Origin: a virus
IMG/VR virus record: IMGVR_UViG_3300043410_001256
Location: 1-64,000 of that record
Reading direction: 5' to 3' (one strand)
Length of the DNA stretch: 64,000 nucleotides
The position numbers and the translations under genes are program-made. Positions within the stretch are counted from its first letter, which is position 1; each line of letters opens with the position of its first letter. This document shows positions 1 to 64,000 of the stretch, one piece after another. Below the pieces are notes generated by a model. That model was not told the origin of the DNA, did no database searches, and saw nothing but the letters and a program-made list of their open reading frames with translations.

Positions 1-804
1 ATTCCAATTTGGATCAGTCCACCTGCTAGAGTAACACACATGAATGTTATTCAGCGTGTGATTGCCAGTGTGTATGACGAAACTGGACAGCTCGACAAAG
101 ACGTATTTGACAACGGACAACTGTTGATCAAACGTACTGTAACTGTGCTAGGCTACGGCGTTTTGTTAGTTGGCAACAAACTTAAATTGGTAAAACAAAA
201 CCAAGGCGTTAAAAACAATGTGATTGATGCGTCAACTGACATGTATGGTGCAACAGATATTCCATGGCGTAGTCTTGTTAATGAATACGGAACATTGTCC
301 AATGGCACTAGCCAGCTTCGTTTAGAGCTTGCTACTGGTGCAGAACTAATTGGTACAGTAGCATACGATCCCACAGACGACACACAACTGTTGTTTAATG
401 TGCTGGTAGATACTGTTCCTGTAAATACACTGCCTGCGATAAATGCTATCATTGATCCAAACAAGAGCAACGTAATAGATCTGCTGTACAACACCAATGG
501 TACCTACAAGGTTACCAGTGGCACACGCTATCTGATACTTGATGACATAGGTTCTATAACCAACACTGATTTTGCCAAAGCCTGGACTCCAAACGGAATT
601 CCGGTTGTAGCAAAGGCCAATGATATTATACAATACGATGGCAACCGCTGGTTTGTTTCATTTGATAGCAACGGCACAACTGCTAAAAAAGATCAATATG
701 TAACAAACACCAACACTGGTGTGCAGTATCGTTGGGATGGCGATCAATGGGTCAAGAGCTATGAAGGACTTTATCGAGAATCAGCATGGAGAATAATCTT
801 ATAG
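1..804 (+). CDS. Virion structural protein, C-terminal part (5' end outside window)
   Basis: The reading frame is open from the first base of the window, with in-frame codons for IPIWISPPARVTH before the first ATG at 40. No Shine-Dalgarno stands before that ATG, so this is most likely the 3' part of a longer gene. The visible 267 residues end in a region with repeated short patterns (IIQYDGNRWFVSFD, then QYRWDGDQWVKSYEGLY) resembling the small beta modules of phage structural proteins. I do not recognise the family securely; a neck (gp14-like) or baseplate protein is possible. The stop overlaps the start of the NUDIX gene by 19 bp, so the two are probably co-transcribed. That it is a virion part is inferred from composition and neighbourhood only. 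Confidence 0.6.
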   Translation: MPIWISPPARVTHMNVIQRVIASVYDETGQLDKDVFDNGQLLIKRTVTVLGYGVLLVGNKLKLVKQNQGVKNNVIDASTDMYGATDIPWRSLVNEYGTLSNGTSQLRLELATGAELIGTVAYDPTDDTQLLFNVLVDTVPVNTLPAINAIIDPNKSNVIDLLYNTNGTYKVTSGTRYLILDDIGSITNTDFAKAWTPNGIPVVAKANDIIQYDGNRWFVSFDSNGTTAKKDQYVTNTNTGVQYRWDGDQWVKSYEGLYRESAWRIIL

Positions 805-1220
805 AAAGTTGTGGCGCATTAATCTATGCCAGGACCACTCAACGCTATTTGTTCCTGTTGCGCTCAACCAGCAAGTATCGAAACAGTTGGGGTCTAGTAG
901 GTGGCAAGGTTGAACCCGGCGAAACTGTTATTCAAGGACTACACAGAGAAATCCAAGAAGAACTAGGCGGTCAAATTGACAACGCCAAGATACGCCCAAT
1001 TGAAAAATTTACCAGCGAAAACGGAAACTTTTGTTATCACACGTTTGTTATTGTGATTGATGATGAATTTGTGCCAGACCTAAATCATGAACACGACGGC
1101 TACTGCTGGGTACCGTTGGACAAATATCCCAAACCCTTGCATCCAGGTGTTTGGCGAACATTCAAATTTGAAGCTGTAATTAACAAGATCAAAGTAATTG
1201 AAAAATTAGCAAACGCCTAG
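786..1220 (+). CDS. NUDIX hydrolase
   Basis: A 144-residue protein with a complete Nudix box around residues 39-61: GGKVEPGE, then REIQEELGG, matching GX5EX7REUXEEXGU. The RE..EE glutamates that bind the divalent metal are all present. The family hydrolyses nucleoside diphosphates linked to another group, such as oxidised dNTPs, ADP-ribose, NADH or dinucleoside polyphosphates; the substrate cannot be told from sequence. T4 also encodes a Nudix enzyme (NudE), so one in a T4-type phage is expected. The ATG lies inside the end of the preceding gene (19-bp overlap), suggesting translational coupling. The stop overlaps the stop of the convergent minus-strand gene by 15 bp, leaving no room for a separate terminator. 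Confidence 0.92.
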   Translation: MENNLIESCGALIYARTTQRYLFLLRSTSKYRNSWGLVGGKVEPGETVIQGLHREIQEELGGQIDNAKIRPIEKFTSENGNFCYHTFVIVIDDEFVPDLNHEHDGYCWVPLDKYPKPLHPGVWRTFKFEAVINKIKVIEKLANA

Positions 1221-1952
1221 GTCTGCTTCAATTACATATTCATTAAAACTGATTTGTCGGAAGTTTTCTAGTCTGCGCCAGGACGGTGGGCACAGATAGT
1301 TTGGAGTTGATGTGACTCTAACAAACTCAACTTCACTGTACAACGACATTACGTGCTCCATGGCCATTATCCAATAGTCATCGCTGTAGTTGTGATTGGC
1401 AGGTGCGTAGCAGTTTGTGCCTGCATAGATATTGTTGTTGTAGTATTCGCCTGCTGAGTTATCAAACCCTAATAGGTATACTCTTTCATGCCCATCAAAG
1501 CAGGCCAGATATGTTGCAATGGTTCCTGCATTGCTGATAAAGTCTTGAGGTATTAGATAGAACTTGTTTGGATATTGTAGAATTTTATCACTGTTTGCGT
1601 AAACAATGTTTCTATCACAGTATCCACTGTTGGCCACTTCTTGGCACATTTCGTCACCAACTGCAATTAAAAAAGTTGGATTGAAATCTCTATAGATTGC
1701 ATTGCAGCCGTATGTCTGCATACTTTTCGCACCTAACCTTCCGGCTAGATGCGAAAATATAATTTTGGTTGGAAAATTTTCTCTTGAACTACCATTGCCA
1801 ACTACTGTGGCAATTTTACTGATTTGATTGTTTGCGACTGCTGTTGGAACCCACTCAGTCTTGTAAAGCCATTCGCTACCTCTAAGCGCAGCCTCGGTGG
1901 TGATACGCTCACCACCGTAGTTGGTGCGATAGATTTTCTGTAGCTTTTGCAT
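1206..1952 (-). CDS. Hypothetical protein, Rossmann-like, possibly DUF115/sialyltransferase-like
   Basis: A 248-residue protein. An N-terminal glycine motif (VVGNGSSRENF, about residues 50-60) is followed by TYGCNAIYRDFNPTFLIAVGD. This resembles the GNGPSL...D layout of MptE/DUF115 and Cst-II-type proteins that bind nucleotide or nucleotide-sugar. Later motifs are YLLGFD, NNIYAGTNCYAP and a C-terminal aromatic-rich part. I cannot prove a family. If the analogy holds it might transfer or process a sugar, and its place at the downstream end of the fibre cluster would suit modification of a fibre or of cell-surface glycan; that is inference. It starts 4 bp after the stop of the next gene upstream on the same strand, so it is probably the last gene of the fibre operon. 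Confidence 0.75.
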   Translation of the reverse strand: MQKLQKIYRTNYGGERITTEAALRGSEWLYKTEWVPTAVANNQISKIATVVGNGSSRENFPTKIIFSHLAGRLGAKSMQTYGCNAIYRDFNPTFLIAVGDEMCQEVANSGYCDRNIVYANSDKILQYPNKFYLIPQDFISNAGTIATYLACFDGHERVYLLGFDNSAGEYYNNNIYAGTNCYAPANHNYSDDYWIMAMEHVMSLYSEVEFVRVTSTPNYLCPPSWRRLENFRQISFNEYVIEADLGVC

Positions 1953-1955
1953 CCA

Positions 1956-2294
1956 TTATACGCCAAATATCAACGCGGCTGAGTCGACGTAACTCTTTGG
2001 TACAATAGAGTTCGCTGTAAAGTTTGATGCTGGTGCAACAGTGTAGGTTAGTGTACCACTGATGTTCAAATCTTGAACAGTCATGCTACCAGTGAAAGTA
2101 GGACTAGTCAAAGTTTTGTTAGTCAGAGTCTGTGTAGCTGTTCTTGTCACAATCTCAGCAACGCCACCGGCAGTAGAGCCGTCGTGGACAATTAGAGTTT
2201 GTTTTGTTGTGTCAAGGGTTACCTCGCCAACCGCACCAGTGAATGTGCTGTGTTGTACTGTAGTACCTCTACGAAATTGTACTTGTGCGGCCAT
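1956..2294 (-). CDS. Small fibre protein with Mtd-like N-terminal domain
   Basis: A 112-residue protein. Residues 1-50 (QVQFRRGTT, then FTGAVGEVTLDTTK and LIVHDGSTAGG) match the N-terminal domain of the major tropism determinant family, a small beta module found at the start of many phage adhesins. A TQTLTNKTLTSPTFTG stretch follows, then a C-terminal SIVPKSYVDSAALIFGV. The protein at 20805-21176 has the same three-part plan and the same ending pattern (SI.PKSY.DS....FGV), so the two are paralogues. There is no variable C-type lectin domain. It is probably a short fibre or adaptor. It lies one base after the 185-residue fibre gene and is likely co-transcribed with it. Confidence 0.8.
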   Translation of the reverse strand: MAAQVQFRRGTTVQHSTFTGAVGEVTLDTTKQTLIVHDGSTAGGVAEIVTRTATQTLTNKTLTSPTFTGSMTVQDLNISGTLTYTVAPASNFTANSIVPKSYVDSAALIFGV

Positions 2295-2295
2295 T

Positions 2296-2853
2296 TTATG
2301 CTATGCTCCCGTAATCTTGTTGGTAAGTAAGTGGCTGTGTGATTAATCCGTAATCAGCCGAGAAATTATTTGTGGTAACCGGTGCGCCATTAATGGTAAC
2401 AGCACCCTTGAAATCCCAGTTGTCTGGGCTTACCCATTGACCATCATAGATACTGATGTTACCGTATGTACCATTGGTACCAATGAAAATACCGCCGCCT
2501 CGTGCCTGTGTGGAACTTGCCGCGTTATTTGCAAGTGTGATGTTCTTGTCATTGGTTACGATTTCGTTTGTGCCAACCGCAGTAGTGTTACCAGCAACGT
2601 AAATGTTGCCGATAACATAAACATCGCTTAGAGCACTGACCAAGCCTCCAACGTTCAAACGTCCTACAACACCTGCTCCGCCTGTAACAACAAGAGCACC
2701 AGTTGTTGGGCTCAAGCTGCTCGCGCCAGCGATTGTAACGTTAGAAATTTGGGTAGCTTGACGTGTCCAAGTACCATAGGTGGAATTGTAGGTATACAGA
2801 ATATTATTAACTGTTGCCTGTTGTCCATTAACTGGTGATGATGGAAATGCCAT
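2296..2853 (-). CDS. Tail-fibre-like protein with TTGAL repeat
   Basis: A 185-residue protein beginning MAFPSSPVNGQQATVNN, a start common in phage fibre and fibre-tip proteins (a VNG..A..N..LY.Y...GTW.R module that ties to a baseplate or another fibre). Residues about 50-75 carry one copy of the TTGALVVTGGAGVVGRLNVGG unit that builds the giant neighbour, followed by a GNIYVAGNTT beta strand run. The function is presumably structural, in the distal adhesin apparatus. A late promoter (CATAAATA on the minus strand, 2881-2888) sits 28 bp upstream, so it can be expressed apart from the giant gene. Nothing enzymatic is visible. Confidence 0.8.
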   Translation of the reverse strand: MAFPSSPVNGQQATVNNILYTYNSTYGTWTRQATQISNVTIAGASSLSPTTGALVVTGGAGVVGRLNVGGLVSALSDVYVIGNIYVAGNTTAVGTNEIVTNDKNITLANNAASSTQARGGGIFIGTNGTYGNISIYDGQWVSPDNWDFKGAVTINGAPVTTNNFSADYGLITQPLTYQQDYGSIA

Positions 2854-2880
2854 TTTTACCGTACCTTTTTCTTGTCAAAG

Positions 2881-2888
2881 TATTTATG
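2881..2888 (-). promoter_or_regulatory. Late promoter (CATAAATA)
   Basis: The minus strand reads CATAAATA, one base from the T4 late consensus TATAAATA that gp55 recognises. It lies 28 bp before the ATG of the 185-residue fibre gene and just after the stop of the giant fibre gene. Confidence 0.7.
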
Positions 2889-2900
2889 CCAAACTCAAAA

Positions 2901-5900
2901 TTACCATCCATACAACGGTGCGCGAGCCCACAGATTGTTTGCATAGCAGATGTATACAAACTCGTTATCGTAGGCAATTTCGCCTTTTAGCCCGGTGCTT
3001 GTTGCGGTCCCTGGGACAGTTGGGTTAGTAATACGGAAACGCTCCACTTTTAGGGTACCTGTAGTTTTGTCAAACGCAAAGTTAATATTTGCCCCAAAAG
3101 TGCCGTTATCGTTCCACTGTACTTCCCCGTTATCCCCGCCAATATCGCGGCTTGGTAATATTGCTCTTAGCGGTGTGCTAAACAAATCTAGCCAGTATTC
3201 GCTTGTACCATCATTTACATAACGGTACAGAATATCTGTGCCAGTTTGATACCACATGTCTCCGTTTACAGGACTATCCGGTGGAGTAGCACTGGTTATA
3301 GTACGTAGTCCGCCGCCAGCATAATTGATATACCCTGGCACTGTTAGATTGCCTGCAACAGTAAAGTCTTGGAATGTGATATTAGGAGTTAACCCAATAC
3401 TGATTGTGTTGCCCAAAACAGTTGTTTGAATCTGGTTTGGAACACCAACCACAAACAAGGTTGATCCACCGTTAACACTGCCTGTGCCAACATTGCCACT
3501 TAACCCAACTGTTGTGCTGACAGAGTTTGTGGTTACATTGGTAATACGCCCTTTGTCGTCAACACTAATAGTTGGAATGCTTGTTGCACTACCATATGTG
3601 CCTGCACCAACGCCTGTGGTTGTTAGGCTTACACCTAAGTTAAATCCATTGGTTGTGTTAGCAATAATGTCAGCAGTATTAGCAATGGTTGTAGTTACAA
3701 ACGGAACGCCATTTGCATAATAGTAGTTGTCGCTGATGAAACCATTTGCAATTACATTGTTGCCGTAGATGTTACCAACGGTCTGGAAGTCGCCTAGGCC
3801 ATCAAAGTCCTGAGTAACGTTTGCAATAGTTGCACCACTTACGTCAACCCAGTGTGTGCTTGTACCATCATTGATGTATTGATACAAGACGTCAGTGTCT
3901 TGCTTATACCACTGATCACCAATGGTTGGATTTGCAGGTGCTGTGATGCTAGTTGTCTTGCGAATGCTTCCGCCTGATATATCACCAGACACTATTACAT
4001 TACCAAATGTAGCTTCGCCAATTACACCAATGCTTAGTAATGTTGGCAATGCACCATTGTTGATTGTTAGTCCGGCAATGGTTGCAGTTGTACCAGTAGC
4101 ATTAATGTTTCCGTTTAGTACTGTTAGTCCAGCCGCAGTAAAGTAATTTCCACCAATAGTAGCATTGCCTGTAACAGACAAGTTACCGCCTACAACAGCA
4201 TCGCTGGATAGTGATAGTGTTGCGCCAGCAATGCTGGTGTTAGAAATGATTATTTGTGCAGTTAGGGTGTCAGCAAATGTTCCACTTCCGGTAGCATTAA
4301 CATTACCTGTGATGCCAACGCCGCCAATGACTTGTACTGCGCCAGTCACTGGGCTGGTGCTTAGTGTACCACTTACAAACTGTATGTCGTAACCAAGTTG
4401 AGCATTTGCCAATGTTAAATCTGCAACAGTTGCACTGGTGTAGTCAACCCAGATGTTCTTTGTGCCATCTGTGATGTATTGGTAATAGATATCTGTGTCA
4501 GTTTTGTACCAAACATCACCAACCACCGGATTTGCTGGTGCAGTTGATTGAGCGTACTTGCGTAGGCCTCCACCTGTGATGTTGCCAGTTACTGCTAGAT
4601 CTGCGCCAATTGTTACTGCACCAACAACATCCAAACTTGCAAGACTACCAAAACCGCCATTAATGATTTCTAGCCCACCAATCTTGGCATAGGTACCTGT
4701 TGCAATAACATTGCCATTGCTTGTGGTTAATCCGTATGCAGAAATATTGCCTGCTGTTACACTTAATCCACCTGCGGAGAAATAAGAACCAGATGCTGTT
4801 AGGTTTCCGCCAGCAGTAGTAATGCCCTGGCTGGCAATGTAACCAGCCACATTAGAGTTGCTGTAGAATCCTTGATAGTAACCATCTAAGATACTTGTAT
4901 TGTTTGCGTAAGTAAATGCTGTGGCTGTTATAACACCAGTGGAGTTTACTCCTGTGGCATTAACTGTACCAGTGGAGTTTACTCCTGTGGCATTAACTGT
5001 ACCAGTGGATAGATTACCTAAACTTGCATTACCTGCTACATTTAGATCGCCTGTAATACCTGCACCACCAGCAATGGTCAATGCACCTGTTGTAGAATTA
5101 ACACTTGGTGTGCCGCTGGTAATAGAAATGTCACTTACGGTTTGAGCAGACTGTGTTACGTTGGCAACTGTTGGGCTAACCATGTCAACCCAATATGTAC
5201 CAGTTCCATCATTGATGTATTCGTAGTAAACGTCCGTATCTTGCTTGTACCAAATGTCACCAACAGTTGGATTAGCGGGGGCACTAACACTTGTGGTCTT
5301 GCGAATACCGCCGCCTGTGATATTTCCAGTTACTGCCAGATCACCACCAATTGTTGCCGAGCCTAACACACCAATGCTTGGCAATGCTGGTAGTGCGCCG
5401 TTATTAATTACCAATCCACCAATTGTGGCTGTGGTACCTGTGGCAACAATGTTTCCGTTGTTTACAGTAACACCGGCAGCTGAGAAGTATGTGCCACTGG
5501 CTGTGATATTACCTGTTACAGCTACATTACCAGTAACACTCAAATCTCCAGTTGAGGCAGCACTTGAAATGCTTAGACTTGCACCAGTTATACTTGTATT
5601 TGATACTAGTCCTTGTGCAGTTAATATGTCAGCAAATGTACCTTGCCCTGTTGCATTGATGTTTCCAGTTATACCAACGCCGCCAATGACTTGTACCGCA
5701 CCAGACTGAGGATCTGTGCTTAGTGTGCCACTAACAAACTGTACATCATATCCGTACTGTGCATTAGCCGCAGTAATATTAGCAACTGCGGCACTGGTAA
5801 AGTCTACCCAATATGTACTGCTACCATCTGTGATATATTGATAGTAGATATCTGTGTCTGTTTTATACCAAACGTCACCAACAACAGGAGTAGCAGGAGC

Positions 5901-8900
5901 ATTTGGTTGTGCGTATTTGCGTAGGCCTCCACCAGTGATGTTTCCTGTTACTGCTAAGTCCCCGCCAACTGTGGCTGATCCAATAACGCCAAGACTTGCA
6001 AGATTACCAAAACCACCATTGACAATTTCAAGTCCACCAATTTGTGCATAGCTGCCTGTGGCAATCACGTTGCCGTTTGCTACTGTAAATCCATAGCCAT
6101 TGATATTACCAATGGTAACATTTCCTGCTAGTGCGCTGATACCACCTGCAGAGAAATAAGAACCAGTTGCAGTTAGGTTGCCACCGTCTGTGCCAATGCC
6201 TTGTGCAGTTAGGTAGTCTGCTACGTTTGCATTTGAATATGTGCCTTCGTTTCCAGTTAGGATGCTTACACCATTTGGATATGTAAACGATGTTCCAGTG
6301 ACCACAGATTGAGAATGTACAGAACTAGCATTGATTGTACCAGTGTCTAAATTACCTAATGTTGCGTTGCCTGCAACTGCAATGGATTCTCCAATGTTTA
6401 CATTGCCTGTGATACCTGCACCGCCTGCAATACGCAAGGCGCCAGTGCTGGTATCAGTGCTGTTTGTACCACTAGTGATGTAAATGTCTGTAACTGTTTG
6501 TGCGCTTTGTGTTACATTAGCAACCGTTGCGCTGGTGTAGTCAACCCAGAAACTGCTGGTTCCATCGCTTATGTACTGATAATAGACGTCAGTGTCAGTC
6601 TTGTACCAAATGTCTCCTTGTACTGGATTTGCTGGTGCGTTTATCTGTGCGTACTTGCGTAAGCCGCCTCCAGTAATATTTCCAGTAACTGCTAGGTCCC
6701 CGCCAATTGTGGCTGATCCTGTAACACCTAAACTTGCAATGGCAGCAAATCCACCGTTTTCAATTACCAATCCACCAATCTCAGCACGAGTGCCTGTGGC
6801 AATCAAATTACCATTTAGAGCTGTTAATCCTGCCGCACTAAAATATGCACCAGTTGCAACCAAGTTTCCGTTATTGGTTGTGAATCCGTAACCTGCAATG
6901 TTACCAACTGCAACATTACCAACGGATAATGTACCACCAATGGTTGCATTGTTAGTTACTGCCAGCGTACTTGCTTGAATATTATTATTAGCAGTTAGAT
7001 TGTTTACAAGAACGTTACCACCAATATCGACGTTGCCTGCTGTATAGATATCACCGGTGATACCAGCCCCGCCGCTAATTGTCAGGGCACCAGTGGTTGG
7101 ACTTGTACTTTGTGTTCCGCTGACAACTTGCAAGTCTGTAAGTTGTTGTTGCGCTTGTACGCTGGCATTACTTACAGTTGGACCAGTGTAGTCGATCCAA
7201 TAATTATTTGTACCATCATTGACGTATGTGTAATATACATCAGTGTCAGTCTTGTACCAAATATCGCCAAGAACAGGATTTGCTGGCGCACTGGATTGAG
7301 CGTATTTACGCAGTCCGCCACCTGTGATATTGCCAGTTACTGATAGGTCACCACCAATTGTGGCTGTACCTACAACTCCTAAGGTTGGTAAACTTGGCAA
7401 TGATCCGTTTGTGATTACCAAGCCGCCAATTGTAGCTGATGTACCTGAAGCAGTGATATTGCCATTCAGAACTGTTAGTCCAGCAGCAGAAAGATATGTA
7501 CCAGATGCAGAAACGTTTCCACCAACGGATAAATCGTGACTAGATAGGTATGCAATTACATTAGCATCTGAATATGTGCCTTGGTAGTATCCATCTAGGA
7601 TACTTGCGCCATTTGCGTATGTGAACAGTCCTGCACTAACGGTACCGGCAGCAATATTACCTGCATTGATGTTGCCACTTACACCTGCACCACCTTGTAC
7701 TACCAATGCACCGGTTGAAGTACCGGTACTTGCGGTGCCAGAAACAATTTGTAGGTCCTGTAAACTCTGAGGGCTTGTAGGACTTGCATTGCTTACAGTT
7801 GCACTTGAGTAGTCAATCCAGTAGCTGTTTGTGCCATCGTTAATGTACTGATAGTATACGTCTGTATCTGTCTTGTACCAAACATCACCTACAATTGGAT
7901 TTGCAGGGGCGGAAATTTGAGCATACTTACGTAGTCCACCGCCTGTGATGTTTCCTGTTACCTCTAGGTCGCCGCCGATGGTTGCAGATCCAACCACGCC
8001 CAGTGTTGGTAAACTTGGCAACGATCCATTGTTAATTGTTAGCCCTGCAATGGTTGCAGTTGTACCAGTTGTGGTTAAGTTACCAGCATTAACTGTTAGC
8101 CCGCCTGCGGAGAAATATGTACCGCTGGATATCAAATTACCAGCTGGTGTAGTAATACCTTGTGCAGACAAGTATCCAATAACGTTAGCGTTTGAGTATG
8201 TGCCTTCGTTGCCTGCTAGAATACTTACACCATTTGCATAGGTAAACAAACTGGCGCTGATATTGGTTGCAGATACATTACCTGCATTGATGTTGCCACT
8301 TACGCCAACACCGCCTGCTACAACGATTGCGCCTGTGCTGGTATTAGTACTAGCAGTTCCACCAACCACTGCTAGGTCTTGTATGCTTTGCAAACTGGTT
8401 GGACTTGCGTTGCTTACAGTTGCGCCTACATAGTCAATCCAGTATTTGTTTGTGCCGTCATTGATGTATGTGTAGTATACGTCAGTGTCTGTTTTGTACC
8501 AAACGTCACCAACGATTGGATTTGCTGGTGCATTGATTTGAGCATACTTACGTACACCACCTGCATCAATATTACCAGTGATTGTAACGTCACCACCAAC
8601 TGTGAGTGCGCCAGCAATGTCTGCACGTGCAATGGTTGCAATACCAGTTGATATGTTACCAGCAACAAGATTTGCTGTGACTGCAAGAGTTGTTGTTTGG
8701 ACATTCAAGTTAGCAGTCAAATTGTTGACTGTAACATTAGAACCAAAGTTGGCCAGTCCTGATGTGAATATGTCGCCAGTAATACCAAGTCCACCAGCAA
8801 TGGTTACTGCACCAGTGGTTGGGTCGGTGCTTGGAGTACCAGATGTAAATTGATAATCTGTTGCTGTGCCAGAAGTTACGGCTGCGTTTGATACAGTTGG

Positions 8901-11900
8901 GCCAACATAGTCCACCCAAACATTATTTGCACCATCATTGATGTATTGATACAATACATCTGTGTCTGTTTTATACCACAGGTCGCCCACAACTGGATTA
9001 ACAGGTGCAGTTAAACTTGTGGTCTTGCGTACACCGCCACCAACAATATTTCCTGTAGAAGTAATATCACCTGTTGTGATTGATCCAGCAAGGTAAGCCG
9101 CAACGTTGACATTGCTGTATGTTCCAGTAATACCAGATGCAAGACTTACACCATTTGCAAAATAGAAATGATCAGACTGAATATTGGTTGAAACAAATGT
9201 TGTTGCATTGATATTGTTAGCGTTGATATTTCCGCTAACACCTAGTCCGCCAACCACAGTCAACGCACCAGTTAAATTGTTTGTACTTTCTGTGCCGCTG
9301 GCAATCTGGAAGTCTTGGTTCGTGCCAGCAGTGGTTGCGGCGTTAGAAACTGTCGCACCCACATAGTCAATCCAATATTGGCTAGTGCCATCGTTGACGT
9401 ATGTATAGTATACATCTGTATCTGTTTTATACCAAACATCACCTGCTGTTGGATTTGCAGGAGCACTTACTTGTGCATATTTGCGAATGCCAGGAGCATC
9501 AATGCTTGTGGTTACATTTAGAGTTGGTACGGTTAATGTACCACTCAAATTCAGTGTTGTAAAGTTTGCTGTGGTTGCAACAACTTTGGTAAAGTTTGCA
9601 TTGCTACCTGTGACGTTGCCGGTAACATTTACATGTTGACCAATGCTTAGAGTTTTGGCAATACTGGTGTTACCTGCTGTATCAACTTTTAGAGCATCTG
9701 CTTGTACTGTGGTTCCAACTGAATTCTTGATGCCAATGCTGAATGTGTTGGCATTGATGCCCAATGGTGTTGCACCAATTAACTCGCTGTTCAGCGCATC
9801 AATTGTAAATCCGCCGCCTGGTGCGCTGGTCTTGATTCCTAATACATTGTCTGCGGCATCGCTGGAACGGACTTGTACTGTGTAGTTTGCTGTGCCTGGA
9901 CCATGGATGATTACATTGCCATAGCTGTCAATACCATCTGCTACGTTTAGATAACCTGCGGTTACTGCGGTACATGCTGTGAAGGTGCCATCAATGGTGA
10001 AGTCACCAGTGGTGTTGATGTCGCCTGTGATACCTACGCCACCAACAACAACCAATGCACCTGTGTTTGGATCTGTGCTCAGTGTACCGCTGGCAATGGT
10101 AAAGTCTTGATTTACGCTGTTGTCAACTGCGGCATTAGAAACAGTCGCACCTACATAGTCAATCCAGTAGCTGTTTGTGCCATCGTTTACATAGGTATAG
10201 TATACGTCTGTGTCTGTCTTGTACCAAACATCGCCTGGTACAGCGTTTGTAGGTTTGCTAATTTGAGCATACTTACGTAGGCCGCCGCCCGTGACGTTGC
10301 CGGTTACATTTAGGTTACCAGTTACGTCTACATTGGCACCAAATGTTGCAGCCCCAATCACTCCCAGTGTTGGCAGACTTGGCAAGCCACCGTTGTTGAT
10401 AACCAGTCCACCAATTGTGGCTGTGGTGCCTGTAGCAACCAGGTTACCGTTTGTTACGCTGATGCCAGCGGCAGAGAAGTAGTTGCCAGCACTGGTAATG
10501 TTGCCACTTGCAGTTAATTTGTTTACATTGGTATCACTTAATACTTGTAGAGTATTGGTTTGTAAATTATTGTTTGCTGTAATGTTGCCAGCACGTAGGT
10601 TGCCACCAAAGTCAGCAATACCTGTTGTGTAGATATTGCCAATTAAGCCAATACCACCCTGTACTCGAATAGCGCCTGTGGTTGCGCTTGTGCTTTGTGT
10701 GTCTGTGGTAACAACTATGTCGTAGGCAATTTGGTCGCCGGTGGTGCGAGCATTAGAAACAGTAGCGCCAGCTACGTCGATCCAATAATTGCTTGCACCA
10801 TCATTGATGTACTGATACAGAGTATCAGTGTCTTGCTTGTACCATTGATCACCCACAACAGGATTTGCTGGAGCACTAATGCTAGTGGTCTTACGGATAC
10901 CACCACCTGTGACATTGCCTGTTACAGTTAGATCGCCTCCAACTGTGGCTGCGCCTAGTACACCCAATGTTGGTAGACTTGGCAAGGATCCGTTTGTAAT
11001 AACCAAGCCACTAATGGTAGCTGTTGTACCAGTTGTGGTGATATTACCATTATTAACAGTTAAACCTGCGGCTGAGAAATATGATCCACTGGCTGTGATA
11101 TTGCCAGTTGTGGTAATTCCTGTAGAAGTGACTGTGATGCCATTTGCTGCCAGATATGACAGCACATTGGCATTGGAGTATGTCCCTTCATTGCCTGCTA
11201 GAATGCTTACACCATTTGCGTATGTAAACAATCCAGCACTGATATTGGTTGCAGATATGTTGCCTGCGTTTATGTTTCCACTTACACCTGCGCCACCTGT
11301 AACAATCAACGCACCAGTTGTTGTACTGGTACTTGGAGTACCGCTGACAATAGTCAAGTCTTGTAAGCTCTGAGGCTGTGTTGGACTTGCATTGCTTACA
11401 GTTGCACTAGTATAGTCAACCCAGATGTTCTTGGTGCCATCAGTAATGTATTGGTAGAATACGTCTGTATCAGTTTTGTACCAAACGTCACCAACGATTG
11501 GATTAGCGGGTGCTGACACTTGAGCATACTTACGCAAGCCGCCACCTGTTACATTGCCAGTGATGTTGACGTTACCAGTTACATCAATGTTTGCACCAAA
11601 AGTAGCCAATCCCGTTACACCCAGAGTTGGCAATGTTGGTAGCGCACCATTTGTGATCTGTAGTCCTGCAATGGTGGCTGAAGTTCCTGTGGTAACAAGG
11701 TTACCATCAGTCATGCTCAAACCGGCGGCAGAGAAGTATGTACCAGTGCTGGTAATGTTACCAATTGCAGTTAATTTGTTTACATTGGTATCACCAATTA
11801 CTTGCAGTGTATTGGTTTGTAAATTATTGTTTGCTGTGATATTACCAGCACGTAGATTGCCGCCAAAGTCAGCTATACCTGTGGTATAGATATTACCAAT

Positions 11901-14900
11901 TAAGCCAATACCGCCTTGTACACGGACTGCGCCAGTTGTTGTGCTGGTACTTTGTGTGTCTGTTGTTACAACAATGTCATAGGCAATTTGACTGCTTGTT
12001 GTGGTTGCATTGCTTACTGTGGCACCAACGTAGTCAACCCAATATTTGTTTGTGCCGTCGTTGATATAGGTATAGTATACGTCTGTGTCTGTCTTGTACC
12101 AAACATCGCCCACCACCGGGTTGGTTGGTGCGCTGACCTGAGCATACTTACGCAAACCACCGCCAGTGATGTTGCCTGTTACAGCAAAGTCGCCACCAAT
12201 GGTTCCAGCACCAGTTACTGATAGGCTTGCAAGAGTACCAATGCCACCGTTTTCAATTGTTACACCACCAACAACTGCTTTGGTACCACTGCTGATAATA
12301 TTACCAACTGTTAGTACGCCAGATGAAGCTGTGATGCCACCAGCACTTAAATATGAACCGCTGGCTGTGATATTTCCTGTTGCTACAAGATTGCCGGTTG
12401 TACTAATACCTGCTGTTGTAGCAGTAATGCCATTGGCTGCTAGATATCCAACAACGTTGGCATTTGAATAAGTTCCTTCGTTGCCTGCTAGTATGCTTAC
12501 ACCGTTTGCGTATGTGAACAAGCTGGCGCTGATGTTTGTTGCAGATATGTTACCTGCATTTATATTACCGCTTACTCCGGCTCCACCTGTTACGACTAAA
12601 GCACCTGTAGTTGTGCTGGTACTTGGTGTTCCACTAACAATGGTTAAATCTTGTAGACTTTGTGGGCTTGTTGGGTTTGCGTTGCTGACGGTGGCACTGG
12701 TGTAGTCAACCCAGATGTTCTTAGTACCATCAGTGATGTATTGGTAGAATACATCTGTATCAGTTTTGTACCAAACATCGCCAACCACTGGATTTGTAGG
12801 AGCACTTATCTGTGCATACTTACGCAAGCCACCACCAGTTACATTACCAGTGATGTTGACATTACCAGTTACATCAATGTTTGCACCAAAAGTGGCTAGA
12901 CCAGTTACACCAATACTTGGCAAACTTGGCAAGGATCCATTTGTAATTTGCAGTCCACCAATTGTGGCTGTGGTGCCTGTGGCAACAATATTACCATTTG
13001 TAACACTTAGCCCTGCCGCACTAAAGTACTGTCCGGAGCTGATAATATTGCCAGACGCTGTAATTCTGTTAACTGCAATGTTTCCAGTTACGTTGGCATC
13101 ACTTAATACTTGTAGAGTATTGGTTTGTAGATTGTTATTTGCAGTTACATTATCTGCACGTAGGTTGCCACCAAAGTCAGCAATGCCTGTGGTATAGATA
13201 TTACCAATTAAGCCAATACCACCTTGTACTCGAATGGCTCCTGTGGTTGCACTTGTGCTTTGTGTGTCAGTTGTAACAACTATGTCGTAGGCAATCTGAC
13301 TACTTGTGATACTTGCGTTGCTAACTGTTGCGCCAGCAAAGTCAATCCAATATTTGTTTGTGCCATCATTGATATATTGATACAAGGTGTCTGTATCGGT
13401 TTTGTACCACTGGTCGCCAACTATTGGATTTGTAGGAGCATTGATTTGACTGTACTTGCGGATGCCGCCACCGGTAATGTTACCAGTGATAGCTAAGTCG
13501 CCTCCAATGGTGCCAGAACCAATGACATTCAGACTCGCAAGGCTACTAATACCGCCATTTTCAATGGTTAAACCGCCAACAACTGCCTTGGTACCACTGC
13601 TGATAATATTACCAGTGGTCAATACACCAGACAGCGCGGTAATGCCGCCAGCACTTAAATATGAGCCAGATGCTGTTAAGTTACCAGTTGTGGTAATTCC
13701 CGCAGAAGTGGCTGTAATGCCATTGGCTTCTAGATAACCAACAACATTGGCATTTGAATAGGTTCCCTGGTAATATCCAGAAAATATACTTACACCATTG
13801 GCGTAAGTAAAAATGCCTGCACTAACATTGTTTGCAGACACATTGCCTGCGTTTATGTTTCCGCTTACACCTGCGCCACCTTGTACTACCAAGGCACCAG
13901 TGGATGTGTTGGTACTTGGAGTACCGCTGACAATGGTTAGGTCTTGTAGACTTTGTGGTTGTGTGGGGCTTGCATTGCTTACTGTTGCACTGGTGTAGTC
14001 AACCCAGATGTTCTTAGTACCATCAGTGATATACTGGTAATAAACATCTGTGTCTGTTTTATACCAGACATCGCCAACAATTGGATTTGCAGGAGCAGAA
14101 ATTTGAGCATACTTACGCAGTCCACCACCTGTTACATTTCCAGTAACTGTCAGGTCTCCACCAATTGTGGCTGCACCTAATACACCCAGTGTTGGCAGAC
14201 TTGGCAAAGATCCATTGGTGATTACCAGTCCACCAATTGTGGCTGTGGTACCTGTAGCAACTATATTACCATTGGTTACACTCAAACCACCTGCGGAGAA
14301 ATATGAACCGGCCGCAGTTAGATTTCCGCCAATGGTTACATTGCTTGCACCCAAATAGCCAATAACGTTAGCATTGGAATATGTTCCTTGGTTGCCTTCT
14401 AAGATGCTTACACCGTTAGCGTATGTAAACAACCCAGCACTGATGTTGGTTGCAGATATATTGCCTGCATACACATTACCAGTTATACCAGCGCCACCTA
14501 GTACTTGTAGTGCGCCACTTGTGGTATTGGTAGCAGGATTACCAGAAACAACTCTTAGATCGCTAACAGTAGAATAGTCAGTGTTGACATTACCAACCGC
14601 GGCACTTACATAGTCTACCCAATATCTATTGGTGCCATCAAACACATAGGTGTAATAAACATCTGTGTCTGTTTTGTACCAAACGTCGCCCACCACTGGA
14701 GTGGTAGGAGCACTTACTTGTGCGTACTTGCGTAAGCCTCCTCCTGTGATGTTTCCAGTGACATCAAGATTTCCACTGACTGTTAAGTTTGCGCCAATGC
14801 TTGCTGTTGTTCCAACAGCTAAACTTCCGGTTGTGCTTAGACTTGCAATACCGCTGATAGCACCATTGGTAATAGTTAGTCCACCAATGGTAGCATTTGT

Positions 14901-16553
14901 GCCGCTGGCAACCACGTTGCCATTTGTTACGCTCAAACCACCAGCTGAGAAATATGTGCCAGCCGCAGTAAGATTAGCGGCAATAGTAACGTTTTGTAGG
15001 AAACTTGCGCTTTGGGCAGAAATGTTTCCGCCGATGGCCAAATTGCCGCCAGCATTGATATTACCACCAACACCTAGTCCGCCTTGTCCTACAATTACAA
15101 TAGCGCCTGTGGTTGTGTTTGTACTTGTAACGTTTTGGTTGGCTACAATGTTGCCACCAGAAATATTAACGTTACCAATTAAATTCAAATTACCTGTAAC
15201 ACCAACACCACCTGCTACAGTTAGAGCACCAGTTGTTGCACTAGTACTTGGAGTACCGCTGACAATGCCAATGTCATTTAGGCTTTGTTGGTTATATGCT
15301 GTGATGTTGGCAACAGTTGCACCTGCAATGTCAACCCAGTAATTGCCAGTGCCATCGCTTACATATTGATACAGAATATCTGTGCCAAGTTGATACCACT
15401 GATCACCAACAGTTGGATTTGTTGGTGCATTAGAACTGATTGTTTGTCTTACACCGCCGCCAGTAATGGTTCCACCAACATTTAAGTTGCCGCCAATACC
15501 TACGCCGCCAATGCCCGGAACAACGATTGCTCCAGTGGTAATGCTTGTACTTGGAATACGACTATTGGCAACGATTGCTCCACCAGCCCAGATATTTCCA
15601 CCAACTCCTAAACCACCAGGGCTTGCAATTTTAATTGCACCAGTTGTTTCGCTAGTAGAAGGAGTAACAGAACTGATAACTAGATCACTACCAAGTTGGC
15701 CTCCACCAAAACTTACAGAGCCACCTACATTCAAATTGCCAGTGATGCCAACCCCACCTACAACTTGTAGAGCACCTGTTGTAGTGCTGGTACTTTCCTG
15801 ACCACCGTTAACAGTTAGTTGTCCAACACTTTCTCCTGTAATAGGATTGATGTTAGCAATAGTGGCTCCACTGACGTCAATCCAGTATGCAGTTGCACCA
15901 TCTTGCAACCATTCATATAAAATATCTGTACCAATTTGATACCATTGGTCGCCTACTGCTGGATTATTTGGTGGAGTAGCACTGGTGAATACCTGAGGTA
16001 CACGCTTGCCTGCTTGATACAGTAATGTGGTGTTTACATTACCTGTGAGTACCAAATTGCCTGTTACATAATCATAACTGGTAGTAGTTGCACCACCAAT
16101 TACGTTGTTAACGTTGGCAAATTGTAGCTGTCCTGTTGAACCAGCTGGTTCAGCTGCTTGTACACCAAATGATAGATTTGTTGTACCTAGGTCAATATTA
16201 CCTGTTGTGGTTAGTTTGAAGGTTCTGTTTTTGTTAACATCACCTTCTTCAACCATTGTAACAATGGAAGGAGTAACTGCACCTAGTGCGCCACCTGAAC
16301 TAGCGTCTTTGGTTCTTTCCCAAATACCATTGCTGCCTGTACCTACTGCCTTGACATAATAGATACCGTTTTGTGCGGCATTGGCTTGTGCTTTAACTAG
16401 AATACGATCATAGAAATTCAATGTGACGCCGTCAACGGTGTTGGGCATCGCTGCCAACATTACGTTGCCTACGTCGGAGGTGGTTGCTACTCGGACACTT
16501 TGTTTCCAGTCCGTGTCAGGTATCTGACTATATCGTGGTCTTGTTAATGCCAT
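2901..16553 (-). CDS. Giant modular tail fibre/adhesin, 4550 residues
   Basis: One uninterrupted frame of 4550 codons. The N-terminus (MALTRPRYSQIPDTDW, then RILVKAQANAAQNGIYYV at about residues 50-67) is typical of long fibres in T4-like aquatic phages. The body is 21 copies of a module of about 195 residues. Each has GGGLRKYAQ..AP.NP, GDVWYKTDTDVYY.Y..DGT..YWVDY, a TTGAL.V.GG.G..GN beta unit and an ATIGGLVI.NG..P.L..LGV segment. The C-terminus (KGEIAYDNEFVYICYANNLWARAPLYGW) is a closing domain. No enzymatic or transmembrane motif is seen. It should form a very long trimeric or solenoid fibre contacting the host surface. Own late promoter at 16577. The opposite strand shows many open frames, which are artefacts of the repeats. 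The assignment to fibre is firm; the receptor is unknown. Confidence 0.93.
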   Translation of the reverse strand: MALTRPRYSQIPDTDWKQSVRVATTSDVGNVMLAAMPNTVDGVTLNFYDRILVKAQANAAQNGIYYVKAVGTGSNGIWERTKDASSGGALGAVTPSIVTMVEEGDVNKNRTFKLTTTGNIDLGTTNLSFGVQAAEPAGSTGQLQFANVNNVIGGATTTSYDYVTGNLVLTGNVNTTLLYQAGKRVPQVFTSATPPNNPAVGDQWYQIGTDILYEWLQDGATAYWIDVSGATIANINPITGESVGQLTVNGGQESTSTTTGALQVVGGVGITGNLNVGGSVSFGGGQLGSDLVISSVTPSTSETTGAIKIASPGGLGVGGNIWAGGAIVANSRIPSTSITTGAIVVPGIGGVGIGGNLNVGGTITGGGVRQTISSNAPTNPTVGDQWYQLGTDILYQYVSDGTGNYWVDIAGATVANITAYNQQSLNDIGIVSGTPSTSATTGALTVAGGVGVTGNLNLIGNVNISGGNIVANQNVTSTNTTTGAIVIVGQGGLGVGGNINAGGNLAIGGNISAQSASFLQNVTIAANLTAAGTYFSAGGLSVTNGNVVASGTNATIGGLTITNGAISGIASLSTTGSLAVGTTASIGANLTVSGNLDVTGNITGGGLRKYAQVSAPTTPVVGDVWYKTDTDVYYTYVFDGTNRYWVDYVSAAVGNVNTDYSTVSDLRVVSGNPATNTTSGALQVLGGAGITGNVYAGNISATNISAGLFTYANGVSILEGNQGTYSNANVIGYLGASNVTIGGNLTAAGSYFSAGGLSVTNGNIVATGTTATIGGLVITNGSLPSLPTLGVLGAATIGGDLTVTGNVTGGGLRKYAQISAPANPIVGDVWYKTDTDVYYQYITDGTKNIWVDYTSATVSNASPTQPQSLQDLTIVSGTPSTNTSTGALVVQGGAGVSGNINAGNVSANNVSAGIFTYANGVSIFSGYYQGTYSNANVVGYLEANGITATSAGITTTGNLTASGSYLSAGGITALSGVLTTGNIISSGTKAVVGGLTIENGGISSLASLNVIGSGTIGGDLAITGNITGGGIRKYSQINAPTNPIVGDQWYKTDTDTLYQYINDGTNKYWIDFAGATVSNASITSSQIAYDIVVTTDTQSTSATTGAIRVQGGIGLIGNIYTTGIADFGGNLRADNVTANNNLQTNTLQVLSDANVTGNIAVNRITASGNIISSGQYFSAAGLSVTNGNIVATGTTATIGGLQITNGSLPSLPSIGVTGLATFGANIDVTGNVNITGNVTGGGLRKYAQISAPTNPVVGDVWYKTDTDVFYQYITDGTKNIWVDYTSATVSNANPTSPQSLQDLTIVSGTPSTSTTTGALVVTGGAGVSGNINAGNISATNISASLFTYANGVSILAGNEGTYSNANVVGYLAANGITATTAGISTTGNLVATGNITASGSYLSAGGITASSGVLTVGNIISSGTKAVVGGVTIENGGIGTLASLSVTGAGTIGGDFAVTGNITGGGLRKYAQVSAPTNPVVGDVWYKTDTDVYYTYINDGTNKYWVDYVGATVSNATTTSSQIAYDIVVTTDTQSTSTTTGAVRVQGGIGLIGNIYTTGIADFGGNLRAGNITANNNLQTNTLQVIGDTNVNKLTAIGNITSTGTYFSAAGLSMTDGNLVTTGTSATIAGLQITNGALPTLPTLGVTGLATFGANIDVTGNVNITGNVTGGGLRKYAQVSAPANPIVGDVWYKTDTDVFYQYITDGTKNIWVDYTSATVSNASPTQPQSLQDLTIVSGTPSTSTTTGALIVTGGAGVSGNINAGNISATNISAGLFTYANGVSILAGNEGTYSNANVLSYLAANGITVTSTGITTTGNITASGSYFSAAGLTVNNGNITTTGTTATISGLVITNGSLPSLPTLGVLGAATVGGDLTVTGNVTGGGIRKTTSISAPANPVVGDQWYKQDTDTLYQYINDGASNYWIDVAGATVSNARTTGDQIAYDIVVTTDTQSTSATTGAIRVQGGIGLIGNIYTTGIADFGGNLRAGNITANNNLQTNTLQVLSDTNVNKLTASGNITSAGNYFSAAGISVTNGNLVATGTTATIGGLVINNGGLPSLPTLGVIGAATFGANVDVTGNLNVTGNVTGGGLRKYAQISKPTNAVPGDVWYKTDTDVYYTYVNDGTNSYWIDYVGATVSNAAVDNSVNQDFTIASGTLSTDPNTGALVVVGGVGITGDINTTGDFTIDGTFTACTAVTAGYLNVADGIDSYGNVIIHGPGTANYTVQVRSSDAADNVLGIKTSAPGGGFTIDALNSELIGATPLGINANTFSIGIKNSVGTTVQADALKVDTAGNTSIAKTLSIGQHVNVTGNVTGSNANFTKVVATTANFTTLNLSGTLTVPTLNVTTSIDAPGIRKYAQVSAPANPTAGDVWYKTDTDVYYTYVNDGTSQYWIDYVGATVSNAATTAGTNQDFQIASGTESTNNLTGALTVVGGLGVSGNINANNINATTFVSTNIQSDHFYFANGVSLASGITGTYSNVNVAAYLAGSITTGDITSTGNIVGGGVRKTTSLTAPVNPVVGDLWYKTDTDVLYQYINDGANNVWVDYVGPTVSNAAVTSGTATDYQFTSGTPSTDPTTGAVTIAGGLGITGDIFTSGLANFGSNVTVNNLTANLNVQTTTLAVTANLVAGNISTGIATIARADIAGALTVGGDVTITGNIDAGGVRKYAQINAPANPIVGDVWYKTDTDVYYTYINDGTNKYWIDYVGATVSNASPTSLQSIQDLAVVGGTASTNTSTGAIVVAGGVGVSGNINAGNVSATNISASLFTYANGVSILAGNEGTYSNANVIGYLSAQGITTPAGNLISSGTYFSAGGLTVNAGNLTTTGTTATIAGLTINNGSLPSLPTLGVVGSATIGGDLEVTGNITGGGLRKYAQISAPANPIVGDVWYKTDTDVYYQYINDGTNSYWIDYSSATVSNASPTSPQSLQDLQIVSGTASTGTSTGALVVQGGAGVSGNINAGNIAAGTVSAGLFTYANGASILDGYYQGTYSDANVIAYLSSHDLSVGGNVSASGTYLSAAGLTVLNGNITASGTSATIGGLVITNGSLPSLPTLGVVGTATIGGDLSVTGNITGGGLRKYAQSSAPANPVLGDIWYKTDTDVYYTYVNDGTNNYWIDYTGPTVSNASVQAQQQLTDLQVVSGTQSTSPTTGALTISGGAGITGDIYTAGNVDIGGNVLVNNLTANNNIQASTLAVTNNATIGGTLSVGNVAVGNIAGYGFTTNNGNLVATGAYFSAAGLTALNGNLIATGTRAEIGGLVIENGGFAAIASLGVTGSATIGGDLAVTGNITGGGLRKYAQINAPANPVQGDIWYKTDTDVYYQYISDGTSSFWVDYTSATVANVTQSAQTVTDIYITSGTNSTDTSTGALRIAGGAGITGNVNIGESIAVAGNATLGNLDTGTINASSVHSQSVVTGTSFTYPNGVSILTGNEGTYSNANVADYLTAQGIGTDGGNLTATGSYFSAGGISALAGNVTIGNINGYGFTVANGNVIATGSYAQIGGLEIVNGGFGNLASLGVIGSATVGGDLAVTGNITGGGLRKYAQPNAPATPVVGDVWYKTDTDIYYQYITDGSSTYWVDFTSAAVANITAANAQYGYDVQFVSGTLSTDPQSGAVQVIGGVGITGNINATGQGTFADILTAQGLVSNTSITGASLSISSAASTGDLSVTGNVAVTGNITASGTYFSAAGVTVNNGNIVATGTTATIGGLVINNGALPALPSIGVLGSATIGGDLAVTGNITGGGIRKTTSVSAPANPTVGDIWYKQDTDVYYEYINDGTGTYWVDMVSPTVANVTQSAQTVSDISITSGTPSVNSTTGALTIAGGAGITGDLNVAGNASLGNLSTGTVNATGVNSTGTVNATGVNSTGVITATAFTYANNTSILDGYYQGFYSNSNVAGYIASQGITTAGGNLTASGSYFSAGGLSVTAGNISAYGLTTSNGNVIATGTYAKIGGLEIINGGFGSLASLDVVGAVTIGADLAVTGNITGGGLRKYAQSTAPANPVVGDVWYKTDTDIYYQYITDGTKNIWVDYTSATVADLTLANAQLGYDIQFVSGTLSTSPVTGAVQVIGGVGITGNVNATGSGTFADTLTAQIIISNTSIAGATLSLSSDAVVGGNLSVTGNATIGGNYFTAAGLTVLNGNINATGTTATIAGLTINNGALPTLLSIGVIGEATFGNVIVSGDISGGSIRKTTSITAPANPTIGDQWYKQDTDVLYQYINDGTSTHWVDVSGATIANVTQDFDGLGDFQTVGNIYGNNVIANGFISDNYYYANGVPFVTTTIANTADIIANTTNGFNLGVSLTTTGVGAGTYGSATSIPTISVDDKGRITNVTTNSVSTTVGLSGNVGTGSVNGGSTLFVVGVPNQIQTTVLGNTISIGLTPNITFQDFTVAGNLTVPGYINYAGGGLRTITSATPPDSPVNGDMWYQTGTDILYRYVNDGTSEYWLDLFSTPLRAILPSRDIGGDNGEVQWNDNGTFGANINFAFDKTTGTLKVERFRITNPTVPGTATSTGLKGEIAYDNEFVYICYANNLWARAPLYGW
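4935..5009. repeat. Perfect 33-bp tandem repeat inside the giant fibre gene
   Basis: A 33-bp unit starting ACCAGTGGAGTTTACTCC occurs twice without change (4935-4967, 4968-5000), followed by 9 bp of a third copy. It encodes an 11-residue repeat (TGTVNATGVNS) in frame. The lack of any divergence suggests recent slippage or unequal crossing-over. Confidence 0.95.
10290..14130. repeat. Higher-order (dimeric) repeat in giant fibre gene
   Basis: Six consecutive modules alternate between two types. Type A has YQYITDGTKNIWVDYTSATVSNA then SLQDLTIVSGTPST (about 14000, 12700 and 11410). Type B has QIAYDIVVTTDTQST then GGIGLIGNIYTTGIADFGGN (about 13300, 12000 and 10700). The A-B pair of about 1.25-1.3 kb is therefore present three times. 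Module borders were judged by eye from the GGG(L/I)RK anchor. Confidence 0.8.
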
Positions 16554-16576
16554 GGATTCTCGGTCTCAATTAATAC

Positions 16577-16584
16577 TATTTATG
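16577..16584 (-). promoter_or_regulatory. Late promoter (CATAAATA)
   Basis: CATAAATA on the minus strand, 24 bp before the ATG of the giant fibre gene and downstream of the terminator of the preceding gene, so the giant gene has its own late transcription unit. Confidence 0.75.
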
Positions 16585-16611
16585 GAAAACAGACCAAATG
16601 AAAAACAGCCC

Positions 16612-16637
16612 AAAGAAAAAGCCCCTCCCGGGGCTTT
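16612..16637 (-). terminator. Rho-independent terminator
   Basis: An 8-bp stem AAAGCCCC/GGGGCTTT with a 4-base loop. Reading the minus strand, the hairpin is followed by TTTTTCTTT. It ends transcription of the 1369-residue structural gene. Confidence 0.9.
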
Positions 16638-16659
16638 CTCTTCTCTCGTCTCTTGCGGA

Positions 16660-19600
16660 TTACGCTTGAGATTCGATGTATGTGATCTGAACGTCAACGT
16701 TCGCTTGTGCGCCTTGAGCAGGAACAATGTTGAACGCAACGATCTCTGGACCATTTGGATATGTACCAGTACCTGGTAGGATTGATCCGCCAATTTCTTT
16801 GATCTTTGACAAGTCAATGAAACCAGAGTTCTGAGCACTAACTGGAATACTGAACAACTGTTCACCACCTTGTGCATATGGCTGACCGTTGTGTTGACCG
16901 GCTGCACGTGTATCCCACACGATAGTGTTAACACCCCACAATGTAGTTGGCTTATCACCAGCTGGGTAAACGTTAGCAACAAACTGTGTGAAGCTTGGCT
17001 GGTTGAAACCACCTGTTTGGTTAGTACCACCAATTGATCCACCTACGTTGAAACGAACGTTTAGCGGAGCCCAGTTTGCACTGATAACGTTACTTGGGTT
17101 TAGAACCGCTTGTAACAAGAAGCGTGGCTTCAAGCTCGCTGATGTATCAGCAATGTTGATGTACATGTTCTGTAACAACAACTGAGCGCGGTTGATCAAG
17201 TCTTTACTACCCAAGTCACCTGTAATAGCGTTTGTGATACTTGGTGCCAAGCGCATCATAAACAATGTCTGTACTTGTGTACCAAGAACGTTAACGTTTG
17301 CCAAGTTATATGTAAACTGGTATGTACGATCAATGTCGAACAAACCGTCTAGGATAACAGCAGAACCCCAGTGATTCAAGTCTGGTGAAGCTGTGATACT
17401 GAACAAACGAACCGCTGTATTAACAGTGTGTGCGCTACCTGTACCTTGTGGCAAGTCACCCATTGACAATGAGCGAGTTGCACCTAGGTTGTAGTTAGAT
17501 ATAACTGCACTACGTGTCAAACCACAGACGTTACCGTTGGCTGCGAAAGGACCAGCTGTATAAGTGATCAATTCGTCTTTTTCTGTTAAACCTACACCAG
17601 ATACCAAAATGGTTGCTGGGTAAGAAACGTTGGCTGTTGGGAAGCCTGTGATGCTGCCTAGGTTAACGTTACCTGTTTCGCTTGCACTTAAAGCAATACC
17701 TAAACGTGTGTAAACAGTGTTGTTTGCTGCCTTATAACGAGCTGGCAAGTTACCAGAACGCATATAAGCTTCATCGTTTACGTTGTTGTTCTTGCTACGA
17801 TGTGCCCAAATCATCTGACCGTCTGTGGTTCTCATACCCCAGTCAATAAAGCCTGCACCGTACCATGTGTACTGGATAGCAACCATCTGCATCTTGGTGC
17901 GATCAATTACGTATCCTGATGGACCTGTACCGTCTAGCTTGTCCTTGTTGAACTGGCTTTGTGGAACCAAGAACTCATCAACAACACTCATACGTGCGTT
18001 TTCTGCCGCAACAACACCACGATATGCTGGTGTTACGTACATGGTGTTCTGACTTTCAACACGGCTAACGCTGTGTGTCATACCACGGATAACAATTTGA
18101 TCACCTGCCAATAACTGATCTGAGAAACGTGATCTCACGTCACCAGTTACTTTATACTGGTTAGTACCAATGTTCACACGACCTAGTGTGTCGCGAGTTG
18201 CTGTACGACGACCTGCATACAGTTGTTGTCCGTCATAGTGCCAGAACACACCGTTTTGGTCATCAAACATACCAACGCGGACCTTAGCACCGTGCCAGTT
18301 GTTTAGACTGAATTTAGGGAAACTACCATATTGTGGAGTAGTTGCACCTAGTACTTGAGTTGCTAGAACTGTAAATTGGTTCTGTGCTGTTACGCTGGCA
18401 ACACGATAGAATGTGTTGTAACCAGTTGTTGTAACACCAGCGATCTGTACGTTAGCACCAATTTGTAGACCATGGTCTAGTTCTGTAGTGACTGTAACTG
18501 TACTACCAATACTTGTACCTGTAGCAACAATGTTTGTTACTGTAAACTGTGGTGTTAGGCTGATACCAGTTGTAAACATCATGCCCTTACCAGACTGGTA
18601 GCGGAAGTACTTCTTGGTTTGACGAACTGCTTCGTAACCAAATGCTGGTGCGTTAACACCAATGTTAGTACCACCATCCAGCGGACGATGACGTACCAAG
18701 CTGGTTGGGAACATAATAACGTTACCGCTGATCAAGCTAACTGTACCAACGTTACCAAATGTAGTTACTGCGTTACCAACGGCAGCACCTGGCTTAGACA
18801 CAAATGTAAATTGTGTTGAGTATGGTACGCTGTTAATAGCAAAAACACCAGAAGCGTGTGTGTTAGCGTTAGTAGAACCAAACAATGCTGTTTGTACTAA
18901 CTGTCCTGGATACAAGCCATGTGGCTCAGTAGTTGTAACAGTAATAGTACTTGGTGTACCAGCGTTAGAAACAATGCTTGAATAAGCAACGTTAGCACCA
19001 GAGAATACACCACCCTTACGAATTGTTACGTCAGTTAAAGCACTAACTGGGTTCAATTGCCAACCAACCTCACGGTTTGGAGCAATCTTTGGATAGTAAG
19101 CGGCGTAGTGGACGTCGTTAATAGTGTTGAAGAAGATACCTTCAACGTTGGCGTTGTTCAAGCCTAGTGTAGAAATATATGCGTTGGCGTTACTTACGCC
19201 AGGTGCGGCAAACAATGCGGTGCTCCATGCTGTACCGTTGGCAAAGTAGCCACCGTTGAATGTGTTTGCACCAAATTGTGAACTTGGAATACCGTGTGAG
19301 TTAGCGTTAACACCAATAACTGGAACACTAACGTTACCAGCAACGAATACACCGGCTGCTGTAACAACTAGAGAACCTGCATAAATGTTAGTCAATGCAA
19401 CTGTACCAAGTTGACCACGACGGAAACCAGCTGAACCGTTTTGTCCTACAGCAGGAGTTGTGTTCATAATGATTTCAACGTTACCGTTGACACCACTACC
19501 AACTGCACTAGGACCGTTACCTAGGCCTGGGCTGAATTCGCTGAACATGTTAACCTTACCAACAATGGTACCTGGGTTAAACTGTGGAGAAGCGTTGGTG

Positions 19601-20769
19601 TTCATGAAACCACGTGTAACTGTCAGCATGTTCAAGTTTTGATCAACGCTGTCAACACGAACGATTTCAATGTTAGAAGCTAAACCAATGGTTGCACTTT
19701 GTGCCAAACGCTTGATACGTGCGCCCAATGGAATGTTGTCGCCTTGGTAGTTTGTACCAAATAGCTGACGAAGAACTGTTAGAGAAGCTGTACCGCCACC
19801 GCCAGTAACAGCCATCAATTCGTATTGACCGCCGGTATTGGTTTCAACAGCAAGAATATCACCAGTTGCACCACTGGTTGTGTTAGCTGCCAATGTGGTT
19901 GTACCAGTAGAGCTGATTGCTGTTGCTACTGTTAAAATATCTTGATCTGGAATACCAATCAAGGCAGCAATGTCACCAGCGTTCCAATAGTTAACATCAC
20001 GTGTGACTGTGAATGTACGTTGTAGTACACCACCGTTGGATTGTGTAATGTTACGACCACCTGCAATCAATGCAGAGTTAGCTATCCAGGTAGTACCACG
20101 TGGTGATGTAGAGCTTGTGCCATAGCCTTGGTTAACAACGATCTTGTAATCGTTGGTGTAGTGTACAGGAGCGGTGTTACCTAAGTAACCAGCTTGTCCA
20201 CCAAGGAAACCTTGGTTCAAGAAACCAATGGTAGTTGTAGTACCAGCGGCAATAGCACCAGTTGTTAGGGTTGCATAACCAAAAACGTTGGCAAGAACAT
20301 CAGAACCAGGAACTTCATATGAAGTTGGAGTATTGAATACGTGTGTCCATGAAGCCCACTTGGTTTGTTGTAGACCATATTCAAAGTCAGCGTCAATCAA
20401 TGACTGAGGCATCGCAACACGCTGACGTTCTACAGCGTCGACACCAAAGTCATGAGTGCGAACACGCATCTCTGTAGTTTCAACAAAGATCTGTAGTTTG
20501 TCATTGGCACTCATTGTGCTGGTGTCAAGCTTCAGAGTCAGTGTTGTTACACCGTTCATTGCTGATGGGAATGTGGTAATGTCATTTGGATCTGTTGTGA
20601 ACGCAAATGCACCACGTGTGCTGTCGCTAAAATTATAGATTACTGTGTTAGTAGTAACGTTAGTAATCATTAGGATGTCTTTTAGTTGATAAACATCCGG
20701 AATCTTCACTGTACCGCTATTTGCAGCGCCTGGAGTGAAAGTGTAGTATTGTATACTTTTTCTTGCCAT
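16660..20769 (-). CDS. Large virion structural protein, 1369 residues
   Basis: The N-terminus MARKSIQYYTFTPGAANSG and a segment near residues 110-140 (VERQRVAMPQSLIDADFE, then YGLQQTKWASW) resemble a large conserved virion protein of T4-like aquatic phages whose role is not settled. The rest is beta-rich and Asn/Thr/Gly-rich, with motifs such as TVTTELDHGLQIGANVQIAGV and TVTTTEPHGLYPGQLV (repeated 'GL..G..V' domains, about residues 610-800). No enzymatic motif, signal peptide or membrane segment is evident. Late promoter at 20802 and strong terminator at 16612 make it a single-gene transcription unit. It is likely a baseplate-peripheral or fibre-anchoring protein; that role is inferred. Confidence 0.8.
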   Translation of the reverse strand: MARKSIQYYTFTPGAANSGTVKIPDVYQLKDILMITNVTTNTVIYNFSDSTRGAFAFTTDPNDITTFPSAMNGVTTLTLKLDTSTMSANDKLQIFVETTEMRVRTHDFGVDAVERQRVAMPQSLIDADFEYGLQQTKWASWTHVFNTPTSYEVPGSDVLANVFGYATLTTGAIAAGTTTTIGFLNQGFLGGQAGYLGNTAPVHYTNDYKIVVNQGYGTSSTSPRGTTWIANSALIAGGRNITQSNGGVLQRTFTVTRDVNYWNAGDIAALIGIPDQDILTVATAISSTGTTTLAANTTSGATGDILAVETNTGGQYELMAVTGGGGTASLTVLRQLFGTNYQGDNIPLGARIKRLAQSATIGLASNIEIVRVDSVDQNLNMLTVTRGFMNTNASPQFNPGTIVGKVNMFSEFSPGLGNGPSAVGSGVNGNVEIIMNTTPAVGQNGSAGFRRGQLGTVALTNIYAGSLVVTAAGVFVAGNVSVPVIGVNANSHGIPSSQFGANTFNGGYFANGTAWSTALFAAPGVSNANAYISTLGLNNANVEGIFFNTINDVHYAAYYPKIAPNREVGWQLNPVSALTDVTIRKGGVFSGANVAYSSIVSNAGTPSTITVTTTEPHGLYPGQLVQTALFGSTNANTHASGVFAINSVPYSTQFTFVSKPGAAVGNAVTTFGNVGTVSLISGNVIMFPTSLVRHRPLDGGTNIGVNAPAFGYEAVRQTKKYFRYQSGKGMMFTTGISLTPQFTVTNIVATGTSIGSTVTVTTELDHGLQIGANVQIAGVTTTGYNTFYRVASVTAQNQFTVLATQVLGATTPQYGSFPKFSLNNWHGAKVRVGMFDDQNGVFWHYDGQQLYAGRRTATRDTLGRVNIGTNQYKVTGDVRSRFSDQLLAGDQIVIRGMTHSVSRVESQNTMYVTPAYRGVVAAENARMSVVDEFLVPQSQFNKDKLDGTGPSGYVIDRTKMQMVAIQYTWYGAGFIDWGMRTTDGQMIWAHRSKNNNVNDEAYMRSGNLPARYKAANNTVYTRLGIALSASETGNVNLGSITGFPTANVSYPATILVSGVGLTEKDELITYTAGPFAANGNVCGLTRSAVISNYNLGATRSLSMGDLPQGTGSAHTVNTAVRLFSITASPDLNHWGSAVILDGLFDIDRTYQFTYNLANVNVLGTQVQTLFMMRLAPSITNAITGDLGSKDLINRAQLLLQNMYINIADTSASLKPRFLLQAVLNPSNVISANWAPLNVRFNVGGSIGGTNQTGGFNQPSFTQFVANVYPAGDKPTTLWGVNTIVWDTRAAGQHNGQPYAQGGEQLFSIPVSAQNSGFIDLSKIKEIGGSILPGTGTYPNGPEIVAFNIVPAQGAQANVDVQITYIESQA

Positions 20770-20801
20770 TTTGGTCTACCTTATGGTTAATATGCTTCTT
20801 T

Positions 20802-20809
20802 TATTTATA
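20802..20809 (-). promoter_or_regulatory. Late promoter (exact TATAAATA)
   Basis: Minus strand reads TATAAATA, identical to the T4 late consensus, 33 bp before the ATG of the 1369-residue gene. It overlaps the stop codon of the preceding gene (20805-20807). Confidence 0.85.
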
Positions 20810-21176
20810 CACCGAACACAATTCCAATGGAATCTATGTAACTTTTTGGCATAATTGAATTGGCTGTTACAGAGTAAGTTCCTAGTGTTGGAGTGTTAAA
20901 AGTTGCTCCAGTAAAGGTACCTACACCAGTAAATGTTGCTGATCCAGTGAATGTCGAATTATTCAAATTAGCGCCGTTAATAGTCGGGCTTGTGAGTGTT
21001 TTGTTAGTTAGCGTTTGGGTGGCAGTTTCGCCAACCAAAGCCTGTCCGCCTGCCGATGAGCCGTCATGCACACGCAGTACTTTGAGCGTGGTGTCAACAG
21101 ACAACTCGCCCACGGCACCTGTAAAACTGTTATTTTGGGTCGTTGTCCCTCTTCGGAACTGTACTTGTGTTGGCAT
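20805..21176 (-). CDS. Small fibre protein with Mtd-like N-terminal domain (second copy)
   Basis: A 123-residue paralogue of the protein at 1956-2294. It has VQFRRGTTTQNNSFTGAVGE, a LRVHDGSSAGGQ strand, TQTLTNKTLTSPTINGA, and it ends SIMPKSYIDSIGIVFGV. The middle is longer, with threonine-rich TFTG repeats (about residues 75-100). The two copies bracket the two largest fibre-type genes, which suggests that each serves as a small partner or cap of a neighbouring fibre; this is inference. Two tandem late promoters precede it (21200-21217). No reverse transcriptase or template repeat is nearby, so it is not a diversity-generating element target as far as this window shows. Confidence 0.8.
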   Translation of the reverse strand: MPTQVQFRRGTTTQNNSFTGAVGELSVDTTLKVLRVHDGSSAGGQALVGETATQTLTNKTLTSPTINGANLNNSTFTGSATFTGVGTFTGATFNTPTLGTYSVTANSIMPKSYIDSIGIVFGV

Positions 21177-21199
21177 TTTTTAACCGACTCCTGATTTTA

Positions 21200-21217
21200 T
21201 ATTTATGTATATTTATG
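21200..21217 (-). promoter_or_regulatory. Tandem late promoters (2 x CATAAATA, 10 bp apart)
   Basis: Minus strand CATAAATA at 21200-21207 and again at 21210-21217, exactly one helical turn apart, 24 and 34 bp before the ATG of the Mtd-like gene. The distal copy overlaps the stop codon of the 130-residue gene. Confidence 0.75.
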
Positions 21218-21605
21218 TAAGCTCGCCCAGATCAGTGGTTTCCACACTACCGGACGGCTCCATGCAATCGTAAATGTCTACTGTGTCCCCTGTGCCCAAT
21301 GCACTTTCTGCTGTTTTCACACCAAATGCATCAAAGCTCGGGGTCACCGTAGTTAAATTTGTGTCATCAATTGTTGTTACTACACCGTCAACTGTGCGTT
21401 GGACCACGTTGTAGTCTGCAAATGGGAAATAAAGAGTATTTGAATTAGTAAAGCCGGACTGAGCGCCAGGTGCTGTAATTTGGTTGTCTGGACCAGATCC
21501 AGTATAGACAATATTTCCGCTGGTGCGGATGTCGCCGTTTGCGGCAAAAATTGTCAACGGGCCTACTACAAGCCCTGTGTCAACTACGAATTTACTGTTA
21601 GCCAT
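21213..21605 (-). CDS. Hypothetical virion-associated protein
   Basis: A 130-residue protein beginning MANSKFVVDTGLVVGPLTI. It carries one beta repeat (FAANGDIRTSGNIVYTGSG) like those in the fibres and then an acidic C-terminal half rich in Thr and Asp. I do not recognise a family. The N-terminal DTGLVVGPLTI pattern, a common fibre strand, together with its place between two fibre genes and its late promoter (21624-21631), argues for a small fibre-associated structural protein. It lacks a signal peptide, membrane segment or catalytic motif. Start chosen at 21605, the only ATG upstream of the conserved strand. Confidence 0.65.
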   Translation of the reverse strand: MANSKFVVDTGLVVGPLTIFAANGDIRTSGNIVYTGSGPDNQITAPGAQSGFTNSNTLYFPFADYNVVQRTVDGVVTTIDDTNLTTVTPSFDAFGVKTAESALGTGDTVDIYDCMEPSGSVETTDLGELT

Positions 21606-21623
21606 TTGTGTTCCTGTCCATCT

Positions 21624-21631
21624 TATTTATT
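21624..21631 (-). promoter_or_regulatory. Late promoter variant (AATAAATA)
   Basis: Minus strand AATAAATA, 19 bp before the ATG at 21605, in the 34-bp gap after the 1435-residue gene. Confidence 0.5.
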
Positions 21632-21639
21632 CTAAATGA

Positions 21640-24600
21640 TTAATAGGGTTGCCACGGCTGGTCATTGCTGATCATGTCGGCTCTAACTTTAACTCTGTTG
21701 CCTGTTGTGATGCCTTGATAATAGAGATTAACGTTGCCTGATGTGTATGCTGTGGTTATACTTCCCAATGGTGCGGCATTTGGGAAAGTACTGATCATGT
21801 TATATTGAGTTCTATATGCATAGGTGCCATTATGGATCACCATGATGTCACTGACTTCGTATGCGCCAATGTCATCATTTTCAACTTGTACAACATACTT
21901 TGCAGAACGATAACGGCCTGCATCAAATGTGTGAATAAGAACTGGGCTGGTATTTACTACAATCTGCGGTGTGCCGTTCCAACCTACTGTGCCATCGTGT
22001 TTGAACAGCACAGAGTTAGCTGATATTGAGCCGTTTGCACCAGTGATAAACACACCTTCGTCAATGGCCGCTAATGTAACCAGACCCTGTGTTGAGGTTA
22101 AACCTGCAGAAACTGACAGATTAAGTTCTCTGACAGAAATAACGTCACCCGGTGCTGGCGCTTCTGTGAATGTGATCTTGGTTCCAGTGATGCTGTAAGC
22201 AACAACTGGTTGTTGTAGTGTACCGTTAATAGCAATGAATGCGCCAGCAGTTGTACAGTTACCTGACAGGAAGAACTCAGTGGTTAATCCATCGCCAGTG
22301 AATGTTTCGGCAATAATAGTTGTGGTTGCGCCTGCTTGTGGTTGGAACCACTTACCGCCGTCATAGTATTCAAGGTCACCAGCAACAGTGTTGAAACGAA
22401 TCATACCAGCAACAGGTGTGCCGTAGCCGCTGTTACCAGGACGCTGTGCTTCTGTACCCTTAGGTATCAGCATTGCGTCAGTGCTGTTAATTTGTAGTTT
22501 TGCACCAGTTACCAAATTGGCACTAACTGCTGAATTACCAATTAATACCTGATTGTATAAACTTGATGTGCTGGCCCAAACCAATGTAGCATCGTTGCCA
22601 CCGCGAACATAAAAATCTCTATTGTGATTTTGTTCATCGTTGAAACGTGCGCCTTGGCTTACGTTTAGATTACCACCAATGGCTGTACCACCTTGTACAT
22701 AGAATGCACCGCTTGAAGTGGTTGTGCTGATTGTGCTGTTAGCAATGGCTACCTGACCGTAGAAGGTGCCTTTTTGGTTGTTGTCAATTCGCAAAGCCAG
22801 GCTGTGTGCGCTGTTATCGCGCTTGGTCCACAGTTGCATTTCGCCACCAATACCATTGATGGAATTGGTTGCACCGCTGACCACTGTTCTGATACCAGAT
22901 ATCTCTTTGAAGTCACCTGTGCCTGTGTAAGCATAAGCACCAAATGTACCTACTAGGTCGCCATCAACTGAATTGGTTGGACTGTGTGTTGATCCACGGC
23001 TGGTACTTACTGTCCAACCAGGAATCTGTCCCAGTGTGTTTGCTGATATAGCATTCTGTGGTAAGTATGCATCACCTTGGTAGTAGATGTTTAGTGTGTC
23101 TGTACCACCAAAGTCTCCATTGGTTCCAACATGCAAACCAACTGAGCTGAATGTATTTCCGGTTTGTCTCTGGAAGTTAAAATCCAAGTTGTCTTGATCA
23201 ACTGATAAGTTACCGCTTGGGCTAATGAACAATACTGAGTTTGCACTAAAGGCTTTCATTACCAAGTCTTGACCAATGTTGGCCGCAGTAAACGATGCTT
23301 GACGTGGTGTGATGTTACCAATGTAGATATTGTTCATATCACCTGGTAATACCGGTTGCAGTATCAAATTACCAGATGGAGAAATATTGCCGCTACCACT
23401 ACCACTGATGGTTAGTGTGTTGGTAATGATAACGTTTGTAAAGGTTGCCTGAACTGGTGTACTACCGCCAATGGTCATATTGTCGATAGTGCCAGTTGTT
23501 TCTGGATTAATTGTTACATAACCAGAACCAGTTGGAGCGAATGTAATAATTGCGCCACTGCCGCTGGCTGTTAAATTGTTGTCAATGACTGCATTGTTTG
23601 CAGTTAGTCTTCCTTCAATTCCAACACCACCAACCACTTGCAAAGCACCAGATGTCTGGCTTGTGCTTGGATTGGTATTGCTCAGTTTCATTTGTCCAAA
23701 CTGAACACTACCGTATGTGCCTGTAAATACGTTGGCTCCACTTTCAATAGCGTTTTGTAGGTAAACTAAATTGCCTGTAGAATTTTGCCATCCCAAGAAG
23801 TTGCTACGGTCAGCATTTGTATAGTAATGTAAACGAAGACCTCTGTCTTTTCCGTCATTGGTGGTAAGTCCGCCTGCATTGGCTGATAGTCCAAGCTCAA
23901 TGATAGGATCAACAACTGTTAAAAAGTTGCTGTTGATTGTACTGATGTTGCCAATAACGTTTAGGTTACCTGTGACTGTTAGGTTGCCGCCAATGCGTGT
24001 GTTTTTGTAAACACTCAAACCGCCATCAACAATTAATGCACCTGTACCAATTGAATCTGTTTCAACTGTGCTGGTGATTTCTGTTGAGCCTGTATCAGTA
24101 ATGTTAATACGTGAAGTACCAGCACCATCAGCAATAATAATTCTATTGCTCAATGAAGAAATGGTACTACCAGTGTTTGCACCAAGAATAACGTTGTACG
24201 CACCGGTGATTACATCTCGTCCAGCTGTGTATCCAAAAAATTGGTTGTTGTCTGCGGCAGTTACAAAACGACCTGCGTCCTGGCCAACCATTGTGGAGTT
24301 TTGTCCGGTAACTCCGCGGCCAGCCCAATGACCAATCAAGGTTGAATTGTCTGCAGGACGTTCGCGGCCAGCATTGTCGCCAACTATAGTTGATCGTATG
24401 CCTGTTCCGTTATTGCCAGCACGTACACCAATTACAACGCTGTTGCCAGATATGGCTTCTGTATAGGCTGCATATCCTGCGTATACTTTACCGCCTGCGG
24501 TGTCTGCATTACCACCCCAGACCAGTGTGTTGATACTAATACTATTGGCACCAATGTTTACATTGCCACGAATACCAACACCGCCATTGACAGTAAGAGC

Positions 24601-25947
24601 ACCAGTGGTTGGGCTTGTGCTATCGTTAGTAGCAACAATCCAAACATTACCTGTGTTGTCAATGTTGATGCGAGGATTGCCTTCGCCGTCAGCAATGATG
24701 CTGTAGTTGCTTAGAGTAGCAATCGTGTTGCCGTCGTGTGCGCCAATGATTAAATTTTTGCTTCCGGTGGTTACAAGGCTACCTGAGTTGTAACCAAAGA
24801 ACTGATTGTTGGTTCCTGATACAATATTACCAGATCCCTTACCAACCAGTGTTGAGTTTGCACCCGGCGCACCTGCACCTGCACCCATACCAACTACAGT
24901 TGTGTTTTCTCCAATGCTGGTGATACCTTGTGTTGCACCCAATGCAGTTACGTTTGCGGCAATGCCTGTCTTTAACTGATTCTTACCAATAACAACATCG
25001 TTGGTCTTGTTGCTTTGGATGTATACATTTTGGCTTTCAAAGCTGGCGCTGGTACCTGTGTTTAGGTTGCCGCCGATGCCAACACCACCTGAGCCACTGA
25101 CAATAATAGCACCAATATTTGCATTGGTACTGTTGATACCTGCTGTGCCAATTACTGCACCATTGCCCGCTTGTAAAATCAAACTAGGCTGATTGTTTGG
25201 CTGAATGTAGATGTCTTTGTTTGTGCCACCGTAGGTTTGGATACTTGCACCAAACACTCCTGTGGTCAATGTCAGCGCACCATTGTTGTTGGTGTCAGTG
25301 ATCATTAAACCAGGACGAGTGCTGTTCAACTGTGTGATTTGTAGAACAGCAGTATTACCTTGAATTGCCGCTACGCCAGTGTTGGAGCCAAATACTGATC
25401 CTACACCACCAACTTGTATGTTCTGTGTAAAACTTGCACCGCCTTTGACTTGCAATGCACCAGTGGCTGTGTCAACTGCTTCAACCACGCTTGGGTCTGT
25501 GGCAGTTGTTTTAATTGTTGTGTTACCAATGATCAAATTGGCATAGGCACTACGATTGATAGCACCTTGTGTTATTCCGGTTTCAGTTGTTAGTAAACCT
25601 TCAAAGCTGCCATCAGCTTCTCTCCAAACCCAAGCAGTATTCAAACTGCCATAATTGGTTGGGCTAAGTGGTTGTAGGTTTCTGTCAATTAAAATACCAA
25701 CATCGTAGCTGGGTGTGCCAACATATCCATTGTTAAAAATTACCAATGGGTCATTGACTAGTGTGTTTGTGCTGTTAATTGTGTTTGTATTGCCGGTGAC
25801 CGTGAGGTTACCAACAATCGCAATATTAGAATTGATTGTTACATCTGGGTTAAACAGTGAGCCTACGATTGTGCCTGGAGCGATTTTTACATTCGCAAAG
25901 ATCGTAGCATCAGTGATCTGGTTATTCTTAATCCGCGTTACGGCCAT
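21640..25947 (-). CDS. Large tail-fibre/adhesin protein, 1435 residues
   Basis: The N-terminus MAVTRIKNNQITDATIFAN is a typical fibre start. Residues about 45-140 hold a module (NLTVTGNTNTINSTN, then IFNNG..GTPSYDVGILIDRN) that recurs near residue 660 and in the 220-residue protein at 28735. Two long stretches (about 350-440 and 490-610) have YadA-head-like repeats such as STLVGKGSGN, FFGYNSGS and STIVGDNAGRE, expected to fold as a left-handed beta-roll or trimeric beta-helix. TTGAL..GG units join them. The C-terminal 250 residues (AGMIRFNTVAGDLEYYDGGKW, a FTGDGLTTEFFL module and an RYRSAKYVVQVE domain) are shared with the 637-residue neighbour. The gene has a hairpin-controlled ribosome-binding site (25955-25997). 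Confidence 0.88.
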   Translation of the reverse strand: MAVTRIKNNQITDATIFANVKIAPGTIVGSLFNPDVTINSNIAIVGNLTVTGNTNTINSTNTLVNDPLVIFNNGYVGTPSYDVGILIDRNLQPLSPTNYGSLNTAWVWREADGSFEGLLTTETGITQGAINRSAYANLIIGNTTIKTTATDPSVVEAVDTATGALQVKGGASFTQNIQVGGVGSVFGSNTGVAAIQGNTAVLQITQLNSTRPGLMITDTNNNGALTLTTGVFGASIQTYGGTNKDIYIQPNNQPSLILQAGNGAVIGTAGINSTNANIGAIIVSGSGGVGIGGNLNTGTSASFESQNVYIQSNKTNDVVIGKNQLKTGIAANVTALGATQGITSIGENTTVVGMGAGAGAPGANSTLVGKGSGNIVSGTNNQFFGYNSGSLVTTGSKNLIIGAHDGNTIATLSNYSIIADGEGNPRINIDNTGNVWIVATNDSTSPTTGALTVNGGVGIRGNVNIGANSISINTLVWGGNADTAGGKVYAGYAAYTEAISGNSVVIGVRAGNNGTGIRSTIVGDNAGRERPADNSTLIGHWAGRGVTGQNSTMVGQDAGRFVTAADNNQFFGYTAGRDVITGAYNVILGANTGSTISSLSNRIIIADGAGTSRINITDTGSTEITSTVETDSIGTGALIVDGGLSVYKNTRIGGNLTVTGNLNVIGNISTINSNFLTVVDPIIELGLSANAGGLTTNDGKDRGLRLHYYTNADRSNFLGWQNSTGNLVYLQNAIESGANVFTGTYGSVQFGQMKLSNTNPSTSQTSGALQVVGGVGIEGRLTANNAVIDNNLTASGSGAIITFAPTGSGYVTINPETTGTIDNMTIGGSTPVQATFTNVIITNTLTISGSGSGNISPSGNLILQPVLPGDMNNIYIGNITPRQASFTAANIGQDLVMKAFSANSVLFISPSGNLSVDQDNLDFNFQRQTGNTFSSVGLHVGTNGDFGGTDTLNIYYQGDAYLPQNAISANTLGQIPGWTVSTSRGSTHSPTNSVDGDLVGTFGAYAYTGTGDFKEISGIRTVVSGATNSINGIGGEMQLWTKRDNSAHSLALRIDNNQKGTFYGQVAIANSTISTTTSSGAFYVQGGTAIGGNLNVSQGARFNDEQNHNRDFYVRGGNDATLVWASTSSLYNQVLIGNSAVSANLVTGAKLQINSTDAMLIPKGTEAQRPGNSGYGTPVAGMIRFNTVAGDLEYYDGGKWFQPQAGATTTIIAETFTGDGLTTEFFLSGNCTTAGAFIAINGTLQQPVVAYSITGTKITFTEAPAPGDVISVRELNLSVSAGLTSTQGLVTLAAIDEGVFITGANGSISANSVLFKHDGTVGWNGTPQIVVNTSPVLIHTFDAGRYRSAKYVVQVENDDIGAYEVSDIMVIHNGTYAYRTQYNMISTFPNAAPLGSITTAYTSGNVNLYYQGITTGNRVKVRADMISNDQPWQPY

Positions 25948-25954
25948 TATTTAA

Positions 25955-25997
25955 GCTCCTAAGGCATTGGTTATAGCTATTTAGCCAATGTTGGAGC
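25955..25997 (-). promoter_or_regulatory. RBS-sequestering hairpin with late promoter in its loop
   Basis: Read on the minus strand: 5' arm GCTCC (25997-25993) and CATTGG (25990-25985), a loop holding GCTAAATA (25985-25978), then CCAATG (25970-25965) and GGAGC (25959-25955). The last arm is part of the AGGAGC Shine-Dalgarno, 7 bases before the ATG at 25947. Read-through RNA from upstream would fold and hide the site. RNA begun at the promoter, about 25972, would lack the 5' arm and leave it free. T4 genes e, soc and 49 are regulated this way. Confidence 0.6.
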
Positions 25998-26023
25998 CTT
26001 TTAATTTTGGGGGATTTAAGACG

Positions 26024-27937
26024 TTAAACTGTTGGATCTGTCAGGTAAATTGCGTGAAATTTAACCTGAACGTCGGCGTATGCGCCAAGTGCTTGAATGT
26101 TCAAAACACCATAGACATCTCTGAATGTGGACCAGGTGATCATGCTGGATCCAGTTTTACTAACAAACGTGCTGGAAAAGTACCCATCCAAATCGTCGTG
26201 TACCACGTGCAGATCACCTGTTTCGTAGTTGTTGCCTGTGATTGACTTTGCTACATAGGTATACTTGGCTGATCTGTAAGCATTCGTGTACCACGAATCT
26301 ATGGTAGTTGTGGCTAGTCCAACATTTGCATAGCTTCTATCAGCAACAATTGGGTTGGTTGCTTGTGCCACTGTTCCGTTAAAGAAACGTACTTCAATGA
26401 TATCAGTTGTGAGCGGCACTGTGCTGAAGGTGATTTGATCACCTGCCACGCTGTAGGTTGTACTAGGACGTTGAATAACACCGTTGAAGTTAACCAGTAC
26501 TGCTTCTGTTGTGCTGGGCTGTGTGAGTGTAAAAGTTGCGCTGGTACCGTTTGGTACAATGGTCTGACTGGTAACGGTGGAGTTTGCAGGATTTTCCCAC
26601 TGTGTTCCATCAAACCATTCAATGGTTCCTAGTTCTGTGTTGAAACGGAAATCGCCTTGTATTTCAAAACCTGCAGACGGACGTTGTGCATCGTTACCAA
26701 CTGGCAATCGCATGGCTGATGCTGTGTCAACTACCACACGATTATAATTGTAGGGTGTCAAATACAACGGACCAGCCACGGTGGAAATTGTTGTATCATT
26801 GATGCTTAGGTCTTGGAGTCTGATTAATCCATCTTCAATTCTAGCTTGTTCTGCACCTTGTACAACAAATATAATATTTGCAGTGAACAAGTTGTCGTCT
26901 TGAACTTGTACTTTGGTATCACCTTGGAATATAGAACTGGTTGATGCAGTAGAAACTGTAATCAATCCATCAACGTATGCTTTGGTTGCCGCATCGCTTG
27001 GTGCAGTTGGAGTTGCTACGTTTCGAATATTATTATCAGACGCTGAGATAACACCAGAACCATCTGGGTTCAAAATCAAATCTTCATTGGTGTTAGCAGT
27101 AGAAATCGTGTTGTTAAGAAACGTCAAGTCGCCCAAACGTGTAATACCATTGGCACGTAGGTTAGTACCATCAAAGGTTAGATAGTTTGTGCCTTTAAGG
27201 AATCTGTTGTCTGCCGCATCAAGGAACAGCACCTGATTGGTGTTTGGACCAGTAAGTCTGACATTACCAGTGGACACCATGTTATTGGCTTCACTATAGG
27301 TCAGTGCTGATGTGGTCTTGATCCAGTTATTGGCCGCCATGAATGTAATAGCAGTAGGAGTACTATTACGAATAATAACGTTGGCTGCATCCAGTGTTGT
27401 AAATGTCTGTGCTTGTAAAACAGTTAGGTTATCAACCACCAAACTGTTGTTTGCGTTGTAAAAACGCAGAGTAGGGTTGTCAATTAATATTCCGTTTGCA
27501 GTGGTAAACGGAATTAATGTGTCTCTGAGATTACTAACTGCGGCCGTGGTCAGTGTGGCTAGATTGTTTACAGTTAAGAAAGTAAAAGTAGCAGGACGAG
27601 GATTTATTCCTCCAATCACAGTGCCATCAACACGACCACTGATAACATTGGCGTTGATAACCGTTACGTTGGCAACACCATTTGCATTTAGTGTAAGATT
27701 CTGATTTAATCCTTGTGTGGTAACAAGTGCGCCAGCATCAAGTACAACGTTACCTATTGCGGCATTACCGTTGACGTTAAAGACAAATGGACCACCAGAG
27801 CCGGCACGTAAAGCCATGCGTATGTTAGTAAAATCTAAGTTTACTAACGGTGCCGCTCCACTTACAAAATTTAGATCAATGCCTTGGCGATCTAAGTTTT
27901 GTAACAGCATTGGTCCTTCAATTTGTCCAAAAGCCAT
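26024..27937 (-). CDS. Tail-fibre protein, 637 residues
   Basis: Starts MAFGQIEGPMLLQNLDRQGI and continues with beta-rich, Asn/Thr-rich repeats; residues about 300-320 contain a DAATKAYVDGLI element seen in many phage fibre proteins. The C-terminal part (about 405-637) has FRFNTELGTIEWFDGTQWENP, a FTLTQPSTTEAVLVNFNG module and AYRSAKYTYVAKS, homologous by eye to the C-terminus of the 1435-residue protein and, for the middle module, to the 142-residue protein upstream. It is probably another fibre or collar-whisker-type component sharing an assembly or tip domain. It lies 25 bp downstream of the 142-residue gene and its mRNA could run into the hairpin at 25955-25997. Confidence 0.85.
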   Translation of the reverse strand: MAFGQIEGPMLLQNLDRQGIDLNFVSGAAPLVNLDFTNIRMALRAGSGGPFVFNVNGNAAIGNVVLDAGALVTTQGLNQNLTLNANGVANVTVINANVISGRVDGTVIGGINPRPATFTFLTVNNLATLTTAAVSNLRDTLIPFTTANGILIDNPTLRFYNANNSLVVDNLTVLQAQTFTTLDAANVIIRNSTPTAITFMAANNWIKTTSALTYSEANNMVSTGNVRLTGPNTNQVLFLDAADNRFLKGTNYLTFDGTNLRANGITRLGDLTFLNNTISTANTNEDLILNPDGSGVISASDNNIRNVATPTAPSDAATKAYVDGLITVSTASTSSIFQGDTKVQVQDDNLFTANIIFVVQGAEQARIEDGLIRLQDLSINDTTISTVAGPLYLTPYNYNRVVVDTASAMRLPVGNDAQRPSAGFEIQGDFRFNTELGTIEWFDGTQWENPANSTVTSQTIVPNGTSATFTLTQPSTTEAVLVNFNGVIQRPSTTYSVAGDQITFSTVPLTTDIIEVRFFNGTVAQATNPIVADRSYANVGLATTTIDSWYTNAYRSAKYTYVAKSITGNNYETGDLHVVHDDLDGYFSSTFVSKTGSSMITWSTFRDVYGVLNIQALGAYADVQVKFHAIYLTDPTV

Positions 27938-27962
27938 TTATATTTCCTTAGCCTCGGCCGAG

Positions 27963-28391
27963 TTATTGTGCCACTGTACTTGCGTATCCGTGTAGTACAA
28001 TAATTGTTTGCCCAAACGGTGGTGCAGATGTAAATGTTAGTATTGAACCACTTACGCCGTAAGCCACTGTGGGGTTTTGAAAAACGTTACCAACTACAAC
28101 AATCACTTTGTTGTTTTGCAAATTGTTTGCTTCAACAGCATAAGATTTGCTCATGGTAAATTGTGTTTGTAAACTGGTGCCAGTAAAAGTATCCTTGGTA
28201 ATAACCACTGGACCTTCTCTGGTTAAAGTGTTCCATTGATTTGAATAGTAGACTTCTACCAAGTTGTTGTCGGTATTAAATCTAAATTCACCATCAACAG
28301 GTGCATACGGACGCAGACTGGTTGAACCAGTTGGCATCACTGTGCCAAAACCGGCTGTGCGTAGTCTGTCGTTTTTAAGATGACGTCCCAT
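27963..28391 (-). CDS. Fibre-associated protein, 142 residues
   Basis: The protein reads MGRHLKNDRLRTAGFGTVMP, then FRFNTDNNLVEVYYSNQWNTL, then FTGTSLQTQFTMSK and a final SGSILTFTSAPPFGQTIIVLHG strand. The last two segments form the same small beta module found near the C-terminus of the 1435- and 637-residue fibres (F.G....F.L...... N...Q.P...Y...G..ITF...P...D.I.V). It therefore looks like a free-standing copy of that fibre module. No catalytic residues are apparent. It is separated from the 109-residue gene by 3 bp, so it belongs to the 29397-26024 operon. Confidence 0.78.
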   Translation of the reverse strand: MGRHLKNDRLRTAGFGTVMPTGSTSLRPYAPVDGEFRFNTDNNLVEVYYSNQWNTLTREGPVVITKDTFTGTSLQTQFTMSKSYAVEANNLQNNKVIVVVGNVFQNPTVAYGVSGSILTFTSAPPFGQTIIVLHGYASTVAQ

Positions 28392-28394
28392 GTG

Positions 28395-28724
28395 TTAGAT
28401 ACTCGTATAGCTAATTGTTGCAACAACTTTAAGTGCATAGGCACTTGAATCTGGATAAACATTTCCTCTAATGGTATCACCGTCACTCAGTAGTAATCTT
28501 TCATGCTCAAGAACATAAGTGTCTTGTGCGGCAACGGTTAGGTTACTGTAGATTACATTGTTACCATAGTCCACACCACCATTGGGTGTGATAAAAATAC
28601 TGCAAGTAATAGGCTCTGCAGATTTATTGCAGAGATACATTGTAGTCACAGCAATATTACCTGCTGCCGTATGGAGCACTGGAGGAGTTGATCCATTTCT
28701 GATTGTAGAGCTTATAATTGCCAT
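28395..28724 (-). CDS. Hypothetical structural protein, 109 residues
   Basis: A compact 109-residue protein predicted from its pattern to be all-beta (alternating hydrophobic strands, for instance TTMYLCNKSAEPITCSIFI, TYVLEHERLLLSDGDTI and LKVVATISYTSI). This layout resembles the small beta-sandwich proteins often seen beside fibre genes of T4-like aquatic phages. No signal peptide, membrane helix or active-site motif is present. It lies 3 bp before the next fibre gene and 10 bp after the previous one, so translation is probably coupled. I infer a head or fibre decoration role from context only. Confidence 0.7.
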   Translation of the reverse strand: MAIISSTIRNGSTPPVLHTAAGNIAVTTMYLCNKSAEPITCSIFITPNGGVDYGNNVIYSNLTVAAQDTYVLEHERLLLSDGDTIRGNVYPDSSAYALKVVATISYTSI

Positions 28725-28734
28725 GCTTTAATTC

Positions 28735-29397
28735 CTAAAATATGATTGAATATACAATCGCTTTCTTTTTACTAATCAATTCATCATTTGGCGAACTATT
28801 ATCACCAGTGGTTACATATACACCAGTGCCACCTGCGGCAACTGGACCACCATGAAGAATGTTATAGTTAACAACTGGAGCTGGAGCGGTTGTGTAAATT
28901 TTTAATGCCAGGTTACTATCTAATCTCAGACTATGACTAGATATACCTTCAGCTATAACAGACACATTGGTGTTACTGCTAATATAATTTGGACCAACAT
29001 TTAGATTTGCGCTGAGTTCTGGCGCAGGGTCTTCATTTAATTTTGTTAACCCAGTGCTGGTAGACAAAATGTTTGCTACTAGTCCTGTTGATGTTTTTAC
29101 CTGCCATTGCAGAGTGGGTTCGTTCCATAATAAGAATACGCTGGATGATGTTCCGCGATCAACTTCAATACCAGCTGGTAGCAATGGACTGCCTGACCAA
29201 CCTTTGTTTAGTGTGATAATATTGTCTGCAACATAGGTTTGTTGGACGTCTGCTTGTACAACATTGCCCAAAAAAGTATTGCCATACACTTGTAACCGTC
29301 CATTGATGATTACCACGTTTGAATCCAAAGTGATAGGATCATCGTGATTGATGGTGTTAATTGTATATGGTCCGCTGACGTTTTTAATAATACTCAT
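28735..29397 (-). CDS. Fibre-like protein, 220 residues
   Basis: The first 120 residues (VVIINGRLQVYGNTFLGNV, then TYVADNIITLNKGW, LLPAGIEVDRGTSSSVFL and WNEPTLQWQVKTS) match the N-terminal module of the 1435-residue fibre (LVNDPLVIFNNG..GTPSYDVGILIDR...W.W). The remainder has LNVGPNYISSNTN and ends in a short charged tail (ISKKKAIVYSIIF). It is likely a short fibre component that shares an assembly surface with the large protein. It is the first gene of an operon running to 26024; a late promoter is at 29420-29427. Confidence 0.75.
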   Translation of the reverse strand: MSIIKNVSGPYTINTINHDDPITLDSNVVIINGRLQVYGNTFLGNVVQADVQQTYVADNIITLNKGWSGSPLLPAGIEVDRGTSSSVFLLWNEPTLQWQVKTSTGLVANILSTSTGLTKLNEDPAPELSANLNVGPNYISSNTNVSVIAEGISSHSLRLDSNLALKIYTTAPAPVVNYNILHGGPVAAGGTGVYVTTGDNSSPNDELISKKKAIVYSIIF

Positions 29398-29419
29398 TAT
29401 ATGAACTCGCCGTTTGCTT

Positions 29420-29427
29420 TATTTATG
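29420..29427 (-). promoter_or_regulatory. Late promoter (CATAAATA)
   Basis: Minus strand CATAAATA, 23 bp before the ATG at 29397 and directly after the terminator of the gene upstream. Confidence 0.75.
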
Positions 29428-29443
29428 AGACGTATAGCCAAAC

Positions 29444-29471
29444 AAAAAGAGGGCATTTCTGCCCTCTTTTT
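29444..29471 (-). terminator. Rho-independent terminator
   Basis: A perfect 12-bp stem with A5 on one side and T5 on the other, core GAGGGCA/TGCCCTC, 4-base loop. It ends the 240-residue gene on the minus strand and would act in both directions. Confidence 0.92.
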
Positions 29472-29489
29472 AGTTACAAACTATCTAGA

Positions 29490-30212
29490 TTAGCTAGATT
29501 GTACTTGTACAGTGATGTCAGTTGCACTGACGTTGCCTGTACCGCTTACGCTGTCAAATGTCCACTTGTAGCTTTCACCTGTTGAGCTGTAAACCTTACG
29601 GTCAGTGATTTTGGAAATGTTAAATTGCGAACCATCTGAGAATGTAGCAATAACAGTCATTGTGCCTGCGCTGTATGGGTTCAAGTTAGGACTTGTAACC
29701 AATTTTACTGTTTCAGAATATGAAGCATTTCTGCAGATCCATGTTCTGCTACCACGTTGTTTCACCATGTCAGCATTCCAATCACCGTAACTTGCGCCAG
29801 TAAAGAATACGTTTGCACGAATAGCAGCCGCAGTTGTTCCAGATGTTAGTGTTGCTGTAGCACTTGCCGCTCCAGAGTTTGCACCAGTGAATGTGATTGC
29901 TGGGTTAGCAGTGGTATAGCCTGCACCAGCGTTGCCCAGTGTAAGTGCTTTAATAGCACCGTTAGCAAACAAATGAACTGTGCTAACTGTAGCAGTTGTT
30001 CCGCCTGCTAATAGAGGTGCGGCAATAGTTGCAACAACGTTTGCGCTGTAATAACCAGTACCACGTGTAATACTGTTTAGTGTAATGTTACCAGAAACAT
30101 CGGCTGCAATTGATTCTCCACCAATACTCGCGGTACCGCTTTGACCACCGTCACCACCTGTGGCACCGTATGTTCGTGGATTATAATATTTTTTCTTAAT
30201 TGGACGTCCCAT
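29490..30212 (-). CDS. Virion structural protein, 240 residues
   Basis: Begins MGRPIKKKYYNPRTYGATGG, a basic start that I associate with small structural proteins encoded close to gp23 in T4-like aquatic phages. Residues about 55-115 carry GTGYYSANVVATIAAP and GNAGAGYTTANPAITFTG, a glycine-tyrosine beta repeat (G.GY....P.I.F.G) also seen in the giant gp7-position protein around 61390-61560. The C-terminal half has WICRNASYSETVKLV and a DGSQFNISKITDRKVYSS strand run. No enzymatic motif. SD AAGGAG lies 6 bases before ATG 30212. It is a one-gene unit between a possible late promoter (30289) and the terminator at 29444. Confidence 0.82.
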   Translation of the reverse strand: MGRPIKKKYYNPRTYGATGGDGGQSGTASIGGESIAADVSGNITLNSITRGTGYYSANVVATIAAPLLAGGTTATVSTVHLFANGAIKALTLGNAGAGYTTANPAITFTGANSGAASATATLTSGTTAAAIRANVFFTGASYGDWNADMVKQRGSRTWICRNASYSETVKLVTSPNLNPYSAGTMTVIATFSDGSQFNISKITDRKVYSSTGESYKWTFDSVSGTGNVSATDITVQVQSS

Positions 30213-30288
30213 TGTTTTCTCCTTGTGTTATGGCGTTCTAGGCCTACGCAGTGGGTCTGCATAAACTCTCCTTTCAGAGCGAACATTA

Positions 30289-30296
30289 TATTTACC
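30289..30296 (-). promoter_or_regulatory. Possible late promoter (GGTAAATA)
   Basis: Minus strand GGTAAATA has the same form as the motifs at 47384-47391 and 54708-54715. It would give an unusually long leader of about 70 bases before ATG 30212. Confidence 0.4.
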
Positions 30297-30303
30297 TAAT
30301 AGT

Positions 30304-30332
30304 TTGCTTTATATTGTTGTCTGCTATATAAT
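30304..30332 (+). promoter_or_regulatory. Sigma-70-type promoter for small RNA
   Basis: Plus strand TTGCTT (30304-30309), 17-bp spacer, TATAAT (30327-30332). The -10 is perfect and the -35 keeps TTG. It points toward the two-hairpin transcript ending at 30405; no plus-strand gene follows. Confidence 0.6.
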
Positions 30333-30337
30333 AGCTA

Positions 30338-30405
30338 CAGGTGCTAGTCAGACAGCATCCTGTTTAGTTAGGTACCCGGAGTAGAAATGCTCCGGGTATT
30401 TTTTT
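30338..30405 (+). ncRNA. Candidate small structured RNA (about 68 nt)
   Basis: Begins 6 bases after a TATAAT box. A first hairpin pairs CAGGTGCT (30338-30345) with AGCA-T-CCTG (30354-30362), leaving one bulged T and an 8-base loop (AGTCAGAC). A short linker follows, then a terminator hairpin with seven T. There is no start codon with a ribosome-binding site. It lies opposite to the minus-strand genes on both sides, between the capsid gene terminator and the next gene's leader. The function is unknown; host mimicry, sponge or antisense action are all possible. Confidence 0.5.
30372..30405 (+). terminator. Rho-independent terminator, plus strand
   Basis: TACCCGGAG (30373-30381) pairs with CTCCGGGTA (30390-30398), 8-base loop, then T7 (30399-30405). 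The T tract is on the plus strand although both flanking genes are on the minus strand. Confidence 0.9.
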
Positions 30406-30412
30406 ATCCAAC

Positions 30413-30435
30413 AAAAAAGCGCCTTGCGGCGCTTT
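30413..30435 (-). terminator. Rho-independent terminator after gp23
   Basis: AAAGCGCC/GGCGCTTT stem with TTGC loop. The minus strand continues in T6. It closes the head operon downstream of the capsid gene. Confidence 0.92.
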
Positions 30436-30478
30436 CCTGCTCCTCCCATCCCTGAGTGGATTTTTTTATAATGTGTGA

Positions 30479-31660
30479 TTATTGGAAAGACAAAGTACCA
30501 GAAGTGATACCAACCTTAGCCAAGTAGTCACCAGCGTTACCTAGAGAAGACGCTGTGTTTGTCAACTCAACATATCCGTAACGAGTCATAAAGCCTACGA
30601 CTGGTTCGAATGTGTTTGGATCTAGAACAACACCAGAGCTCATTAGAGGAACATATGGGCAATAGAATGCTGCCGCATCTGCTTCGCTTGAACCCTTGTA
30701 ACCGATTAGAACGGCTGTACCTGTGTTTGCATAGCTGTCTACGTAAACACGCATAGCGCCATTCAATGTACCAACAAACTTGGTGTTTGTAGGTGCTTCG
30801 AATGTACCTTCTGTTGTACGAGCAAAAGCTGAAGTAGTTGCAGATTGCAATACTGTTAGAGCTTCAGCAGATACAACTGCCCAGTTAGCCGCACCACGAC
30901 GTGTACGCTGAGCGATCAAGTTTGCACTACGGTTGATTAGAACTGCCAATGCGGCATGCTCGTCACCAACGAAAGTAGCTGTACCAGAAACTGTGGACTG
31001 GTCATATGTGAATTCAGTTGCTGCCAATGAACGTAGGCTTGCCAAAATTTCTTGGTCAATTTCAACTGTGATTTCTTGTGCCAAAGCTGCCATGATTTCA
31101 GCTTCAACATCTAAACCGTGCATAGCTTGAGCATCTTGAGCTGCCTCAAATGTCCAACGTGCGCTTAGTTTACGTGTCTTAGCTTCGACAACTTGTTTCA
31201 AGATTTGAACGTTGATACGGTTACCAGGTGTACCTTCTAGGGTACTAGTAGCGTATGCCTTGCTTGTTGCTGGGTTACCAGAATAAGCAGTTGCAATCTT
31301 GAATGGGCTTAGTGCTTCGTCACCAGCTAGTGCGCCATCTGTACCTGTAGTTGCGCTAACAGTGTCAGCATAACGTACACGTAGAGTATGGATTTGTGCA
31401 ACTGGGCCAGTCATTGGCTGAACACCAACGATTTCGTTAGCAATAACGGTTGGCATTACACGACGAATCACTGGTAGAATAACGCGATTCAATGTTGCTA
31501 CGTTGCTTGAGCTAGTAGCACCAGCAGTTGCGTTTTCTGCCAAGTACTTGCGAGTGTTCTCTAGGATCACACCCATGCTGGTTCTCTTAGAACCTTGTAG
31601 GCCTTCTAACAGGGCTTCTTTTGTTTCGCCCCAACGGCTCTCTAATAGTGCGGTTGTCAT
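30479..31660 (-). CDS. 23: Major capsid protein gp23-like
   Basis: A 393-residue HK97-fold major capsid protein of the T4 gp23 family, recognised from NRVILPVIRRVMPTVIANEI, VGVQPMTGPVAQIHTLRVRY, FEAAQDAQAMHGLDVEAE and the C-terminal VVGFMTRYGYVEL. T4 gp23 is 521 residues, so this is a compact member. The N-terminus (residues 1-45, with LLEG and AEN) is a likely delta-domain removed by the gp21 protease, whose T4 sites follow (I/L)xE. SD GGAGAAGG precedes the ATG. The gene follows scaffold and protease in the T4 order and ends at a strong terminator. No gp24 vertex gene follows. Confidence 0.93.
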   Translation of the reverse strand: MTTALLESRWGETKEALLEGLQGSKRTSMGVILENTRKYLAENATAGATSSSNVATLNRVILPVIRRVMPTVIANEIVGVQPMTGPVAQIHTLRVRYADTVSATTGTDGALAGDEALSPFKIATAYSGNPATSKAYATSTLEGTPGNRINVQILKQVVEAKTRKLSARWTFEAAQDAQAMHGLDVEAEIMAALAQEITVEIDQEILASLRSLAATEFTYDQSTVSGTATFVGDEHAALAVLINRSANLIAQRTRRGAANWAVVSAEALTVLQSATTSAFARTTEGTFEAPTNTKFVGTLNGAMRVYVDSYANTGTAVLIGYKGSSEADAAAFYCPYVPLMSSGVVLDPNTFEPVVGFMTRYGYVELTNTASSLGNAGDYLAKVGITSGTLSFQ

Positions 31661-31685
31661 TTTATTTCCTTCTCCTGTTTAGGGT

Positions 31686-32783
31686 TTACTTTAGCCCTGC
31701 TAAACGCTTGATTTCAATCACGTTAGTGGCATCATCAGAGGCGCTGACCTTAGCAGTCTTATCACCAGTTTGTACTGAACGTCCTTCGCTTAACACAGCC
31801 TTTGGAGCTGCCTTAATTGGAGTGTTATTCAACACAGCTGGAAGATACTTATCAAATGCAGTTTGTAATTTGTCTGTCTGCACTGATTCAAGAAGTTCGC
31901 TCATTACTGCGGCCTTCTCTTTGTTCAAAGGTTTCAACAACACAGAAAGAGTTTCTTTACGTGTTGCAGATTCTTTGATAATCTTAATTTCTTTTTCTTT
32001 CGTTTCTACCAGAGCGGCCTTTTCATCGGCGGCACGAGTAGCCTCGGCTAATTGCTGAGCTTGAGCATCCATCTCTGCACGTAGCTTGGCAATTTCACGG
32101 TTCTCATTGAGGTGAGTAACTGCAAATTCACTAGCAAATGCCTCAAACAAACGACGACCAAACATGTTCTCACGAGCACTTTGGATATCTTCTTTGAGTT
32201 GTACGATTTCTGTTTCAAGGTTTTGAGCAATAGACTCTTTAACCAACTTGGCGCTACGTTCTACAAACTGACTCTTTAGTTGAGTCAAATGTTGTTTAGC
32301 TTCTGCAACTAAACGAACGCGAGCTTCTACCACAGCTTTCTTATCTGTTTCAAATTCTTGAATCTCTTCAGCTAACGCTGTGATAACAAACTTCTCAAGA
32401 CGACTTACGTTTTCTTGATATTGCTTGCGATCAGCACGTAGTTCCTTCAATTCCTCAGCTAGTTTGCTGATCATGAATTGATCAAACTTGCTTGCGTTTT
32501 CAGACATGCGAGTTTGGAACTTCACACGGTCTTCTGCGAGAGCACGTTTTTCTTCTTGGAACTCACGAATTTCTTCAGATAGAGCGTCGGTAACCATGTG
32601 GTCTAGGGCTTCAACCATTACACTCTTGTCATGCTCATAGCGTTGTGCAAATTCTTCGCGCAACTCTGCACGTGCAGTTTCACGTGCCTCATGAAGCTTG
32701 GCTTCCCAAGCTTCAGAGATGGCCTGACGAGTGTCTTCGTTGATAATGCCGGCATCCAACAGTGGTTTGATAGCATCAAACAT
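31686..32783 (-). CDS. 22: Prohead scaffold gp22-like
   Basis: A 365-residue highly charged protein, predicted to be nearly all helix and coiled coil (long runs of Glu/Lys/Arg/Ala with heptad-like spacing, residues about 15-275). The C-terminal 90 residues (SVLLKPLNKEKAAVMSELLE, then a Lys/Ser-rich tail ending EIKRLAGLK) form a separate segment. T4 gp22 is the main core protein around which the gp23 shell assembles and is then cut to peptides by gp21; it has 269 residues. Position between the protease and capsid genes is decisive. It starts 10 bp after the protease gene. Confidence 0.88.
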   Translation of the reverse strand: MFDAIKPLLDAGIINEDTRQAISEAWEAKLHEARETARAELREEFAQRYEHDKSVMVEALDHMVTDALSEEIREFQEEKRALAEDRVKFQTRMSENASKFDQFMISKLAEELKELRADRKQYQENVSRLEKFVITALAEEIQEFETDKKAVVEARVRLVAEAKQHLTQLKSQFVERSAKLVKESIAQNLETEIVQLKEDIQSARENMFGRRLFEAFASEFAVTHLNENREIAKLRAEMDAQAQQLAEATRAADEKAALVETKEKEIKIIKESATRKETLSVLLKPLNKEKAAVMSELLESVQTDKLQTAFDKYLPAVLNNTPIKAAPKAVLSEGRSVQTGDKTAKVSASDDATNVIEIKRLAGLK

Positions 32784-32793
32784 TACCTATCTC

Positions 32794-33432
32794 CTATAAT
32801 TTCAAATCATTGATTAGGCGCACAACAGCCTCTTTCAGATACTTCTGAACTTTTTGATCATGTACTGCGTCACCTGCTGTGTCCAAAACACGATGTCCAT
32901 GACGCATGTTCATTAGACCTTCGTAAATTGCTTTTGGATAAGCGTGTGGTGCGCTAGGTTGTGCTACTATGTCCACAGTGATTATTTCAAAGTCACTGAC
33001 TTGACCTGAACTCTCGTTAACGTTGCCGCTGCCACGTGAGCTCACTCCTAACTTGACTCCGCTAGTAAGCATGGCTTTCACCAGCTCACCCATCGGGGTC
33101 GGTAGAATCTTTAGTTTACCTATACCAGCATGTCCGTCCATGTACATTTCTGTAATCATGTGGCTCACACGGTCTAGATTAATTTTTAGGTCATCTGGAT
33201 GGTCTACTTCACCTAGAACGCTGTTACCTTTTCTTAACTGTTCGTTAATTTGGGTAACAGCTTTCTCGATTTCGTGAATTGGGTATATGCGCTTGTTTTC
33301 GTTCTTGATACCGCCTTCAATGCATATACCTTTCAGATAGAGGTTCTTACCTTTGCCGTCGGGAGCGTCTTCGTTGAGCAACTCCAACCTAGCGGCATCA
33401 AATGTAAGATTCTCTTTTAGGTACATAGCCAT
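32794..33432 (-). CDS. 21: Prohead maturation protease gp21-like
   Basis: At 212 residues it has the same length as T4 gp21. Herpes-assemblin-type serine protease: the catalytic histidine is probably in GEVDHPDD (about residue 77) and the serine in VKLGVSSRGSGNV (about residue 130); the last segment FEIITVDIVAQPSAPHA is the conserved strand after the active site. It cleaves the scaffold, core proteins and capsid N-terminus inside the prohead. It follows the acidic core gene and precedes gp22, exactly as in T4. Confidence 0.92.
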   Translation of the reverse strand: MAMYLKENLTFDAARLELLNEDAPDGKGKNLYLKGICIEGGIKNENKRIYPIHEIEKAVTQINEQLRKGNSVLGEVDHPDDLKINLDRVSHMITEMYMDGHAGIGKLKILPTPMGELVKAMLTSGVKLGVSSRGSGNVNESSGQVSDFEIITVDIVAQPSAPHAYPKAIYEGLMNMRHGHRVLDTAGDAVHDQKVQKYLKEAVVRLINDLKL

Positions 33433-33445
33433 ATTAACTACCTAA

Positions 33446-34441
33446 TTATTTTGCTTTGAAACCAGATTTGCCACCTGGTTCAATGCTGTGTTTGTTAACA
33501 CTCACGCTACCATCAGTTGTGCTGCCTTCTGCAGACTTAGCACTTGCTTTAGTATTGTAATAGTTTTGAGCGCCTTTGTTGCCACCTGGCTTGTTTACAT
33601 TGCGTTTAGCAACATCAATTTCCTGTGGAGCTTTCAAAAAGCCGCCTGCTTTACCTTTTGGGGACTGACCGTTAGGATCTGGAACGTTGTCTTGACGGTT
33701 CATGTTTTCATTTGTACCGCCCATGTCGTTAGGCATGTCGTCAACGATGCTGGTCTTGTTTACGCTTACGCTACCGCCTTTAGCACCAACTTCTTTGCCT
33801 TCAGCGTCGCCTTTTTTGTCAGCGCCATGACCACCAGATACTTTTTCTACGTATTCACGAATACGCTCTGCTTCAGTTCTAGCACGACGTGATTCAGCAA
33901 CTGAATCTTCTTCGTCATCTGCTTCTTCTTCGTCATCTGCTTCTTCGTCGCCTTCTTCATCACCCTCTTCGTCGCTGCCGCCAAATGGGTTATCGTCGCC
34001 TTCTTCATCACCCATGTCATCGCCGCCGAAGTCGTCACCGCCTTCTTCGTCGCCCATCAAGCGATCAAATTCTGCTTTTAATTCGTCAATTGCAGACTCT
34101 AGGTCCATAATGTCAGACTTGGTAGCTGGAGCTTCGCTGTCGCCAGCACCGCCTAAACCACCCATGTCATCGCCGCCTGGCATGTCATCGCCGCCTGGCT
34201 CGCCGGACATGTCATCACCTGGCATGCCCAATTCATCGTCTTCTTCAGTCATGCCATTTTCGTCCATGGCAACTTCTTGAGCAAGGTTACCCACGCGATC
34301 ATGGCTAACTGCTGGTTCTTCGTCCATTAATGATTCATAGATTTCACGGCTGCGCTCTACCACGATTGAGTGGAAAAGAGCACGAGCTTTGTCTTCGTCA
34401 TCATTAATGATATGTTCTATAAGCTGTTCGTATTTGTTCAT
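33446..34441 (-). CDS. Acidic prohead core protein (gp67-like, enlarged)
   Basis: The first 45 residues (YEQLIEHIINDDEDKARALF, then HSIVVERSREIYESLMDEE) resemble the N-terminus of T4 gp67, an 80-residue core protein. After that comes a low-complexity acidic region (about 60-170) with tandem GGDDMPGGDDMGG and EEGDEEGDEEADDEEE runs. The basic or polar C-terminal 170 residues (VSVNKTSIVDDMP, later VSVNKHSIEPGG) contain two copies of a VSVNK.SI motif. It should sit inside the prohead and be proteolysed at maturation. Late promoter CTTAAATA at 34475. Its length of 331 residues is four times that of T4 gp67. Confidence 0.8.
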   Translation of the reverse strand: MNKYEQLIEHIINDDEDKARALFHSIVVERSREIYESLMDEEPAVSHDRVGNLAQEVAMDENGMTEEDDELGMPGDDMSGEPGGDDMPGGDDMGGLGGAGDSEAPATKSDIMDLESAIDELKAEFDRLMGDEEGGDDFGGDDMGDEEGDDNPFGGSDEEGDEEGDEEADDEEEADDEEDSVAESRRARTEAERIREYVEKVSGGHGADKKGDAEGKEVGAKGGSVSVNKTSIVDDMPNDMGGTNENMNRQDNVPDPNGQSPKGKAGGFLKAPQEIDVAKRNVNKPGGNKGAQNYYNTKASAKSAEGSTTDGSVSVNKHSIEPGGKSGFKAK

Positions 34442-34474
34442 GAGAACTCCTCTAGTAATATGGCTATGTTATTT

Positions 34475-34482
34475 TATTTAAG
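34475..34482 (-). promoter_or_regulatory. Late promoter variant (CTTAAATA)
   Basis: Minus strand CTTAAATA 34 bp before the prohead core ATG; the same octamer stands before the portal gene at 36574. Confidence 0.55.
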
Positions 34483-34536
34483 ATAACGGCTAAGATTTCG
34501 CCAGTTATGTGGATGTTTTTGAGCGATTTGCAAAAT

Positions 34537-34782
34537 TTATAGGCTTGCAGGTGCTCCAACACCGGCTGCACCCTCTTCCGGAGCTGTTTTATATTGCTTG
34601 CTTACCCTCTTGAGCTGTTGCTCATGTTCTACTTTTTTAACGTCATTCATCATACGCAAACGGTTAATCTGCGCTAATGTGAGTCTAGTTTTGCGTCGAT
34701 CATCCAGCTTGATGGTGGTATGATCTTCTTGGGGTTCGTAACGTCCGGGCAATACTGGATTAAAAAATTCGTATAAATTCAT
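34537..34782 (-). CDS. Small protein between portal and prohead core genes
   Basis: An 81-residue protein beginning MNLYEFFNPVLPGRYEPQED with a basic helical centre (RRKTRLTLAQINRLRMMNDV, then KKVEHEQQLKRV) and an Ala/Gly/Pro tail. Its place between genes 20 and 67-like matches the small core proteins (gp67/gp68) in T4, and its size fits, but the sequence is basic rather than acidic and I do not recognise a family. It is probably an internal prohead or core component. It starts 24 bp after the portal stop and is followed by a 95-bp gap that contains the next late promoter. Confidence 0.7.
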   Translation of the reverse strand: MNLYEFFNPVLPGRYEPQEDHTTIKLDDRRKTRLTLAQINRLRMMNDVKKVEHEQQLKRVSKQYKTAPEEGAAGVGAPASL

Positions 34783-34805
34783 AACTTGTATTTACCCAAA
34801 ACGGT

Positions 34806-36551
34806 TTATATTGCCGGCGGTATGCCGCTTGCAGGCGTGGATGCTGTGCCTCCTGGGACTGGACTGCCCATGCCTGGACCAGCTGGCATTTCACCTGGCA
34901 TGCCCATTCCTGGCTCTCCTTCAGCAGGGACGTCTGCGGCTTCTAGGTCGCTTTGGATGCCACCTGGGGTTACGCCCACTGAACGTAGCTCGGCAGCATC
35001 AGCAGGTGCAGTTTCAACATCACCTTGTTCTTCTGCCCACATGCTTTCGTTTTCTGTCATTTCTTGTTCAGTTAAGCCCAAGAAACGTTGCATTAGGAAA
35101 CGTTTGGAGAAGTAAGGAAACTGCTCCAACTGTGTAAATGTGTTGATACGTGCCATATCAACGTCAGCTTGACGGTACTGTGCAAAGTTCTGTGGGGGAT
35201 TAAACTTAAGATCAAACAGTTGTCCGTCGATACTAATACCGCGCCACTTCATGTACAGCTTGAACTCTTTGTCTAGATATTCAGCAACAATCTTTTGTAA
35301 ACGCAAACAGTATTGGTTAAAGCGCCATTCCTGAATCAGTGCTGTGCCTACTTTACCATCAGTAAAACTGCCCTGTGCGCCGTCGTCTAGTCCTGTAGGC
35401 AAATAGCTACTTGGAATGCGTAAACCACGGAATAATTTGTTGGTAAAGAAGTGTAAATCAGTGATTTCACCTAGGTTCTGACCGCCTGCTAGTGTCTCTA
35501 CGCTAGACCCACGGCCGTCTGCTGTAACAGGGAAGAAATAGTCTTCATTTTGGCTCAATGGGTTGTAAGTAGCATCCATCATGTTTGTTCCGCCACCTGT
35601 TTGTGTGGGGATTCTACGCTGATGCACTTCGTTTTTAATACGCTCAACAAAGGCCATAGCCATGTGACTTGGCATGTTTCCTACGTCAATTTTGAAGATT
35701 CTACGCTCTGGAGCACGTTGTACACGGTAGATAATAATAGCATCTTCCAGCAGTTCTTTCTGCTTAAACACCTTGAAAATGTTCTCTAAAACAGAGTTGC
35801 CGAACGGCCAATATACGTCCAGGCCCTCTGTTAAACTCATGTGTAAAACGTGTTCTGCGTTGATTGCTACTTCGTTTTTAGCCTGGCTAAAACGGCTACC
35901 ACCTGCTGTATAATTGCTGGGTTGTACATAGCTACCAGTGGGTCCACCCACTTGCGGATGGTTAATATATGTGTCTGTTGCGGCTACTGCGGTTACACTT
36001 AGGTTTTGCAGGTTAGGATTAATGTCTTTGATAATGTACTGCTCAGGCTGTTTGCCCTCTGCTTCGTTTACAATAATCTTAACCACTTTTGACATTTCAA
36101 CCCAGAACAGTTTGAATGTTTCTGGATCACGCACAAACACTTGATCTCCGTATTTGATAACGCTACGGAAAATACGAAAGATACGTTTGTTCAGTTCATT
36201 GAGACTTACCCACTGATGCAGTTGTTCTTTGATAATTTTAATTTCGTTTTCAGTTGGTTGCTCTTTGAAATCTAGTGTAAAAGCATTACCATACTCTTCG
36301 TTGTCTTGTGTGCTGAATTCTGCTAGAATGTCTAGGGCCGCATTGACTTCGCTGTCCATGTCCATTTGTTCATACTGGTTGTATCGCTCAACACGATTTG
36401 GATGTCCAATATAAATTTCTGGCAGACTGCTTTGCCAGTTGCGATAACCAGGGTTAGTAGGGGTAGAGCTTCCATTGAATGTGAATGGACTAACAGCACC
36501 TCCCATATTCTGGGGTATGTTAGAGCTCTTAAAATATTTTTTCCAAGACAT
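34806..36551 (-). CDS. 20: Portal vertex protein gp20-like
   Basis: A 581-residue portal of the T4 gp20 family (T4: 524). Recognisable blocks: LPEIYIGHPNRVERYNQYEQ and MDMDSEVNAALDILAEF near residues 43-80; IIYRVQRAPERRIFKIDVGN and MPSHMAMAFVERIKNEVH near 280-320; DYFFPVTADGRGSSVETLAG, then LFRGLRIPSSYLP near 345-400; FNQYCLRLQKIVAEYLDKEF near 430. The C-terminal 90 residues are Gly/Pro/Met/Glu-rich and unlike T4. It forms the dodecameric DNA channel on which the prohead starts and to which terminase docks. Late promoter variant at 36574. Confidence 0.94.
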   Translation of the reverse strand: MSWKKYFKSSNIPQNMGGAVSPFTFNGSSTPTNPGYRNWQSSLPEIYIGHPNRVERYNQYEQMDMDSEVNAALDILAEFSTQDNEEYGNAFTLDFKEQPTENEIKIIKEQLHQWVSLNELNKRIFRIFRSVIKYGDQVFVRDPETFKLFWVEMSKVVKIIVNEAEGKQPEQYIIKDINPNLQNLSVTAVAATDTYINHPQVGGPTGSYVQPSNYTAGGSRFSQAKNEVAINAEHVLHMSLTEGLDVYWPFGNSVLENIFKVFKQKELLEDAIIIYRVQRAPERRIFKIDVGNMPSHMAMAFVERIKNEVHQRRIPTQTGGGTNMMDATYNPLSQNEDYFFPVTADGRGSSVETLAGGQNLGEITDLHFFTNKLFRGLRIPSSYLPTGLDDGAQGSFTDGKVGTALIQEWRFNQYCLRLQKIVAEYLDKEFKLYMKWRGISIDGQLFDLKFNPPQNFAQYRQADVDMARINTFTQLEQFPYFSKRFLMQRFLGLTEQEMTENESMWAEEQGDVETAPADAAELRSVGVTPGGIQSDLEAADVPAEGEPGMGMPGEMPAGPGMGSPVPGGTASTPASGIPPAI

Positions 36552-36573
36552 GTATAATTGGTTCCGTGTCGTA

Positions 36574-36581
36574 TATTTAAG
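36574..36581 (-). promoter_or_regulatory. Late promoter variant (CTTAAATA)
   Basis: Minus strand CTTAAATA, 23 bp before the portal ATG, in the 33-bp gap after the tape-measure gene stop. Confidence 0.6.
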
Positions 36582-36584
36582 TGA

Positions 36585-39500
36585 TTAGAAGTTGTTGCCA
36601 ATCTTCTTGAGGTAGCGTACACTATCGCTATTAGCAGAAACCACTGCCCCCATTTTTGTTGCTAGACTACGCATAACTTCAACACCCTCGGCTGTTTCTT
36701 TGGTTAGCTTACCTAATGCAAAAATAATAGGATCACCTTTACCATATTCAATCAAATCGTTTTCAGTGAACGCTTTGCCTTTTTTAGCCTTAGGATCATA
36801 AAAATCGCCCGGTCTAACAGATGTAGTGCCAAGTGGACCTGCTCCGCCCTGGGCACTTTTTAATGCATCAACAAATGCACTAGTTAAGATTCCTTTTGCA
36901 TTTGCTGTAAACGTAATAGCATTACCAGCCGACGATAGGCTTACAGCAAGAGCGCCATCAAATGCTTTAAGTCCTTCTGGCAGTTTGCCTGTAACTGTTA
37001 CAGTTGCACCAGCTGGTGCTGATGGTGCAGAACGTGGCTTACCATTGGTAGTAGTAGGTTTATCGTCACCAAACCAACTCATTGGATTTAAGTTGCTAAA
37101 TTTCTGTTTAACTGTTTTCCAACTATCTTCTACCCAGTCGCTTATGGTTGTAAATGTACTACCTAGAGTTTTACCAATTGAATCCCAAACTCCTTTGAAC
37201 GTCCAACTCTGCCACCACTTGGAAAAACTTTGTCCAATTTTATTAACCCATTTAGAAGCATCAGTCATATAATACAGCACACCTGCACCAATACTACCTA
37301 GTAATCCGCCAATGATAGCGCCGGGTCCTGCACCAACACCTCCAAACCATACACCAATTGCGGCACCAACTGCGGCACCTATCTTTCCGCCAGCCCAGGC
37401 AGCGGCAACACCACCTGCAGTCTCTGCTGTTTTACCAGTGTACTCTTCATTTGCTTGTTCTGCTGTTATTTCGCCGCGGTTTTTCTTTTCACGAATTTGA
37501 TTCATTTCGTAACCGTACATAAGAGTCTGAACGCCTATGTTGGCACGATTAACATTTTTTAACAGAGGTGCGGCTTTTTCTAAGGCTGTTGCAATCTTGG
37601 CTTGTCTTATTTCCGCGGCAGCGGCTTTGGAGCGCAATTCCATTTCTGCGACGTCTTTTGCACTACCAGTTAGTTCTTTGCCTTTGAATGGATTCTTTTC
37701 TTTGAACCATTCTTTGAATCGTTCTGTGCGAGTCTTGCCTTCTTCTACTTTAGCACCACCCTCTGTTGCAGTTGTTGTTGTTCCTCCACCAAAACGTCCA
37801 GATGTTGCCCAGCGTATGAGTTTCAATGCATCAACTGCTAGTAGTGCGGCAATGGCAATTGGTAACCACTTGTTGATTTCTCCCATGCCAGGTATATCGC
37901 CGCCGCCAAACTTGCGTTGGAATCCGCCGAGACCTTCTTCTATTAATCTGTTTGCTTCTTCTAATGAAGCTTTGATCTTAGTTCCAATCTCAGGAAGTCT
38001 ATCAATAATGTGTTGTTGGAACTTGGCTGTTAGATCTCTGCCTGCCGCTTCAATGTCAGTCAACATCTGTGTCATGTTCTTGGGCTTGCCAGTCTTACCT
38101 GCTTCTTCAGCATCTTCCATGGTCTGACGTTGATTTTCTTTTATGTTTTTAACCGCGTCTGCTGTAAACCTAGAGCCTTCAACCATCATGCTGGACAGAG
38201 AATTAATAGCAGGTGCCAGTTTACTATTACTTGCCGCAATAGTACCAAAGGTCTGATCCTTCATGATTGTTTGGTACACACTTGACAGTCGTGTACGAAT
38301 CTTGATTGCTTCGTCTGGTGTCATGGTACCGTTACGCATTGACTTGGCTGCGTCTCGGAAAATTACCTGTAGCTCTGGGAATCTGGCAGCTAACAATTTC
38401 ATGCTGTCACCAGTGGCTACACCAAACTTAGCAGTCTGAACAATTGATCGACGTATCTCGTCATCAAAGGTGTCCATGGCTTTTGTAACTGTGGCTCTCA
38501 CACTATCTGGAAGATTAGCCATCTCTTGTTGGTATGCAAAGTCTGCCTGGTTGGCTTTGGCTTTTTCTTTAAGGTCTCTAATGCTCTTACCAGTCAGTTG
38601 ATTAATAATACTCAACGACTGTGCATACTCCACAGAGCGTTGTAAAATTTCTGAATCTTTCAAGGACCGACCAAACTGTCCTTGTTTCATGTATGCCATT
38701 TCAGATGCGGCAATGCCCATAAAGTCTTCAACTGACACCCCCATGGCCTGCAACTGTCTGTCTAGTTTTTGTCCTCTGAGCTGTGCTGCCACGCGACCCA
38801 TCTGCAAACTGGCTTGACCAATGCCCATACCAGTTCTAACCAATGCGTCTGCGTTTTCTTGCACACCTTGCTTGAACTGATCAAAGGTCATCATCATGAC
38901 GCCATTGAATTGCAATGCCTTGGCTATGTCATCGGCACCACCTGCAACAACAACACCTGCCTTGGTTAAATCTTTGTAGGCTCTTAACAGTTGATCACCA
39001 CCAGTCATCAGCACCTGGTTGTAGAGTCTTGCGGCAGCAGTTTTAAGTTCTGATTGTACTTTGTTTGACTCGGCATTCAATACCATGCCCAAGCCAAGCA
39101 GTTTACTTGCAAATCCTGGAATAGCCGCAACTGCTGTGCCAGCCATTTGTGTGGCAGTGGCCAATTGCTGTGCATGAACATTAGCAATGTTCAGTTCCAT
39201 TTCCATCTGAGCATTGGCTATGGCAAATCCAGAACCACCGCTCTGGATAGTGCTCATTACCTGTCCAACGCCCTGTATGGTTGCCATTTGCACAGCACCA
39301 TAGTAGCCTATTAGAAACTTGCCCCACTTTTCAACACCGCCGGTGAACTTCTGGAATACTTCGCCGCGATCCTGCATAGACGAAATTTCTTTGCGTCTAG
39401 CTTCAACTTCTTTTAACTGTAACGGTGTTAGTAGTGCGGTGCCAGCACGATGTTTGCGTAGTGCTTCTTCTAGATCATAGAGTTCATTGTTAGCTTGACG

Positions 39501-39731
39501 CAGTGCTTCTTTGTGTTCGTATTGTGCTCTGTTGGTTAAACGCAAACTTGCACTTAGACGTTTGTAGCTGTCTGTGGCATCTTTACTGCTTTTCAAAAGA
39601 TTATCTATACGTTCTTTGTATGTTGCTCCATCAGAATCACCGCTGGAGCTTGATCGGCCCGCAGACGGGTTGCGGTCTCCCATAACCTCTTGCATTGCCC
39701 GTTTGAATGCTTCAATTTGCTCGCGATCCAT
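36585..39731 (-). CDS. Tail tape-measure protein candidate
   Basis: A 1048-residue protein. The first 130 residues are charged and helical (coiled coil), a central helical part is rich in Ala/Gln/Met, and a Gly/Ala hydrophobic stretch at about 780-822 (AAVGAAIGVWFGGVGAGPG, then AIIGGLLGSIGAGVLYYM) could insert in a membrane, as in tape-measure proteins. A following Trp-rich FSKWWQSWTFKGVWDSIG segment is also typical. T4's tape measure gp29 has 590 residues; a longer protein would imply a longer tail. It is transcribed divergently from gp26 and its downstream ORF, which fits the usual chaperone/tape-measure adjacency. Late promoter at 39763. I did not find a peptidase motif. Confidence 0.8.
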   Translation of the reverse strand: MDREQIEAFKRAMQEVMGDRNPSAGRSSSSGDSDGATYKERIDNLLKSSKDATDSYKRLSASLRLTNRAQYEHKEALRQANNELYDLEEALRKHRAGTALLTPLQLKEVEARRKEISSMQDRGEVFQKFTGGVEKWGKFLIGYYGAVQMATIQGVGQVMSTIQSGGSGFAIANAQMEMELNIANVHAQQLATATQMAGTAVAAIPGFASKLLGLGMVLNAESNKVQSELKTAAARLYNQVLMTGGDQLLRAYKDLTKAGVVVAGGADDIAKALQFNGVMMMTFDQFKQGVQENADALVRTGMGIGQASLQMGRVAAQLRGQKLDRQLQAMGVSVEDFMGIAASEMAYMKQGQFGRSLKDSEILQRSVEYAQSLSIINQLTGKSIRDLKEKAKANQADFAYQQEMANLPDSVRATVTKAMDTFDDEIRRSIVQTAKFGVATGDSMKLLAARFPELQVIFRDAAKSMRNGTMTPDEAIKIRTRLSSVYQTIMKDQTFGTIAASNSKLAPAINSLSSMMVEGSRFTADAVKNIKENQRQTMEDAEEAGKTGKPKNMTQMLTDIEAAGRDLTAKFQQHIIDRLPEIGTKIKASLEEANRLIEEGLGGFQRKFGGGDIPGMGEINKWLPIAIAALLAVDALKLIRWATSGRFGGGTTTTATEGGAKVEEGKTRTERFKEWFKEKNPFKGKELTGSAKDVAEMELRSKAAAAEIRQAKIATALEKAAPLLKNVNRANIGVQTLMYGYEMNQIREKKNRGEITAEQANEEYTGKTAETAGGVAAAWAGGKIGAAVGAAIGVWFGGVGAGPGAIIGGLLGSIGAGVLYYMTDASKWVNKIGQSFSKWWQSWTFKGVWDSIGKTLGSTFTTISDWVEDSWKTVKQKFSNLNPMSWFGDDKPTTTNGKPRSAPSAPAGATVTVTGKLPEGLKAFDGALAVSLSSAGNAITFTANAKGILTSAFVDALKSAQGGAGPLGTTSVRPGDFYDPKAKKGKAFTENDLIEYGKGDPIIFALGKLTKETAEGVEVMRSLATKMGAVVSANSDSVRYLKKIGNNF

Positions 39732-39740
39732 TTTGCTACC

Positions 39741-39748
39741 TATAAATA
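39741..39748 (+). promoter_or_regulatory. Late promoter for gp26 (exact TATAAATA)
   Basis: Plus strand TATAAATA, 33 bp before ATG 39782. SD GAGG is at 39770-39773. It crosses the leader of the divergent tape-measure gene. Confidence 0.85.
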
Positions 39749-39762
39749 AACGTATATTTCAA

Positions 39763-39770
39763 TATTTATG
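39763..39770 (-). promoter_or_regulatory. Late promoter for tape-measure gene (CATAAATA)
   Basis: Minus strand CATAAATA, 32 bp before ATG 39731. It lies downstream of the opposing plus-strand promoter, so the two divergent transcripts overlap at their 5' ends by roughly 4 bases or start face to face. Confidence 0.75.
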
Positions 39771-39781
39771 AGGATCAAAAT

Positions 39782-40657
39782 ATGAGCACAGAACAGACAG
39801 CAGTGCCACCAGCAAATAACCCACTGAGCAAGTTTTTCCGCACCCCGGCAATTTATATTGGTTTGCCCAGTGGAGGACGCTGGTGGAAAGACGGAGCACT
39901 GGAATTACCCGAAAACGGGGAATTACCTGTGTATCCTATGACCAATCGTGATGAAATCATGATCAGAACTCCAGATGCGCTGATCAACGGACAAGGCGTA
40001 ACCGATGTAATACAAAGCTGTATGCCCAACATCAAAGACGCTTGGAAAATGCCCAGTGTAGACGTAGACACTTGTCTGATAGCCATGCGTATTGCCAGCT
40101 ACGGGCACAAAATGGATTTTACAAACAAATGTCCGCATTGCAAAGCAGAACACGACTATGCAGTGGATCTACGTGTGATGTTGGATTCTATCAAATGCCC
40201 CGACTACGATAAAGATCTAGACATCGGCGTTATTAAAATCAAGTTCCGCCCACAGATGTACTGGGAAACCAACTTCACAAACAAAACCAGTTTTGAAGTG
40301 CGTAAACTGCAAATGGCTCTGGAAGCATTGCCCGGTGACGAGGAAGATGAAGAAAAGACCAAAGCACTAACAGATCAGCTGATGCGTGTTAACGAAATCA
40401 ATCACTCTGTTATGGCCAGCAGTATTGAATACATTGAAATTGTTGAAAGTGGTGAAAGAGTTGGAGATCAAAACTTTATTAAAGATTTCTTAAACGAAGT
40501 TGATCGTAAAATATTTGATCAGATACAAAATGAAATCACCAAGCTACAAGAACAAGGTGCAGTTAAGCCAGTTAAAGTAAACTGTAACTCTTGCAATGAA
40601 CCGCTGGACATTGCTATCCTATTTGATTATTCAAATTTTTTCGTAGTCGGCTCTTGA
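39782..40657 (+). CDS. 26: gp26-like baseplate hub/tail assembly protein
   Basis: A 291-residue protein of the T4 gp26 family (T4: 208): LSKFFRTPAIYIGLPSGGRW near residue 18, YPMTNRDEIMIRTPDALING near 52, and TCLIAMRIASYGH near 97. Two CxxC pairs (CPHC about residue 118, CNSC about 270) could bind one zinc ion. The family is needed to build the baseplate hub/tail start in T4. Adjacent to the tape-measure gene, it is also in the position of the tail-assembly chaperones of other phages. SD GAGG, 8-base spacing. Its last codons contain an in-phase slippery run (40633-40642) that could join it to the next ORF. Confidence 0.9.
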   Translation: MSTEQTAVPPANNPLSKFFRTPAIYIGLPSGGRWWKDGALELPENGELPVYPMTNRDEIMIRTPDALINGQGVTDVIQSCMPNIKDAWKMPSVDVDTCLIAMRIASYGHKMDFTNKCPHCKAEHDYAVDLRVMLDSIKCPDYDKDLDIGVIKIKFRPQMYWETNFTNKTSFEVRKLQMALEALPGDEEDEEKTKALTDQLMRVNEINHSVMASSIEYIEIVESGERVGDQNFIKDFLNEVDRKIFDQIQNEITKLQEQGAVKPVKVNCNSCNEPLDIAILFDYSNFFVVGS

Positions 40658-40668
40658 CTTTAACCGAC
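40633..40668 (+). other. Candidate programmed -1 ribosomal frameshift site
   Basis: In the gp26 frame the codons are TCA AAT TTT TTC. Two overlapping heptamers are in correct phase: A AAT TTT (40633-40639) and T TTT TTC (40636-40642). A 5-bp stem GTCGG (40646-40650)/CCGAC (40664-40668) follows 3-6 bases later. The -1 frame has a TGA at 40624-40626 but is then open through to 40872. A shift would yield a protein of about 363 residues. Confidence 0.6.
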
Positions 40669-40872
40669 GACGAAATTGGATTGTTGCTAGAAGAATACGA
40701 CAAACAGTCAAGAGCCATACGCGAGGAAGTGATTAGATTTACCTGGTGGATGCGCGGAGGAATAGATTATGATTCCGCTATGTCCTTGGCTCACACTGAC
40801 AACGAAATCATCAGGGAAATTATTAAAGAAAATATGGAAACTACTAAGAACAGTGGTTTACCATTCTTCTAA
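40654..40872 (+). CDS. gp51-position small protein, probably expressed as gp26 frameshift extension
   Basis: A 72-codon frame from TTG 40654, overlapping the gp26 stop as TTGA. The protein is helical and charged: LTDDEIGLLLEEYDKQSRAI, REEVIRFTWWMRGGIDYDSA, then HTDNEIIREIIKENME. T4 gene 51, the hub assembly catalyst, follows gene 26, but this ORF is much shorter. There is no ATG and no purine-rich ribosome site before the TTG, so it is made either by re-initiation at TTGA or as the C-terminus of a -1 frameshift product. The layout matches lambda G/GT, where the extension recruits tape-measure protein. Confidence 0.7.
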   Translation: MTLTDDEIGLLLEEYDKQSRAIREEVIRFTWWMRGGIDYDSAMSLAHTDNEIIREIIKENMETTKNSGLPFF

Positions 40873-41297
40873 TACTTTTTCTAACACTTTCAAGAACTGC
40901 TTCGCAGTTCTATTGATTTCGCTATCGCTCATCAATATCTTTCTTCGCTTTAGCGATTTTAAGTATCATCTAGATTAATCGGTCAGAATTCGCCCGTTGC
41001 CGGGCAAAAAACGTGCATCATCTGAGTAGCACAGTCATCTATTCTAAATGGGATTGTCGTAAGACACGGAGGCGGTTGACCTGTACCCCCTACCCAAGCT
41101 TCGCATGTCAACGGAACCCTAGTGATCCGGAATAGACCCAAATCCTATAAGCTGTGGTTGCATCTTTTTCGCAGAGCCACGACCATTTGAACCTTAAGTT
41201 AGTTCTTTTCTTGCAACGCACCAGTATCTAGCGGCACAGCACTACCTGTACAACCTCAAGGTGAGTCTAGCAGCCTAGACCAAACAATGTTGCTATG
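40873..41297. other. Gene-free, hairpin-rich convergent intergenic region
   Basis: 425 bp between a plus-strand and a minus-strand gene end, with no ORF longer than about 20 codons. Hairpins: AGAACTGC-TTC-GCAGTTCT (40893-40911), TATTGAT/ATCAATA (40911-40937), TCGC-TTTA-GCGA (40945-40956), GCCCG-TTGC-CGGGC (40992-41005), GTTGAC/GTCAAC (41075-41110, long loop), GTCTAG-CAGC-CTAGAC (41265-41280). The octamer ACCTGTAC occurs twice (near 41079 and 41244). None is followed by a clear T tract. No tRNA cloverleaf could be drawn. Function unknown. Confidence 0.6.
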
Positions 41298-41813
41298 TTA
41301 TGAACACAGAGTACGAACTACTTTAACGTGTTCGTTGTGTTCCCAAAATTTATCGTAATCGTAAATGAGCCAGGAGCCGTGTTTGTCTGATTGGTAGAGA
41401 AGATGTGGTATCGATAGATCCCAATGTGTGCCATGTTGTACCGCTACAAACATGCCTTTGCGGTTGAACTTCATGAACAGAATATTGAAATCACCTTGGT
41501 CGGCTACATCCAATGTTTGCTCAATCCAGTCATCCAGCTGTTTGCAGGAGCCTTGAAAGAGTTGATGAAATGGAAAGTCTTTGTAACTTTTGCACTCAGC
41601 ATTGAACTTTGGGAAACTCTGTCCAGGAATAATATCCCCTTTGAAGCTTCTTATTTGTCCCTCGTGCAGTATCTCTTTGCGATTTGCATTTGACCCGCCA
41701 ATATAAGCGCCAGAATGCGGAACGCGGATAAAGCGTTCTCCATAGGTAACAGTAAGGTGATCTGCCACCTTGCGTTCCCATGCATTTCCTTTTGCTTTTT
41801 GTGGACTGGTCAT
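41298..41813 (-). CDS. PD-(D/E)XK nuclease, Holliday-junction-resolvase-like
   Basis: A 171-residue protein. The N-terminal KGNAWERKVADHL helix with its glutamate, FIRVPHSGAYIGGS, then KGDIIPGQ and FNAECKSYKDFPF give the E...GD...ECK pattern of the PD-(D/E)XK fold, most like Hjc-type resolvases. In T4-type phages such an enzyme would trim or resolve branched DNA before packaging (T4 uses unrelated gp49). It is the last gene before the convergent intergenic region and lies 52 bp downstream of the first radical SAM gene, so it may belong to the gp47-gp46 operon. The exact substrate is not determined. Confidence 0.82.
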   Translation of the reverse strand: MTSPQKAKGNAWERKVADHLTVTYGERFIRVPHSGAYIGGSNANRKEILHEGQIRSFKGDIIPGQSFPKFNAECKSYKDFPFHQLFQGSCKQLDDWIEQTLDVADQGDFNILFMKFNRKGMFVAVQHGTHWDLSIPHLLYQSDKHGSWLIYDYDKFWEHNEHVKVVRTLCS

Positions 41814-41865
41814 AGCTTAGTTAATTATCTTGTATTTTGGGTGAGTTAAAAAATCTGTTTTCTGT

Positions 41866-42798
41866 CTATTTTAGAACGGTTTCTTCTGTAAATTGCCTTG
41901 AAAAGTGTGTTTGATTGTTGTGTGTAGAACAGTGCCTTTTGCAAACTTCATGCGGATTTGTGGTCCAGCTGTCTGCGAGTCCATGATAATTTGGTGCTTG
42001 TATCCATTGTTTTAGTTGATCGTCTAGTGTAAAAATTCTGTTGCCTATGAAACAGCAGGGCAGTACTTGCCCCGTTGCTGACACGTATAAACTTTTTTCG
42101 TTTACAGCATGACAGGAAATTGGGCCATCGGGCACGATTGGAACATAGCCTTTGGGCGGAGATAAAAACTCCACAGGACGATCTTCAAATCTATTGCTAA
42201 CCTTGGCACGAAAATGTGTAAAGCCCATCTTTCTAGCATGTTCACGGCAATGGTCAACATGATGCTGATTATGCTCAAACACCAGCATGTCCCAGTGTGC
42301 TCTCCCGCCTGACATGATAAATGTTTCTGCATTCAGCATCACACGATGCCACATAACACCTCGGCGATAGATGTCATTGGTACTAGCCATGCCGTCGATG
42401 CTGAACACACAATAATCTAGATTGCAATTAAACAGTTCGCCTAGTTCAATCCAAAAACGTGTGTCACGTAATCCACCATTGGTATTCATGCCCAGGGTGA
42501 TGTTGGGATTAACTTCTCTAAACCAACGCAGTATAGGTATACATTCTTTAGCTGCCGCCGGATCGCCAAAGTCTCCACAGGCAAACACCTTATCCAGCTG
42601 GCGTACAAAATCTTCTGAAAACAATTCTTTGCAACGTGCCAGTGTTAAGTCATGATCATCACTGTAGCCTAGACTAGGATCCATTCTACTGCATTGAGGA
42701 CATGATGCTTGACACCTGGTGGTTAACTCAAGATGCAGTACACGTATGCCAGCAGGATCAAACGGTGTCAACATCTGTTCCATAGCTGGTAAATCCAT
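41866..42798 (-). CDS. Radical SAM protein 1 with SPASM-like C-terminus
   Basis: A 310-residue protein. ELTTRCQASCPQCSRM at about residues 26-41 supplies the CX3CX2C cluster that binds the [4Fe-4S] used to cleave SAM. FACGDFGDPAA is a strand-2 glycine region; TNGGLRDTRFW and YCVFSIDGMAS follow. The C-terminal part has SCHAV, VLPCCFIGNR and EVCKRHC, enough cysteines for one auxiliary cluster of twitch/SPASM type. Such enzymes usually modify peptides or proteins. It starts 41 bp inside the end of gp46, so translation is coupled. It is a clear paralogue of radical SAM protein 2. The substrate is unknown. Confidence 0.85.
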   Translation of the reverse strand: MDLPAMEQMLTPFDPAGIRVLHLELTTRCQASCPQCSRMDPSLGYSDDHDLTLARCKELFSEDFVRQLDKVFACGDFGDPAAAKECIPILRWFREVNPNITLGMNTNGGLRDTRFWIELGELFNCNLDYCVFSIDGMASTNDIYRRGVMWHRVMLNAETFIMSGGRAHWDMLVFEHNQHHVDHCREHARKMGFTHFRAKVSNRFEDRPVEFLSPPKGYVPIVPDGPISCHAVNEKSLYVSATGQVLPCCFIGNRIFTLDDQLKQWIQAPNYHGLADSWTTNPHEVCKRHCSTHNNQTHFSRQFTEETVLK

Positions 42799-44527
42799 TT
42801 TCTTTTGTAACAGTCAACACATTGCTAACACGACTAGTTAACTCATCCTTGTGACTTACCAACCAAACACTCTTGTTTCTATCACGTGACATCTTCTTGA
42901 GAATAGCCAAGGCTGCTTCAACACCTGAACTGTCCATGCCTGAGTCTACAACTTCGTCAATGAACAGCAGGTTAATAGGTTGATACAGACTTTCCCACAC
43001 ATCACGGAAGCTCCAGCTCAGTGACAGGATAAGTCTATTACGTTCTCCACGTGACAAGTTATCAAAGTCTAGTTCACGTCCTAGCTCAGTGATGTTAACA
43101 GTTAAGTCGTTTTGGAATACCACTGTGTGTGGCAAGCCAATCTTGTCAAGGTAGTAACTTAGTCGTTGATTTAGATAAGTTAAGTTTTGATCAATGATGC
43201 GTTTGCGAACAAAGCTGTCTTTGCTGGTAAGCAGTTTGTGTAAAAAGTCTTGATGATCCAGCAGGTTGGTTAACCTGTTCATTTCATCATAATCAATTTC
43301 TTCCAGCGCCTGCTTTTCCATTTCTACAATTTGATCAGAGTATGGATCTGCTTCTTCCTGTTTAGCAGTAATCTGTCCAAGTATGGCACCCAGACTGGCA
43401 CGATGCTCAAATGCATCTGCTTCACGCTCATAGAATGTTTTAGGAACTTCGCCCAGCTCACCTAGTTCTGCTAGTGCAGTGGTGTTCTCCATGTACTGTG
43501 TGTTTGCACTCAGCGCATTCAGTGCGGCTTCCTGCATTTCTGTTTTTTTAGTAGCAAGCAACTGCTCATGATTGTTGTCGTGTAGTTCTTGTCCACAAGC
43601 ATGACACTTGTGATCTTCCAAGCTGGCAATTTCTGCTTTGAGCTTTTCCACCACACGATTTTCACGAGCTTCATCGCGCTCGTTCTGTACAATATATTTT
43701 TTAAGTTGATCAATGGCTTGCTTTTTAACAAAGTATTCTGCAAGCTGTTGATGTGCAACCAGTTCTGCTTCAATGTCAATTTTGTCCAGCTCTGCGTAGC
43801 CTACAGCAAGTTTTTCTAGATCTTCCTGCTTCTTGGTCTGCCACAGAGTTTGTCTGCGACGTAGATTAGCAATCTGATCTTCCATGCGCTTGTTGGCATC
43901 CTGCACAGCCTTGATGCGATATTCCTCTTTGGTAATTGCATCTTTGGTAGCCTTCATTTGCTCTTTGAGAGCTTCGGCTTTTTCTGATAGCTGTGTAACG
44001 CCCAACAACTGTTCAATCATCACACGTTGTTCTGCGGCTTTCAAGCTCAAGAACGGCTCTGTGTAGGTGTTCAATGCAACCACGTGCTTGAACATTTCGT
44101 GACTCATGCCCAATAGCTGTTCAATGGCATGTTGTGTTTCTCTTGAGTCGCCTTGTGCTTCGTCTTTTTGTTCTTGCTCTACATCACCCACAAAGAATTT
44201 CAGTGTGTTGGGTTTACGCCCACGCTCAATCTTGTAGCTGACTCCGTCTTTGTCAAACTCAATGGTAACCATCATAGCTTTACCATTGGTTTTGTTAATT
44301 AGGTTTTCCTTGCGAATGCGTGTGAGTGCTTCGCCGTACAGCGCATAACTCAGTGCATTGATGATTGTGGTCTTGCCTGTGCCATTACGTGCGCCTGTGT
44401 CGTCCCCGCCTAGGTCTAGGTTTTGCCCCAACACCAGTGTAAGATCACTGCGATCAAATCGAATGGCCTGCGTGGCATTACCCACGCTCATAAAGTTTTT
44501 TACAGTAAGATTTTTAATTATCATCAT
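42758..44527 (-). CDS. 46: Recombination nuclease subunit gp46-like (Rad50/SbcC)
   Basis: A 589-residue SMC-type ATPase (T4 gp46: 560). It has an N-terminal Walker A (RNGTGKTT, about residues 47-54) after KNFMSVGN, long coiled coils, and a central zinc hook CHAC at about 310-320. The ABC signature LSRGERNRLILSLSW and Walker B INLLFIDEVVDSGMD follow near the C-terminus, then LVSHKDEL. With gp47 it resects DNA ends for recombination-dependent replication. It overlaps radical SAM 2 by 14 bp at its start and radical SAM 1 by 41 bp at its end, so it is sandwiched between them in one operon. Confidence 0.95.
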   Translation of the reverse strand: MMIIKNLTVKNFMSVGNATQAIRFDRSDLTLVLGQNLDLGGDDTGARNGTGKTTIINALSYALYGEALTRIRKENLINKTNGKAMMVTIEFDKDGVSYKIERGRKPNTLKFFVGDVEQEQKDEAQGDSRETQHAIEQLLGMSHEMFKHVVALNTYTEPFLSLKAAEQRVMIEQLLGVTQLSEKAEALKEQMKATKDAITKEEYRIKAVQDANKRMEDQIANLRRRQTLWQTKKQEDLEKLAVGYAELDKIDIEAELVAHQQLAEYFVKKQAIDQLKKYIVQNERDEARENRVVEKLKAEIASLEDHKCHACGQELHDNNHEQLLATKKTEMQEAALNALSANTQYMENTTALAELGELGEVPKTFYEREADAFEHRASLGAILGQITAKQEEADPYSDQIVEMEKQALEEIDYDEMNRLTNLLDHQDFLHKLLTSKDSFVRKRIIDQNLTYLNQRLSYYLDKIGLPHTVVFQNDLTVNITELGRELDFDNLSRGERNRLILSLSWSFRDVWESLYQPINLLFIDEVVDSGMDSSGVEAALAILKKMSRDRNKSVWLVSHKDELTSRVSNVLTVTKENGFTSYGTDVDTV

Positions 44528-45401
44528 GGTTGTCTATACTAGCACATGTACCACAGGAATGTAAACATTTCTGGTGAGGATGCTGTTCTAATTCAAGTTT
44601 AATATCTGGCAACTGATCAAAGCTGTGGTACTCACGCCTGTGATTGAAAAAACAGCACGGCGACAACTGACCATTGGCACTTAGATACACACTGGGATCT
44701 GTTAGATGCCTACAGTCTTTTGTGGTTACTGTTCTGTCAGGTTGTTTGTACTTGTTGGTCTTTTGATCTTTGCTCCAAGGCTTTATTTCAATTGTTTGTC
44801 CTGTTTGATAGTGTTTTGCCACATCGGGATATCTAACATTTCTAACTATTTCAAAACGTTTGAATCCCAACTGCTGACTCAGTGCTATGCATCGAGTTAT
44901 TTCTGTTTGGTTGTGCTCAAACGGTATAAACTGCCATACCGCTTGTCCGCCTTGATCAATAAACGCAGTGGCATTGTCGATAACCTTTTGCCATGCTGTG
45001 CCTTGGCGATATATTTCATGTGTTCCTGCTAGTCCGTCTAGTGTAAACCAGACTTCGTGCCTAATAGGAGCGAGCAGTTCAGCAAGATCACGCCACCAGT
45101 CTTGATTGCGTAAACTGCCATTGGTATGAATGTTCACGTGCCCAACACGAGACACAGCGATTTCGATATGTTCAAGAGAATCCGGCGAAGCCAGTGCATC
45201 ACCGTATGTGCCACAAAATTGTATAGTAGACAAGTTAGGAAACATGTCCAGCACTTCTTTGAATCGATTGATATCTAAATCCTGTTCTACAAAGTTATCT
45301 CTTAATCCATAGCCACCGTTGTTCCTGCCACAAGAGGGACACCAGGCATTGCACCGAGTAGTATTTTCTACTTGTAACCAGGTGATATCACTGGCCTGCA
45401 T
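44514..45401 (-). CDS. Radical SAM protein 2 with SPASM-like C-terminus
   Basis: A 295-residue protein. ENTTRCNAWCPSCGRN (about residues 12-27) holds CX3CX2C. IQFCGTYGDALASPD and NIHTNGSLRNQDWW follow, then FTLDGLAGTHEIYRQGTAW, parallel to SIDGMASTNDIYRRGVMW in protein 1, and FEHNQTEITRC parallel to FEHNQHHVDHC. The C-terminus has DCRHLTDPSVYLSANGQLSP, CCFFNHR and KCLHSCGTC. The two proteins thus come from one duplication. Its ATG shares one base with the gp47 stop and its end overlaps gp46 by 14 bp, which is very tight coupling to both nuclease subunits. Confidence 0.85.
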   Translation of the reverse strand: MQASDITWLQVENTTRCNAWCPSCGRNNGGYGLRDNFVEQDLDINRFKEVLDMFPNLSTIQFCGTYGDALASPDSLEHIEIAVSRVGHVNIHTNGSLRNQDWWRDLAELLAPIRHEVWFTLDGLAGTHEIYRQGTAWQKVIDNATAFIDQGGQAVWQFIPFEHNQTEITRCIALSQQLGFKRFEIVRNVRYPDVAKHYQTGQTIEIKPWSKDQKTNKYKQPDRTVTTKDCRHLTDPSVYLSANGQLSPCCFFNHRREYHSFDQLPDIKLELEQHPHQKCLHSCGTCASIDNHDDN

Positions 45402-46414
45402 TAACAGTTCCTGTAGATGTCTAACAGTAGTTTTGGATCGTAGTGTTCGCTGGAAATAGCATTGATTTGATTTTGTACTATGGTATCAATGCTTTCAAAT
45501 TTGATTTCGCCTGTGGCATCTGCTGTGACTTCAACATCCTTCTTGGGGATTAAACTAAGCTCACGCAGTTTGTAAGTATCAATGAATGTTTCTTTAATGA
45601 AGTTTGCTTCTTCGTAGCTGAGATCAATGTCAATGTTGATCCTGGCATGCATCTTGGGCTTGAAGATTTTGTCTGCATTGTTCACCACACTACTCAAACT
45701 CAGCACACGATATGTAGGTTGGTCGGGCCAGGCGTGGTAAACAGGGTCTTGACCCCATTCAATAATAGTCAGTCCACGTTCTTCGTCGCCATCATCGGCG
45801 TAGTTGTGTGGAAACGCATTACCAATATAGGTAATGTTGTTGGCGCTTTGACGCTTGTGAAAATGACCAGTAAACACCTGCTCAAAGCCCAAGAAGTCCT
45901 CACGCCTGGCCTCACCCACATCCGGCATTTGAACCATGGCATTCATATAATAGCCAGGCAGTTCAAAGTGCCCAAAACAATACTTGCCTTTTTTCTTTAA
46001 TAGCTTTTTGTGGTCGTCGCCCACAAGCCATGGAGCGATAACAACATCGCCGTCGCTAAACCAATCATTGCAAATATGCACGTTTGGTAAGTGACGTGCC
46101 CATTCCACGCTTTGTACATCGCGCTTGTCTCTATAGTATAGATCGTGATTACCAGGAATGAAGTAAACAGCTTCAAAGTTGTCATTCATATGCTCCAGTG
46201 CTTTGAGACTGTAGTTTAGAGTGAGAATGTTTAGTGCGGCTCGATTGTTGTGCCAGTCACCAAGGAACAGGCACGTTTCGCACCCTTCCTCTTTGGCTTT
46301 GGCAACTGCCCATTTAACAAACGATAAACAGTCCTCGTTGTGAGTGATACTGTTGCTTTTTAAGCCAAAATGAATATCGGTGAAGACCGCAGCCTTCTTG
46401 AATAGGTTAGACAT
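45401..46414 (-). CDS. 47: Recombination nuclease subunit gp47-like (Mre11/SbcD)
   Basis: A 337-residue calcineurin-like phosphoesterase (T4 gp47: 339). Metal ligands are in FTDIHFGLK (Asp13, His15), FLGDWHNN (Asp about 52), IPGNHDLYY (about 86) and FTGHFHKR (about 182). The C-terminal part interacts with gp46 in the family. It is the 3'-5' exonuclease/endonuclease half of the T4 recombination nuclease. SD AGGA is 4 bases before the ATG. It begins the 47-rSAM2-46-rSAM1 gene run and lies 50 bp after gp55. Confidence 0.94.
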   Translation of the reverse strand: MSNLFKKAAVFTDIHFGLKSNSITHNEDCLSFVKWAVAKAKEEGCETCLFLGDWHNNRAALNILTLNYSLKALEHMNDNFEAVYFIPGNHDLYYRDKRDVQSVEWARHLPNVHICNDWFSDGDVVIAPWLVGDDHKKLLKKKGKYCFGHFELPGYYMNAMVQMPDVGEARREDFLGFEQVFTGHFHKRQSANNITYIGNAFPHNYADDGDEERGLTIIEWGQDPVYHAWPDQPTYRVLSLSSVVNNADKIFKPKMHARINIDIDLSYEEANFIKETFIDTYKLRELSLIPKKDVEVTADATGEIKFESIDTIVQNQINAISSEHYDPKLLLDIYRNC

Positions 46415-46464
46415 AGCATCCTAGTATAGACAGTTGTAATGACAAAAGCAAGAGATTTGATAAT

Positions 46465-47343
46465 CTACTCTTCGTGCATACCAGAACCACTGTTGGCCAT
46501 TTGTCTGGTGTAACTTGGGTTCAGGTTGTTCATTTGTAAAATGTCGTCTCTTAGGTTTTGGTTGCGTTTTTCAATATTAAGCACACGAGTAAAGCTATTG
46601 GTAATAGCCGCAGTGTAATACGCAAAAGGATTCTGTGACTTGCTTTCATCGAACTGTAATCCAATCTGACTTAACTGTAGCAGAGCCTGTGAGCGCATTT
46701 CGTCATTGTAGGTGTAACCACGCCAGTTACTACGGGTAGCATAACGTTCACACAGCTTCATAAACATGTGTGCCAGCTTGTTGGTCATTGCTCCATGCTC
46801 ACGACTGTAGTGCCCAGTCTCTGGATCGCCCTTCCAATGACTGATACCCACTGTGGTTGGCTCTAACTCGCCTTCTTCGTTTTTAACAAACTTCACGTGT
46901 TTGAAAGGAGGAAAATTAACTTTGACAAATTTAGTTGGCTTGACAACTTCTTCATCGTATTCGGTGTCAACAGACTCGTCTTCGTCTACAGGTTCGGATT
47001 TACTACGCTTTTTTGCAACTTTAACTTCTTCTTGCAGTGGCACATGTTCCCAGGTCATCACACGAAAAACAACATCTTCCTCGGGAATTTTAGTATGCTT
47101 GGGGGTAACTTCTTCTAATTTTACTTTCACACCATTGGCAATGGACTCTTCGTAGGCCAGTTTGCCCAGTCGCTCAGCACGATTTTTTCTAGCCTGCAGG
47201 ATGTCTTTTTTGGTTATTTTCTTGTTGTCAGAAATAATCATGTCGTAATCGGCATCACCAGGCGTCATAAACCAGCAGTAGGTGTTCTTGCTCTTGTGTA
47301 TTTCTTTTAATATGTCTTTGTTATTCAGATAGTTGTGTTTCAT
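46465..47343 (-). CDS. 55: Late transcription sigma factor gp55-like
   Basis: The start is placed at the ATG at 47343 (292 residues, SD-like AAGGA upstream). A longer open frame back to 47403 could only start at TTG and adds a hydrophobic stretch across the divergent promoter. The C-terminal 130 residues resemble T4 gp55: KLAHMFMKLCERYATRSNWR, YTYNDEMRSQALLQL, then SQNPFAYYTAAITNSFTRVL and NIEKRNQNLRD, a sigma region 2-type fold that melts TATAAATA promoters. The central part (about 115-150) is acidic and linker-like. T4 gp55 has 185 residues, so there is an added N-terminal half. It would activate the late promoters in this window. Confidence 0.9.
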   Translation of the reverse strand: MKHNYLNNKDILKEIHKSKNTYCWFMTPGDADYDMIISDNKKITKKDILQARKNRAERLGKLAYEESIANGVKVKLEEVTPKHTKIPEEDVVFRVMTWEHVPLQEEVKVAKKRSKSEPVDEDESVDTEYDEEVVKPTKFVKVNFPPFKHVKFVKNEEGELEPTTVGISHWKGDPETGHYSREHGAMTNKLAHMFMKLCERYATRSNWRGYTYNDEMRSQALLQLSQIGLQFDESKSQNPFAYYTAAITNSFTRVLNIEKRNQNLRDDILQMNNLNPSYTRQMANSGSGMHEE

Positions 47344-47366
47344 TTGTAATAAAATCCTTATAAAAC

Positions 47367-47391
47367 TACCTGTTATTTTAACAGGTAAATA
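47367..47391 (+). promoter_or_regulatory. Hairpin/late-promoter element A
   Basis: TACCTGTTA (47367-47375), TTT loop, TAACAGGTA (47379-47387), then AATA. The 3' arm runs into GGTAAATA (47384-47391), a late-promoter-like octamer 26 bases before ATG 47418. Same length and layout as element B at 54691. Confidence 0.65.
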
Positions 47392-47417
47392 GTAGAAAAG
47401 CAAGAGGCTAACACATT

Positions 47418-48206
47418 ATGTCAACAAGCAGATTAAATGGGGCTTTACCCGGAGGGTTGCCAGCACGTTCAGACCTGTCAAACACTCGTCTTAACATGTT
47501 TAGATTTGGAGCCTTGGAAAATCTAGACGATGGAAGAAATACAAAACTGGACGCTACCAAAGATTGGCGAGTGCGTATCAGCTTGCCCCCAAGCTCTAAT
47601 TTTGCTTTTAGGAGCGGTGTTTTTCCTAGCATCGTCTATCCTTTGATAAGTCAAAGCGGTAAAAGTACAGGCACAGATGGAGTTGTATTTCCACACACGC
47701 CTACTGTTACTATGCAACATAACGCAAGGTATCAAGAGCAAGCTCTGACACACAGCAACTATAAGAATTATTTCTATGAAGGCAGCGATGTAGCACCAAT
47801 TACCATTACAGGACTATTTACCTGTCAAAATGGTGCCGAGGCACTTTATCTAATGGCCAGTTTGCAATTCCTTCGTGCTTGTACAAAAATGTATTTTGGT
47901 AAAGGTGATCCAAAAGCAGGCACACCGCCAACTCTGGTTAGACTAAGCGGATACGGAGACCATTATTTGCCATCTATCACAGGCGTGGTAACACAGGTGT
48001 CACACACCATGCCCGATGATTGTGATTACATCAAGTACAGTTATAAAGACAATGAGGAGTATGGCTGGATGCCAACTTCTAGTACATTAACTGTAACCAT
48101 ACAGCCAGTACTAAGCAGACAGCGTCAAGCTGAAGAAATGAAGTTGGATGATTATGTACGTGGACTACTGGTCAAAGACAGTAGCAACCGAGGAGGTATC
48201 ATTTAA
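47418..48206 (+). CDS. Baseplate tail-tube initiator (gp48/gp54-like)
   Basis: A 262-residue protein with WRVRISLPPSSNF near residue 50, VFPHTPTVTMQHNARYQEQA near 95, SDVAPITITGLFTCQNGAEA near 125 and a C-terminal STLTVTIQPVLSRQRQAEEM. The pattern fits the tube-fold proteins that cap the baseplate hub and nucleate the tail tube, the role of gp48 and gp54 in T4. The assignment rests on these patterns and on position directly before gp53 and the hub. The stop and the gp53 start overlap as TAATG. It is first in the baseplate operon behind hairpin/promoter element A. Confidence 0.72.
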   Translation: MSTSRLNGALPGGLPARSDLSNTRLNMFRFGALENLDDGRNTKLDATKDWRVRISLPPSSNFAFRSGVFPSIVYPLISQSGKSTGTDGVVFPHTPTVTMQHNARYQEQALTHSNYKNYFYEGSDVAPITITGLFTCQNGAEALYLMASLQFLRACTKMYFGKGDPKAGTPPTLVRLSGYGDHYLPSITGVVTQVSHTMPDDCDYIKYSYKDNEEYGWMPTSSTLTVTIQPVLSRQRQAEEMKLDDYVRGLLVKDSSNRGGII

Positions 48207-48505
48207 TGGCAACTTATGCTAAAACAAGTCCATACTATGGTACACCAGTCTATGGTACATTTTTAGACGTACAAAAAAAGCGTACTATACCTTTTAGAAA
48301 AGACGACACGGTGTATGTAATAGAACGAGCTTATCAATATAGGCCTGACCTACTAGCATACGACTTATATGGTGATGCAGGACTATGGTGGGTGTTTGCC
48401 GCACGTAATCCTAATGTAATACAAGACCCTATTGGGGACTTCCTGTCAGGCGTTACCATACGCTTGCCTAAGCAACGGGATTTGGTTGCCGCATTGGGAC
48501 TGTAA
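48206..48505 (+). CDS. 53: Baseplate wedge gp53-like (LysM-type adaptor)
   Basis: A 99-residue protein with RKDDTVYVIERAYQYRPDLL, then AYDLYGDAGLWWVFAARNPN and DPIGDFLSGVTIRLPK, which is the LysM-like C-terminal domain of gp53 proteins (T4: 196 residues). The N-terminal half of T4 gp53 is missing. In simple contractile tails a LysM adaptor of about this size links the hub to the wedge. Start ATG overlaps the preceding stop by one base; the hub gene starts 4 bp downstream. Confidence 0.85.
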   Translation: MATYAKTSPYYGTPVYGTFLDVQKKRTIPFRKDDTVYVIERAYQYRPDLLAYDLYGDAGLWWVFAARNPNVIQDPIGDFLSGVTIRLPKQRDLVAALGL

Positions 48506-48508
48506 TCA

Positions 48509-51500
48509 ATGCCTAACACTACCCTCAACGGCCAGTCAGTACAAGTTGGCAAAGATCTTCAATCAACAAAAGACGCGGCCATACTACAAGCCAAGGTTAG
48601 AGCACTTCAAACGATCTACGGTAATACATTCACTGATGTGCAGGCCGGTTTGCTTCTTGTAAATGAATTCACTGAACCAGAACTAACCATAACACAAAGC
48701 CCAGACGGAACCTGGACTGTAGGTGTGTCTCTTAGTGTTGAAGATGTTGAAGTACCAGCCGACTGGGCGCCTGGGGCAATAATAGATTATAAAACAGGCA
48801 AACTAGCAAACTTGTCTGACGTCAAGGTTTCTGACGTTACCTTGTCTGAAATCAAAGATTCTCAGGCTGTGACACCAGAGAAGGCTGTGACTACTTTAGT
48901 TGCAGACGGATTCTCAATTGAATCTTACCGACAGCAAATTGCCAGTGAACAAGAAGCACAACGACTAAAAGTTGAAGCTGACAGAACACTAGCAGGGATG
49001 GAAGACGCCAAGCGATCAGCTGTGTTGTCAATCTATCTTAAAAATAATTATTTCACTGACGAACATGTTCCTAATATTGTCAAGGTTGAAGAAAAAGACG
49101 GCAAGGTTATAGTATACGAAGGTAACGGAGCATCACGTGAACTAAGACAAGATGATCTTGATTTATACGGAACTCTCAGGAATAGCAATCTTGCTCTGTT
49201 TGAACAGCAGGACAATGAACTAAAAGCATTCAAGAACTGGGCCGCGGAAAATAGCAGACTGACCACAGGTCAAATCGACACGCTCACCACATACGATAGT
49301 ATTTTGCGTACTGATCAATATGCTGATTTTCAATCGTATGTTGATTCGTATAAAAATGCCAACAATGGTCTTTTACCTTATTCTAAGCCATATGATCAAC
49401 TTGTTGCAATGCAGGCAGCAAAAGCAAATGCCGAAGCCGAAGCTGCCGCAAGAAAAGTTCGAGATGGCGGAGCCGCTGATGCAGTGGATTCATCTGCACA
49501 AGCCGATGCGTCTACTGTACAAAATTTATCAGCCGAAGAGCGTATTAGAATAAACAACAACGGCAAAAGTCTTGACGACTTGAAAAGAGAAGCAATTGGC
49601 GGAGGAACAGAATACCAAGCTAAACAGGCAGCAGCCGCTGCCGAAATAGCCAGTCGATTAGCGGCACGAGAAGCTGAATCATCAGATGAATCATTCACAC
49701 CAGTCGATGCTATTAAATCAAGTGCAAGCGATCCTAGTGTAGTAACAGATGCTCAAGCAGGAGAAGGGTTTACCAGCTATGTTGTGGACAACCCGCTGGA
49801 TCAATTTTCCAACTATACATATGGCATAGCCTTGCATGTTCTGACAGAAGAAGAACACAAACAACTGTCACAGAACGCGGCAGATTGGAAACCTTCGCAC
49901 ACGCTGATTGCAAGTGCAGGCAGATGGGATGAAAACGTATTCAGCACCAGCCCGCTGGATCAAACAGTTGATGGTGATCCAACTCTGTCAAAAACATTTT
50001 TACGCAGAGAGCCTGGTTGGGAACACAATTTCTTTTTTGACGGACTAAAAGTATCACAAGTTGTTGGGCCTAGTTCTACTAATAGAACAACCAACACCAT
50101 TGACATTGAATTCACTATCATTGAGCCATATGGACTCAGCCTGTTGGACAGACTGTTAAAAACATCAAAGAAACTAAAACAGCCTACATATATGCAGTTG
50201 TGCTATATGTTGCAGATTGATTTCTATGACAGTCAATTTGGCTTATTAATTGAACATAGAAAATACATTCCAATTTCAATCTTTGATATGAAAGTCAAAG
50301 TGTCGGGCAAAGGCAGCGAATATGTGTGTACAGCCGCACCATTCCATCATAGAAGTTTGTTGCAGTCCATGTCAACCACTCCTGCAAACTTTGATGTGTC
50401 GTCGATGACATTGCGAGAGTTTTTTGCAGATACTAATGCCAGTGATACAAATTTAATTAACAACTCTATTGACAATCAACGCAATGAAATTGCAAACTTG
50501 GCCAAGCAACAAAACATTGGCGAAGCAGATGCAGCCGCTAGGATATTAGAACAGAACGGAAGTCTTAAAGACAAGACTTATGAAATCAACAGCTACATTG
50601 CTGGTGTAAACAGTTGGTACGCTAAACTAAAACAACTGAATGTGGTTGATCAAAACAGTATACCTAATTCTATCAAAGTGCGATTCCACGATGAAATTAT
50701 TGCTGGAGAAAAAATGGCACGGCCCAGCGAAGTTGATTCGTCTGCAGGTAGAAGTGCTATGGCCAAGCCAGACATGCCTCGTGACCGTCCAGTGGCAGAT
50801 GAAAAGAAACGTGACAGATGGTCTATCCCAGCTGGTATGGCAATTCCTGAAGTAATCAACATGGTGATGTTATCATCAGATTATATCCGTGGGCAAGTGT
50901 TGGTAGCAAACAAAAATGAAGCTACAACAACATCTAAGAAAGGCATTGTCAAGTGGTGGAAGATTTTGCCTTCGATTTCAATTACAGGATTTGATGCCGT
51001 AATCAATAGATGGACCTACGATGTCACATACTTTGTACTACCTTATTTGGTTTACAATACAAAACATCCTAATCTGCCAAAGCAATCTCCTAAAAAAGCA
51101 GACGTAGTCAAATACTACAAATACTTGTATTCTGGCGAGAACACGTCGATCATTGATTTCCAAATTGACTTTGACATGCTGTACATTACTACTATTTCAG
51201 CATTGAAAGAAGTAAACACAGATGATGATACTCGAGATGCACAGGGCAATGATGCTACCGCAGAACAATCTGGAAAAGACTCTAACGATAGATCTAAAAA
51301 AACTTCAAATACAATTACACCTGTGTCCTTGCTGGTTGTAAGTCAAGACCTTAGCGCAATCACTGGCAAAAAAGTTGATAAAGATCCTGTGTCTGTTGCA
51401 ATTAGTTCCATGAACGACAGCATCTACAGCAGGTCCACAGGAGACATGTTAACACTAACATTAAAAATTATCGGCGATCCTACGCTGATCAAACAAGACG

Positions 51501-52093
51501 ATATATTTTTTAATGTTAACAAGTGGTATGATCCCAACGGACGTACTGCTACATCAGATGGTATAAAAGTAGATCAAGCCTATAGGTCCAATGGCGATAT
51601 TACACTAAACAACAATGCATTGATCATGGATGCTGGCGAAGTTCTAGCATGGATTGATGTTGTACTGCCAACAGACATGGACGATCTTAAAGGTGGCACA
51701 GCTTCGGTAAGCACAGACACAACCACATTCAGTGGTGTATACAGAGTACAAGAAGTAGTAAACGAATTCAAAACTGGTAAGTTTGAACAAACGTTAACAC
51801 TGATTAGATATCAAGAACAAGATATTGATTTTGAAGTCAAGGATGAAGAAAGAGCCGCATTGACTGATGAACAGCTTGCAGAAGAAGAAAGAATACTTGG
51901 CATACTAAACAACACCGGCGGTACTGACTCTAGCGGAGCAGTTACTACCAGCGGATCAACCAGTTCTGGTCAAGCAGTGTCTGCCGACGAAAGTGCTGGA
52001 CCAAAACCTGCAAGTGAAGCACCTGAGATTGTGCCTCTACTTAATTTAGATAGACTACCTCAAAGCGAAGGTAGAATTGATGACTTTGCATAA
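48509..52093 (+). CDS. Baseplate hub protein candidate (gp27-like), 1194 residues
   Basis: Residues 1-430 are charged, Ala/Glu-rich and largely helical, with no known family to me. From about residue 430 comes a tube-like part: VDNPLDQFSNYTYGIALHVL, then PLDQTVDGDPTLSK, TIDIEFTIIEPYGLSLLDRL and a FDMKVKVSGKGSEYVCTAAP strand. Later come SIPAGMAIPEVINMVMLSSD (about 775) and LTLKIIGDPTLIKQDDIFFN (about 970), which are common in hub proteins of contractile tails. Position directly before the gp5 spike supports the hub, on which T4's 391-residue gp27 stands. It is three times that size. The C-terminal 60 residues are Ser/Gly/Glu-rich. Confidence 0.7.
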   Translation: MPNTTLNGQSVQVGKDLQSTKDAAILQAKVRALQTIYGNTFTDVQAGLLLVNEFTEPELTITQSPDGTWTVGVSLSVEDVEVPADWAPGAIIDYKTGKLANLSDVKVSDVTLSEIKDSQAVTPEKAVTTLVADGFSIESYRQQIASEQEAQRLKVEADRTLAGMEDAKRSAVLSIYLKNNYFTDEHVPNIVKVEEKDGKVIVYEGNGASRELRQDDLDLYGTLRNSNLALFEQQDNELKAFKNWAAENSRLTTGQIDTLTTYDSILRTDQYADFQSYVDSYKNANNGLLPYSKPYDQLVAMQAAKANAEAEAAARKVRDGGAADAVDSSAQADASTVQNLSAEERIRINNNGKSLDDLKREAIGGGTEYQAKQAAAAAEIASRLAAREAESSDESFTPVDAIKSSASDPSVVTDAQAGEGFTSYVVDNPLDQFSNYTYGIALHVLTEEEHKQLSQNAADWKPSHTLIASAGRWDENVFSTSPLDQTVDGDPTLSKTFLRREPGWEHNFFFDGLKVSQVVGPSSTNRTTNTIDIEFTIIEPYGLSLLDRLLKTSKKLKQPTYMQLCYMLQIDFYDSQFGLLIEHRKYIPISIFDMKVKVSGKGSEYVCTAAPFHHRSLLQSMSTTPANFDVSSMTLREFFADTNASDTNLINNSIDNQRNEIANLAKQQNIGEADAAARILEQNGSLKDKTYEINSYIAGVNSWYAKLKQLNVVDQNSIPNSIKVRFHDEIIAGEKMARPSEVDSSAGRSAMAKPDMPRDRPVADEKKRDRWSIPAGMAIPEVINMVMLSSDYIRGQVLVANKNEATTTSKKGIVKWWKILPSISITGFDAVINRWTYDVTYFVLPYLVYNTKHPNLPKQSPKKADVVKYYKYLYSGENTSIIDFQIDFDMLYITTISALKEVNTDDDTRDAQGNDATAEQSGKDSNDRSKKTSNTITPVSLLVVSQDLSAITGKKVDKDPVSVAISSMNDSIYSRSTGDMLTLTLKIIGDPTLIKQDDIFFNVNKWYDPNGRTATSDGIKVDQAYRSNGDITLNNNALIMDAGEVLAWIDVVLPTDMDDLKGGTASVSTDTTTFSGVYRVQEVVNEFKTGKFEQTLTLIRYQEQDIDFEVKDEERAALTDEQLAEEERILGILNNTGGTDSSGAVTTSGSTSSGQAVSADESAGPKPASEAPEIVPLLNLDRLPQSEGRIDDFA

Positions 52094-52111
52094 TCAACTA
52101 GGGACATATCA

Positions 52112-54301
52112 ATGAGTGATAAAATAACCGGTAAAAAAATACCAAAACAATATGATGAAACAGCTTCGCATGGTACCAAGCTCAGTTACGGCACTTACAT
52201 TGGTGTTGTAAAAAACGTTAATGATCCTGGACGCAACGGAAAGTTAGCTGTATGGATACCGTTACTAGGCGGAGCAGAAGACGATTCCAGGAATTGGATC
52301 ACTGTTAGATATGCAAGTCCTTTCCTTGGCAGCACAAATACGCCTGGTGTACAAGGGCAAAAAAGTCTAGCAAAAACTTTTTCCGCATCTTCACAAACCT
52401 ACGGATTCTGGGCAGTACCGCCGGACGTTGGCAACCAGGTGCTAATAACTTTTATCAACGGAGATAGAAACAAAGGCTTTTGGTTTGCTTGTATATTTGA
52501 TAGAGATGGACACTACATGGTTCCTGGTAACCCAGGCGGTGCACCAGGAACAGACTTTGATGTAAACACAGTCGAAAGTGCAACACTCAAAGGAACTATT
52601 AATCAACTTGACACAGCAAATATTCCACTGTCAGAATTTAACCGTTACGGCAAATATTCCGATCCAGTAGCCACACGTAAAAAAGCAGTACACGAATTTC
52701 TAGCACCTAGCTATATTGAACAAGGACTAGCCGGGGATATTGTAAGAGGTCCAACTCGTAGCAGTAGTCAGCGTGATATTCCCAGCGGCGTGTTTGGATG
52801 GAGCACACCTGGCAGACCCAAAAATGATCCAGGTTACAACGCCAATCAAAACAAAAACGCTGACCCTACTAAACCAATATACGAGCGTGTAGGTGGACAC
52901 AGTTTTGTCATGGATGACGGCGACTACTACGGCCAAGGTCAGCAGATACGACTACGCAGTGCCGGAGGACATCAACTGTTAATGGACGATACTACTGGTG
53001 CGTTTTATGTAATTAATGCTGCCGGCAGTTGCTGGATTGAATTAAGTCCCACTGGACAAATGAGCGTTTACTCTGGCTCCAGTATAAACATGAGAACACG
53101 TGGCGACTTGAACTTGCACAGTGATCAAAAGGTCAGCATCTACGGACAGTCTGGCATTGAAATGTTCACAGACGGTGAAATGATTCTTGAAGGGGCTAAA
53201 CAAGTTGGCATCACTGGTGGCGACTCACTGTTTTTACACGGATTCAAGCGATGCGTAATGGCCAGTCAGAATGGCCCAATACAAATTGATGCCAATGGAC
53301 AGATTTCACTCAAGACCAAGGGTCTTGGCATCATTGATGCCGCAGGCAAACTACAGTTGCAATCGGGCAAAGCACCAGATCTTCCAACACTACCAAAAGG
53401 TATTACCACATATGATCACGACGATACCATGGTGGCTGGTAACAACTGGGTAACTAGAAAACGTGCTACAAAGAGTACAGTTGCAGTTTTGCCAACGCAT
53501 GAGCCGTGGAACAGAGAAGGATACGATGCTGTTTCTAATCAAAGAATTGGTATTGCAGATGGTCCTGCACCAAAGCAAACATTTGTTGGCGGGGACAGAG
53601 CTGCATCCGGACGTATAATTCAATCCACAGTTCCTGAAGTAGGCTCTGCATTGCCGGACAATTACCTGGACAGATTTCCTGGTGTTAAACAAGGCTTAAC
53701 AACCACGTTGGGTAGTAATTTACTACCAAAAACAAACTCATACACCAGTCGTAGCGCACCCAAAGCCACCGCACCCTGCGGTACACTGAGTCAAGACAAG
53801 CTGAGTTCTCTGCAGGCAGGTATTGCTTACTTAGAGACTCGTGGCGATCCTGAAAAAGATGGGTCTGACTATGAACAAGTGAACAGACTGCGCTATGCAG
53901 GTCGCTATCAACACGGCGCACAATCATTGGAAACGCTGGGCTATTTGAAGCCAGGGTCGTATCAGCAGTACGGAAATGCCGCCTTTGACCGCCCAGAATG
54001 TTGGTCAGGTAAAAACGGGATAAGTAATGGTAGAGACTATTTAGGCAGTCCAGGCGAGCAAGAAAAAGCACAGCAAGAACTGACTATTAGAAACTATCGA
54101 CAGCTGAGTGCCGCAGGAGTAATCACAGCAGACAGTCCACCCGAACACGTTGGCGGAATGTTGGCAGTAGCTCACTTGCTGGGCGCAGGCGGTGCAACAA
54201 GATGGGCAAGAACAGGGGATGGGCGTGATGCTAACGGCACAACAGGTGCAACGTACTATGCAGCCGGCAGCTACGCAATACAGAACAAGATAAGTTACTA
54301 A
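52112..54301 (+). CDS. 5: Baseplate spike with C-terminal lytic domain (gp5-like)
   Basis: A 729-residue protein. An N-terminal OB-fold is at about residues 25-145 (GTYIGVVKNVNDPGRNGKLA, then WAVPPDVGNQVLITFINGD and GFWFACIFDRD). The beta-helix spike is at about 265-430, with short alternating strands such as IRLRSAGGHQLLMDDTTGAF and MSVYSGSSINMRTRGDLNLH. The C-terminal domain at about 555-729 has LQAGIAYLETRGDPEKDG, GRYQHGAQSLETLG and a HVGGMLAVAHLLGAGGATRW run, resembling muramidase/lytic transglycosylase-type domains with a candidate catalytic Glu in LETRG. In T4 the lysozyme sits between the OB fold and helix; here it is at the end. It pierces the envelope and cuts peptidoglycan. Confidence 0.87.
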   Translation: MSDKITGKKIPKQYDETASHGTKLSYGTYIGVVKNVNDPGRNGKLAVWIPLLGGAEDDSRNWITVRYASPFLGSTNTPGVQGQKSLAKTFSASSQTYGFWAVPPDVGNQVLITFINGDRNKGFWFACIFDRDGHYMVPGNPGGAPGTDFDVNTVESATLKGTINQLDTANIPLSEFNRYGKYSDPVATRKKAVHEFLAPSYIEQGLAGDIVRGPTRSSSQRDIPSGVFGWSTPGRPKNDPGYNANQNKNADPTKPIYERVGGHSFVMDDGDYYGQGQQIRLRSAGGHQLLMDDTTGAFYVINAAGSCWIELSPTGQMSVYSGSSINMRTRGDLNLHSDQKVSIYGQSGIEMFTDGEMILEGAKQVGITGGDSLFLHGFKRCVMASQNGPIQIDANGQISLKTKGLGIIDAAGKLQLQSGKAPDLPTLPKGITTYDHDDTMVAGNNWVTRKRATKSTVAVLPTHEPWNREGYDAVSNQRIGIADGPAPKQTFVGGDRAASGRIIQSTVPEVGSALPDNYLDRFPGVKQGLTTTLGSNLLPKTNSYTSRSAPKATAPCGTLSQDKLSSLQAGIAYLETRGDPEKDGSDYEQVNRLRYAGRYQHGAQSLETLGYLKPGSYQQYGNAAFDRPECWSGKNGISNGRDYLGSPGEQEKAQQELTIRNYRQLSAAGVITADSPPEHVGGMLAVAHLLGAGGATRWARTGDGRDANGTTGATYYAAGSYAIQNKISY

Positions 54302-54309
54302 GGGTTAAC

Positions 54310-54684
54310 ATGGCATTATTCAAAGGTTTCAGCACCTACAACCGCAAAAAACAGTTCAGGCTAACTGACTTTGAATTAGTCAAACAGGACCTGTTTAACC
54401 ATTTTAACATTCGCAAAGGCGAAAAACTCATGCGCCCAAACTTTGGAACCAGCGTGTGGGACTACTTGTTTGAGCCGTTTAGCAGTGAAATAACCGAAGT
54501 TATACGTGAAGAAATTGGTATAGTTGTAGGCACCGATCCGCGCTTAAAAGTTGAAAAAATATCAATTAATTCCTATGATCAGGGACTTGAAGTTTCAATC
54601 AAATTGATCTTTGTGCCGCTGAATCTAGCCGACGTCCTGTATCTAAAATTTGACCGGGACAATCAAAAACTTGTAGCGTCCTGA
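54310..54684 (+). CDS. 25: Baseplate wedge gp25-like
   Basis: A 124-residue protein (T4 gp25: 132). FELVKQDLFNHFNIRKGEKL, then MRPNFGTSVWDYLFEPFS, EVIREEIGIVVGTDPRLKVE and IKLIFVPLN mark the GPW/gp25 family, a lysozyme-like fold without the lytic residues that connects wedge, sheath and hub. It lies 9 bp after the spike gene and before gp6, the standard partner order. A hairpin/promoter element follows, 7 bp after its stop. Confidence 0.95.
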   Translation: MALFKGFSTYNRKKQFRLTDFELVKQDLFNHFNIRKGEKLMRPNFGTSVWDYLFEPFSSEITEVIREEIGIVVGTDPRLKVEKISINSYDQGLEVSIKLIFVPLNLADVLYLKFDRDNQKLVAS

Positions 54685-54690
54685 TTAAAG

Positions 54691-54715
54691 TACCAGATTT
54701 TAGATCTGGTAAATA
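54691..54715 (+). promoter_or_regulatory. Hairpin/late-promoter element B
   Basis: TACCAGAT (54691-54698), TTTAG loop, ATCTGGTA (54704-54711), then AATA. The end forms GGTAAATA (54708-54715), 20 bases before ATG 54736. The stem has compensatory changes relative to element A at 47367, with identical total length (25). Confidence 0.65.
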
Positions 54716-54735
54716 CGTGATACAGGAACAATATA

Positions 54736-57700
54736 ATGGCTGCTACAACCAGACAAACTAATTTGTTAGTACAACAGGATTGGAAGAAGATTTACCAAAC
54801 CTTCCAAAATGCTGACTTCCAAAGCTACGATTTCGAAACATTGCGTAAGACAATGATCGACTACTTACGCACTTACTATCCTGAAGACTTCAACGATTTT
54901 ATTGAAAGCAGTGAGTATGTAGCCCTGATTGACTTGATTGCTTTCCTGGGACAGAGTCTAGCGTTTCGTAATGATCTTAACGCAAGAGAAAACTTCATTG
55001 ACACAGCAGAGCGCAGAGACAGCGTTCTAAACCTGGCTCGTTTGGTTAGTTATGTTCCTAAAAGAAACGTAGCCGCTACTGGATTGATGCGTGTTGAAGC
55101 AATCAGCACCACTGAAGCATTAATGGACAGCAACAGCATTGAATTGTCCAATGTGCCTGTTAATTGGAACGACCCTGGCAACGACAACTGGCTAGAGCAA
55201 TTCAGCTTGGTGTTGAATGCAGCCTTGATTGACAGTCAGGTTGTGGGCAAGCCTGGCAACAGCCAAGCCATTGGCGGTATTCAAACAGATGAATACAGCC
55301 TTAATATTCTTAACAACGTACTGCCAACTTTCAGCTATGAGAGCAATGTCAATGGAACATTGATGCGCTTTGAAATGGTTAGCCCTACCAGCTTGAATCA
55401 AGAATATGTATACGAGCGTGAGCCACGTCCACGCAGTATTTTCAACTTGTTGTATCGTAATGATAACCTAGGCAACGACAGCACCAACAGTGGTTGGTTT
55501 ATGTATTTCAAGCAAGGAGAACTACGCAACCTTGATTTTACTTTAGATCAAAAGTTACCTAACCGTACAGTGTCAGTTAACGTTGACAACATCAACAACG
55601 ATGACGTATGGTTGTATCAACTAGATGACAATGGCAACTATGTTGAGCTGTGGGAAAAAACTGAAAGCGTAACCGGCGTTAACATCATTTACAACACTTC
55701 AGTTAATCGTAACCTGTACCAGATCAATACTCGCGCAGGCGACCAGGTCGATCTAGTGTTTGGCGACGGTGCGTTTGCAAACATTCCAAGTGGTAAGTTC
55801 CGTTTGTTCTATCGTGTGAGCAACGGCTTGAATTATAAAATTGCGCCAGCAGAAATGCAAAACGTGTTAGTTCCAATTACCTATGTAAGCCGCAACGGAC
55901 GAGCAGAAACCTTAACACTCAGAGCGAGCTTGTATTACACTGTCAACAATGCCAATGCTCGTGAAACACTAACAGAAATTAAAAACAAAGCGCCACAGCA
56001 GTACTACACACAGAATCGTATGATCACCGGCGAGGATTACAACATCCTGCCATTTACAAAATTCAACAGTATTCTTAAAATCAAGAGTACTAACCGTTCC
56101 AGCTCTGGTATTAGCCGTTACCTTGACACACTAGATGTTACAGGCAAATATTCCAGCACAAACATTTTTGCTGAAGACGGAATTTTATATCGCAACGAAA
56201 GCATTGACAGTCTTGACTTTGTTCCACAAACGTCTGGAGACATCATCGGACAGTTTAATGAAATTTTGAATAATCAACTGTTGGTTAACAATTACATTGC
56301 CTTCAGTCAGTTTATCTATTCAAAGTTTCGTAGATTCAAAACAACAGACCTGGATGTAAACGGAAGTATCTTCCAATGTGCTTGGCAACAGATGACTGTT
56401 AGCACAAATCAAAGTACAGGATTTTTGTGTACAGCACAAAGTTACAATGCTACACTGAATGCAACCACTGGCAAACAAACCACAGGAACCTTGGCACTGC
56501 CAGCATTGAAAACTGGTGCCGCAAGTTCTAACAGTCTGAAATATGTTAAGCCAGGCAGCATTATCAAGTTCCGTGCTACATCAGACAATGGATTGTTACC
56601 TAAATATTTTAATTCAGCAAACGAGATTGTTGACGGTTCACCAAACGCCACAGGCGATCATTTGTACATATATGCCACAGTTGTAAACGTACTAGGCGAT
56701 GGTACAGGCGATGGTGTTTTAACCACAGCAGATGCTGGACCAATTACATTGAGTACATTTGTTCCTACTGGTGCGTACATTGATGAAATCATTCCTAAGA
56801 TTTACAATATTATTCCGCCAGACGTGTTGCGCTCTGCTGTTACTTTGATCAACAGCAAGAAAAACTTTGGTTTAAGATTTGATCAAATCCAAGCAACCTG
56901 GAATATTATTCAGCCGCAGGATTTGAAATTAAAACAAAGCAACAGCGTGTTGATCAACACTGATGGATACAACGCTGAATACAGCGGAACTTATGCAGGC
57001 GACGAAACCAGTTCGTCATTGGACAGTTCTTGGATCATGGCATTTGTATCTGGTACATTTGGTTATAAAATTTACTATCGTCAGATAAACTATATCTTTG
57101 AAAGCGAACAGGAAACCAAATTCTATTTTGATCCACGTGTGCGTGTGTATGACAGTAAAAGTGCTACAACACTCAGCGACCAAGTTAAAGTTTTACGTTC
57201 AAACAGTTTGCCTGATGGTAACACAGCTTTGTACGAAGATAAAACTTGGTTTATCTACAAAATGATTGTTGACCCAGACGGTCGCGAAAACACAAACAAG
57301 ATTCTAGTTAAATTTTCTGACAACAACCGCGACGGTGTGCCAGACAATCCTGACATCTTTGAAGAGTTAGTAAATCCTGCGGTTAACTCAAGTAGCAAGT
57401 ATGTGTACTTCAAACGTACATATAATAACAACAGCTTTGAACAGTTTACGCCTATTGCCAGCACGTTGGTATCTACGCTTTATGCTTCTCAAGGCGATAT
57501 TGTACAGGCTTACAATTTGTACGAAGATGGACAAATTTTTTACGCAACAGAAGAAAACAAATTCTATGACTTGAGCGTTACAGCAAGCAGAGGGGTTGAA
57601 ACTCGTACACTAACACAAAGTGCCAACGGTGAAAAATATCTATGGTTGTATGGACGTCGTGGTTTGTATTTCCAGTATCGTCATGCCAGCCCTTCTAATA

Positions 57701-58269
57701 GAAGAATTGATCCAAGTCCAAACAACATTGTTGACTTGTATATTCTAACCAAGAGTTATGCGTCAGACTATCAGTCCTGGATCAAAGATACCAGTGGTAA
57801 AGTGTCTGAGCCAATCAAAGTTGATGTTGAACAACTGCGATTGGCCTACGGTGAACTTGAGAATTACAAAACCATCAGTGATACCATTATCTACAACCCT
57901 GCTAGATTCAAGCCAATTTTTGGTGCAAAGGCCAATGAAGCACTTCGTGCTACATTCAAGGTAGTTAAAAATCCTGAGATTGTTATCAGCGACAATGATG
58001 TCAAGGTTGCGGTGATTGCAGCCGTGAACAAATATTTTGATGTTACCAATTGGGATTTTGGTGAAAGTTTTTATTTCAGTGAGTTGAGTGCGTATTTGCA
58101 CTCAGAGCTATCAACAAAGATTAGTAGCGTGATTATTGTTCCTAAGAGTACACAGCAAAACTTTGGTAATTTGTATCAAATCAACGCTGAACCTGATGAA
58201 ATAATTATTAGTTGTGCTACGCCAGATGATGTTGAAATTATAACTGCTATTACCGCAGTTCAATTGTAA
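54736..58269 (+). CDS. 6: Baseplate wedge gp6-like, 1177 residues
   Basis: The N-terminal block (DFQSYDFETLRKTMIDYLRT, YYPEDFNDFIESSEYVALID, FLGQSLAFRNDLNARENFID and LVSYVPKRN, about residues 27-120) is diagnostic of gp6. PNRTVSVNV, then VDLVFGDGAFANIPSGKFRLFY, YTVNNANARETLTEIKNKAP, and YYTQNRMITGEDYNILPFTK at about 415-440 form the gp6/baseplate-J core. The C-terminal third ends with VVKNPEIVISDNDVKVAVIA, then FYFSELSAYLHSELSTK, as usual. T4 gp6 has 660 residues, so about 500 extra residues lie between the core and the C-terminus. It forms the inner iris of the baseplate. Confidence 0.95.
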   Translation: MAATTRQTNLLVQQDWKKIYQTFQNADFQSYDFETLRKTMIDYLRTYYPEDFNDFIESSEYVALIDLIAFLGQSLAFRNDLNARENFIDTAERRDSVLNLARLVSYVPKRNVAATGLMRVEAISTTEALMDSNSIELSNVPVNWNDPGNDNWLEQFSLVLNAALIDSQVVGKPGNSQAIGGIQTDEYSLNILNNVLPTFSYESNVNGTLMRFEMVSPTSLNQEYVYEREPRPRSIFNLLYRNDNLGNDSTNSGWFMYFKQGELRNLDFTLDQKLPNRTVSVNVDNINNDDVWLYQLDDNGNYVELWEKTESVTGVNIIYNTSVNRNLYQINTRAGDQVDLVFGDGAFANIPSGKFRLFYRVSNGLNYKIAPAEMQNVLVPITYVSRNGRAETLTLRASLYYTVNNANARETLTEIKNKAPQQYYTQNRMITGEDYNILPFTKFNSILKIKSTNRSSSGISRYLDTLDVTGKYSSTNIFAEDGILYRNESIDSLDFVPQTSGDIIGQFNEILNNQLLVNNYIAFSQFIYSKFRRFKTTDLDVNGSIFQCAWQQMTVSTNQSTGFLCTAQSYNATLNATTGKQTTGTLALPALKTGAASSNSLKYVKPGSIIKFRATSDNGLLPKYFNSANEIVDGSPNATGDHLYIYATVVNVLGDGTGDGVLTTADAGPITLSTFVPTGAYIDEIIPKIYNIIPPDVLRSAVTLINSKKNFGLRFDQIQATWNIIQPQDLKLKQSNSVLINTDGYNAEYSGTYAGDETSSSLDSSWIMAFVSGTFGYKIYYRQINYIFESEQETKFYFDPRVRVYDSKSATTLSDQVKVLRSNSLPDGNTALYEDKTWFIYKMIVDPDGRENTNKILVKFSDNNRDGVPDNPDIFEELVNPAVNSSSKYVYFKRTYNNNSFEQFTPIASTLVSTLYASQGDIVQAYNLYEDGQIFYATEENKFYDLSVTASRGVETRTLTQSANGEKYLWLYGRRGLYFQYRHASPSNRRIDPSPNNIVDLYILTKSYASDYQSWIKDTSGKVSEPIKVDVEQLRLAYGELENYKTISDTIIYNPARFKPIFGAKANEALRATFKVVKNPEIVISDNDVKVAVIAAVNKYFDVTNWDFGESFYFSELSAYLHSELSTKISSVIIVPKSTQQNFGNLYQINAEPDEIIISCATPDDVEIITAITAVQL

Positions 58270-58281
58270 TGAAGTGATAGA

Positions 58282-61200
58282 ATGTCTATTAAAAGTATAA
58301 ATCTTTTACCTGAAGTATTCCGCAGTGAAACTAACAAAAAGTTTCTTGCAGCCACCGTTGATCAATTGATCAGCGAAGCAGACACCACTGTACGAGTTGA
58401 TTCTTATATTGGTCGTCAAGATGCACCAGCATGGAGCACTGGCGACACTTATATCAAAGAACCAAACACAGATAGGAAAAACTATCAACTTGAATCTTCG
58501 GTACTAGTAGATGCTGGTCAAGGCCAGACTGACTTTTACAATGGCTATCTAGATCTATTACAACAAATTTCATACTATGGTGGTTTAACAAATGACCATA
58601 GCAGATTGTTCAGCAGTGACAGTTACACATTTGATGGTTGTTTTGACATTGACAAGTTTGTTAACTTTACACAATACCTATGGCTACCAAATGGCCCGCC
58701 AGAAGTTACTGTAACCGCGAGCAATCTAGATGTTTCGTCTCTGTACAATGTCAGCAGATCACTTGCTGTACAAGGTTATCAGTTTACTGAATTTGGTAAC
58801 GATAAAAACCCTATCATCACATTGATCAAAGGACAAACATATCGTATCAAGGTTAACCAGCCAGGTCATCCATTTTGGATCCAAACAAATCTAGGTGCCA
58901 CTGGAACCTACAGCGAAAGTGCAACCGAACTAAGTCGCCGTGTGCTCGGCGTAAACAACAATGGTATTGATGTTGGCGAAATTGAATTCAGCGTACCAGC
59001 TGGCAATGCACAGGATACTTTCTTAACAGCAAAAACAGCAGCCACAGTTGATTTTGCCACAACTAAAAAATACAGCCAAATTCAAGGCGCAATGACTAAC
59101 CAGCTTGCTCTCATTGGAGGCATTGATGGAGTTAGTCAAGGTTTGAATGGCAAGACTCTAATCTTTTTAACTGATGACAACAACAATGATGCCTGGACAG
59201 ATCCTGGTAACTTTGACGTAGGTACAGAAAACGGTCAGCCGGGTACATTTGATTACGACGGCGAAGGATTTGAAGCAGGTGATACCGTTGCAGGTGTAAA
59301 CCGCAAGGGAATTTTTAGAATTCGTTTGGTTTCTGTTGCAGGCGGTCGTCAAATTGTTAAACTGGATCCTATCCAACAAGTTGCATTGGGAGAAAAAGTC
59401 TACGTCAAAGCAGGTACAAAAAATTCCAACGTTGAATATCTATTGAATCAATCAAATCAATATGAAGCAGTTCCTCCTCTTACTGCTTCGTTGGATACCT
59501 TGTACTATCAAGACGGGTCAGACAACAAGTTTGCTGGTATTATTAGACTGGTGAATCCAGGCACAGAAACAATTAACATCGACGAAGATATCGTTGGTAA
59601 AGTAAACTATACAAGTCCTAACCAGGTGGTGTTTACCAACGGTCTGCATGTTAGATTTGATGATACTGCAATTCCAAGTTCTTATGCTAACAACAATTAC
59701 ATTGTTGAAGGTGTAGGCGATGCAATTAAATTGATCAGCATTGGTAATTTCAGTTCTCCTGAAAACTATGCACAACTCAGCAATCTTGCAACTCCTGACT
59801 ATATTACGATTAATCGCGCCAGCCGCGATCTAAATGCTTGGTCCAGAAGCAACCGTTGGTTCCATATTGAAACAATTGAATCAGCAGCCAAGTACAGAGA
59901 AGAGCCAGCATTGCTGGACATATCGGGTATACAAAGAGCCAAGCGTCCAATCATTGAATTTGATCCAGACATTTATTTGTTTGACTATGGTCGCACAGCC
60001 AAAAGCCCAGTTGATATAATTGACTTTACTATCACTGATGCTTTCAAAGAAGTTGAAGGACAAACGAACTATGTAATTCGTATGCCCAACGGCGTTACAC
60101 GTGCTCTTACTGCTGGTACACGAATTATTTTTGCTGCCGACGAAGATCCAGAAGTAAACAACAAGATCTACAGAGTTGATTTTATTACAACCAGCACTGG
60201 AACACAGATTCACTTGGTGAGTCAAAACACCAGCACGTTGCCAACATACACAGTAAATTCTGCTGTAATAACATCAAATCTAAGCTACAACTTTATACCA
60301 AGTGTAACATTCTCTTCTCCACTGCCAGGCATTGGCACAGAAGTTGCTACAGGTAATGTAGTTCTAAAAACATCCGGTGTTGATTCAATTGGCGTAAACA
60401 ATTCAGGCATCAGCTATGTTGCTGATCCTTATATTTCTATCAGCAGTGATTACACCACCGCAGTTGAAACCAATATTGTATACCAGCCTTACAAGCACGT
60501 TGACTACATTAGACTTGTTGCACGTGGTACTGGCTACACAGCAACCAATCCAAATGTACACATCAGTAATCCTAATACCTACTATGCAGTAATTTCAAAT
60601 GCCACAGTAGGACAGTTTGGTTTAACTTTTGAAGCCAATGGCATTACAACCAGTCAATGGCTAGGCATACAACCAGGCGCTCAGGTAATTGGTAACGGTA
60701 TCATTGGCGGAACAATTATTACAGCAGTAGATCAAACTGCAAACTTGATCACAATCAATGCACCTGCTATTTCAGCTAACGTTGATTCAGTGCCACCTAT
60801 TTCAGGTATTACCACAGTGGCCATTGGTGACCAGTGGGTGTTCAAGACCAATGTAACTGCTGGCACTTATGCAGTTGTACAATCTACTGTACAAAATGCC
60901 AAGACTGTTACAGTTGATGATACCAGCATGATTGATGTTGGTATGATTGTCAGCGGCGGCGAACGACCAATATCTATATCCAGTATAAGAATTGATGTTG
61001 TGCCAACTCGTGTAATTACTTCATCACTGCACAATCTCAATGACGGAGACTTGATCTTTATTCGCGATATTGTTGGTACAGTTGAATTAAACTTTTCACG
61101 TTACTATGTAAAACGAATCAGCGAAACTGCAATTGATTTGTACACAGACTCTAGTTTTTCTACTGCCGCACAACAAGACTCACGTAACTTTACAGACTAT

Positions 61201-64000
61201 GTAAGCGGTGGTTTGATCACTGCCTACACCATTGACTATGCTCAAACAAAAGTAGCAAAGGTGTTAAGTTCTACACAGTTTGTAACAGACAAGAATGTAA
61301 CAATTCGTGCTGGCGCAAAACTGGTGTTTGCAGGTGTTCCTGCTACTGCTATTGCACGTAGCGATGGTAACTCCATTTATAATATTTCCGTTACCAATGC
61401 CGGCTCCGGATATGCATCTGCACCAACTGTTACCATTGAAGACACACAAGGTAACCAGGCCACTGCAACTGCTGTGGTAAATGATAATCTTATTAGCTAT
61501 GTTGAAATTGTAAACCCAGGCGCTGGTTACAAAGTTGGTGAAAATGTACAAGCTGAAATTGTAAGTTATGTAGAACTGAAAACATCGGCTACATCAACTT
61601 ACGGAACTGATACTTTGTATTTTGCAGAAGGCACAGACCTTAGTGCAATTAAACCAGGTTGGTTGGTATTCTTGGTTTCTACTATTAACGGCAATGAGTT
61701 GTATACAGATTTTGGATTGACTCCGTATGCGGAAACAGATTACACTGGACCAAATCCGGATGACTACATTTCGTTTATGGATATTGCACTAACACGTGCA
61801 GATATTCGTACAGTTGTTACTGTGGACACCGATCGTTTGGTATTAGATGGGCCTATTAGAAGCTTAGACTCAGATGGCGAAGTAATTGACTTGCCATTGG
61901 ATTCCAAGATTTTTGTAACTTGCCAAAGCAGATTCTTCACAGAAGACGGTTATGGTTCTAGTGCTAGAGTTCCAGGAAATACAAAATCTGGATTCCTTAG
62001 TGTTGCAGAAATCGTAACTGGCAATGAAATGGTTCTAGACACCGTTGCAGGTGTACAACCTGGCATGGTAGTTAAAGATGTATCTGGATACATTTCCTAT
62101 ACCGTTACTGTATTAAACGTTGATGCTTATACTAGAAGAATTAAACTTTCCGGTGACGTTACTGTTCCAGCACTAACACCAGTTTATTTCAACAACAATG
62201 CAGACATAACAGCAACCATTGCATCATCTGAAATTGACTACATTGACATTACAAATTCAGGTCGTGGATATGTACATGCTCCACAAATAACTATTGAATC
62301 ATTGTATCCTGTTGTTACCAAGGTGGCAGCATGTACTGGCAGCACAAATTTAATCACATACCTTGATCCAACAACTCTAGCACCAATTCAGTACCAGTCT
62401 GGTAAAGTACTAAAAGTTGACACCTACACTGGTGTAGTTGTTGGTGCAAAAGTAACAAGTACCTATGATAACTTTGGTGTTGGTTTAACCACTGGTGCAA
62501 ATACACCTAAAGTTGTAGCATTGGTTCTAGAACAAACAGCGTCTGCGGTGTTTGAAAAGAGAATTGTATTAGATATACTACAACCTGAGTTCAGTGACAT
62601 CGAAGTAACATTTACCTATGCCGCCGAAGCAGTGGCATTAATTGATCAGCAGAACTCTGCAATAGATGTCGAAGACACCACACCAGAAACATATGATGTT
62701 GGCGATACTGTGGTTGTTAATATTCCTACTAACGCTAGACAAACTTCGACTAATATTGTTACATACAATCAATATTATTTTACAGGCACAGAATGGTTGC
62801 CTGCACAACAAAAATCAGACACCAATCAAGAACCACTGTTTGATGCGTTTGATAAAAATGGATACAGTGCCGGCGATGGTACTACATACCCTGGTACTAA
62901 ATTCACAGGTACCAAGATCTTTGGATATCGCATAGGCTCGGGTAAAGCAGACACTGTGCTGAATTTCTCACTGACCTATAAGAATTTCCAAAACGTTGGT
63001 GATATTGAATTCTCTAACTACTTCCAGACCGATACGTTTAGTTACTTGTTAGGGTTTGGCGAAGTTTCAATTCCAATTAAGAACTTTGTTCTTAAACAAA
63101 GCACCAGCGACAGTTATCGTTTAAGAAACATCTGGACTCCAGTTACTGAAAAATCAAAACAGTATCAGGTTATCACACATCAATATGATGGTACAACCAA
63201 CTATTTTGAAGTTGACATTGAACCAGAAACCAGCAACACAATACCTTACTTAAAAGTATTTGTTGGAACTACCCTGCTGGATTCAACACAGTATGTGCTT
63301 ACACAGTTTGGCGGTCGCAAGGCTATTGTTATTAACACATCTAACCTTGACACCAACAAACAGGTTATTATTAAAATATACAGCAAGTCACAGTCTACAA
63401 TTGGACATTATGAAACACCAGTTAACTTTGATTTGAATCCATTGAATAATAACTTTGAGTATTTGACACTGGGACAAATTAGAAATCACCTGGTTACCAA
63501 AACACAAAATCACTATGGTTTAGTTGGCCCAACACTGGGAAATAATAACCTACGCAACATTTCTAATAAGAGCTGGCAAGGCTCAATTCTACAACACGCA
63601 AGTCCTGTGGCCATGGCAGCTTTGTTTATGACAGACAAAGATTTGAATGTTGTTCAGGCAATCGAATTTGCACAAAAAGAATATTCTAAGTTCAAGAATC
63701 GTTTCTTGGACATGGCAGCTAAGTCACAGATTGACCCATACGATATTCCTGCATCGGTTGATCGTGTATTAGAAAGCATCATGGTAGGTAAGAGCTCAAT
63801 GAGCCCGTGGTACGACAGCGACATGGTTCCATACGGATCAAAGTTCCGTAAAACCACTCGCATACCAGTGTTGAATGTAAGACAAAAAACATATCTGATT
63901 CCAGATACTTTTGATCCTACTGTGCTATCTCGTCGTGCGGTATTGGTATACTTACAAGACACAACCACTAGAACTGTTCAACAGTTAATAAGAGGAATTG
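58282..64000 (+). CDS. Giant baseplate protein in gp7 position (3' end outside window)
   Basis: Open from ATG 58282 to the last base, at least 1906 codons (T4 gp7: 1032). The N-terminus (SINLLPEVFRSETNKKFLAA, then QLISEADTTVRVDSYIGR) is seen at the start of large wedge proteins in aquatic T4-like phages. A cupredoxin-like strand block lies near residues 175-215 (ITLIKGQTYRIKVNQPGHPF, then WIQTNLGATG). Glycine-tyrosine beta repeats occur at about 1030-1095 (NAGSGYASAPTVTIED, NPGAGYKVGENVQAEI) and 1320 (NSGRGYVHAPQITIES). The last part visible, with IEFAQKEYSKFKNRFLD, is helical. It lies 12 bp after gp6. It is probably the outer wedge scaffold that carries fibres. Confidence 0.82.
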   Translation, partial: MSIKSINLLPEVFRSETNKKFLAATVDQLISEADTTVRVDSYIGRQDAPAWSTGDTYIKEPNTDRKNYQLESSVLVDAGQGQTDFYNGYLDLLQQISYYGGLTNDHSRLFSSDSYTFDGCFDIDKFVNFTQYLWLPNGPPEVTVTASNLDVSSLYNVSRSLAVQGYQFTEFGNDKNPIITLIKGQTYRIKVNQPGHPFWIQTNLGATGTYSESATELSRRVLGVNNNGIDVGEIEFSVPAGNAQDTFLTAKTAATVDFATTKKYSQIQGAMTNQLALIGGIDGVSQGLNGKTLIFLTDDNNNDAWTDPGNFDVGTENGQPGTFDYDGEGFEAGDTVAGVNRKGIFRIRLVSVAGGRQIVKLDPIQQVALGEKVYVKAGTKNSNVEYLLNQSNQYEAVPPLTASLDTLYYQDGSDNKFAGIIRLVNPGTETINIDEDIVGKVNYTSPNQVVFTNGLHVRFDDTAIPSSYANNNYIVEGVGDAIKLISIGNFSSPENYAQLSNLATPDYITINRASRDLNAWSRSNRWFHIETIESAAKYREEPALLDISGIQRAKRPIIEFDPDIYLFDYGRTAKSPVDIIDFTITDAFKEVEGQTNYVIRMPNGVTRALTAGTRIIFAADEDPEVNNKIYRVDFITTSTGTQIHLVSQNTSTLPTYTVNSAVITSNLSYNFIPSVTFSSPLPGIGTEVATGNVVLKTSGVDSIGVNNSGISYVADPYISISSDYTTAVETNIVYQPYKHVDYIRLVARGTGYTATNPNVHISNPNTYYAVISNATVGQFGLTFEANGITTSQWLGIQPGAQVIGNGIIGGTIITAVDQTANLITINAPAISANVDSVPPISGITTVAIGDQWVFKTNVTAGTYAVVQSTVQNAKTVTVDDTSMIDVGMIVSGGERPISISSIRIDVVPTRVITSSLHNLNDGDLIFIRDIVGTVELNFSRYYVKRISETAIDLYTDSSFSTAAQQDSRNFTDYVSGGLITAYTIDYAQTKVAKVLSSTQFVTDKNVTIRAGAKLVFAGVPATAIARSDGNSIYNISVTNAGSGYASAPTVTIEDTQGNQATATAVVNDNLISYVEIVNPGAGYKVGENVQAEIVSYVELKTSATSTYGTDTLYFAEGTDLSAIKPGWLVFLVSTINGNELYTDFGLTPYAETDYTGPNPDDYISFMDIALTRADIRTVVTVDTDRLVLDGPIRSLDSDGEVIDLPLDSKIFVTCQSRFFTEDGYGSSARVPGNTKSGFLSVAEIVTGNEMVLDTVAGVQPGMVVKDVSGYISYTVTVLNVDAYTRRIKLSGDVTVPALTPVYFNNNADITATIASSEIDYIDITNSGRGYVHAPQITIESLYPVVTKVAACTGSTNLITYLDPTTLAPIQYQSGKVLKVDTYTGVVVGAKVTSTYDNFGVGLTTGANTPKVVALVLEQTASAVFEKRIVLDILQPEFSDIEVTFTYAAEAVALIDQQNSAIDVEDTTPETYDVGDTVVVNIPTNARQTSTNIVTYNQYYFTGTEWLPAQQKSDTNQEPLFDAFDKNGYSAGDGTTYPGTKFTGTKIFGYRIGSGKADTVLNFSLTYKNFQNVGDIEFSNYFQTDTFSYLLGFGEVSIPIKNFVLKQSTSDSYRLRNIWTPVTEKSKQYQVITHQYDGTTNYFEVDIEPETSNTIPYLKVFVGTTLLDSTQYVLTQFGGRKAIVINTSNLDTNKQVIIKIYSKSQSTIGHYETPVNFDLNPLNNNFEYLTLGQIRNHLVTKTQNHYGLVGPTLGNNNLRNISNKSWQGSILQHASPVAMAALFMTDKDLNVVQAIEFAQKEYSKFKNRFLDMAAKSQIDPYDIPASVDRVLESIMVGKSSMSPWYDSDMVPYGSKFRKTTRIPVLNVRQKTYLIPDTFDPTVLSRRAVLVYLQDTTTRTVQQLIRGI

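Follow-up and report, generated by a model that had tools for sequence, protein, structure and literature searches.

A probable T4-type late promoter between the arms of a leader hairpin at a phage fibre gene, with a hairpin that is probably incidental

The locus and its virus

The window, the whole stretch of 64,000 nucleotides analysed here, comes from a virus record of 94,879 bases. Judged by its genes, the virus is distantly related to T4: PHROGs families were matched by the portal, the head protease and the major head protein, and the head genes stand in T4 order. Jumbo phages such as PA5oct and Phosso have major head proteins that share 65-70% identity with the one encoded here; the window also has SbcC- and SbcD-like genes. 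No close DNA relative was found among annotated phages, and no match to the leader sequence in genome_contigs.

The features of interest lie on the minus strand (Table 1), where a gene for a fibre-like protein starts with an ATG at 25947-25945, 3′ of a hairpin. The protein weakly resembles cyanophage fibre/structural proteins and has nine relatives in viral contigs; a Pfam search with it gave no match. Read letter by letter, the minus strand has GGCTCC AA CATTGG CTAAATAGCTATAA CCAATG CCTTA GGAGC TTAAATA ATG. The two pairings described in the initial annotation, GCTCC/GGAGC and CATTGG/CCAATG, are thus present, and the octamer GCTAAATA does stand between the arms. The loop is 14 nt long (25984-25971) and contains CTAAATA.

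Table 1. Minus-strand features at the fibre locus and related features of the window
Feature	Position	Strand	Remarks
Fibre-like structural protein, 1435 aa	21640..25947	(-)	Start MAVTRIKNNQI conserved
Hairpin 3′ arm	CCAATG 25970-25965 + GGAGC 25959-25955	(-)	Belongs to conserved leader
Shine-Dalgarno AGGAG	25956..25960	(-)	AGGAG or AGGAA kept in relatives
Expected late transcription start	25972	(-)	6 nt after octamer, predicted
T4-type late promoter octamer GCTAAATA	25978..25985	(-)	CTAAATAG or CATAAATA at same place in all relatives
Hairpin 5′ arm	GCTCC 25997-25993 + CATTGG 25990-25985	(-)	Extendable to GGCTCC
Late promoter CATAAATA	29420..29427	(-)	Likely source of read-through mRNA into fibre gene
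Intrinsic terminator	29440..29472	(-)	AAAAAGAGGGC-AGAAAT-GCCCTCTTTTT; closes off head-gene transcription
gp55-like late sigma factor	46465..47343	(-)	phrog_12791 E 1.4e-77, phrog_234 E 7.7e-24

Past the terminator and the promoter at 29427, only structural genes are met up to the fibre gene. As a strong terminator is followed at once by a late promoter, read-through into the fibre gene would be late mRNA. The last gene before it, of 637 aa, has its stop at 26024, about 25 nt ahead of the hairpin. Neither this gene nor the two preceding it has its own NNTAAATA, so all three are probably read from 29427 toward the fibre gene. At 27938-27960 (-), at the start of the 637-aa gene, TATAAATG overlaps the ATG; orthologues of this gene (e.g., L002, L005-L008 and L010) do have a late promoter before the start. 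On the plus strand at 30370-30401, just past the minus-strand major head gene, a 14-bp hairpin and its T run resemble a terminator.

The late promoter

That the site is a T4-type late promoter, as had been proposed, is strongly supported by the presence of a late sigma gene, by the placement of the motif genome-wide and by its conservation in every relative. The octamer GCTAAATA by itself is not above chance (1 found vs. 2.5 expected); it is the placement of the core that is telling. NNTAAATA sites concentrate right before genes: 15 of 31 TAAATA sites lie 15-45 nt before a gene start, where 0.27 would be expected, and TAAATA ranks first among all 15 permutations of the hexamer for such placement. 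In the fibre family, TAAATA is found 24-78 nt before the ATG in all 30 distinct leaders, nearly all of which were gathered by Shine-Dalgarno and N-terminal sequence only, so that TAAATA was not selected for.

The promoter belongs to the already known T4 type. It shares with the gp55-dependent late promoters of T4 (consensus TATAAATA) the TAAATA core, the position right before structural genes and a gp55-like sigma encoded on the same contig. It differs in that the first two bases of the octamer vary widely here (GC, CA, AA, GG, TA, CT). Late transcription in T4 starts about 6 nt past the octamer. With this spacing, the gp55-like sigma would probably direct the host RNA polymerase to GCTAAATA, and an mRNA begun near 25972 would have a leader some 25 nt long that includes the Shine-Dalgarno AGGAG. 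As a set, the 15 well-placed sites, the late sigma gene and the 30 family leaders help to annotate uncultivated distant T4 relatives.

Two late promoters elsewhere in the window (GGTAAATA), at 54683-54715 (+) and 47362-47391 (+), are fused to the 3′ end of a hairpin, TACCAGAT-TTTAG-ATCTGGTAAATA and ACCTGTT-ATTTT-AACAGGTAAATA, respectively. The hairpin at 47362-47391 also scores as a minus-strand terminator.

The hairpin: fold, chance and conservation

The minimum-energy fold of the region consists of exactly the two helices (-14.0 to -14.9 kcal/mol), and in it the Shine-Dalgarno of the longer RNA is paired. Against shuffled sequences the strength of the hairpin is borderline: the 47-nt hairpin has a z of -1.84, with 14 of 200 shuffles equally good, and a 79-nt version a z of -2.44 (4 of 200). 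With shuffling confined to the 40 nt upstream of the octamer, the Shine-Dalgarno was buried equally well in 11-16% of cases (p 0.11-0.16), and when this flank was swapped for random genomic 40-mers, in 9%. It should be noted that the site was chosen after the fact.

We found no sign that such flanks are a general property. A flank-shuffle test on 90 late promoters of the family contigs gave nearly uniform p values (11 in the lowest tenth vs. 9 expected), and the idea that late promoters in general are enriched in flanks that hide the Shine-Dalgarno was rejected. Among 120 loci with CTAAATAG and GGAGC, judged by eye, the surroundings were heterogeneous and an upstream GCTCC was rare. The Rfam search found no family here; a match to 5.8S rRNA (16.9 bits vs. 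a gathering threshold of 42) is due to chance. Stems around the octamer in the MAIGRV orthologues of the upstream gene (L006, L002 and L007) were a first impression, and values for the full set are not low.

From the octamer onward, the leaders of the closest relatives are identical to that of the window at 31-36 of 36-38 positions, and the 22-nt flanks at 10-15 of 22. In L142 the 3′ arm is exact and the 5′ arm is altered to GGATCC (at the same place) and CATCTG; in L134 and L158 GGCTCC is retained and the inner helix lost; in L002 both helices are lost. The promoter stays in L142 and L002, where the 5′ arm is gone. Since the 5′ arm varies while the 3′ arm is fixed, pairs break without compensation, and neither a compensatory change nor covariation between the arms was found in the close relatives. 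Pairing in eight leaders is 64.8% vs. 64.3% in shuffled columns, which is no excess, and the covariation score is 0.166 vs. 0.160. The pairing is thus not kept in close relatives, unlike what is reported for the leaders of T4 gene e (PMC3014915). The strongest point left in favor of a role for the hairpin is that, of the five closest leaders, three keep GGCTCC.

Possible roles of the hairpin

We favor the view, with a probability of roughly three in four, that the locus has a late promoter and leader of the ordinary T4 type, and that the hairpin is incidental or, at the most, dampens translation slightly. The promoter part of this reading is what motif, conservation and sigma gene point to from the sequence. 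In the longer RNA the hairpin would most likely serve no early-to-late switch. At most, it may lower fibre translation from the late polycistronic mRNA begun at 29427, on which a modest effect is possible.

The initial annotation had instead proposed a timing switch with T4 genes e, soc and 49 as precedents: the longer RNA hides the Shine-Dalgarno, and the late-promoter RNA, free of the 5′ arm, is translated. The precedents are sound, as inhibitory leader hairpins are documented for e, soc, 49 and I-TevI (PMC3014915, PMC2988022). The likeness is close in that the Shine-Dalgarno lies in the 3′ arm and the 5′ arm precedes the late start; the geometry is exact, with the octamer in the loop and the predicted start bordering the 3′ arm. 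It does not extend to the setting. Reviews place the hairpin-controlled late genes of T4 on long transcripts of the early or middle class (PMC2988022, PMC3014915); genes e and soc do lie behind non-late genes (nudE and segF/56/dam, respectively). Here, the upstream genes are evidently late structural ones, the sequence does not place the fibre gene on early- or middle-promoter transcripts, and no early read-through that would need silencing is evident.

Folding both RNA forms, a check suggested with the proposal, upheld the pairing of the Shine-Dalgarno in the long RNA; the difference from the short RNA turned out small once coding sequence was included. Opening the Shine-Dalgarno is predicted to cost 4.5-5.8 kcal/mol in the long RNA and 0.7-4.5 in the short one, depending on the coding length included. 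With the RNA ended at the AUG the difference is about 4 kcal/mol, which would favor a switch, but it falls to 0.2-3.4 kcal/mol with at least 12 coding bases, because the short RNA also pairs GGAGC with codons after the ATG. To call the read-through mRNA untranslatable, as was done, is too strong. Run on T4 leaders, the same computation yields 9-11 kcal/mol with gene e and about 0-3 with soc, so the value predicted here is far below that of e and near that of soc. Since soc is a documented case (PMC3014915) and also computes small, the computation neither proves nor excludes a switch. A local hairpin could also form first, during transcription.

The retained GGCTCC in L134 and L158, the minimum-energy fold and the score of the 79-nt version speak for more than an incidental hairpin. 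Against these stand the unconserved 5′ arm, the flank-shuffle p and the late genes upstream, and the timing switch is thus unsupported; we think it unlikely. A true switch would bring a device known from T4 to a structural fibre gene. A related idea, that in a T4-like jumbo-type phage a late promoter nested in a Shine-Dalgarno-hiding hairpin uncouples fibre translation from the late polycistronic mRNA, with an arm that turns over quickly between relatives, strikes us as rather doubtful. In a balancing device within late mRNA, the hairpin would cut fibre translation from the 29427 mRNA so that output hangs on the gene's own promoter. The probable reading of three upstream genes from 29427 fits such a device, but the 5′ arm is again unconserved and the promoter is kept in two relatives without it (L142, L002), making it highly improbable. 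Finally, the position of the hairpin so soon after the 637-aa stop might suggest a terminator or 3′-end element of that gene. No T run follows, however, the stem overlaps the next gene's Shine-Dalgarno, and the hairpin is absent from a terminator scan, albeit one that allows loops of 3-8 only and missed the terminator at 29472; this role is barely credible.

In a fibre-gene relative, L147, near 13366 (-), a perfect 8-bp stem, TCCTACAT/ATGTAGGA, surrounds CATAAATA and has the Shine-Dalgarno in its 3′ arm; it is the strongest case of its type seen (shuffle p ≤0.02). In L153 near 2250 (-) and L139 near 5036 (-), whose leaders are otherwise diverged, TAAATACTCC sets an anti-Shine-Dalgarno CTCC right after the octamer and upstream of the expected late start. 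The predicted long/short difference for these two leaders is about 6 kcal/mol.
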